DNA of 35,768 nucleotides from Rhodanobacter sp. (GTDB lineage Bacteria > Pseudomonadota > Gammaproteobacteria > Xanthomonadales > Rhodanobacteraceae): contig DZCM01000015.1 in NCBI GenBank assembly GCA_022730295.1, forward strand, positions 1 through 35,768, given 5' to 3'. The notes under the pieces are model-generated. The model did no database searches. It worked only from the letters and a program-made list of their open reading frames with translations, and was not told where the DNA came from. The position numbers and the translations under genes were made by a program. Shown here in pieces: positions 1 to 35,768 of the stretch (position 1 is its first letter; each line of letters begins with the position of its first letter).

Positions 1-72
1 GGCGAGCATCGCAGGGCAGTTTTGGCAACACGACGTTGCCGAAACCGTCATGCCCGGCGCAATGGTCTTTCG

Positions 73-116
73 CCCCTTTCTGCCGAAACAGAAAGGGGCT
101 CGCTCGCGGAGCGAGC
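73..116. repeat. two abutting perfect inverted repeats downstream of the aldolase gene
   Basis: CCCCTTTCTG (73-82) is the reverse complement of CAGAAAGGGG (89-98). GCTCGCTC (98-105) is the reverse complement of GAGCGAGC (109-116), so the two stems share base 98. They lie 20-60 nt beyond the aldolase stop on its transcript side, and could end or protect that mRNA. No T-run follows on either strand, so an intrinsic terminator is not proven; a REP-like intergenic element fits equally well. Confidence 0.5.
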
Positions 117-135
117 GAAACCGCTTGTCACGGCG

Positions 136-1146
136 TCAGGCCGCCTGCTTCCACTGCCCAAGTGCCGCCAGCCCATTGTCGCGCGCGCGTTCAACCACGA
201 TCTTCTGCGCGGCGGCGAAATTGCCGGTCAGGTCCCTGGCCCACAGGTGCAAGGCGGCCTGCTGCATCGCGCGACCGTACGAGAACGACAGCGGCCACGG
301 ATGCGGACCGAGCTGGTTCATGGCGTTCAGGTGTGCGGTGGCGTCTTCATCGCTCTGGCCGCCGGACAGGAACACCACGCCCGGCAGCACCGCCGGTACC
401 GCCGACTTCAGGCACAGGATGGTTGATTCGGCGACTTCCTCGATGCCGGCCTGCTCGGAGCAGCTTTTGCCGGACACCACCATGCTGGCCTTCAGGATGG
501 TGCCTTCCAGCATCACGTTCTGTTCGTACAACGCCGCGAACAGCGAGCGCAGCGTGGCTTCGGTGACCTCATAGCAAGTCTCGATGTCGTGGTCGCCGTC
601 CATCAGCACTTCGGGTTCAACCATCGGTACGATGCCGGCTTCCTGGCACAGTGCGGCGTAGCGCGCCAGCGCATGCGAGTTGGCTTCGATGCAGGTGCTC
701 GACGGCATGTCATCGCCGATGGTGATCACCGCGCGCCACTTGGCAAATTCGGCGCCGAGCTTCGCGTATTCGGCAAGCCGCTCGCGCAGGCCATCAAGCC
801 CTTCCGTGATCAGCTCACCGGGGAATCCGGCCAGCGGCTTGGCGCCCATGTCGACCTTGATGCCGGGGATGATGCCGGCGTTTTTCATCACCTTGGTGAA
901 CGGCACGCCGGCCTTGGTCGACTGGCGAATCGTTTCGTCATACAGGATTGCGCCGGAGATGTGTGCAGCAAGGCCCGGCGCGGTCAGCAGCATCTCGCGG
1001 TAGGCGCGGCGGTTTTCTTCGCTGTCGGGCACGCCGACCGCGTCGAAGCGTTTCCTGATGGTGCCGGTGGATTCGTCGATCGCGATGATGCCCTTGCCCG
1101 GTGCGACCATCGCCTGCGCGACGGCTTCCAGTTGATCGATGCTCAT
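136..1146 (-). CDS. fba: class I fructose-bisphosphate aldolase
   Basis: Cleaves fructose-1,6-bisphosphate to dihydroxyacetone phosphate and glyceraldehyde-3-phosphate (and the reverse) in the cytoplasm through a lysine Schiff base. The 336-aa protein has the animal-type class I layout: IAIDESTGT near residue 22-29 with the conserved Asp, FAKWRAV with Lys136, PMVEPEV with Glu177, and EGTILKAS with the Schiff-base Lys219. The C-terminus is shorter than in the rabbit enzyme, as in bacterial members. The start is the only ATG before IDQLEAVAQAM; no strong ribosome-binding site is seen. A consensus TATAAT -10 lies on the minus strand at 1179-1184, without a good -35. It is the distal gene of a same-strand run that includes pyruvate kinase and pyrophosphatase, although the gaps argue for separate promoters. 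The family call is firm; regulation is unknown. Confidence 0.96.
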   Translation of the reverse strand: MSIDQLEAVAQAMVAPGKGIIAIDESTGTIRKRFDAVGVPDSEENRRAYREMLLTAPGLAAHISGAILYDETIRQSTKAGVPFTKVMKNAGIIPGIKVDMGAKPLAGFPGELITEGLDGLRERLAEYAKLGAEFAKWRAVITIGDDMPSSTCIEANSHALARYAALCQEAGIVPMVEPEVLMDGDHDIETCYEVTEATLRSLFAALYEQNVMLEGTILKASMVVSGKSCSEQAGIEEVAESTILCLKSAVPAVLPGVVFLSGGQSDEDATAHLNAMNQLGPHPWPLSFSYGRAMQQAALHLWARDLTGNFAAAQKIVVERARDNGLAALGQWKQAA

Positions 1147-1267
1147 GACGGTCGTCCGCTGCTGTCTGTGGACCGTCGATTATAGAAGAACCGGCGCCGC
1201 ACGGGCCGGGCCGCCTTTTGGCGTTCAAGGTTTCGGTGCGGCCATCGAGGCCGGAAGCTGGGGCTTT

Positions 1268-1330
1268 GGAACGGATACAGGCGGATCAACGCGGATGCAG
1301 CCGGAATCGGCGTTCATCCGCGTGAACCCC
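1268..1330. repeat. intergenic repeat with CGGAT every 10 bp and an inverted copy
   Basis: CGGAT occurs at 1272, 1282 and 1292, and CGGAA at 1302, an exact 10-bp period. ATCCG in inverted orientation follows at 1316-1320, so the block can fold into an imperfect hairpin. It lies between the aldolase start and the end of the next gene. A second block of the same design is at 33632-33710. No coding potential is apparent. Confidence 0.5.
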
Positions 1331-1364
1331 GTCGAAAAGCTGTTGCGGCTGATTTGTCCCGAGC

Positions 1365-1808
1365 TCAGCGATACGCGCCGGGGAAATCCTTCAGTACGCA
1401 CGCATCGGTGATCCGTTTGCGCGCGGCCGGGTCTTTCGGCAGGTTGAACGGAATGATGATGTAGGTGAACACTGGCTGGCGCGCGCCGTTGGCGGTGGCG
1501 GGCGCGTAATGCATGTCCTTCACGGCACTGGCTGCGACTGATTTCAGGTCACCCGCCGGGATGGTTTTGCGCACCACGATATCGTGGGTGATGCCATCCG
1601 AGCCGATCATGTAGGTGACGGCCGAGCAGGTCGGGCGGTCCATGCCGAGGCCGCTGTTGGGGACATCCACCGTCAACGAAGTGTTGGTCATCACCCAATA
1701 GCTGGTCAGCTGATCGGGGGGCAAGGCAAGGACGTTGATGGTGACTGCCGAGGCGGCGGTTGCGAGCGTGGCGGTCAATGCCACGATGGCAAAAATGGAT
1801 TTTTTCAT
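1365..1808 (-). CDS. small exported protein with TonB C-terminal-like domain
   Basis: A 147-aa protein starting MKKSIFAIVAL with a typical signal peptide ending near ATAASA, so it is probably periplasmic. Residues about 60-125 follow the TonB C-terminal pattern: a beta segment around TYMIGSDGITHDIVV, a helix-like stretch ending DMHYAPAT, then NGARQPVFTYIIIPFNL. In TonB and related proteins this domain contacts periplasmic partners, but the N-terminal membrane anchor and Pro-rich spacer of a true TonB are missing. The start was placed at 1808 rather than at an upstream codon because it begins the signal peptide. It lies 129 nt after the pyruvate kinase stop on the same strand. The domain match is by eye only, and no specific function can be assigned. 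Confidence 0.75.
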   Translation of the reverse strand: MKKSIFAIVALTATLATAASAVTINVLALPPDQLTSYWVMTNTSLTVDVPNSGLGMDRPTCSAVTYMIGSDGITHDIVVRKTIPAGDLKSVAASAVKDMHYAPATANGARQPVFTYIIIPFNLPKDPAARKRITDACVLKDFPGAYR

Positions 1809-1937
1809 CGGGATGATGCGGCGTCGAATTGCAATGTGTTCACTATGCACGATTCTGGGTGAACAAACGGTTGCCGTCGCGTCGGGAAAATGCGTGAACA
1901 GGACGCCTGTACGCTTTTCCCGAGTCCCGGTTTTTCG

Positions 1938-3401
1938 TCACAAATCTCGCAGGCTCTCGGCAATTCCGTCCACGCCCACGCTCAGCAATTTGAGCGTGTT
2001 GGTGCCGCCGCCCTGACCGGTGTGGTCGCCGTGGGTCAGTAGCACACGGTCGCCGACGGCGAGGTCGCCGCGCTGGAACAGTTGCTGCACGGCCCTGCGC
2101 ACCACCAGAATCGGGTAGTCGTACGCGCGGCCGAACGCCAGCGGCTTGACGTCGCGCAGCAGCAGCATGCGGCGGCGTGCTTCGGCGCTGGGGGTGAGCG
2201 CGTAGATCGGCACCGACGAGCGGTAGCGCGACAACCATTGCGCGGTGGTGCCCGATTCCGTCAGCGTCACGATCGCGCGCACCGGCAATTGCGTGGCGAG
2301 GAACATCGCCGCCATCGCGATGGCCTGATCGCTGCGGTCGAGCCGGTGGGTGAGGGTGGAGATGTCCTCGCCCGGCTCGAACTGGCGCTCGGCGCCGAGA
2401 CAAATGCGTGCCATGGCCGCCACCGCCACATCCGGATGTCTGCCGGCGGCCGATTCCTGCGACAGCATCACCGCGTCGGTACCATCGATCACCGCATTGG
2501 CGACGTCCAGTACTTCGGCGCGGGTAGGAATGGGCGATTCCACCATCGACTGCAGCATTTGGGTCGCGGTGATCACTGCGCGATTGCGTGCCAGTGACTC
2601 GCGGATGATTTTCTTTTGCAGGCCCGGCAATTCGGCATCACCAATTTCGACGCCAAGGTCGCCGCGCGCGACCATCACCGCATCCGACGCGTCGATGATT
2701 TCTTCCAGCCGGTCGATGGCTTCGGCGCGTTCGATCTTGGCGACCAGCCAGGCATCGCCGCCGGCCTCGCGCAACAGCCGGCGCGCTTCTTGGATATCCG
2801 CGGCCGAGCGCACGAACGATACCGCGAGGAAGTCGGCCTTGAGTTGCGCCGCCAACTTGATGTCGGCGCGATCCTTGTCCGACAACGCATCCAGCGACAG
2901 CCCGCCGCCCTTGCGGTTGAGGCCCTTGCGGTCTGACAACTTGCCGCCGATGGTGACCCTGCAATGGATCGCGGAGCCATTGACTTCGCGCACTTCAAGT
3001 TCGACCAGACCGTCATCCAGCAGCAGGCGGTCGCCCGCCTGTACGTCGCCGGGCAGGCCGAGGTAACTCACGCCCACGCGCGAAGCGTCGCCCGCCGGCG
3101 CGTCGGCGCGGCAGTCGAGCAGGAATTCCGCGCCGGGTTCCAGTTGCACCGGGCCATTGGCAAAGCGCTCGACACGGATCTTCGGCCCTTGCAGGTCGGC
3201 CAGCACTCCGACTTCACGCCCGAGTTTTGCCGCCGTATCGTGGGCCTCGCGTGCACGCCGCAGGTGGTCTTCCGGAATGCCGTGGGAGAGGTTCAGGCGA
3301 ACCACGTCGACGCCAGCGAGCAGCGCGCGTTCCAGCACGCCAGGTGCATCGGTGGCGGGGCCAAGCGTGGCGACAATGCGCGTGCGGCGACTTGAATTCA
3401 T
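1938..3401 (-). CDS. pyk: pyruvate kinase
   Basis: Catalyses phosphoenolpyruvate + ADP to pyruvate + ATP, the last glycolytic step, in the cytoplasm. At 487 aa it is full length for a bacterial enzyme. Visible hallmarks are RRTRIVATLGPAT at the N-terminus, RLNLSHG (cation and substrate site), the B-domain region around LADLQGPKIRVE, the catalytic MVARGDLGVEIG loop, and TATQMLQSM followed by PTRAEVLDVANAV. The C-terminal domain has the TLTESGTTAQWLSRYR allosteric-site region. It lies downstream of ppa on the same strand with a 174-nt spacer that contains two overlapping inverted repeats. In this window the upstream kinase step is PPi-dependent (pfp), so Pyk carries the ATP yield of the pathway. 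The call is very secure. Confidence 0.97.
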   Translation of the reverse strand: MNSSRRTRIVATLGPATDAPGVLERALLAGVDVVRLNLSHGIPEDHLRRAREAHDTAAKLGREVGVLADLQGPKIRVERFANGPVQLEPGAEFLLDCRADAPAGDASRVGVSYLGLPGDVQAGDRLLLDDGLVELEVREVNGSAIHCRVTIGGKLSDRKGLNRKGGGLSLDALSDKDRADIKLAAQLKADFLAVSFVRSAADIQEARRLLREAGGDAWLVAKIERAEAIDRLEEIIDASDAVMVARGDLGVEIGDAELPGLQKKIIRESLARNRAVITATQMLQSMVESPIPTRAEVLDVANAVIDGTDAVMLSQESAAGRHPDVAVAAMARICLGAERQFEPGEDISTLTHRLDRSDQAIAMAAMFLATQLPVRAIVTLTESGTTAQWLSRYRSSVPIYALTPSAEARRRMLLLRDVKPLAFGRAYDYPILVVRRAVQQLFQRGDLAVGDRVLLTHGDHTGQGGGTNTLKLLSVGVDGIAESLRDL

Positions 3402-3524
3402 CGCGTTACGCTAGCACAGGCGAGGGCTGCATGACCGGTGTTTTCGTTGTCCAGCGGCGTGGGGTTCGCGATGGCACCTGCGGGATCCAGGGCGCCTCCG
3501 TTGCAGGAAGAGTCGTCCGGTCGT

Positions 3525-3556
3525 CGCCGTTGTGCAAACGGCGATCACGTTTGCAC
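3525..3556. other. two mutually exclusive hairpins between ppa and pyk
   Basis: GTGCAAACG (3532-3540) is the perfect reverse complement of CGTTTGCAC (3548-3556), with a 7-nt loop. CGCCGT (3525-3530) can instead pair with ACGGCG (3538-3543), which consumes part of the first stem. On the minus-strand transcript this sits after the ppa stop and before pyk. There is no T-run, so it is not a classic terminator. A switch role is only a possibility. Confidence 0.4.
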
Positions 3557-3575
3557 GCCCCGCGTTTTCGAGCCT

Positions 3576-4124
3576 TCAAGAATTTGGCTGCTTCGGCACG
3601 TGCTGGTGGCGTTCCACGGACGTGCGGATTTCTTCGCGTGCCGCGTTGGCGTCGCTCCAGCCGGAAATTTTTACCCACTTGCCGGGTTCGAGGTCCTTGT
3701 AGTGCTCGAAGAAGTGCGCGATGCGATCGCGCCAGTGTTGCGGAGCGTCGTTGATGTCTTGGATATGTGCGTAGCCGCGGAATACCTTGTCAGCGGGCAC
3801 GACGATCAGCTTGGCGTCGCCACCGGCTTCGTCATCCATGTTCAGCAGGCCGACCGGTCGGCAGCGGATCACCGAGCCGGCAATCAACGGCAACGGCAGC
3901 AGCACCAGCGCATCAGCCGGGTCGCCGTCGTCAGACAAAGTGTTGGGCACGTAGCCGTAGTTGCACGGATAGCGCATCGGTGTGGTCAGCACGCGGTCTA
4001 CAAAGATCGCGCCGGTGGCCTTGTCGACCTCGTACTTGACCGGCTCGGCATCTTTGGGAATCTCGATGATGACGTTGATTTCATCCGGCACGTTGCGGCC
4101 GGCGGGGACGCGGTCCAGGCCCAT
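3576..4124 (-). CDS. ppa: soluble inorganic pyrophosphatase (family I)
   Basis: Hydrolyses inorganic pyrophosphate to two phosphates in the cytoplasm. The 182-aa product is colinear with E. coli Ppa: MGLDRVPAG start, [34 protein letters not shown], then [10 protein letters not shown] with the Mg-binding aspartates, [19 protein letters not shown] and [17 protein letters not shown]. The start at 4124 was preferred over 4139 and 4151 because AAGGA lies 7 nt upstream and it matches the usual family N-terminus. It faces no same-strand gene directly upstream; a terminator at 4214-4241 separates it from the peptidase gene. Its presence beside pfp and hppA means this cell has three separate routes for PPi. 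The identification is secure. Confidence 0.96.
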
Positions 4125-4213
4125 GAGGATGTCCTTCATGAAACTGCGCATTCTACCGGGTGACCGGCCCCGGTTTCCGCCCCCTGATTCCGGTTTCGGA
4201 TCTGCCGTTCAAA

Positions 4214-4241
4214 AAAAACGCCGCCTGATGGCGGCGTTTTT
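4214..4241. terminator. bidirectional intrinsic terminator for the prolyl oligopeptidase gene
   Basis: ACGCCGCC (4218-4225) pairs with GGCGGCGT (4230-4237) around a TGAT loop. It is flanked by eight A on the left and five T on the right. On the minus strand the stem is followed by TTTTTTTT, making it a strong terminator 20 nt after the peptidase stop. It also isolates ppa from that gene. Confidence 0.9.
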
Positions 4242-4261
4242 CAGCTGGGGGGCAACGCCGG

Positions 4262-6394
4262 CTACTGCAATTTGTCCCACAGGAAGTCATAAGCCAGCGC
4301 ATGCATCGTCGCGGCTTGCGCATTGTCGGCGCCGGCGCCGTGGCCGCCCTCGGTGTTCTCGTAAAACCACACGTTCTTGTAACCCATGGCCTCCATCTTC
4401 GCGGTCATCTTGCGCGCCTGCTGCGGTCCAACGCGGTCGTCACTGGTGGTTGTGTAGAACAGCACGTCCGGATATTTCATGCCCGGCTTGACGTTCTGGT
4501 AGGGCGAGAAGGTCTTGATGAAGGCCCACTGTTTCGGGTCATCGGGGTTGCCGTATTCGGCTTCCCACGAGGCGCCGGCGTCAAGGTGGATGTAGCGCTT
4601 CATGTCGAGCAGCGGCACTTCGCACGAGATCGCGCCATACAGTTGCGGATACTCGGTGAGCATGTTGCCCATCAGCAGGCCGCCATTGCTGCCGCCTTCG
4701 GCGCCGAGATGCGCGGGCGAGGTGACGCCGCGCTTGATCAGGTCTTCGGCGACCGCGGCGAAATCTTGATAGGCCTTGGGGCGGTTGGCTTTCATCGCGG
4801 CCTTGTGCCACACCGGGCCGTATTCGCCGCCACCGCGGATGTTGGCCACCACGTACACGCCGCCACGTTGCAGCCAGGCGCGACCGATCGACCCGGAATA
4901 GTACGGCAGCAGCGAAACCTCGAAGCCGCCGTAACCGTATTCCAGCACGCGGTTCTTGCCGTCCAGTTGCATGCTCTTGGGCGCGATCTCGAAATACGGC
5001 ACACGGGTGCCATCCTTCGACTGCACGAAGTGCTGGCTGACCGTGAACTTCGCGGCATCGAAAAATGCCGGTTCCTGCTTCAGCACTTTTGCGGGGCCCT
5101 GCCCGAGGGTGCCGAGTTCCAGCGTGGATGGCGTCAGGAAGCCGGTGACATACAACCAGTAGGCATCGCTGTGGTCGGCATCGACCGCACTGGCGCTCAC
5201 GGTGCTGTTGTCCGGTACGCCCGGCAGCGCCGAGTGCGTCCATGCGCCGTTGCCGGAGGCTGGCGGCGTCAACACGGCGAGACGGCTTTTCACGTCATCG
5301 AGCGCGGCGAGGATGATGTGGTGCCGCGTCCACGTATAACCCGACAGCGCGGTGTGGGCATCGGGGGTGAACAACGCCGTGAAGTCGCGATTGCCGCCCA
5401 TGAAGGCGTCAAAGTGGATCGCGAGCAGGGCACCGGCCGGCCAGGTCTTGCCGCCGGTGGTCCAGGGCGATTTGGTTTCCACCAACATCCATTGGCGATG
5501 CACGTCGGCGTTGGCGTCTTCCGGGATATCGACCTTGACGAGCTTGCCATCGACGCGCTGGAACATCGTGCCGTGGTAGAAATCCTTCTGCACCGTGACG
5601 AAGTCGCGTTCGAAGCCCTTGGTGTGATCGTGGTAGGCGCCGACCGCGAGGTCGCTCGGCTTGCCTTCGTACACCAGCGTTGCTTCTTTGAGCGGCGTGC
5701 CGCGCGTCCATTCCTTGACGATGCGTGGATAGCTCGACTTCGTCATCGAGCCCGGCCCGAAATCGGTGCCGACGTACACGTGGTTGGCGTCGATCCAGCT
5801 GATTTGCGTTTTCGCGACCGGCAGGGCGAAGCCGCCTTTCACGAATGATTTCGTGGACATGTCAAACTCGCGCACCTCGACCGCATCGCCGCCGCCGGGG
5901 GAAAGCGAAATGAGGCAATGCACGAACTCGGGCTTCATGCACTGCGCGCCCTTGAACACCCAGTGCTTGCCCTCGGCCTTGTTGAGGGCGTCGATATCGA
6001 GCACCGTCTCCCACTTCGGCTCGGCCTTCTCGTATTCGGCCAGTGTGGTGCGCCGCCAGATGCCGCGCGGATGAGTCTTGTCCTGCCAGAAGTTGTAATA
6101 AAACTCGCCCATTTTGCCGACGTAGGGAATGCGCGCGTCAGAATCAAGCACCTCGAGGATTTCGCCGCGGGTTTTCTTGAATTCGGGCGTTTCCATGAAC
6201 GCCTTTTGGGTGATCGCGTTCTGCGCGTGCACCCAGTCCAGCGCGCGTGGGCTGCGCGTGGCTTCCAGCCACAGGAACGGATCGCCCGTGGCGGTGCTGG
6301 CGGCGCTTGCCCTTGCGGGCGGCGGGTTGCTTGCGTGGGCCATGCTGGGTGCCAGGGGAATGCTCAGGGCGAGGATCAGCCAGTAAGGTCGCAT
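4262..6394 (-). CDS. exported prolyl oligopeptidase, S9A family
   Basis: A serine peptidase that cuts short peptides after proline. The 710-aa protein opens with a signal peptide (hydrophobic core LILALSIPLAP, then MAHA), so it is probably periplasmic. An N-terminal S9A segment (DPFLWLEATRSPRALDWV) is followed by a beta-propeller of about 350 residues and a C-terminal alpha/beta-hydrolase domain. Catalytic residues are in place: Ser569 in GGSNGG, Asp653 in SDDRV and His685 in EGGHGAG. RGGGEYGP, typical of the family, precedes the nucleophile. Length is slightly above the usual ~700 because of the leader and an Ala/Pro-rich linker. It is monocistronic: a strong terminator follows, and only a doubtful small ORF precedes it. 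The natural substrate is unknown. Confidence 0.95.
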   Translation of the reverse strand: MRPYWLILALSIPLAPSMAHASNPPPARASAASTATGDPFLWLEATRSPRALDWVHAQNAITQKAFMETPEFKKTRGEILEVLDSDARIPYVGKMGEFYYNFWQDKTHPRGIWRRTTLAEYEKAEPKWETVLDIDALNKAEGKHWVFKGAQCMKPEFVHCLISLSPGGGDAVEVREFDMSTKSFVKGGFALPVAKTQISWIDANHVYVGTDFGPGSMTKSSYPRIVKEWTRGTPLKEATLVYEGKPSDLAVGAYHDHTKGFERDFVTVQKDFYHGTMFQRVDGKLVKVDIPEDANADVHRQWMLVETKSPWTTGGKTWPAGALLAIHFDAFMGGNRDFTALFTPDAHTALSGYTWTRHHIILAALDDVKSRLAVLTPPASGNGAWTHSALPGVPDNSTVSASAVDADHSDAYWLYVTGFLTPSTLELGTLGQGPAKVLKQEPAFFDAAKFTVSQHFVQSKDGTRVPYFEIAPKSMQLDGKNRVLEYGYGGFEVSLLPYYSGSIGRAWLQRGGVYVVANIRGGGEYGPVWHKAAMKANRPKAYQDFAAVAEDLIKRGVTSPAHLGAEGGSNGGLLMGNMLTEYPQLYGAISCEVPLLDMKRYIHLDAGASWEAEYGNPDDPKQWAFIKTFSPYQNVKPGMKYPDVLFYTTTSDDRVGPQQARKMTAKMEAMGYKNVWFYENTEGGHGAGADNAQAATMHALAYDFLWDKLQ

Positions 6395-6403
6395 CGGGAT
6401 GCT

Positions 6404-6616
6404 CTACAGACGGGAAATCAATCCGGCAAGCATCGCACCGATCCGCGTGCGGTTTATGTGTCGGAAGTCACTGGTTGCTTTGCCGTGGCGGCCGGTGAAG
6501 GCGAACTTCACCACGAGGTAATACAAGGCCAGCAGCGCCAGCCAGACCCGACCGTCGCGCAACCAGGCTGGCTGCCCGGCCTGCTGCACCGTCGCACTGG
6601 TTGCGACCAGCGCCAA
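6404..6616 (-). CDS. possible small single-pass membrane protein (doubtful)
   Basis: An open frame of about 70 codons after the DUF2207 gene, with a TTG as the only plausible start. The predicted product has one clear hydrophobic segment (VWLALLALYYLVVKFAF) followed by a basic tail, which is more protein-like than the other frames here. There is no recognisable ribosome-binding site and no family I know. A competing frame starts with an ATG overlapping the DUF2207 stop (ATGGTGA) but reads as low-complexity Arg/Gly sequence. Treat it as a candidate only. The rest of 6395-6664 shows no other feature. Confidence 0.25.
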   Translation of the reverse strand: MALVATSATVQQAGQPAWLRDGRVWLALLALYYLVVKFAFTGRHGKATSDFRHINRTRIGAMLAGLISRL

Positions 6617-6664
6617 GGCACATGCTGCGCACGAGTCCGCGGCGGATTTGCTTTGTAGAAAGGC

Positions 6665-8539
6665 TCACCATCCGCCACCGCCACCACCGCCGCCGCCACC
6701 ACCGGAGCCGCCGCCGCCACCGGAGCCGGGCGACACCGACGATGACGCGATCGCGCCACCGAGTCCCGAGGACAGGTCGCTGGCAAAACTGGCGAAGCTC
6801 GCTCCAGTGAAGGATCCGTAGCTGCCGCCGGAATACCAGCCCGGCTGCGCTGCCTGCATTTGCGCGGGTGTCAGCGCATCGGCGAAACGCTCGGCCCAGA
6901 CATTGCCGACGCCGAGCGCCAGCGCGTAAGGCAGGTAGGTCGCGAACAGGTCAGGGCGCGCTTCCGGCTTGTATCGCGCATCCAGTTCCTGCTTCTCGGC
7001 GACACCGAGATACCAGCGAAACCCATTGATGCGGTCGAGCAATTTGGTGCCCAGTTGCGTGGGCGCCTTCATCCAGAAATAGAAAGCGATATTGGTGGCG
7101 ATGAGTGCCAGGAAAATCGGAATGACCGCGTAGCCGGCGAGGTTTGCAAGCGCGACGAGACCGCCGATTTCGCCCGCCGAAAACACCACGGCCATAAACC
7201 ACGCACTGATGGCGCCCTTGCCAGTGCCGGTCTGGATCGCGGCGCTCAGCAGGAAGGCCACGCCGAGGCTCCATCCGGCCAGCCACAACAACATGCCGGC
7301 GGTGCCGGCGCCGGCGCCGAGCGACGCCAGCCATGCAGTCAGTGCCGTGATCGCCAGGCCGGGCAGCAGGTACTTGTAGTTGGTGAGGAAGTATTTTTTC
7401 TCGAAGCCTGCCTTCAATGCCGACTTGAAGGCCGTGCTCGCCGCTTGCACGCGCGTGTGGTTAGTCTGCTCGAAGACGAGCTCGTCGCCGCCCCCGAACA
7501 GCGTGTTGCGCAGTGCCTGCTCGGGACCGCTGAGTGCAGCGATCGTGTCGGCGCCTGCGCGCCGCGCCAGCCACTTCTTGTCATCGCGCCGCTCGATGGT
7601 CAACCCGCCTTTCGCCGCGATGCCGAGGATGCCGGCGGTGAAGCAGGTGTTGTCGAAGCCCATGTTGCGCACGAAGCGCAGCGCCGCGGCGGAATCGCCG
7701 TCCGGCGGTTCGTATTCGGCGACTTTAGGACCGGATGCCGGATCACGGCCGTGTCGGTTCCAGATCACGAGGTAATACGCCCACAACACCACCAGTCCGA
7801 GGATCCCCCAGATCAAATTGCGGTTGTCGTGCAGCAGCCACATGATTTTCTGCGTGGCGGTTGGCGTTGCGACGATGCCTTTGGGGAAGTCGAGCACGAT
7901 GCTGAGATTTTCATTGGGACCCAGCGCCCGGGTTGCGGTGTAATCAGCGCCGCCCGGTTGCAGGGTCGCTGTCAGTGCCTGCTCGTTCGATCCCTGTGCG
8001 CCGGTGTAGCCGTAGGCTTTCAACTGATCCTCTGGCACGGCGGACGGCAAGCGCACGCTGGCGCTGATTTTTGCGACGTCGAAATCCCAGCCGGTGCCGT
8101 TGACGTTCCAGAACAACTCATCGTGGCCGGCGAAGAATCCGAGCTCGCGGGTGACGCGGTAATGCAACGTGAAGTCATGTTCGCCGTGGGCGAGGTCCAT
8201 GTCCTTGTCGCCGAGGTACACGCGCACACCGTTGCTGCGGCGCTCGCTGTGCCAGTCGACATCGCTGCCATCGAGGGTGGCGCCGAGCACGTTGAATCCA
8301 ACCTTGTAGCGGTTGTGCTGCGGGTCGCGGTAATCGGTGGGAAAGTCGCGATAGATGCCGTGGCGGATGCGCCCGCCTTCGGCCACCACGCGGATGTGCT
8401 CGGTGACATCCATGCTGCCATTCGCGGCAATCGCAATGTCCGTGTGGTAATCGAGAATGCGCTCCTGCGCCACGGCGGTACCGGCACAGGCCAGCAAGGC
8501 GAACAGGGCGAACAGCGTGACCGCTAAGCGTGCGCGCAT
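6665..8539 (-). CDS. DUF2207 family membrane protein with poly-glycine C-terminus
   Basis: A 624-aa protein with a signal peptide (LAVTLFALFALLACAGTAVA) and an exported beta-rich DUF2207 domain (about residues 28-210, starting ERILDYHTDIAI and containing RHGIYRDFPTDY). It then has a membrane segment near 235-255, a cytoplasmic domain, a cluster of hydrophobic helices at about 395-490, and a tail of nearly uninterrupted Gly/Ser ending in Trp. The molecular function of DUF2207 is unknown. It follows lemA by 13 nt on the same strand; LemA plus a DUF2207 protein is a recurring pair in proteobacteria, which suggests a joint envelope role. The Gly tail is typical of these proteins and may be disordered. 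Confidence 0.9.
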   Translation of the reverse strand: MRARLAVTLFALFALLACAGTAVAQERILDYHTDIAIAANGSMDVTEHIRVVAEGGRIRHGIYRDFPTDYRDPQHNRYKVGFNVLGATLDGSDVDWHSERRSNGVRVYLGDKDMDLAHGEHDFTLHYRVTRELGFFAGHDELFWNVNGTGWDFDVAKISASVRLPSAVPEDQLKAYGYTGAQGSNEQALTATLQPGGADYTATRALGPNENLSIVLDFPKGIVATPTATQKIMWLLHDNRNLIWGILGLVVLWAYYLVIWNRHGRDPASGPKVAEYEPPDGDSAAALRFVRNMGFDNTCFTAGILGIAAKGGLTIERRDDKKWLARRAGADTIAALSGPEQALRNTLFGGGDELVFEQTNHTRVQAASTAFKSALKAGFEKKYFLTNYKYLLPGLAITALTAWLASLGAGAGTAGMLLWLAGWSLGVAFLLSAAIQTGTGKGAISAWFMAVVFSAGEIGGLVALANLAGYAVIPIFLALIATNIAFYFWMKAPTQLGTKLLDRINGFRWYLGVAEKQELDARYKPEARPDLFATYLPYALALGVGNVWAERFADALTPAQMQAAQPGWYSGGSYGSFTGASFASFASDLSSGLGGAIASSSVSPGSGGGGGSGGGGGGGGGGGW

Positions 8540-8552
8540 CGGAGTGCTCCCG

Positions 8553-9101
8553 TCAGCTCAATTGAACCTCGACATTGGCCCGGGCATCGGCTTCGGCAGC
8601 GAAGAATTCCGCCGGCTTGAATCCGAGCGGACTCGCGATCAGCAGCGTGGGAAAGGTTTCCAGCGCAGTGTTGTACTCGCGCACCGAGCCGTTGTAGAAA
8701 CGCCGCGCGTGTTGCAGGGTGTCTTCCACCTGCAACAGTTGCGATGACAGCTGACTGAAGTTGGCGCTGGCCTTGAGATCGGGATAGGCCTCGCCGAGCG
8801 CGATCAGGCGCCCGAGGTTCTGGCCGAGGGCAGTTTCCGGATCGGTGCGTGAGGCTGGCGAGCCGGCCTTCAAGGCCGCGCTGCGCTCGCTGGCGATGTT
8901 TTCGAGCAGACCTTGCTCGTGGTGCGCGTAGCCTTTGACAGTCTCGACCAGCATTGGCACCAGATCATGGCGGCGCTGCAATTGCACATCGACGTCGCTC
9001 CAGGCTACGTGCACCTGGTTGCGCAGCCGCACCATGCGGTTGAACAGCCAGACCGCCGCGGCGACGATCAGCAGCACGGTCACGGCGAGCAAGATGGTCA
9101 T
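8553..9101 (-). CDS. lemA: LemA family protein
   Basis: A 182-aa membrane-anchored helical protein. It has an N-terminal transmembrane segment (residues 1-22, ILLAVTVLLIVAAAVWLF) and then the LemA signature: NRMVRLRNQVHVAWSDVDVQLQRRHDLVPMLVETVKGY, quoted here in two parts as NRMVRLRNQVHVAWSDV and DVQLQRRHDLVPMLVETVKG. A long helical bundle follows, with the conserved ENIASERSAA and FYNGSVREYN, FP and F features. LemA proteins have the N-terminus outside and the bulk inside; their biochemical role is unknown. It is the first gene of a two-gene operon with the DUF2207 protein. Family identity is secure. Confidence 0.93.
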   Translation of the reverse strand: MTILLAVTVLLIVAAAVWLFNRMVRLRNQVHVAWSDVDVQLQRRHDLVPMLVETVKGYAHHEQGLLENIASERSAALKAGSPASRTDPETALGQNLGRLIALGEAYPDLKASANFSQLSSQLLQVEDTLQHARRFYNGSVREYNTALETFPTLLIASPLGFKPAEFFAAEADARANVEVQLS

Positions 9102-9218
9102 GCTTGGCCTATTTGCGCGCGCTGGCGTGAAGCGGCGCCGGCGGTGCGCGACGAAGTGATGTACATGTTGCGTGCTCCCCGGATCGAGCAGCCATGTTTG
9201 CAGCGTCGAGGCGCCGGT

Positions 9219-10085
9219 TCAATCACCGGTTGTCGTGTCGATGGACCTGCGCTTCGCAGTCTGCGCGACCGGGCCTGAAACCCCGGCGCGGCGGCGAGCT
9301 CGCCGAGGCGACGGCATGAAGGGTTGCAACAGTTGCAGTGCCAATGACGCCGGCATCGGCGTATCGATGCCGTAGCGGTCCGGCCATTGATCAGGACGAC
9401 GATAGGTGCCGAACAAGCTGTCGATGAATGGGAACATCGCCGCGTAATTGCCTTCACGCCGGGTGTCGCGCGTGTGATGCCAGCGATGGAAAAACGGCGT
9501 GGCGATGACGTGCTCCAGCACACCAAAACGCCAGCGCAGGTTGGCGTGGACAAAGAAACCCCACAGCGTGCCGAGCACCAGCACCAGCGCCGTGAGCGCC
9601 GTCGAGCCGCCTGGCAGTCCGAGCGCAAGTACGGGAATGAATCCGCACATCCGCGTGAACGCCATGTCCACCGGGTGCGCGCGGGTGTTGGTCAGGAAAT
9701 CGATCGCTTCGGCGCTGTGGTGGATCGCGTGAAAGCGCCATAGCCACGGGATCCGGTGGGATAAACGATGACCCCAGTAAAAACCGATTTCACCCACCAG
9801 CAACGCCAGCGCGAGTCGAGCCGCAGCCGGCAGCCCTGCGATCGCCGCCAGCATGGTGGACGGAATGAGCTGGTGGATGGCAGCCCCAAGCAGAATCAGC
9901 GGCACGCCAAGGAGCAGCCCGACGAAGACCGAATTGAGCACGAAGTAGCCGAGGTCGATCAGGCAGTCGCGTCGAAAAATCTTCTGCCGCCGTACGCCTG
10001 CCAAGCGCTCCAGGGGTATGAAGATCGCGCACAGCAGCAGCAGCCAGATCGCGAGATGATAGAGCTCGGCGATCAGGGCGTTCAT
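9219..10085 (-). CDS. sterol desaturase / fatty acid hydroxylase family membrane protein
   Basis: A 288-aa integral membrane protein with at least four hydrophobic segments (about 8-25, 45-70, 75-100 and 150-180) and the di-iron histidine boxes of the fatty-acid-hydroxylase superfamily: HRLSH (106-110), HAIHH (119-123), His137, His180 and HRWHH (200-204). Such enzymes use O2 and a di-iron centre to hydroxylate or desaturate lipids. The true substrate (carotenoid, fatty acid, sterol-like or ether lipid) cannot be read from the sequence. The start has no strong ribosome-binding site. It follows the broken PEP-CTERM gene by 60 nt on the same strand and precedes lemA by 117 nt; neither neighbour suggests a pathway. 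The C-terminal 40 residues are basic and poorly conserved in appearance. Confidence 0.9.
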   Translation of the reverse strand: MNALIAELYHLAIWLLLLCAIFIPLERLAGVRRQKIFRRDCLIDLGYFVLNSVFVGLLLGVPLILLGAAIHQLIPSTMLAAIAGLPAAARLALALLVGEIGFYWGHRLSHRIPWLWRFHAIHHSAEAIDFLTNTRAHPVDMAFTRMCGFIPVLALGLPGGSTALTALVLVLGTLWGFFVHANLRWRFGVLEHVIATPFFHRWHHTRDTRREGNYAAMFPFIDSLFGTYRRPDQWPDRYGIDTPMPASLALQLLQPFMPSPRRARRRAGVSGPVAQTAKRRSIDTTTGD

Positions 10086-10145
10086 GACAGGTCAATGCAT
10101 CTCGCAGTCGGGCGGAATGGCCGCCGCGACGTTGGCAACGTGTGC

Positions 10146-10937
10146 CTAGGCCATCTCGCCGCCGCCGTGACGACGCGCGCGGCGACGTGCCGCGATGGTG
10201 AGCAGTCCCAAGCCCAGCAAGCCGCCGCCGAACATCCCGAGCACCGGCGGTTCCGGCACGACTTCATACATGGAGATATTGCTGAGCAGGGCGAACGGCG
10301 GACCACCCGAGGGCGTACCCATCGACAGGAAGTTCAGCATTTCCGAAGCGGACGTTGCGGTGAAGGTGAAGGACACCGGCGCCCAGTCTGCCCAGCCGTG
10401 TGTACCGATGCTGTTGGTCGAAGTGGTGAAGGATTGGCCGCCGAGCGACACCTTGAACTTCTCGGTAGTGGAACCCTGTTTGCTCATTTCCTGGGTGGAA
10501 GCCCACCAGAAATTCACCGTGTATTGCCGGCCGGCAACGAGGTTGTTGATGGTCTGGCTGATTCCGCCCCGGATCGCCGAGTCGCCGTCCAGTCCAACGA
10601 ATGATCCGGAGCCGGTCGGCGGCGCAGTGACTGCCGCGGGCAGGCGCTGGGTGGAGCCGTCGCCCCATTGCGTGCAGGCTGAGACCGTCGATGCCGCGCT
10701 GGCGCTCGGATACCAGATTTCGTAACCGCCGTTGCCGGTCTAGCCGCTGACGAACTCACCGCCCCATTGGCAGCCGGCGGTGGTGGTGGCGCTGCTGCTG
10801 AATTGGGTCGGCGCAGTCGCGCCAGTCGTGGTCTGGCTGAAATCGCCGTTGGTGATCAGGTCGACCGGCGTTGCATGGGCAAGACCGATTGAGCCGGCTG
10901 CGAGCAGCGCGGCCACGCCAAGGGTGGTGAGCTTCAT
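10146..10937 (-). pseudogene. PEP-CTERM sorted exported protein, interrupted by one amber codon
   Basis: Starting at ATG 10935-10937 the frame gives a signal peptide (MKLTTLGVAALLAAGSIGLAHA) and then VDLITNGDFSQ, the opening of choice-of-anchor/DUF642-type domains. It meets TAG at codon 66 (10740-10742) and continues open for 197 more codons in the same frame. The second part holds GGYEIWYPSA, GSGSFVGLDGD and GGISQTINNL, and ends with VVPEP, a hydrophobic segment and RRRARR, the PEP-CTERM/exosortase sorting signal. The frame is uninterrupted otherwise, so one base change (TGG to TAG, Trp to stop, would fit SG-W-TGNGG) explains the break. It is either a recent pseudogene, a readthrough case or a sequencing error. 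An intact relative would be cleaved and anchored by an exosortase encoded elsewhere. A CCATATGG palindrome lies just upstream. Confidence 0.8.
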
Positions 10938-11186
10938 TGGGATCCCTGTTTCCTGATGAATGACGCCGACGGATGATGTCAAGGCAATTTCAATGCCATA
11001 TGGTATGGGAACTCGGCCAGCGCCGACTCGACGCATCTGTGAACAATTCTAACGATTTCGGGGACCTGTCGAGCCCCCATTGCGCCCGCTGCCGCTGAAG
11101 CCGTTTCCTCCACTGAAGGCGCCACGGCCTCACTTTCCTATCAGGACCCGGACGGGCTGTTCCTCACAGCTCTTTGGGTGGGAACT

Positions 11187-11492
11187 CTACTCCAACTGGC
11201 TCGAGTCAGCGAGGACGCTGCAACAAGTCTCGCCGGCGAGGTGGCCATCGGCATCGTGACTGTAGCCGACGGTCCAGGTGGATCCATTCTGGTTCATGGC
11301 TTCGCTGACGAGCAGGCCGCGCTTGTCGTACAGATAACTGTTGGTGACCGGCGCGTTGGTGATGCCGCCATTGGCGTCCTGCCGGGTGATCGTGCTCGGT
11401 TGCCCTGTGGCTGTGTACGTCCACGCGTGGTTGCCGTTGCCGCCGGGGAAGGTCAATGCGGTGCTGAACTTGGGAACGATGTGGCAAGACAA
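11187..11492 (-). pseudogene. RHS/YD-repeat protein fragment
   Basis: About 100 codons with RHS-repeat texture: a repeat ending WTYTATGQPSTITRQ, then SYLYDKRGLLVSEAMNQNG, then WTVGYSHDADGHLAGE, which matches the YDxxG-L pattern of YD repeats. Intact RHS proteins run to more than 1000 residues and form a shell around a toxin or adhesive tip; here only two or three repeats remain, with no signal peptide and no core-ending motif. The frame runs out at both ends. At the upstream edge is a direct repeat of TGACCCC (11497-11503 and 11510-11516, plus strand). The remainder of 11041-11186 and 11493-11553 shows no gene. It is probably a relic of a larger locus lost by deletion. Confidence 0.7.
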
Positions 11493-11553
11493 GACGTGAC
11501 CCCGCTTTTTGACCCCTCACTACTCTTGGATGGAACTCAACGCCCGGCAAAAG

Positions 11554-11580
11554 AAAAGCCCCGCGCATGGCGGGGCTTTT
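11554..11580 (-). terminator. intrinsic terminator of hppA
   Basis: AAAAGCCCCGC (11554-11564) is the perfect reverse complement of GCGGGGCTTTT (11570-11580), with a 5-nt loop. On the minus strand the stem is followed by TTTTCTTTT. It lies 25 nt after the hppA stop. Confidence 0.92.
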
Positions 11581-11605
11581 CGCAAGCGATGCCACTTGCA
11601 GCCGA

Positions 11606-13690
<2,085 letters not shown>

Positions 13691-13733
13691 CGGACAACCC
13701 CTTTGGCACACGCCCGCAACGGGCATTCCCGCG

Positions 13734-13739
13734 AGTATA
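13734..13739 (-). promoter_or_regulatory. candidate -10 element of hppA
   Basis: TATACT on the minus strand, 44 nt before the hppA start and between that gene and the terminator of the upstream lipoprotein gene. No good -35 is seen at 16-18 nt. A small hairpin GCCCG-CAA-CGGGC (13712-13724) would fall in the 5' untranslated leader. Confidence 0.4.
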
Positions 13740-13781
13740 GCCGGTAAGGGGTGGCGAACCGAAGCCGCAGCGGGCAGCAAA

Positions 13782-13807
13782 AACCCCGGCGGGATCCCGC
13801 CGGGGTT
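13782..13807 (-). terminator. intrinsic terminator of the DUF2846-like lipoprotein gene
   Basis: A perfect 26-bp palindrome from AACCCCGGCGGGA to its complement, followed on the minus strand by a run of T (GGGGTTTTTGC). It lies 21 nt after the lipoprotein stop and separates it from hppA. Confidence 0.9.
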
Positions 13808-13828
13808 GACTTGCAGCGGTGGTGTTGG

Positions 13829-14278
13829 TTACTTGCCGGACTTTTCCGGCTTGACGGCGAAGTCGAGTTTGGGAAGCGCGGATTGCGCCGTTGCGGCGTC
13901 CACCTTGGTCAAATGAGGGTGCCCCGCAAAGGCGCCCATGCTGATGGTGCCCTGCACGTAGTAAGTCTTGCCTGCCTCGACGTTGATGGTCACGTCCGTT
14001 TTCGCTTCGGTTTTCGCGCTGTACGTGTGCTCGCCGGGGGTCGCGTTCTCGAAGAAATAGGTGCCGCTTTGCAGCGCGCCGATGACATTGCCGTTGTCGC
14101 GCACATCGAACTGGATCGCCGCTCCAAGGAAGTGGCTTTCGCGGTAGAAGTACACGAGTCCGTGGTCAGGCTGGACGGTTGGCGCTGGGTGCGACGTTGA
14201 CCGTTGCATGCCGGCACAACCGGCCATCATCAAGCCAACGGTTGCGATCACGGTTGCCCGCGCAAAAAATGGATGCAT
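13829..14278 (-). CDS. DUF2846-like lipoprotein
   Basis: A 149-aa protein with a lipoprotein signal: hydrophobic segment ATVIATVGLMMAGC with lipobox MAGC, so Cys21 is the probable lipidated residue. The mature part is a single beta-rich domain beginning GLVYFYRESHFLGAAIQF and continuing GTYFFENATPGEHTYSA, the pattern of DUF2846 proteins (a carboxypeptidase-regulatory-like beta sandwich). Function is unknown; location is the inner leaflet of the outer membrane or the inner membrane. It is monocistronic, with a strong terminator after it. The gene upstream on this strand is more than 400 bp away. Confidence 0.8.
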   Translation of the reverse strand: MHPFFARATVIATVGLMMAGCAGMQRSTSHPAPTVQPDHGLVYFYRESHFLGAAIQFDVRDNGNVIGALQSGTYFFENATPGEHTYSAKTEAKTDVTINVEAGKTYYVQGTISMGAFAGHPHLTKVDAATAQSALPKLDFAVKPEKSGK

Positions 14279-14764
14279 GATTTACTCCCTTGTATTGGAT
14301 GTGATGTCTCCCCGACCTTGAGACTCTAAGGCACGCGGAACGCGCGAAGCAAGCCCACACAGCGCGACAGTGCCATCCCGGCCGCATGTGCCCGTCGTCG
14401 TTCCGGCACTTCAGGCGCAGTGGCTTGAGCACGGCGACACTCGGGCCTGGGTTGCGCGCATGATCAATCCACGCTACGCCGCCCACCGCGCGCACGTTGG
14501 TGGCGGGCCGTTTCGATGGCTTCGCCGGCGCTGCGTCGCATGCCGAAGTGGATGCTTTGTTCGCCTCATTCGGCGACTGACATTTCGACGGCGCAGGTGG
14601 GGCCGATATCCGACGTTGCGTTCAATGGCAATAGTTGGCACTATCGGCACACGGATTGTGGAATTGCATCGAGCCTGTGCGACGTCGGCCCGGCAGTGCC
14701 AGCGACGTCCAGGCATATGTGGCACTGAACGCGATTCGGTGCCACGCCATTCAAGGGGTGGCTT
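14279..14764. other. gene-poor interval with possible decayed coding remnants
   Basis: No intact gene is seen in these 486 bp. Two short stretches look protein-like in different plus-strand frames: one around 14390-14510 reading ALQAQWLEHGDTRAWVARM, and one ending at a TGA at about 14580 reading GRFDGFAGAASHAEVDALF. They could be pieces of one gene split by a frameshift, but neither has a start site and I cannot name a family. The promoter of the following zinc-ribbon gene should lie in the last 150 bp; no clear -35/-10 pair stands out. Confidence 0.35.
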
Positions 14765-16123
14765 ATGGATTGTCCTGGTTGCGGACGCAGCCTCGCCGAA
14801 GGCGCCAAGTTCTGCGCCGGTTGCGGAACCCGTATCGAAGCCGTCGCGGATCCCGCGTGCCCGCAATGTGGCGCGGCGCATCCCGCGGATGCGAAGTTCT
14901 GCAAGCAGTGTGGCCATTCATTCGTCGCCGTCCCTCCGCCCGCGCCGCCGCCTGCCTATGTGCCGCCGACTGCGGCCGCTGCCGAAGCGTGCCCGCATTG
15001 CGGCACGCCGCGCGTGCCGGGCATAAGGTTCTGCAAGCTTTGCGGGCAGCCTTTCGAGGATTCCGTCGCGCCGCCTGCTGCGCCCGCGGACGAAGATTCG
15101 ACGGTCTTCAAACCGGTCCGTTCCGCCGACACAACCGCAACCGTCGCGCCCGCCGCCGCACTGCCGGGTGCGAATGAAGTCGCAGGCGCCGCGACCTCGC
15201 TGGATGAATTGTTGGCCGCGCCGCCGGCGGGCGCGACCGCTGATGCTGCGCAAGGCCAGGTCGCGGCCACTGCTGCGGCCGCGCCGCCGCCGCCCGTGCG
15301 ACCCGCGGCGCCGGTCGCGCCGCGCGCGAACGCCGGATTGCCGGGTTGGCTGATCGGCGTCATCGTCGCGGTAGTGTTGATAGTGGTTGGGGGCGTCGCG
15401 GCGTTTGCCTACGTGAAGTTCTTCCACCACGCCCAGCCTGCGGAAACCTTGGCCGAGACACCGGCTGCATCCGCGGGAACCTCCGCCAGTGCCGCGCCGA
15501 TCGCGATGACGCCAGCAGCACCTGCCGCAGCGGCATCGCAAGTCACGGCGGCAGCGCCCGCTGGATCGGGGGCGGGTGGAGCAACTACCGGCGCGATGGC
15601 CACGGCGGGCTCAGTTGCCGCGACGGCCGCGGGATTGCCACCCGCCACCGCGGTTTCGGGCGCGACTGCGCCGGCAATAGACCAGTCCAGCCAGATCGCC
15701 GACCTAGTTGTGCAGGGGCAGAATGACTACGCGCGTGGCCGCTACAACGACGCCATCCGCAAGGCGAAGTCCGCGCTCGATGTGCAACCAGGGGATGTCG
15801 GAGCACAGGCGCTTCTGCAGCAGGCCACCGACGCCCAGCAGCGGGTCGCCGCGCAGCGCGCGCGTGAGCGCAAGGAGCGCGCCGAGCGCAAGAAGGCCGA
15901 GCAGGCCGCGGCCGCCAGGCAGGCTGCGGCGGAAGCCGCGCGGCAGGCCGCCGTTCCGATTCCACGCACGCCGACGCCGGACGAAATCTACAACCAGCGC
16001 GCGCACGACGAGTGTCACCGCGGCTTTTTTGGCATGAGCTGCAGGCACAAGATTCGCGTGCAGGTGTGCCAAGGTGCGAAGGCGGGGGCGCCGGGCACGA
16101 CGGTGTGCAGCAAGAACAATTGA
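14765..16123 (+). CDS. triple zinc-ribbon, single-pass membrane protein with TPR-like and Cys-containing C-terminus
   Basis: A 452-aa protein of unknown function. It begins with three CxxC zinc ribbons: CPGCG...CAGCG (residues 3-21), CPQCG...CKQCG (33-50) and CPHCG...CKLCG (77-95). An Ala/Pro-rich linker of about 100 residues follows, then one transmembrane segment (about 195-220, LIGVIVAVVLIVVGGVAAFAYV) and a second Ala-rich linker. Residues about 305-350 form a TPR-like pair (VQGQNDYARGRYNDAIRKA), followed by a charged coiled-coil helix rich in Arg/Glu/Ala. The end has four cysteines (CHRGFFGMSC, then CQG and CSK) that could form disulfides outside the cell. AAGGGG precedes the ATG. The next gene, 103 nt on, also carries a zinc ribbon. 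Confidence 0.85.
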   Translation: MDCPGCGRSLAEGAKFCAGCGTRIEAVADPACPQCGAAHPADAKFCKQCGHSFVAVPPPAPPPAYVPPTAAAAEACPHCGTPRVPGIRFCKLCGQPFEDSVAPPAAPADEDSTVFKPVRSADTTATVAPAAALPGANEVAGAATSLDELLAAPPAGATADAAQGQVAATAAAAPPPPVRPAAPVAPRANAGLPGWLIGVIVAVVLIVVGGVAAFAYVKFFHHAQPAETLAETPAASAGTSASAAPIAMTPAAPAAAASQVTAAAPAGSGAGGATTGAMATAGSVAATAAGLPPATAVSGATAPAIDQSSQIADLVVQGQNDYARGRYNDAIRKAKSALDVQPGDVGAQALLQQATDAQQRVAAQRARERKERAERKKAEQAAAARQAAAEAARQAAVPIPRTPTPDEIYNQRAHDECHRGFFGMSCRHKIRVQVCQGAKAGAPGTTVCSKNN

Positions 16124-16226
16124 GGCACCGCGAGTCGTTGGTGTGGGGCTTGCCCGAAACTGAAGATGGCGCGCGGGATTCGGTGGCGTTGCCATGTGTT
16201 GCCACACAACCGAGGGAGGAGCGGTA

Positions 16227-17369
16227 ATGGCTGAGACGAAAGTGGCGAATCTGGGCCTGCTGTTGCGTTGCTATGAAGGACTGCGCAACTGGCGGGCGCT
16301 GGCGATGCTGGTGGCAGGGTTCGTGATCGCGGCGCTGCTGATGGCGCTGAATGGCGTGATCTTCTCGCATCTGGTAATGCACAGCTTCACGCTCGCCAAG
16401 TTGCTGGGCGGACTGCTCACGATCATTGCGCTGCTGGTGGTGCTCGCCGGCATCAACGGTACCGGTCTGCTATTGGTCGATCAGGCCGACGGCAAGCCAT
16501 CGCGCGGGTTCGGTGCGGCCTTTTTCGGCGGGCTCGGTGTCACCGTGCAGTCCATCGTTTGCCTGCTGATCCTGGGCGTGAGCCTGCTGCTGATCATCCT
16601 GATCCTGTGGGCCTTGTCCTTCCTCGGCAAGATCCCGGGCATTGGCCCGGCGTTCGCGTTCCTGCTGGCCGGGCCAACGATGCTGATTTTGGCAGCCTGC
16701 TATGCCGTGCTGGCTTTCGGCGTGTCCTTGATGTTCGTGGCCTTGTGGCGCGGCAACGGCATGCTCGGCTCACTCGGGCGCGCGATCGACATCGTGCTCA
16801 AGCGGCCGCTCGACGTGGTGTTGCACTTCATCGTGCTGGCGCTGCTGATCGTACCGATCGAGATATTCGTCGCGGCGGTGATGTTCGGCGGCTCGATGCT
16901 GACCACCGTGATGTACGCGAGCAGCAGCGCCGCCAGCGCGTATGGTGCTTACGGTGCGTATGGCGGCGGCAGCCCATTGGACATGCTGATGGGCGGCGGC
17001 GCGTCGCTCGGCGCTGCCGGTGCGTCACTCGGCATCGTGGTCGCCGCGGTGTGGGCGCTGTTCGTGCTGATCGGCATGTTGGGCAATATCCTGATCTACG
17101 ATTCGCTCGCCAGCACGACGGCAGCCGGTTCGGCGGATTTCCTGCGCGCCAAGGCCGCGCAAGTGAAGGCCAAGGTTGACGAGAATCGTCCGCAGGCGGC
17201 GCCCGTCCCGGCGCCTGCGGCAGTCGCTCCGGTGGCGCCGCGACCCGCAGCGCCACCCGCCGCCGCACCGCCACCCCCCGCGCCGGCGCCAGCTACTTGC
17301 GGAAGCTGCGGTGCAGTGCTGACGCCCGGCGACCGCTTCTGCGGAGAATGTGGCGCTGCGCAAGCTTGA
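16227..17369 (+). CDS. polytopic membrane protein with C-terminal zinc ribbon
   Basis: A 380-aa protein with about six hydrophobic segments between residues 25 and 300 (for example LAMLVAGFVIAALLMAL, LLGVSLLLIILILWAL and SLGIVVAAVWALFVLIGML). Between helices is a Tyr/Ala/Gly stretch (SAYGAYGAYGGG). A Pro/Ala-rich linker leads to a single zinc ribbon at the extreme C-terminus, CGSCG...CGECG. The start at ATG 16227 has AGGAG 6 nt upstream and was preferred to the in-frame codon at 16194. It is probably co-transcribed with the preceding triple zinc-ribbon gene, and the shared ribbon type suggests the two proteins work together. I do not recognise a named family; a membrane-protein quality-control or envelope role would be speculation. 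Confidence 0.85.
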   Translation: MAETKVANLGLLLRCYEGLRNWRALAMLVAGFVIAALLMALNGVIFSHLVMHSFTLAKLLGGLLTIIALLVVLAGINGTGLLLVDQADGKPSRGFGAAFFGGLGVTVQSIVCLLILGVSLLLIILILWALSFLGKIPGIGPAFAFLLAGPTMLILAACYAVLAFGVSLMFVALWRGNGMLGSLGRAIDIVLKRPLDVVLHFIVLALLIVPIEIFVAAVMFGGSMLTTVMYASSSAASAYGAYGAYGGGSPLDMLMGGGASLGAAGASLGIVVAAVWALFVLIGMLGNILIYDSLASTTAAGSADFLRAKAAQVKAKVDENRPQAAPVPAPAAVAPVAPRPAAPPAAAPPPPAPAPATCGSCGAVLTPGDRFCGECGAAQA

Positions 17370-17414
17370 TGACGCAAGGCACAGTGGTCCGTCCATTTCG
17401 GGCGGGCAGCTGCG

Positions 17415-18680
17415 TCAGTGCTTGGCTTGGAACGCCGGCAGCCGTTTGCGTACCGTCGCGGGTTTCAGTGCGACGTACTTTGGCAGTCCGTCGGCGCCAT
17501 ACGGCGGCGGGGCTTCGCCGCGGATCAGCGGGGCGAGGTAGCGGCGCGCCGCGGCGGTGATGCCGTAGCCGTCTCTGGTGATGAATGATCGCGGCAGTTT
17601 CTTTTCGCGGTTTGCGATCTTCGTTAGCGGGACGGATTCGATCTTCCAGCGGTACGGCGCATCGGACCGGCGCTTGATGACTGGCATCACCGCGTTGGCG
17701 CCAGACAGTGCGTACTCCACCGCCGCGCGACCGACGGCTTGTGCTTGCTCCAGATCGGTTTTCGATGCGATGTGTCGCGCCGAGCGCTGCAGGTAATCTG
17801 GCAGCGCCCAGTGGGTTTTCAGTTGCAACGTGTCGCGCACCATGCCGGCGAGCGCCGGGGCGACGCCGCCGAGTTGGGTGTGGCCGAAGGCATCGGTGCC
17901 GGCGTGGGCGTCGGCGACGAAGCGGCCATCGGCATAACGGATGCCTTCGCTGGCGGCGATGACGCAGCAGCCGGCGCGATTGACGGTGGCGCGCACCTGC
18001 GCAAGAAACGTTGCGGGGTCGAACGCCAATTCCGGAAACAGGATGATGTGCGGCGCATCGTCGCGGCTATGTCCGGCCAGGCCCGCCGCCGCTGCAATCC
18101 AGCCGGCATGGCGACCCATTACCTCCATCACGAACACGCGGGTGGAGGTGTCCATCATCGACATTACGTCGAGTGCGCATTCGCGCAAGGACACCGCGGT
18201 GTACTTGGCCACCGAGCCGAACCCCGGGCAGCAATCGGTCACGGCGAGATCGTTGTCGACGGTTTTCGGCACGCCGATGCAACGGATGTCGTAATCCATC
18301 GCCCTGCCAAGCCGCGACAGTTTCAATGCGGTGTCGGCCGAGTCGTTGCCGCCGTTGTAAAGGAACCAGCGGATGTCATGCGCTCGGAATACGTCGATCA
18401 GGCGTGCATACCGCGTACGGTCCTCGTCCAATGATTTCAGCTTGACCCGGCACGAACCAAACGCGCCGCCGGGTGTGTGCGTGAGTGCGCGGATTGCGGC
18501 GGGTGCTTCTTTCGATGTGTCGATCAAATCCTCGCGCAAGGCACCGAGGATGCCATTGCGCGCGGCGTACGCCGTGACCGCGTGCTGGCGGCAGGTCTCG
18601 ATCACCGCGCCGGCGGTGGCATTGATGACGGCGGTGACACCGCCGGACTGTGCGTACAGTAGTTTCCCTGACGTTTTCAT
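17415..18680 (-). CDS. pfp: diphosphate-dependent 6-phosphofructokinase
   Basis: Phosphorylates fructose-6-phosphate with pyrophosphate instead of ATP, reversibly, in the cytoplasm. The 421-aa protein has the PFK fold: YAQSGGVTAVINAT at the N-terminus, GGNDSADTALKL (110-121), PKTVDNDL (138-145) and MEVMGRHAGW. Asp113 stands where ATP enzymes have the second Gly of GGDGS, and Lys139 replaces the Gly of PGTIDND; both changes are diagnostic of PPi use. The start at 18680 (MKTSGKLLY) begins the conserved domain; its ribosome-binding site is weak. It is transcribed divergently from adk across 113 bp. Together with hppA and ppa it makes PPi metabolism a theme of this window. Because the reaction is reversible it can also serve gluconeogenesis. 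Confidence 0.95.
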   Translation of the reverse strand: MKTSGKLLYAQSGGVTAVINATAGAVIETCRQHAVTAYAARNGILGALREDLIDTSKEAPAAIRALTHTPGGAFGSCRVKLKSLDEDRTRYARLIDVFRAHDIRWFLYNGGNDSADTALKLSRLGRAMDYDIRCIGVPKTVDNDLAVTDCCPGFGSVAKYTAVSLRECALDVMSMMDTSTRVFVMEVMGRHAGWIAAAAGLAGHSRDDAPHIILFPELAFDPATFLAQVRATVNRAGCCVIAASEGIRYADGRFVADAHAGTDAFGHTQLGGVAPALAGMVRDTLQLKTHWALPDYLQRSARHIASKTDLEQAQAVGRAAVEYALSGANAVMPVIKRRSDAPYRWKIESVPLTKIANREKKLPRSFITRDGYGITAAARRYLAPLIRGEAPPPYGADGLPKYVALKPATVRKRLPAFQAKH

Positions 18681-18793
18681 CGTGGTATCCCGGGTCGCGG
18701 TGGTTCCGCCGGCCGGACGTTTGACGCCGTGCCTGCGCAACCGCTAGCGTACGCCTGTTGTTTGACGTCATGGCGGTCATCGAAGGAGTATCC

Positions 18794-19375
18794 ATGCGTA
18801 TCGTGTTGCTAGGTGCCCCGGGCTCGGGCAAGGGTACCCAGGCCAAGCGCCTGAAGGCGGAGCTTGGCATCGCGCACATATCGACCGGCGATCTGCTGCG
18901 TGCGGCGGTGAAGGCCGGCACCCCACTGGGCCTCAAGGCCAAGGCCGTGATGGAAGCGGGGCAGCTGGTCTCGGACGACATCGTGCTCGGCTTGCTGGAG
19001 GAGCGGCTTGCCGAAGCTGACACGCAGCCGGGATACATCCTCGACGGATATCCGCGCAACCTTGCGCAGGCGAATGCCCTCGATGCGTTGCTGGCGCGCC
19101 TGCAACAGCCCCTCGATGCGGTGCTGAAGCTCAACGTTCCCGATGCCGACATCGTGAAGCGCTGCGAGATCCGCTTCGAGCAGGAACACCGCGCTGACGA
19201 TAATCCCGAAACCGTGCGCAAGCGGCTGGCGGTGTACGCCGAACAAACCGCACCAGTGGCGGATTTTTACGCGCGTCGCGGCGTCCTGACCGAAATCGAC
19301 GGGGTTGGCGAAATCGATGCGATCGGCGGGCGCCTGCTCGCCGCGCTGCGAGTGCGCGCAGCGGCCAACGCTTGA
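18794..19375 (+). CDS. adk: adenylate kinase (short-LID form)
   Basis: Interconverts ATP + AMP and 2 ADP in the cytoplasm. The 193-aa protein has the P-loop GAPGSGKGTQA (residues 7-17), HISTGDLLRAA, GYPRNLAQA and RCEIRFEQEHRADDNPETVRKRL. The LID domain is the short form: the zinc-finger-like insertion of long adenylate kinases is absent, as in other Xanthomonadales enzymes. AAGGAG lies 5 nt before the ATG. It is the first gene of a tightly packed plus-strand operon: its stop overlaps the TTG start of a membrane protein, whose stop in turn lies just before mpl. The identification is secure. Confidence 0.96.
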   Translation: MRIVLLGAPGSGKGTQAKRLKAELGIAHISTGDLLRAAVKAGTPLGLKAKAVMEAGQLVSDDIVLGLLEERLAEADTQPGYILDGYPRNLAQANALDALLARLQQPLDAVLKLNVPDADIVKRCEIRFEQEHRADDNPETVRKRLAVYAEQTAPVADFYARRGVLTEIDGVGEIDAIGGRLLAALRVRAAANA

Positions 19376-19941
19376 TCTTGACCAGCCTCCTCGCCAGCTT
19401 CCGCGATCTGTGCCTGTTCCGGCGCGGGCCGGAAGACATCCCGTATGCGCCGCGCCTGCTGATCGCCTTGCTGGTCGTGTGCGCGGCGATGCAAATTGCG
19501 TTCAACCTGTACACCGGGGTCAAGCCCGGGGTGGCCGCCGGTATCGTTATCGGCAGTCTCGCCGACTTGGGCATGGTGTGGGTATTGTTGCGCGGGCGCG
19601 AGAAGCCCGAGCGTTTCGTGCAGACCGCCACGGCGCTCGCGGCGGTATATCTCGTCTTCGAGTTGGCGCAAAACCTGTTGACCTTGCGCTTGCCGATTGA
19701 GCAGTGGCGCCAGCAACTCATGGCAACGCCCCGCCATCTGCCGGAGCTGACCGGCTCCCAGGAATTGATGGCGCTCGCCGTCGTGGTACTCGGCATCTGG
19801 CAACTGTGCATCTGGATCAGCTGCCTGCGCCGGTCGCTGGACATCTCCATCGCGGGCAGCGTGCTGATGTTCCTGTTGCTGGTGTTCGTGTACATGATCG
19901 TCGCGGCACTGGCCGCTGGCGTGCTGCTGGGCGGCGCATGA
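19372..19941 (+). CDS. conserved-looking four-helix inner-membrane protein
   Basis: A 189-aa hydrophobic protein with about four transmembrane segments (roughly 28-46, 50-72, 83-102, 130-150 and 160-186, of which one may be re-entrant). I do not recognise the family. The only in-frame start that keeps the first segments is TTG at 19372, whose last bases form TTGA with the adk stop; the nearest ATG would remove the first 39 residues. No ribosome-binding site is visible, so translational coupling to adk is likely. Its stop TGA overlaps an ATG (19938) in the mpl frame. Sandwiched between adk and mpl, it may have an envelope role, but nothing in the sequence shows one. Confidence 0.75.
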   Translation: MILTSLLASFRDLCLFRRGPEDIPYAPRLLIALLVVCAAMQIAFNLYTGVKPGVAAGIVIGSLADLGMVWVLLRGREKPERFVQTATALAAVYLVFELAQNLLTLRLPIEQWRQQLMATPRHLPELTGSQELMALAVVVLGIWQLCIWISCLRRSLDISIAGSVLMFLLLVFVYMIVAALAAGVLLGGA

Positions 19942-19958
19942 ACAACGGCCGGAGCGAC

Positions 19959-21449
19959 ATGCGCATCCACATCCTCGGCATTTGTGGAACCTTCATGGGC
20001 GGTGTCGCCGCCCTGGCGCGCGAGCTGGGTGTCGAGGTGGAGGGCTCCGACGCCAACGTGTATCCCCCGATGAGCGAGCAGTTGCGCGCGCTCGGAATCA
20101 ACCTCCAGGAAGGCTGGGCCGCGGAGCATTTGCAGCCGGCACCGGATCTGGTGGTGGTCGGCAACGCGTTGTCGCGCGGCAATGCTTCCATTGAATACAT
20201 GCTTGACGCCGGCTTGGCGTACGTGTCCGGCCCCCAGTGGCTGGGCGAACACGTGCTGCGTGGGCGCGAGGTGCTCGCGGTCGCCGGCACCCACGGCAAG
20301 ACGACGACGACAAGCTTGCTGGCGTACCTGCTCGATGCGGCGGGCTTGCTGCCGGGATTTCTGATCGGCGGGGTGCCGGAAAACTTCGGCGTATCGGCGC
20401 GACTTGCTGGCGTTCCCTTTCCCCGCAAGCGGGGGAAGGTGGCGCGCAGCGCCGGATGGGGGGCGTCCTCGCACGATGGCCCCCATCCGCCCTCAGGGCC
20501 CCTTCCCCCGCTTGCGGGGGAAGGGAATGGCGAGTCGCCTGCGGCGACACCATTTGTTCTGGAAGCGGACGAGTACGACACTGCGTTCTTCGACAAGCGC
20601 TCGAAGTTCGTGCATTACCGGCCTCGCATCGCGATCCTCAACAATCTCGAATTCGACCACGCCGACATTTTTCCCGACGTGGCCGCGATCCAGCGCCAGT
20701 TCCATCACCTGGTGCGCACGGTACCGGGCAATGGCCGCCTGATCGTGAATGCGGAAGACGCGCGCCTCGCCGAGGTGCTGGCGATGGGTTGCTGGACGCC
20801 AGTCGAAACCTTCGGCATCGATGCGGGTGATTGGCGCGCGCGCTTGCTCAGCGCCGACGGCTCCGCGTTTGCGGTTACGCATGCGGGCGCGACTGTCGGT
20901 GACGTGCACTGGAACCTCAGCGGCCGCCACAACGTGATGAATGCGCTGGCGGCGCTGGCGGCGGCGAATGCCGCCGGCGTTGCGCCAGATGCCTTGTTGC
21001 CGGCATTCGCGGGCTTTGAAAGCGTCAAGCGGCGGATGGAACAGTTGGGCGAGCACGCCGGAGTGCGGGTTTACGACGACTTTGCGCACCACCCGACCGC
21101 CATTGCCACCACGCTCGCCGGATTGCGCGCCAAGGCCGGAAACGCCCGCATCCTGGTCGCCTTCGAGCCGCGCTCGAACTCAATGCGGCAGGGTGCGCAT
21201 GCAGCGGCGCTGGCGCCATCGCTGGCGGATGCTGATGCCGTGGTCTTGCTGCATCGTCCCGAACTGCCGTGGGACGCACACCGGGTGATTGACGCACTCG
21301 GTGGTCGCGGTGCCGAGGCCGCCACCGTCGCTGAATTGGTGGCAGCATTGCAGGCGCGGGCGCGTGCTGGTGATCACGTCGTGTTCATGTCCAATGGCGG
21401 GTTCGAGAATGCTCCGCGGCGGTTTCTGGAAGCCTTGCGGCGCGGTTAG
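19959..21449 (+). CDS. mpl: UDP-N-acetylmuramate:L-Ala-gamma-D-Glu-meso-DAP ligase, carrying an in-frame element
   Basis: Recycles peptidoglycan: joins the murein tripeptide to UDP-MurNAc with ATP in the cytoplasm. The protein starts MRIHILGICGTFMGG and shows SDANVYPPMS, SGPQWLGEHVL, the P-loop GTHGKTTTTS (Gly110-Lys114), LEADEYDTAFFDKRSKFVHY, NNLEFDHADIF, YDDFAHHPTAI and EPRSNSM, all as in E. coli Mpl. It is 496 aa against about 457 in E. coli; 40 extra residues (about 152-191) come from a palindromic element inserted between SARLA and the EADEYD strand. Removing it restores SARLAGES, close to E. coli SARLGES. Start 19959 has GGAG 5 nt upstream; an alternative ATG at 19938 overlaps the previous stop. 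Whether the insert harms activity is unknown, but the frame is kept open throughout. Confidence 0.95.
   Translation: MRIHILGICGTFMGGVAALARELGVEVEGSDANVYPPMSEQLRALGINLQEGWAAEHLQPAPDLVVVGNALSRGNASIEYMLDAGLAYVSGPQWLGEHVLRGREVLAVAGTHGKTTTTSLLAYLLDAAGLLPGFLIGGVPENFGVSARLAGVPFPRKRGKVARSAGWGASSHDGPHPPSGPLPPLAGEGNGESPAATPFVLEADEYDTAFFDKRSKFVHYRPRIAILNNLEFDHADIFPDVAAIQRQFHHLVRTVPGNGRLIVNAEDARLAEVLAMGCWTPVETFGIDAGDWRARLLSADGSAFAVTHAGATVGDVHWNLSGRHNVMNALAALAAANAAGVAPDALLPAFAGFESVKRRMEQLGEHAGVRVYDDFAHHPTAIATTLAGLRAKAGNARILVAFEPRSNSMRQGAHAAALAPSLADADAVVLLHRPELPWDAHRVIDALGGRGAEAATVAELVAALQARARAGDHVVFMSNGGFENAPRRFLEALRRG
20413..20527. mobile_element. 115-bp palindromic MITE-like element inside mpl
   Basis: The two ends are inverted repeats: TTCCCTTTCCCCGCAAGC at 20413 matches the complement of the right end at 20527 with one difference over 27 bp. 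The match resumes inside (CGGATGGGGG against CCCCCATCCG). Each end also holds its own CCCCGC-AA-GCGGGG hairpin. The element is bounded by direct repeats of TGGCG (20408-20412 and 20528-20532), a 5-bp target duplication. The net gain is 120 bp, 40 codons, with no stop. It encodes no protein of its own, so movement would need a transposase elsewhere. It resembles Rickettsia palindromic elements in behaviour, not in sequence. Confidence 0.85.
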
Positions 21450-21667
21450 CAGGGTGTTGCAAAACACCCTGATAGTGCGGGTCATGGATGGCCCGCCGCG
21501 GATCAAGCACAGCAAGTGCTTGATCCGGCGAAGCCGAATCCGGACAAATCCGCCGGGAACGGATTTGGACAGCCGAAGGCTGGCCCGAAGGGGGCATGCC
21601 AAGGACGGCATGCACACATGTGCCGGATTCGGCGCGTTGAAAAAGTGCAGGAGCGCACTTTTTCAAC
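21450..21667. repeat. block of five or more consecutive hairpins after mpl
   Basis: Perfect stems follow one another. CAGGGTGTT/AACACCCTG (21450-21458/21463-21471) has a GCAA tetraloop. GGATCAAGCAC/GTGCTTGATCC lies at 21500-21510/21516-21526. CAAATCCG/CGGATTTG lies at 21545-21552/21560-21567. CAGCC/GGCTG lies at 21570-21582. GCATGCC/GGCATGC lies at 21594-21613. A 13-bp stem GTTGAAAAAGTGC/GCACTTTTTCAAC lies at 21636-21648/21655-21667. The block fills the space between mpl and the LON-domain gene and has no coding potential. It looks like a composite intergenic repeat. The first stem could end the mpl transcript, but no T-run follows. Confidence 0.65.
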
Positions 21668-21685
21668 AACTTGTAGACTCGGGTC

Positions 21686-22279
21686 GTGAAGCGCCAAGAG
21701 ACCGCACTTTTTCCGCTCAACACCGTGCTGTTTCCCGGTGGTTTGCTGGGCCTGCGCATCTTCGAGGCGCGCTATCTCGACATGCTGCGCGAATGCGCGC
21801 ACACCGATGCCGCGTTCGGCATTTGCCTGATCATGCGGGGCGAAGAAACCGGCGCCACGCCGGCCTTGCCTGCGGCTGTCGGCACGCTCGCGCACATCAT
21901 CGACTTCGACACTTTGCCGGATGGCCTGCTGGGTATCAGCGTCACCGGCGGTCCGCGCTTTCGGGTACTGAAGTCGCGGGTACTCGACAATGGTCTGGTG
22001 GTGGGTGAAATCCGTCGCTGGACCGAGGAGCCCGTGATCGAGATTCCGGTCGAATTCGGATTGCTGCCGACGATCCTGGAACGCTTGGCCGAACAGGCAG
22101 GCCTGTCGTGGCGCAACGGTCCGCGCGAGCGCTACGAAGATGCCAGTTGGGTCGGGTTCCGGTTGGCTGAATTGCTGCCTCTGGACGATGCCGAGCGCCA
22201 GCACTTGCTGGAGATGACCGATCCGCTGGAGCGGTTGGCCGCGTTGCGCGATGCGGTACCACGCTTCCAGAAACCCTGA
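21686..22279 (+). CDS. LON peptidase N-terminal (substrate-binding) domain protein
   Basis: A 197-aa cytoplasmic protein consisting of the Lon N-terminal domain alone. It opens ALFPLNTVLFPGGLLGLRIFEARYLDML, given in parts as ALFPLNTVLFPGG and LRIFEARYLDM, the hallmark of the family. GICLIMRGEE and the TLAHIIDF and PRFRVL beta strands follow, then a helical C-terminal half ending LERLAALRDAVP. There is no AAA+ or protease domain. Such stand-alone proteins are common in gammaproteobacteria; a role in protein quality control is assumed from the domain only. The start is GTG at 21686, immediately before the conserved region, just after the 13-bp stem of the repeat block. Confidence 0.9.
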   Translation: MKRQETALFPLNTVLFPGGLLGLRIFEARYLDMLRECAHTDAAFGICLIMRGEETGATPALPAAVGTLAHIIDFDTLPDGLLGISVTGGPRFRVLKSRVLDNGLVVGEIRRWTEEPVIEIPVEFGLLPTILERLAEQAGLSWRNGPRERYEDASWVGFRLAELLPLDDAERQHLLEMTDPLERLAALRDAVPRFQKP

Positions 22280-22320
22280 CAGGTGCCGCGTGATCGGTGT
22301 GAGTATCCTCTGCGTGGCCT

Positions 22321-22348
22321 TTGCACATATATTTAGTTCAAATATGTT
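22321..22348 (+). promoter_or_regulatory. candidate promoter overlapping an imperfect palindrome
   Basis: TTGCAC (22321-22326) and TATGTT (22343-22348) are spaced by 16 bp. Across them lies ACATAT...ATATGT (22325-22347), with 6-bp perfect outer arms in a very AT-rich patch of a GC-rich region. It precedes the exported-protein/SufR-like operon, so it is a reasonable operator for that regulator. Assignment is by position only. Confidence 0.4.
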
Positions 22349-22412
22349 GAAAAGGCGCATGATGGGCAAGTCGTCGCGAGGCGACACCCCGTTCCCATCA
22401 GGAGAGATCACG

Positions 22413-23066
22413 ATGAAACCGCTTGCGATTGCTTGTGCACTGGCCTTGGGCTTGGCCATGACCGCCGCCCCCAGCGCGTTCGCCAATACCGCCACGCCTG
22501 CGGCGTCGGCCCCAGCTGTCGCCCCGACGGCGCCGAAGTTGCACGCTACATTGCGTGCCTTGCTGCACGGGCACATTGTGGCCACCCGTGACTACGCGCT
22601 GGCCGTCCACGCTGGCAACAAGGCCAACGAGACGAAGGCCGAGCACGCCGTCGTCGCCAATGCCAAGGAAATCGCCAACGCCGTGGCCGGCTTTTACGGC
22701 AAGACCGGTGGCGACGCCTTCCTGAAGTTGCTGGCCGGACATTGGGGTGGCGTGAAGGCGCTTACCGATGCTGCGCATGCGCATGATGCGACGGCCGAGC
22801 AGAAGGCCATGCAGGAGCTTGCCACCAACGGCGGCGAGATTGCCGGGTTCCTGTCGAGTGCCAACCCGAACTTGCCGGAGGCGACTGTGCAGGGCCTGTG
22901 GCTGGAGCACGTGAACGACCACAAGATGCAGGTTGACGAGATGATGACGAACGCGCCCAAGGCTGAGCAGGCCCAGACTTGGTCGCACATGGAAATGCAC
23001 GCCAACACCATTGCCGATGCGCTGGCCGGCGGCATCGCCAAGCAGTTCCCCAACAAGGCACATTGA
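22413..23066 (+). CDS. exported His-rich helical protein, partner of the SufR-like regulator
   Basis: A 217-aa protein with a clear signal peptide (MKPLAIACALALGLAMTAAPSAFA) and a mature part that is almost all alpha-helical. Several His residues are spaced along the helices (LHATLRALLHGH, LLAGHWGG, WLEHVNDH, WSHMEMHA), as in a four-helix bundle that might bind metal or haem; no cysteines are present. Recurrent phrases such as HAVVANAKEIANAV and FLSSANPNLP suggest a conserved family, but I cannot name one. AGGAG lies 9 nt before the ATG. It is followed after only 3 nt by a regulator with four cysteines, so the two are one operon. A stress- or redox-linked periplasmic role is inference. Confidence 0.85.
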   Translation: MKPLAIACALALGLAMTAAPSAFANTATPAASAPAVAPTAPKLHATLRALLHGHIVATRDYALAVHAGNKANETKAEHAVVANAKEIANAVAGFYGKTGGDAFLKLLAGHWGGVKALTDAAHAHDATAEQKAMQELATNGGEIAGFLSSANPNLPEATVQGLWLEHVNDHKMQVDEMMTNAPKAEQAQTWSHMEMHANTIADALAGGIAKQFPNKAH

Positions 23067-23069
23067 GTC

Positions 23070-23723
23070 ATGGAACACGCGAACGCCTTGCGGCAACTTG
23101 GTACCACCCAGCAACGTTTGCTGCGCACGTTGCTTGCCAGTCCGCAGGGCGTGGCCGTGGAAGGTTTATGTTCGGCGCTTGGTGTTACCCACAACGCGGT
23201 CAGGCAACACCTGACCGCGTTGCTGGCCGCGGGATTCGTCGCGCGTGGCGAATCCATCGCGAGCGGCGGCCGGCCGCGCGCGTGCTATGTGTTGCAGCCA
23301 GCAGGGCGCGAGTTGTTCCCGCGCAACTACGCCTTGATGGCACGAGGGATGATCGAATACATCTACGCTCACTCAGGCACCGCGGCGGTGCAGGACATGC
23401 TGGGTGCAATGGGCGCGCAACTGGGTGCCGAAGCCGCCGCGCGAATTGGCGCGGCCGCGAATGCGGAAGAGGCCACCCGCCTGCTGGCCGAGCAACTCGA
23501 CGTGCTGGGTTACGAAGCGCGCACCGTCACGGCCGGGGACCACGACGAGGTCGAGGCCTGGAACTGCGTGTTCCACAATCTGGCCAAGGCCCATCCCGAT
23601 GTGTGCCGCTTCGACATCGCGTTCATGAGCGCCGCCACGGGCCGCCCGGTGCAACGCACCCAGTGCATGCTGCACGGCAGCCCCACATGCAGGTTCCACA
23701 TTGGCCGCAAGACCCCTGACTAA
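23070..23723 (+). CDS. SufR-like helix-turn-helix regulator with Fe-S cysteine motif
   Basis: A 217-aa DNA-binding protein. Residues about 12-75 form a winged helix (TQQRLLRTLL, VEGLCSALGVTHNAVRQHL as recognition helix, GRPRACYVL as wing). The C-terminal domain has Cys166, Cys179, Cys199 and Cys207 in the pattern C-x12-C-x19-C-x7-C, set in AWNCVFHNLA, DVCRFD, RTQCMLHG and TCRFHI. This is the arrangement of SufR-type repressors, which bind a [4Fe-4S] cluster and sense iron-sulfur or redox status. No suf genes are in the window; the co-transcribed gene encodes an exported helical protein instead. It probably autoregulates through the palindromic promoter at 22321-22348. The cluster is inferred from spacing, not shown. 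Confidence 0.88.
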   Translation: MEHANALRQLGTTQQRLLRTLLASPQGVAVEGLCSALGVTHNAVRQHLTALLAAGFVARGESIASGGRPRACYVLQPAGRELFPRNYALMARGMIEYIYAHSGTAAVQDMLGAMGAQLGAEAAARIGAAANAEEATRLLAEQLDVLGYEARTVTAGDHDEVEAWNCVFHNLAKAHPDVCRFDIAFMSAATGRPVQRTQCMLHGSPTCRFHIGRKTPD

Positions 23724-23887
23724 CTCATCTGGAGCATGGCGTACTGTGCAGTGTGGCGGGGCCTTTCCGTGGCGCGGGCGGTGCAGTTATTTTGCATTTA
23801 TCGTGATTGCGTGTCCATGTCAAGCATGTGTTCCATGGAATGTGATAGGCTTCGCAGCGAGAGTCGCAAAGTCTTAGAGGGAATGGA

Positions 23888-25453
23888 ATGGACTCGGACC
23901 AGAGCGAGACGGGCTCGGGTGGCGCTGTCGGCGGATCACTGATCCGCAAAGGACGTGTGCGGTCGATTTTCTCCAGCCTTGTTGCCGGTCGCGGCAAGCG
24001 GTTGCCGCCAGCACGCAAGCTGGTTTGGCTGGGAGGTGGCCTGGAGCCTGCTGTGGCGCGCGAGTTGATCGAGGCCGGCTGGGACGTCATGCCGCTGCCA
24101 CTGGATGACGACGCGGGCGTATCGATCGGGCAAGCCGGCGCTGCGGTTGCGGTCGTCGACTTTGCCGATGGCGACGACGCGCTGGTTGCGCGGATCGAGG
24201 CGCTGATCTCTGCCCATCTTGAATTGCAATGGTTGGCCGTGGCTTCCGAGCACACGCTGTCGCTGCCGCGCGTGTGCGAGTTGATCCACACCCTGTGCTT
24301 CAACTTCTTCATCCCGCCGCTGCACGATTCCGGTCTTGCCGTGTCCCTTGGGCACGCGTGGGGCAAGGCGCAGTTGCTGGCGCCCGCGGCGCGGGTCGCC
24401 GCGCGGCAGGAATCGGATTTCGGCCTGGTGGGCATCAGTCCAGCGATCGCAGCCGTGCGCGAGCAGTTGGGCAAGTTTGCCGGGTTCGACATGCCGGTGC
24501 TGCTGACCGGCGAAACCGGCACCGGCAAGGAAGTTGCCGCGTGCGCCGTGCATGCCCACTCGGCGCTGCGCGGGGGACCGTTCGTTGCGGTCAATTGCGG
24601 CGCACTGCCCGAGAACCTGGTGCAGTCGGAATTGTTTGGCCATGAACGCGGCGCGTTCACTGGTGCCAATACACGCAAAATCGGCCGTATCGAAGCGGCC
24701 AACGGCGGTGTGGTGTTTCTCGATGAAATCGGTGACATGCCGCTGGAAGCGCAGTCCAACCTGTTGCGCTTTCTGGAGGAGCAGACCATCGAGCGGGTCG
24801 GCAGCGCGCACTCGATCCGGGCCAATGCAAGAGTGGTGGCAGCGACCCACGTCGACCTGGAGCGCGCGGTTCGCGAAGGCCGCTTCCGCGAGGACCTTTA
24901 CTATCGCCTGAATGTGTTGCATCTGCACTTGCCACCACTGCGTGAGCGGAGCGGGGATGCCGAGATACTTGCTCGCTACTTTCTCGACCAGTTCCGTCGC
25001 CGCCATCGTACCCGCGCCAGCAAGTTTTCGGCCGCTGCGCTCAAGGCGATCGCCGAGTACAGCTGGCCCGGTAACGTGCGCGAACTGGTCAACCGGGTGC
25101 ATCGCGCGGCGGTGACCGCTGAAAAGCGGTTGCTCGGACCGGTAGATCTGGGCCTCGCATCAGGCGCCAGCGCAGGGCCGAGCCTGCACGCGGCACGGGC
25201 ACAGGCCGATCGCGACGCAATCGCCGAGCGCTTGCGCAGCTGTGGCTACAACATGAGCGAGTGCGCCCGCCGCTTGAACATCTCCCGTGTCTCGCTGTAC
25301 CGCCTGTGCCGGAAGTACGGACTCAAGAACGACTTGCTGGCGTTGCTGTTGGTGCCGTTCGGTTCGCTGTTCTGTTTCGACGCCGATGCATCACCGCTGC
25401 TTGCCACGTGCGTCCAATGGGCGAGTCAGGCCGCCAGCCTGTTGCCGGCGTGA
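23888..25453 (+). CDS. sigma-54 enhancer-binding activator, VpsR-like N-terminus
   Basis: A 521-aa transcription activator of RpoN promoters. The N-terminal region (about 40-170) lacks a phospho-acceptor receiver site and holds [10 protein letters not shown] and [16 protein letters not shown], reminiscent of VpsR-type domains. The AAA+ domain (about 180-415) has Walker A GETGTGKE (208-215), the sigma-54-contacting GAFTGA (255-260), Walker [10 protein letters not shown] and the arginine region [13 protein letters not shown] Fis-type helix-turn-helix follows ([20 protein letters not shown]). About 40 hydrophobic residues lie after the HTH ([15 protein letters not shown] and beyond), which is unusual. 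GAGG precedes the ATG. It converges with the amyloid operon (9-bp gap) and is its most likely regulator. Confidence 0.92.
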
Positions 25454-25462
25454 GCCGTCGAT

Positions 25463-26845
25463 TCAAAACTGGTAAGGCACCTTCACGTCGAGCGTAAAGT
25501 CCGGCGCATCCGGCGTCAGGCCGATGCCGAGCAGGGCTACCCAGGTGGCGTGTTTGCTCATGGCGTAGGTGACGCCGAGGTTCAACGTGCCGATGTTGCC
25601 GAGGCTGCCGATCACCGGCTGCGAATCCTCGCCGTCGATCTTGATCCGGGCTTCGCGCACGATCCGATCGACGAACGACAAGCTCATGCTGGTGCGGTCG
25701 TTGAACGCGAAGGCAACACCCGCGCCGAAGGTGAAGGTATCGCCGAGGCGCACCTTGCCCGGTGTGATCGTGTCCGGGCTGGTGTCGATGTCGCCGAAAC
25801 TGCGCAGGAAACTGTGCTGGTAGCCGATGCTGGCGAAGACGATCGCCGGGTCCATGGTCTTGACCGCGGAGGCGCCGACGCTGACCGCCCACACGCCGTT
25901 GCCGGTGGCTTGCCTTGAGGGAACCGCGAAGCGGATGAAATCATCGTCGTCGCGTTCGATCACGCGCACGTCGGTGCCATAGGGTGCGCGCCCGGTCGGC
26001 GCGATCACGCCGGCGGTCAGCACCACGTCTGGACGGCTCGGCGTTTCGGCGAACAGGCGGAAATTGGCGCTGGCGCTGACGTCGCCGAGATGCGGCGGGT
26101 CGTGGGTGTTTTCCTCGGCCAATGCCGCCGCCGCACCGCCGGCGCCACCTTTCTGGTAGTTGGTCCAGCGCTCGATGAAGGGCACGTCGAGATTCAGCGT
26201 CAGGCGCGGGCTGATGCCGTAGCGGGCCGCGAAATGGTAGGTCAGCGAGTCCGACTTCACGCCCTCGACCGCGATGTTGCCGAGGAAGATTGCGTCCAGT
26301 GCCAGGAACCCGTTCAACGTGAGTTGGCGGCGATCGTAATGACCGTACGTGATGCCGGCTTCAAGCGTCAGCGGACGATTGAACAGGGCGTGTTCCTGTT
26401 GCAGCACGTCTTCGACGGCGCGCTGCGGCTTGATGCTGCGCTTGGCCTCGGCCTGGTTGCCTGCGTAGGTTTCCGTTTCTGCCGGGTGCGCCGGTGTGGC
26501 CGGCTGCGTGCCGGGCAGGGCCGCGCCGGGAGCCAGCTTGCCGGTCAGTCGCGCTTGCAGCGCCTGCACGCGGATGTCGATTTCGCGCAGGCGCCGCACC
26601 TCCGACGCGTAGCTGCTTTTCAGGGCCTCAAGTTCGCGCACCAAAGCCTGCACTTCGGCGGCATCGGCCGCGGTGGCTGGGGAGGATGCCGCGGCCGGAT
26701 CGCTGGCTTGGGCCGCCGCCGGCAACGCCACGACGCCGAATACGATCGTCGCGATGGCCAGCACGAGGGGTTTGCCGCGGCACCTCAGGCGCCGCACGCT
26801 GTTGTGCCCCGAGCCACTTCCGGGGTTGAATCTTGGCTTGCTCAT
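25463..26845 (-). CDS. fapF: outer-membrane beta-barrel with coiled-coil N-terminus, FapF-like
   Basis: A 460-aa exported protein, last gene of the amyloid operon. After a basic leader and signal segment (LVLAIATIVFGVVALPAAAQA) comes a coiled-coil stretch (about 55-95, VQALVRELEALKSSYASEV and following), a linker rich in Pro/Ala, and about 300 residues of alternating amphipathic beta strands. It ends in the aromatic VPYQF expected by the BAM machinery. Pseudomonas FapF has the same order: periplasmic coiled coil, plug, then pore that exports FapC. GGGAG lies 6 nt before the ATG at 26845. Identification rests on architecture and position; the sequence resembles a generic transporter or porin otherwise. 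Confidence 0.8.
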   Translation of the reverse strand: MSKPRFNPGSGSGHNSVRRLRCRGKPLVLAIATIVFGVVALPAAAQASDPAAASSPATAADAAEVQALVRELEALKSSYASEVRRLREIDIRVQALQARLTGKLAPGAALPGTQPATPAHPAETETYAGNQAEAKRSIKPQRAVEDVLQQEHALFNRPLTLEAGITYGHYDRRQLTLNGFLALDAIFLGNIAVEGVKSDSLTYHFAARYGISPRLTLNLDVPFIERWTNYQKGGAGGAAAALAEENTHDPPHLGDVSASANFRLFAETPSRPDVVLTAGVIAPTGRAPYGTDVRVIERDDDDFIRFAVPSRQATGNGVWAVSVGASAVKTMDPAIVFASIGYQHSFLRSFGDIDTSPDTITPGKVRLGDTFTFGAGVAFAFNDRTSMSLSFVDRIVREARIKIDGEDSQPVIGSLGNIGTLNLGVTYAMSKHATWVALLGIGLTPDAPDFTLDVKVPYQF

Positions 26846-26879
26846 CGTCCGCTCCCGATGTTGGCCGTGGTGGGATGTG

Positions 26880-27677
26880 TCAGCCGCCGGATCCGACCAT
26901 GCGTGCCTGCAACATGGCCTGCGAGGCCGCGCGCAGCGCCACGTTCGACGCTGCCGTGTTGCCGAGCACCAGATCGAGCCGCAACTGGTTGTTGACCGCT
27001 TGCCCGTCCGACGTAAGTTGCACCAGCTGGCCGACGCTGCCACTGCGGATCCATTGCGAGACCAAGCCCTGGCCATCCACGCCGAGCGTGAGAGACACGC
27101 CTCGCGCTGGATCAAACACGACGCCGACACGGGCGCCGTCAGCGTCGATATGCGAATCGAACGGGCCGGCGTTTGGCGTGGTGGCGCCGGCGCCAGGGTC
27201 GGTGCCTTGCGCGACCCGCAGCGCCGTGACGTTGACCGCGCGGTTGCCGTCGCCGGCAATCTGGATCCCCTGCATCAACCCGTTGACGTTGGCGAGGCCA
27301 GCGCCGTCGACAGTTCGCGTCACGCCGTCCGTGCCGGTCACCGGTATCGGCGTGCCCTGCACGATGTTCATGGTCGGCGTAAAGGTGATGAACGGCATCT
27401 GGCCGTCGGGCCCGAAATGTATGCCGAGGATCACGCTGCCATCCAATGTCTGGCCACTGGCCGTGGTCCATGACGAGGCCATGGTCACGCCGAAATAGGC
27501 CACCGTGTTGTTGCCGATCAGGAAGCGCCCGCGCATCGCGGCAAGTTCCGGATCGGGAATTTCGCTGAGCATCCTGCCGGCTTGGGCCGACGCTGCCGCC
27601 GCGTGCGCGGTGGACGCCACGCCCAGTGCAGTGATGCTGATCGCAAGCGTGAGGCTGACCAGCTTTGTGGTTTGCAT
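26880..27677 (-). CDS. exported protein in FapE position of the amyloid operon
   Basis: A 265-aa secreted protein with signal peptide MQTTKLVSLTLAISITALG ending near STAHA. The mature N-terminus has SEIPDPELAAMRGRF, a motif often seen in substrates processed beside C39-type peptidases. It is followed by a beta-rich, Asn/Gly/Thr-rich domain and a C-terminal helix (ASNVALRAASQAML). In Pseudomonas, FapE is a minor fibre-associated protein encoded between fapD and fapF, the same place as here; direct sequence similarity cannot be judged by eye. AAGGA lies 8 nt before the ATG at 27677. It is separated from the preceding protease gene by 17 nt and from the barrel gene by 34 nt. Confidence 0.75.
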   Translation of the reverse strand: MQTTKLVSLTLAISITALGVASTAHAAAASAQAGRMLSEIPDPELAAMRGRFLIGNNTVAYFGVTMASSWTTASGQTLDGSVILGIHFGPDGQMPFITFTPTMNIVQGTPIPVTGTDGVTRTVDGAGLANVNGLMQGIQIAGDGNRAVNVTALRVAQGTDPGAGATTPNAGPFDSHIDADGARVGVVFDPARGVSLTLGVDGQGLVSQWIRSGSVGQLVQLTSDGQAVNNQLRLDLVLGNTAASNVALRAASQAMLQARMVGSGG

Positions 27678-27694
27678 GATCCAATCCTTGCGGC

Positions 27695-28405
27695 CTAGAA
27701 CAGATCCGCGTTGGTGAAACCGAAATCCAGCAATTCCGCGTCGGTCAGGGGACCGGAGCGGGCGTACAGTGCGCGCGCGCTTGGCGTGCGTTGCGAGTCC
27801 AGCAGCACGGTGTTGCGATCGAAGCCGCTGCCGATCACCGCGAACAGGGCGCGCGACGGCCACATCTGCATGAAGTCTGCGAGTGGCAGGTTCTTGTTTC
27901 CCAACGCCGGATCGGCAATCTCGACCAGCTTGCCTTCGATCTTCTTGAGCACGACAAAATGGCGATAGCCGTTGGTTTCGATCAAGACGATCGTCGGTAC
28001 GCGCAGTGATTGCAGGCGCGACTCGGTGACGCGGTAGCCGCGTCCGCGCAGGCCCAGGCTTTCCGCGTAATGCTTGATGTCCAGCAGCGAAAAGCCGTTC
28101 TTGCGGACTTCATCGGGGTTGGCGACGCCCATCAGGCCGGCGAGGACCGTGGCTTCATCGACATCAAGGCCGTAGCCATAACGCAGCAGGGTGGCGAGTG
28201 CCGCCGCGCCGCAACTGAAATCGGTGTGTTGGCGGACGACATGCCGGAAACGGGCTTCCTGCATGCTCTCGACCGTTGCCGTGTAGACCTGCCCGTTGGG
28301 CAACACGCCGGCGAAACCCACGTCGCCCGCGCGTGCAGCGCCGCCCGTCGCGGCGATGCCGAACAGCAGCGACAAGATCAACGTGGCAGGGCGAGGCATG
28401 GACAT
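27695..28405 (-). CDS. fapD: C39-family cysteine protease, FapD-like
   Basis: A 236-aa protein with a signal peptide (ATLILSLLFGIAATGGAARA) and a papain-like C39 domain. The nucleophile Cys65 lies in QHTDFSCGAAALATLL, with the oxyanion Gln59 upstream, His149 in GYRHFVVL and Asp165 in IADPALG. C39 proteases usually cut after double-glycine leaders within ABC exporters. This one is a stand-alone periplasmic form, as FapD is in Pseudomonas, where it is needed for fibre assembly. Two start codons (28405 and 28399) are equally possible; neither has a strong ribosome-binding site. A 14-bp stem-loop precedes the gene and may lower its expression relative to the fibre gene. Confidence 0.88.
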   Translation of the reverse strand: MSMPRPATLILSLLFGIAATGGAARAGDVGFAGVLPNGQVYTATVESMQEARFRHVVRQHTDFSCGAAALATLLRYGYGLDVDEATVLAGLMGVANPDEVRKNGFSLLDIKHYAESLGLRGRGYRVTESRLQSLRVPTIVLIETNGYRHFVVLKKIEGKLVEIADPALGNKNLPLADFMQMWPSRALFAVIGSGFDRNTVLLDSQRTPSARALYARSGPLTDAELLDFGFTNADLF

Positions 28406-28429
28406 GGCGTGGGGTTGTTCCGGGAAGAA

Positions 28430-28461
28430 GGCTCCCGGTCTGCTGGCGCAGACCGGGAACC
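28430..28461 (-). terminator. strong stem-loop between fibre and protease genes (possible partial terminator)
   Basis: On the minus strand GGTTCCCGGTCTGC pairs with GCAGACCGGGAGCC, 14 bp with one G-U pair and a 4-nt loop, followed by TTCTTCCC. The T-rich tract is imperfect, so leaky termination or a 3' stabiliser is more likely than a full stop. It would favour the upstream fibre mRNA over the protease and pore. Confidence 0.6.
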
Positions 28462-28513
28462 GAAGCGACGCGTTCAGGACAGGGGGTGCCCGCAAACGTC
28501 GCTCATGCCGCTT

Positions 28514-29716
28514 TTACGGTTCGCCACCGCCGCCGCCACCGCCCGTCCCGGGCTGCGCGACTGCCATGGCCAGGCTGTTGGCCTGCTGGTTGCCGGTACC
28601 GGCCGAGACGTTGACGCCGATGTTTCCGGAGGCGTTCTGGAACGCGCCGCCGGACAGGCTGGCACTGTTGCTGGCCATCACCACGATCGGTATCAGCGCG
28701 GTCACGGTGCCGGTCAACTCGATGTCGTCGAGGGCGAGATCGCCCATTTCGTGCGAGTCGGTGTCGAAAGCGAAGCCGCCAATCGGCTGGCCGTCGGCAT
28801 CGTCACCGCGATACGGATTGTCGACTGCACCCTGCGCCTCGCCGTCGATGTCCACGTGGCCAATCTGGTCGCCGGACCTGTGACTGTCGCCGGTCCAGAT
28901 ATCGGGATAATAGTTGTTGGCCTGGTAGGCGTTGCCGGTGGAGTCGCCCTCGTAGGTGCCGGAGGCGGAACCGCTCAGCTCGACGCCGATGGCCGTCTGT
29001 ACGTAGTTCAGGTAGCCCGCGTTGGCGGTCTGGTTGTCTTTCGAGTACTGGCTGGAATCAACCGAGGCCGTGGCGTAGTTGGAGGTCGCGACCGCGGCAG
29101 CCAGCGCGTTCTTCTGCTGGTTGTTGTTGCCCGAGGTCACGTTGACGCCGATGTTGCCGGACGCGGTGTTGAACGCATTGCCGCTGATGCCGGCACTGTT
29201 GGTCACGCCTGCGTTCAAGGTGACGTTGTCATGGCCCAGCTGGTTCACGAACACTTCGCTATCGGCCATGCCGAACACGAAGCTGGCATCGGTCGCCGCC
29301 AATGCCGCCGCGTTGTCTTGCTGGTTGTTATCGCCAGCGGCAACGTTGAAGCCAAGGTTGCCGGATGCGTTGCTGCTGACGTCGTCGCCGATGCTGGCGT
29401 CATTGTCCAGCCACACGTTGGCCGCCTTGTTGTCGTGGTTCTTCTGGCGGTTGTCGACGATCGCGATGGCGGCCGAATCAATGTTGATGTTGCCGGTGAC
29501 GGTCGGATCGCCGCTGAGGTTGATGTCGGTGTGCAGTTTCAGCTTCTTGTCGAACTTGACCTTCTGCTGGTGCGTGCCGCTCTGGTCGAGCGAGTAGCTT
29601 TGACTGAACTCGCTCCCGTTCGGATCGTCCTCGTTCTGGGTGGCATACACACTGCCGGACGCGCAAATCAGTCCGACCGCGACAGCGAGCATGGTTCTCT
29701 TCATTGCAACGTTCAT
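28514..29716 (-). CDS. fapC: major amyloid-type fibre protein, FapC-like
   Basis: A 400-aa exported protein with signal peptide (MLAVAVGLICASGSVYA). Three imperfect repeats stand out: ASGNLGFNVAAGDNNQQDN (about 117-135), ASGNIGVNVTSGNNNQQKN (185-203) and ASGNIGVNVSAGTGNQQAN (362-380). Each is followed by an Ala-rich strand, the G-x-N...AG-x-N-x-Q-x-N pattern of Fap amyloid repeats. The first two are close; a 160-residue acidic, Asp/Gly-rich linker separates the third. It ends in a Gly-run tail instead of the CxxC of Pseudomonas FapC; no cysteine is in the mature chain. AGGAG lies 8 nt before ATG 29716. Such proteins are often annotated as haem-utilisation or adhesin proteins. Confidence 0.85.
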   Translation of the reverse strand: MNVAMKRTMLAVAVGLICASGSVYATQNEDDPNGSEFSQSYSLDQSGTHQQKVKFDKKLKLHTDINLSGDPTVTGNINIDSAAIAIVDNRQKNHDNKAANVWLDNDASIGDDVSSNASGNLGFNVAAGDNNQQDNAAALAATDASFVFGMADSEVFVNQLGHDNVTLNAGVTNSAGISGNAFNTASGNIGVNVTSGNNNQQKNALAAAVATSNYATASVDSSQYSKDNQTANAGYLNYVQTAIGVELSGSASGTYEGDSTGNAYQANNYYPDIWTGDSHRSGDQIGHVDIDGEAQGAVDNPYRGDDADGQPIGGFAFDTDSHEMGDLALDDIELTGTVTALIPIVVMASNSASLSGGAFQNASGNIGVNVSAGTGNQQANSLAMAVAQPGTGGGGGGGEP

Positions 29717-29742
29717 GGGTGAGTCTCCTGCTGGGATGGTGG

Positions 29743-30387
29743 TTACCGCGGCGTCATGCCGGCATCGATCAAAAGATGGTTGGCCGTGACGTTGTTCGAA
29801 CCCGCGATCTGATTGAGTTGCACGACGCCCTGCGTGCCCCGCATCGCCTCGGCCTCCACTGCCGCTGCGCGAAGCCGGGGGGCGGACCGTCCCTGGTCCT
29901 GCCCTGCAGTCGTCGTTTCCTGCTTGCACGCGCAAACGTTGGCGAGCCATTGGTCCGTCGACGTTTCGCTGGTGCCCTGTCGTGCCAGCACTGCGCTGGC
30001 CGTGTTCAATTGGGCGTTGGCCGTGCCACTCGCCTGGTTGATCGAAATGAGGCCGCTGGCGTTGCCCAGTGCCTGTCCGCCAATGCTCGCGACCGCGACG
30101 TCGGGAACGTTGGCGGTGTTGAGTTTTTGTTGCTGTTGCGCAGAGATGCGCACCGCGGCTTGCTCGCCCACAGCCAACGCGCGCAAGTTGGCCTGCTGGT
30201 TGAAGTCGCCGGCGCTGAGGTTCACGGCGATCGCACCGGAGCTGCCGTTCAGTGCCTTGTCATCCATGCGGCTATTGGTGAGGTACGCGAGCATCGCCGA
30301 GTAGGCATCGCCGTCAGCGGCGGCTGCGAGCGGACTTCCGAACAGCAGGGGCAAAACCAGCAAAGTGCGTGCGCGCATGATGTTCAC
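29743..30387 (-). CDS. fapB: minor fibre / nucleator protein, FapB-like
   Basis: A 214-aa exported protein (signal LLVLPLLFGSPLAAAA) with three degenerate copies of the fibre repeat: GAIAVNLSAGDFNQQAN, GLISINQASGTANAQLN and GVVQLNQIAGSNNVTAN. The repeats are Asn/Gln/Gly-rich and separated by Ala/Gln-rich and charged stretches; a CACKQ motif lies in the second linker. In Pseudomonas FapB nucleates FapC fibres. The start is GTG at 30387, supported by GGAGG 7 nt upstream, and the ribosome-binding site lies in the end of the preceding gene, whose stop is only 3 nt away. The call rests on repeat pattern, size and gene order. Confidence 0.82.
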   Translation of the reverse strand: MNIMRARTLLVLPLLFGSPLAAAADGDAYSAMLAYLTNSRMDDKALNGSSGAIAVNLSAGDFNQQANLRALAVGEQAAVRISAQQQQKLNTANVPDVAVASIGGQALGNASGLISINQASGTANAQLNTASAVLARQGTSETSTDQWLANVCACKQETTTAGQDQGRSAPRLRAAAVEAEAMRGTQGVVQLNQIAGSNNVTANHLLIDAGMTPR

Positions 30388-30390
30388 GCT

Positions 30391-30921
30391 TCAACCTCCG
30401 GAAGGTTTGCCGAACGGCAGCGCCTGCAGCGCGCCGGTGACGGCTGAGCCCACCCCGCGCGTTGCGTTGCCGACCACGCTGAGCGGAGTCGAGTTCGACG
30501 CGGCTCCGCGCGGGGTGGCTTGACCATCGGCGCCACGCGGGCTGGTGAGCATCCCGCTGGCCACCGTGGAACTGTGCAGCATCGATGTCGCCCGCAGCAC
30601 CGGCGCGTTGACCGCGCCCGCCTCGCTGTCGCTCAGCTCCAAGCTGCCGAGCGCCGCGTCGAGTTGGGTGTTGGGTTTGGTGTCGACCAGCAGCGCCAGG
30701 CCGGGCGGCGCCTGGCGCACGGCGGCTCGTGTGGGCACGACGCGCAGCAACACGATTTCACCCGGCGCGGCGTGCACGCCCTTGCGTGCGCCGGCAGCAT
30801 TCAGTGCGGCCGGAAATGCCAACGCGACGAGCAGCACTGCCAACACGCATGGTCGCAACTGCGGATGGCGTGAAGCTGGACGGAAGCCTCGGGTGTTGCC
30901 GGGTCGTGACCGCTGGCGCAT
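30391..30921 (-). CDS. exported protein in FapA position, first gene of the amyloid operon
   Basis: A 176-aa protein with a long basic leader and a hydrophobic export segment (CVLAVLLVALAFPAALNA). The mature part is Ala/Ser/Pro-rich and predicted to be largely disordered, with a beta-like stretch GEIVLLRVVPTRAAV and a C-terminal helix-like end. In Pseudomonas FapA is a small periplasmic chaperone of the fibre proteins, but I see no decisive sequence hallmark here; the name rests on position. ATG 30921 was chosen because it keeps the leader; a TTG at 30978 would add 19 residues. Its end carries the ribosome-binding site of the next gene. The promoter candidates lie 110-170 bp upstream. Confidence 0.7.
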   Translation of the reverse strand: MRQRSRPGNTRGFRPASRHPQLRPCVLAVLLVALAFPAALNAAGARKGVHAAPGEIVLLRVVPTRAAVRQAPPGLALLVDTKPNTQLDAALGSLELSDSEAGAVNAPVLRATSMLHSSTVASGMLTSPRGADGQATPRGAASNSTPLSVVGNATRGVGSAVTGALQALPFGKPSGG

Positions 30922-31032
30922 GACTGCCGAACTCTGTGTCGGGGACAGGGATAAGGCAAGTCCGATGCCAACGATCAAGCAGTCATGTTTTCAATGGGTT
31001 GCGCGTTTGGCCGTGCGCATGGCGGGCCGCAT

Positions 31033-31052
31033 TTGTATCGTCGACGATACAA
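31033..31052. promoter_or_regulatory. perfect 20-bp palindrome upstream of the amyloid operon
   Basis: TTGTATCGTC followed directly by its reverse complement GACGATACAA. It is AT-richer than its surroundings and lies 111 bp before the first ATG of the operon, and 15-40 bp downstream of a sigma-54-like promoter. A dimeric repressor or activator site is the simplest reading; the cognate protein is unknown. Confidence 0.6.
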
Positions 31053-31071
31053 CCGGTGCGCGGCAGATCAC

Positions 31072-31088
31072 CGCAAACCCAACGCCCA
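31072..31088 (-). promoter_or_regulatory. candidate sigma-54 promoter of the amyloid operon
   Basis: On the minus strand TGGGCGTTGGGTTTGCG matches the -24/-12 consensus at 9 of 13 positions, with the essential GG and GC ten bases apart and TTTGC at -12. Transcription would start near 31061, leaving a ~140-nt leader that spans the 20-bp palindrome. A sigma-54 activator gene lies at the far end of the operon. It was identified by eye. Confidence 0.45.
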
Positions 31089-31197
31089 TGCGGGCTTGCG
31101 GGTAACGGGCGGGTGTAACCCAGGTGATACAGGCGGTGTTGCAGATTGCGATCCGACGCGCCAACGCAGCGTGGATGCGATGCAAAGCGTTTCAGGG

Positions 31198-32319
31198 TCA
31201 GCGCAGCGCTTGCGCGAGGTCCGCGAGCAGGTCGTCAGCGTCTTCCAGCCCCACGGATAGCCGCACCAGCGTCGGCGGCGAGTGGCTGTGGGCGCCTTCG
31301 GATGCGGCCCGATGTTCGATCAGCGATTCGCAGCCGCCGAGCGAGGTGGCGTTGGTGAAAAGTCTTGTACGCCGTGCGAACGCGAAAGCGGTGTCGTAGC
31401 CGCCGCGCAATTCGACGCTCAACATCGCACCGAAATCCCGCATCTGGCGCGCGGCGACGGCGTGTCCCGGGTGGCTTGGCAAGCCGGGGTAGTTGACGCG
31501 CTCGATGGCGGGATGGGTCGCCAGGAACACTGCGACTTTGTGTGTGTTGGCACAATGCATGGCCATCCGCGCTGGCAGCGAGCGGCAGCCGCGCAGGGTA
31601 AGCCAGGCGCTGAATGGTGACAGGATCGCGCCGCTGAGCAAGCGCCGCTGGGTGATCCGGGCGGCGAAGTCGTCGTTGCGCGCAAACACCAGCGCGCCGC
31701 CGAGCACGTCGCTGTGGCCACCGAAATATTTGGTGGTTGAATGCATCACCACGTCTGCACCGAGCGCCAACGGGCGCTGCAGCACCGGCGTCGCGAAGGT
31801 GTTGTCACACACAAGGCGTGCGCCGTGTGCGTGTGCGATTTTCGCCAGTTCCGCAAGGTCGCTGATCCGCAGCCGCGGGTTGGATGGCGATTCGGCCCAC
31901 AGCAGGGCCACGCCATTGGCGCAGGCGCTGTGCACCGAATCAAGATCGCTGAGGTCGACCGTCGTGACTTCCACGCCGCGTTCGGGCAGCACCTCGGTCA
32001 CGTAGCCGCGCGTGCCGACGTAGCAATCATCCGGCACCACGACGCGCTGGCCGTGCTGCAGGGTGTCCAGCACCGCGGCGACCGCGGCCATGCCGGACGC
32101 GAATGCCAGTGCGCGCTCGCCGCCTTCCAGTGCCGCCAGTGCTATTTCCAGCCGGTGCTGGGTGGGGTGACTGTCGCGTTGGTAGCTCAAGGGGTTGGCG
32201 CGTCCATCGAGCTCGTGCACGTAATTGGTTGAAACGTGGATGGGCGGCGCCACCGCACCGGTGGCGGGATCGGGCTCCGCGCCCGCGTGTACGGCCAAGG
32301 TGTCGAATTTGTGGGTCAT
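31198..32319 (-). CDS. PLP-dependent Cys/Met metabolism enzyme (cystathionine synthase/lyase type)
   Basis: A 373-aa cytoplasmic enzyme of the trans-sulfuration family. It opens [19 protein letters not shown] and PPIHVSTNY, and has [10 protein letters not shown], the PLP-phosphate and ring contacts, [14 protein letters not shown], and the Schiff-base Lys197 in [16 protein letters not shown]. The family includes cystathionine gamma-synthase (MetB), gamma-lyase and O-succinylhomoserine sulfhydrylase; specificity cannot be fixed from sequence by eye. It starts at ATG 32319, which overlaps the hemL stop (ATGA), so the two are translationally coupled. Both use PLP, though they belong to unrelated pathways. 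There is no terminator directly after it. Confidence 0.93.
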
Positions 32320-33611
32320 TGACGTGCCTCGGCAAACGCCGCGCGTGCGGCCTCGAGTGTTGCGTTGATGTCGGCGTCGCTGTGCGCCGTTGACATGAAC
32401 CCCGCCTCGAACGGGCTGGGTGCGAAATACACGCCGCGCTCCAGCATGGCGTGGAAGAAGCGCCGGAACGCGCCCTGGTTGCACGCGGTCGCCTCGGCGA
32501 AAGTCTCGATCGGGCCTTCGCCAAAGAACAATCCAAACATGCCACCCGCGCGGTTGACCGCGAACGGCACGTCGGCAGCGCGGGCCGCGGCAAGCATGCC
32601 GTCGGTGAGCGTGCGGGTCTTGCGCGTGAGTTGCTCGTGGAATCCGGGCTCGCGCACCAGGTCGAGCATGGCGAGGCCTGCGGCCATCGCGACCGGATTA
32701 CCCGACAGGGTTCCCGCCTGGTAGATGGGTCCGGATGGTGAGATCTGCTGCATCAGTTCGCGGCGCCCGCCGTAGGCGCCGACGGGCATGCCGCCACCAA
32801 TGATCTTGCCGAGCGTGGTGAGGTCGGGGGTGATGCCGAACAGCTCCTGCGCCCCCCCCAACGCCACCCGAAAGCCTGTCATCACCTCATCGAATATCAG
32901 CAAGGCTCCGTCGCGCGTGCACAACTCCCGCAAGGTCTTGAGAAACCCCGGCCTTGGTGGCACGCAGTTCATGTTGCCGGCAACCGGTTCGACGATCACG
33001 CAGGCGATGCTCGTTCCCATCTGGTCGAACAGTGCACGCGCGGCGTCGGCGTCGTTGTAGGGCAACGTGATGGTCAGGTCGGCGAGTGGTTTGGGCACGC
33101 CGGGTGAATCCGGGACGCCGAGTGTCAGCGCGCCGGAGCCGGCCTTCACGAGGAACGAATCGCCATGGCCGTGGTAGCAACCCTCGAATTTCACGAAGCG
33201 ATCGCGCCCGGTCGCGCCGCGAGCGAGGCGCAACGCCGACATCGTTGCCTCGGTGCCCGAATTGACGAAGCGCAGCATCTCCAGCGATGGCATCAGTGCC
33301 TGCACCGCCTCGGCGAGCTGGGTTTCCGCGGCGCACGGCGTGCCAAAAGACAAACCGTCGCGCACGGCCCGTTCCACGGCTTCACGCACGTGAGGGTGGT
33401 TGTGGCCTGCGATCATCGGGCCCCACGAACCGACGTGGTCGATGTAGCGCTTGCCGTCGGCGTCCCACAGGTACGCGCCGCTTGCGCGCGCGGTGATGAA
33501 GGGTTCGCCGCCGACCGCGCCGAATGCGCGCACCGGCGAATCGACGCCGCCAGGCAGGATCTTCAACGCGTGTTGGAAAAGTTCGTGGTTGCTTGGCATT
33601 GGAATGTTCAT
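32316..33611 (-). CDS. hemL: glutamate-1-semialdehyde 2,1-aminomutase
   Basis: Converts glutamate-1-semialdehyde to 5-aminolevulinate, the committed precursor of haem and other tetrapyrroles, using PLP. The 431-aa protein is colinear with the family: [13 protein letters not shown] near the N-terminus, [51 protein letters not shown] and the PLP-lysine Lys269 in [17 protein letters not shown]. Two starts are possible (33611 and 33599); neither has a strong ribosome-binding site. It lies upstream of, and overlapping, the Cys/Met enzyme gene, and downstream of thiE across a short repeat. The hemL-thiE-rubredoxin grouping is common in gammaproteobacteria. The call is secure. Confidence 0.97.
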
Positions 33612-33631
33612 GGCAAATCAAGAAAAGTTGA

Positions 33632-33710
33632 CCACGGATATGCACGGACAAACACGGATGGAGCCAAAAACGCCTTTGCCTGATTCGTGTGCATCCGTGT
33701 CATTCCGTGG
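33632..33710. repeat. hairpin repeat with CACGGA every 10 bp in each arm
   Basis: The left arm has ACGGAT, ACGGAC and ACGGAT at 33634, 33644 and 33654. The right arm has ATTCGT, ATCCGT and TTCCGT at 33683, 33693 and 33703. Both keep an exact 10-bp spacing, so the two ~30-nt arms pair imperfectly. The right arm covers the last codons and stop of thiE. It is the same class as the block at 1268-1330. Confidence 0.6.
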
Positions 33711-34368
33711 AAAACAGCTCTGCGTATCGCCGGGCAGTGGCGTGGATGTCGGACGCGCCGAAGACCCCCGAGATGGCGGCGAGGAAATCTGCACCGGCGG
33801 CGACCAGCGAGCCGCCATTGTCGGGCGTGATGCCGCCGATTGCCACCAGCGGCAGGCCGAACGTCTTGGCGTCGCGAAGCAACTCGGGCGTTACGCGGCG
33901 GGTGACGGTCTTGGTCGTGGTCGGAAAGAACGCGCCGAAAGCGAGGTAATCAGCGCCCGCCGCGGCAGCATCCGCCGCACGTTGCAGCGAGTCGTAGCAG
34001 GACACGCCAATGATCGACGTTGGGCCGAGCGCGGCGCGTGCCTCGGCGATGCCTGCGTCGTCTTCGCCGAGGTGTACTCCCCGCGCACCGCTGGCCAATG
34101 CCAATGCCACGTCATCATTGATGATCAGCGGCGCCCCGAATTCGCCACACAGGGCAGCGAGGCCATGTGCTTCGTCGAGCCGCCTCGCTTGATCATGGGT
34201 CTTGTCGCGATACTGCAGCATCGTCGCGCCGCCTTCCAGTGCAGCGCGCGCAGCAGCGCACAGGTCGGAGCGCGGGCCGTTCGTGATCGCATACAGGCCG
34301 GCCGCAGGCAAGGGCGGATTGACACAGGTCAAGGATTGGCTTTCATGCGGGCGCACAACTTGCGACAA
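33700..34368 (-). CDS. thiE: thiamine-phosphate synthase
   Basis: Joins the thiazole and pyrimidine phosphates to give thiamine monophosphate in the cytoplasm. The TIM-barrel protein shows [24 protein letters not shown] (phosphate/Mg site), [34 protein letters not shown] and [11 protein letters not shown], all in family order. The start is uncertain: the longest frame begins at TTG 34368, and in-frame GTG and TTG codons lie within the next 15 codons before [13 protein letters not shown]; no ATG is available. If the longest form is used the protein is 222 aa. It is divergent from the rubredoxin gene. The last four codons fall inside a 10-bp-period hairpin repeat, with no obvious effect on the domain. 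Confidence 0.93.
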
Positions 34369-34400
34369 TACGGCTTATCGTCCATCGCGTCACGCCCATC

Positions 34401-34598
34401 ATGAGTGCCACTGCAGAATCCGTCGTCATCTACCGCAAATTCATGTGCGTGGTGTGCGGCTTCATCTATGACGAGGAAGCCGGCCTGCCTGAAGAAGGTA
34501 TCGAACCCGGCACCCGCTGGGAAGACATCCCTGATACCTGGACCTGCCCCGACTGCGGCGTCACCAAGGATGACTTCGAGATGATCGAAGTCGCTTGA
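34401..34598 (+). CDS. rubA: rubredoxin
   Basis: A small one-iron electron carrier, 65 aa. Four cysteines in two CxxC knuckles bind the iron: Cys16 and Cys19 in [15 protein letters not shown], and Cys49 and Cys52 in [14 protein letters not shown]. The aromatic residues usual in the core (Tyr, Trp40 in GTRWEDIP, Trp47) are kept. Rubredoxins pass electrons to alkane hydroxylases, oxidoreductases or oxidative-stress enzymes; no such partner is adjacent here. It is divergent from thiE across about 30 bp, an arrangement common in gammaproteobacteria. The product begins [13 protein letters not shown]. Confidence 0.95.
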
Positions 34599-34685
34599 GC
34601 TCGCCGCAGCCGTTTCCAACTTTCTGCGCATGGCTCTCCGCGCCATTTTCTCGCCCGATTTGGGCCATGGCCGTTGCCCGTGCGC

Positions 34686-34931
34686 ATGCTGGAATACGAT
34701 CGTGGTCCATGCGAGGAGGCGCTCGTGCAGGAATTCGTGCCGTTTGATGATTGCTGGTTCGACCACCTGCCGCCGGGTCGTGTTGTGCCGCTGCCCGCGA
34801 GTTGCGAATGCGTGCGCGATGCGGATGGCGTGTTTCATTGGGTACGCGCAGGCAGCCGCGAAATCTTGATCACATTGCCCTGGCGCGCACCAATTCGCGC
34901 CGCCGTTCCGGCATTGACTTCCAGCACGTAA
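34686..34931 (+). CDS. possible small ORF overlapping the DUF192 gene (doubtful)
   Basis: About 81 codons starting MLEYDRGPCEEALVQEF, with an unremarkable amino-acid mix for 50 residues (FDDCWFDHLPPGR and onward). The last third is antisense to the DUF192 lipoprotein gene. No ribosome-binding site, no family match that I know. It is the only feature I see in 34599-34834. It could equally be chance. Confidence 0.2.
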   Translation: MLEYDRGPCEEALVQEFVPFDDCWFDHLPPGRVVPLPASCECVRDADGVFHWVRAGSREILITLPWRAPIRAAVPALTSST

Positions 34932-35305
34932 CGCGCGGGAACGCCGCTGGGATACAGGCGGCACGGTGTGGATCTGCACGGTTGCGCATTCGCCTGGATG
35001 GCCACCAGCCGGTACTGGCTGTCAAAAAACAGCATATCCAGCGGGATCAGCGTGTTCTTCATCCAGAACGTGAGCGGTGCATTCTCGCCAAACACGAACA
35101 GCATGCCGTGATCGGCGGGCATTGACGTGCGATCCATCAAACCATGAGCTTGCTCGGCAGGCGTCTCGGCAACTTCAACGCTGAAGCGATGGCCCGCCAA
35201 GATCACGCTGGCGGCGTTGGATGAATCGGGTCGCGTGCGGCTGCAGCCGGCACACAGCAACAGGACGGCCGCGGCCGTCAGGCAGATCGATGAAATTGTG
35301 CGCAT
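34835..35305 (-). CDS. DUF192 lipoprotein
   Basis: A 156-aa protein with a lipoprotein signal (ICLTAAAVLLLCAGC; lipobox CAGC, Cys21) and a DUF192 domain: FSVEVAETPAEQAHGLMDRTSMPADHGMLFVF, quoted as VEVAETPAEQAHGLMDR and GMLFVF, then FWMKNTLIPLDMLFF and the CRLYPSG and RYVLEVNAG segments. The MxxxxxPLDMxF pattern is diagnostic. The biochemical role of DUF192 is unknown. The gene stands alone, transcribed away from the rrn operon, with the two promoters back to back in about 150 bp. Confidence 0.9.
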   Translation of the reverse strand: MRTISSICLTAAAVLLLCAGCSRTRPDSSNAASVILAGHRFSVEVAETPAEQAHGLMDRTSMPADHGMLFVFGENAPLTFWMKNTLIPLDMLFFDSQYRLVAIQANAQPCRSTPCRLYPSGVPARYVLEVNAGTAARIGARQGNVIKISRLPARTQ

Positions 35306-35458
35306 CGGCGTCGCCGTTGTGGCGGAAAGCCGCAGTCTAGCGCCACTTCATCGATACCTCTTCCAAACGCGAAACGATCACGCTATCCTTGTCGGCCCGC
35401 ATGACGCAGGACGTCGTTCGGGGATCATCCGGGTCGCAAAAAGTTTCTTCGAAAGGTG

Positions 35459-35486
35459 TTGACAGCCCCGGATTGATCGCTACAAT
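35459..35486 (+). promoter_or_regulatory. rRNA operon promoter
   Basis: TTGACA (35459-35464) and TACAAT (35481-35486) are separated by 16 bp. An A/T-rich UP-like tract (AAAAAGTTTCTTCGAAA) lies just upstream, and a G/C-rich discriminator (GGGCGG) lies just after the -10. This is the design of growth-rate and stringent-controlled rrn promoters. It is 228 bp before the 16S 5' end. Confidence 0.85.
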
Positions 35487-35545
35487 GGGCGGCTCGCGAG
35501 ACGAAACGTCACGCGACGCGAAGCCGGAAGGCGGCGCACCGTATC

Positions 35546-35557
35546 GGCTCCTTGACA
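35546..35557 (+). promoter_or_regulatory. boxA-like antitermination site in the rrn leader
   Basis: GGCTCCTTGACA matches 9 of 12 positions of E. coli boxA (TGCTCTTTAACA). A short GACG-AAA-CGTC hairpin at 35500-35510 could serve as boxB. Position between promoter and 16S is right for Nus-factor binding. Confidence 0.55.
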
Positions 35558-35622
35558 GTGTGCACAGGTGACTTGTGTGGGCGGCTTGCGGATGGACGAA
35601 AGTTCATCGATGCAAGACGTCC

Positions 35623-35705
35623 AAACCTTTGAACTATAGTAATTCAGCTTTGAATTGCAGTTCAGGTTTCGGACTCTCCTCAAGATAGACAGCCTTCGGG
35701 TTGTC
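35623..35705 (+). other. rRNA leader hairpins
   Basis: AAACCT..GAACT (35623-35635) pairs with AGTTCAGGTTT (35659-35669), enclosing AATTCA/TGAATT (35641-35646/35651-35656). A second stem GACAGCC-TTCG-GGTTGTC (35688-35705) has a UUCG tetraloop and ends 8 nt before mature 16S. These are likely processing or folding elements of the precursor. Confidence 0.55.
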
Positions 35706-35713
35706 GGTAACTT

Positions 35714-35768
35714 CAAGTGAAGAGTTTGATCCTGGCTCAGATTGAACGCTGGCGGCATGCCTAACACA
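35714..35768 (+). rRNA. rrs: 16S ribosomal RNA, 5' end (partial)
   Basis: The conserved 16S opening is present: GAAGAGTTTGATCCTGGCTC followed by AGATTGAACGCTGGCGGC and ATGCCTAACACA. By alignment to E. coli numbering, position 1 falls near 35714. Only the first 55 nt are inside the window. Confidence 0.97.

Follow-up and report, generated by a model that had tools for sequence, protein, structure and literature searches.

A palindromic repeat within the reading frame of mpl

The window, the whole 35,768-nucleotide stretch of DNA that was analysed, carries a gene for the ligase Mpl on its forward strand, and a variable loop encoded by this gene contains a long palindrome with a small hairpin beside it. 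The features of the locus are listed below with the evidence for each.

19959-21449, forward strand: mpl, UDP-N-acetylmuramate:L-alanyl-gamma-D-glutamyl-meso-diaminopimelate ligase (TIGR01081 equivalog; open frame 19704-21449)
20400-20552, forward strand: entire variable mpl loop, 51 codons long where empty relatives have 7 (comparison with relatives)
20408-20412, forward strand: left TGGCG, claimed as a duplication, unsupported (sequence, relatives, flank tests)
20413-20527, no strand assigned: mpl palindrome, type A, two inverted REP-like units (inverted-repeat search, shuffles, unit comparison)
20413-20462, forward strand: first REP-like unit, TTCCC...GGATGGGGG (comparison of unit copies)
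20479-20527, reverse strand: second REP-like unit, inverted (comparison of unit copies)
20528-20532, forward strand: right TGGCG (sequence, relatives, flank tests)
20534-20548, no strand assigned: small hairpin GTCGCCTGCGGCGAC adjoining the palindrome (sequence; similar hairpins in relatives by eye)

The Mpl protein matched TIGR01081 over the complete profile (1-448 of 448) with 613.9 bits against a cut-off of 388.7, and the mpl reading frame runs open through the whole palindrome, which bears out the initial annotation of an in-frame, stop-free insertion in this peptidoglycan-recycling gene. The start at 19959 was picked by eye, and another in-frame ATG lies at 19938. The palindrome arms (20413-20439 and 20501-20527) are 27 nt long and 96% complementary, in agreement with the 27-bp terminal inverted repeats with one mismatch that had been annotated. 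Between 20350 and 20600, with at most one mismatch allowed, this arm of 27 nt was the best, and arms in 200 dinucleotide shuffles did not exceed 14 nt. Among 285 tiles of 251 bases from the window, only three had an arm of 16 nt or more, and the two besides the palindrome stopped at 16. RNA folding of the palindrome region gave -116.9 kcal/mol (z = -9.1). Each unit is about 50 bp long and is laid out as TTCCCTTCCCCCGC..GCGGGGGAAGG, a hairpin and GGATGGGGG(C), and hairpins resembling GTCGCCTGCGGCGAC adjoin the right side of type A inserts in several relatives, as judged by eye.

The absence of stop codons was considered as a special trait of the element and rejected; five of its six frames are open, yet 230 of 1000 shuffles were stop-free in every frame, so that composition goes far toward explaining the open frames. 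The top Rfam match was to a microRNA family, at 42.7 bits against a gathering score of 168, and was taken as a chance match to a long hairpin. Elsewhere in the window, the open frame 14765-16123 contains, at 15138-15273, a further two inverted repeats, which are imperfect (19-21 nt, 84-86% complementary).

Relatives with an empty loop have, as a rule, 7 codons between SA and the strand FV(I/V/L)EADEYD, and the loops of g11, g18 and G134 read as 7 to 8; the 51-codon loop of the window has gained 44 residues (132 bp), the small adjoining hairpin included. The in-frame gain had thus been annotated correctly, but its size had been put at 120 bp, or 40 residues, and removal of 120 bp, which was thought to restore a family-like SARLAGES, leaves SARLAGESPAATPF, four residues too long. 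An AlphaFold model of Mpl (45 sequences) had a mean pLDDT of 86.8 and a pTM of 0.87, with values below 50 at residues 159-194, the insert, and above 90 at most other residues, and its best structural matches were Mpl 3hn7 and MurC 1p3d. The model suggests that the insert is a low-confidence, probably disordered excursion on an intact Mpl fold.

Occupancy of the loop and the sites of insertion in relatives

The mpl loop was read at 129 of 133 loci, 128 of them from family f1, probably Rhodanobacteraceae, and one from the next family, with L159, L215 and L260 excluded for another register (canonical by eye) and L230 of G075 for absence of the motif. A long loop, of 16 to 73 codons and always a multiple of three, was present in 41 of these 129 relatives, a sample that is not random since it joins the best of a listed search to other loci; 227 of the 233 genomes of the family have mpl. 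The rest of the gene varies in length by at most 5 codons on each side of the loop (the contig-truncated L046 aside). The window's genus (g1) yielded the mpl segment from 15 of its 16 genomes, and 14 of the 15 loops were long, that of G006 being empty. Among the best 80 named loci of a longer list, several of which duplicate numbered genomes, 69 loops were read; 63 were canonical, one was a residue shorter, two were nine longer and three were long (L076 of Rhodanobacter thiooxydans, L078 and L084). Relatives with empty 7-codon loops were found, an empty site being what the initial annotation had proposed to look for, and these empty sites contradict the outcome it had named as adverse, namely the same 40 residues in all relatives with no palindrome.

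TGGCG stands on either side of the palindrome, at 20408-20412 and 20528-20532, as annotated; read as a target duplication, it is not a rule, judging from the inserts of relatives and from flank statistics. The inserts of G013 and G014, similar to that of the window, are without the TGGCG pair. For 11 unit copies of the window's genome (G000), two of which are the mpl pair, the flanks matched over a mean of 2.4 bp against 2.0 bp when re-paired, a value as high being reached in 61 of 500 re-pairings, and letter shuffles of the mpl flanks gave a match of at least 5 bp near the ends in 52 of 2000 cases. Filled and empty sites were also aligned within one genus (G170 and G016, upstream flank 93% identical); in our own alignment the insert replaces about 7 bp, and no target duplication was seen in it.

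Types of occupant and their repeats in the same genomes

The 41 long loops comprise 25 of type A, nine of type B, five of type D, one of type C and one unassigned, where L177 (G184) was typed by eye as A and L161 (G225) as D, and the types of G174, G225, G227 and G211 are weakly based, on short motifs; the count of filled and empty loops is independent of typing. Eight of the 14 filled loops in the window's genus are of type A, four of B and one each of C and D. Type B reads GGGGTCAGAGT..ACTCTGACCCC, type C is GACGGAGGCAATTAA plus its inverse, and type D consists of runs rich in G (GGGGACT or GGGATTC, for example) plus the inverse. Local alignment of seven representatives found no similarity between types beyond that of shuffles (at least 47 of 200 shuffles scored as high), and within types A, B and D none of 200 shuffles scored as high.

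With no more than one mismatch allowed, a stem that none of 100 shuffles reached was present in all nine type B loops (15-32 nt), in four of the 25 of type A, in the one of type C, in one of the five of type D and not in the unassigned loop. Single or worn units account for many of the type A inserts, and most of those in Rhodanobacter are both single and worn. A palindrome is shown in only these 15 of the 41 long loops; folding z-scores of -2 or below were obtained for 24 of the 41.

Type D matches, counted in both orientations, are dispersed; each of the five genomes of this type that were searched has 17 to 59, whereas G003 has one and G000 has none. Type B pairs outside mpl numbered six in G009, four in G222 and one each in G224 and G234, and the reversed pattern, used as a control, had no match in 15 genomes. 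The same pattern found no type B pair outside mpl in G033 and G212, and none at all in G008, G001 and G015, whose own mpl copies fall outside it. G234 has a type B copy in mpl and a second copy with identical arms, the second lying within an open frame (L293) that reads like a helicase. The occupants are mostly resident repeats of their genomes. Downstream of its in-frame type B palindrome, the L293 frame contains a second repeat-like segment.

Copies of the type A element in conserved genes

Units related to type A gave 51 matches in G000, a draft genome of 110 contigs and 81.6% completeness; by our own count these are about 34 places, mpl included, with 40 of 63 candidates scored and most matches covering about half the element. 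The initial annotation had proposed a search for other copies, above all inside ORFs; such copies exist, several of them in frame in conserved genes, and they exclude the alternative it had named, no other copy of the repeat anywhere. A scan of 22 loci gave 39 open frames through a copy, of which 15 were read. The seven submitted, chosen as the most gene-like of the 15, all proved to be conserved enzymes bearing the element in frame. In four of them (IleRS, an ABC1/UbiB-like protein, an M20 peptidase and an MBL protein) a single Pfam match encloses the element. In an aminopeptidase P-like protein with a split Creatinase_N_2 match the element follows the best stretch of that match, and in ValRS and a lipoyl-E3 it is located between domains. 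The linker of this lipoyl-E3 (L011, G000, C57:6011) has two repeat-like segments. One Y1 (RAYT) transposase match was found in this 82%-complete genome, a weak one to PF01797 (L030, C66:7517-7747) that is not adjacent to a listed copy, the closest on its contig being 6.5 kb away. Neither a GTAG nor a CGTC tag was seen by eye at the ends of 11 unit copies.

Similar sites in valS and ileS

The valS loop segment was read at 25 of 30 loci and has 36-38 residues in 11, 43 in two and 49-78 in 12, not all of the long segments being shown to be repeats. G006, whose mpl loop is empty, has a valS segment of 63 residues. The ileS gene was read at 18 of 30 loci; G000, G014, G011 and G022 have one and the same site filled, and a second site nearby, after RAKGA or RAQGA, is filled in G009 (L357), G011 (L362) and G015 (L371), so that G011 has both filled. 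The valS and ileS sites vary in relatives much as the mpl loop does. The second-site inserts of G009 and G011 look alike (PTPTQTL..LKGRA/LRGRA) and that of G015 is different. Around the filled site, part of the ileS of G008 (L358) is strongly unlike that of its congeners (RYGSSEENGAALTRGKP) and may be a transferred segment.

History of the loop and the change within inserts

On the mpl gene tree, empty loops are interspersed among filled ones, and at least 14 changes between filled and empty and at least 23 changes of type are required; the bootstrap of both gene trees is not settled, and strongly supported branches alone force at least six changes between filled and empty. Two pairs of sisters have differing occupants, G014 (type A) with G003 (type C) at a support of 100/100 and G010 (A) with G015 (B) at 100/99.

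Selection on the inserts was examined with 11 type A loops of Rhodanobacter (probably genus g19), in three same-length sets that gave 19 non-independent pairs. Differences at the three codon positions numbered 130:135:145 over 2136 insert sites and 130:78:545 over 7410 flank sites, sums that include the pair L181/L180 with its odd flank count of 28:23:44, perhaps due to an indel. The inserts of this set change at every codon position about as fast as third positions of the flanks; apart from the frame and the absence of stops, no selection on their amino acids is apparent. The initial annotation had offered exaptation or tolerance of the element; tolerance is upheld, and exaptation is not, the Rhodanobacter inserts changing equally at all codon positions.

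A probably tolerant loop and the alternatives

We favor, with a probability of about 0.77, the reading that, in the course of this family's evolution, several unrelated repeat families have filled, and apparently filled anew, a tolerant loop. A non-autonomous palindromic repeat of two inverted REP-like units would enter the Mpl loop in frame. Selection would remove most insertions in genes, and the Mpl loop would bear long disordered excursions, such that inserts that keep the frame and lack stops would survive. Because such a loop tolerates frame-keeping inserts, the same loop could be filled, and apparently refilled, by unrelated families. We infer how the elements move and in what order events took place at each site, and also that the long Mpl with a filled loop is made and active.

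Simple tolerance alone does not predict that 14 of 15 loops in one genus are long. This high occupancy would be expected from a hot spot at the DNA level, at which the machinery that moves several families prefers some DNA feature and the loop merely bears the inserts, and many inserts indeed start right after CGGCTGGG or a similar sequence. We consider such a hot spot improbable, given the four dissimilar types of occupant, the different sequences of the valS and ileS sites and the lack of a visible target duplication; moreover, CTGGG belongs to the conserved SARLG codons, and its presence therefore needs no explanation. The occupancy of mpl in that genus, and likewise of valS there, could also reflect selection for a longer loop, in which in-frame inserts benefit Mpl, ValRS or IleRS, for example through a new contact or slower turnover, and are exapted. 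The equal differences at the three codon positions of the Rhodanobacter inserts, against mostly third-position differences in the flanks, and the low-confidence, probably disordered prediction for the insert make this very unlikely.

A single ancestral insertion that diverged past recognition, with no new insertions, is extremely improbable for the loop as a whole. Within sets of type A, where the inserts of G000, G013, G014 and others look related and have a common right-hand hairpin, it may apply, but it is contradicted overall by the dissimilarity of types A, B, C and D, by type B pairs that are near-perfect palindromes common to other loci of the same genome and by the empty loops among filled ones on the tree. 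The draft state of the genome might suggest an assembly artefact or a dying gene, an explanation to which we give practically no weight in view of the full-length equivalog score of Mpl and of the long loops in the single-contig genomes G014 and G004.

Within the tolerant-loop reading, high occupancy in one genus together with sister species that have different occupants would allow for one palindrome directly replacing another. Such slots could perpetuate themselves if a palindrome-filled loop favors direct replacement by another family, by hairpin-driven template switching or by insertion of element upon element, a tentative idea that we regard as rather unlikely. If it were true, a few housekeeping enzymes would have a cassette position whose occupants turn over at about the rate at which species split.

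Relation to known repeats

In a bacterial interspersed mosaic element, or REP dimer, two REP-like units are inverted about a short spacer. The mpl element has the same two-unit build; it differs in lying within a coding frame, and apart from the one weak Y1 match no transposase partner was found. Like a MITE, it has terminal inverted repeats, but copies elsewhere in the genome are commonly single units and the target-site duplication of a MITE is not seen as a rule.

In-frame palindromic elements are already known, best from Rickettsia, as are intragenic REPs in many bacteria. A review of Rickettsia palindromic elements describes dispersed palindromes of 105-146 bp fused in frame in conserved protein genes, with the carrier enzyme Gmk remaining active (PMC2229807). 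The mpl element is likewise palindromic, about 100-150 bp, dispersed and in frame in conserved genes, and the initial comparison with the Rickettsia elements is borne out by its other copies, in-frame carriers and empty relatives. The likeness claimed is one of behavior; the host is another one, and here several dissimilar families succeed each other in one loop. REPs tagged with GTAG or CGTC, as monomers and dimers, are described in frame in enzymes of free-living bacteria, tRNA synthetases among them, and different REPs are reported at about the same site in recB of X. campestris and X. oryzae (PMC3733652). The mpl units have neither tag at their ends by eye, and the same-site case given in that paper is one gene in two species. 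A GGGNATC quadruplex-forming repeat of Xanthomonas is described as under-represented in coding regions (PMC4692102), and its likeness is to the type D inserts only, not to the element of the window.

A search by title and abstract, with most subscription journals outside its coverage, found no report that mpl, valS or ileS genes in this family carry palindromic inserts. As far as this literature goes, what is new is the scale, one enzyme loop filled many times by several families with parallels in two tRNA synthetases. A family of free-living bacteria offers dozens of natural inserts at a single enzyme position, with empty sister species as controls, and tolerance, exaptation or target choice in the gain of protein segments from mobile DNA becomes testable both by comparison and on natural enzyme pairs.

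Probable long loops in other families

Sequence alignments of Mpl to the solved chains 3hn7 and 3eag are interrupted at the loop, which has 32 residues in 3hn7, and this suggests that the Psychrobacter Mpl (3hn7) also has a longer than usual loop. In the order, 299 genomes were screened for a split match to mpl, in which three matches have a best E of about 1e-31 to 1e-34; this was taken as the mark of a long loop, and the tallies were made by hand. No split match was found in 145 genomes of other families, eight of which had weak matches only and one none, too little for a judgment. Split matches were present in 14 of 76 genomes of this family, 11 of which were read and all found to be long, and in 11 of 78 of a second family (f2), where G048 was the one read. 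Seven of the eight genomes of genus g67 in that second family have a split mpl match, for example G319, G351 and G383.
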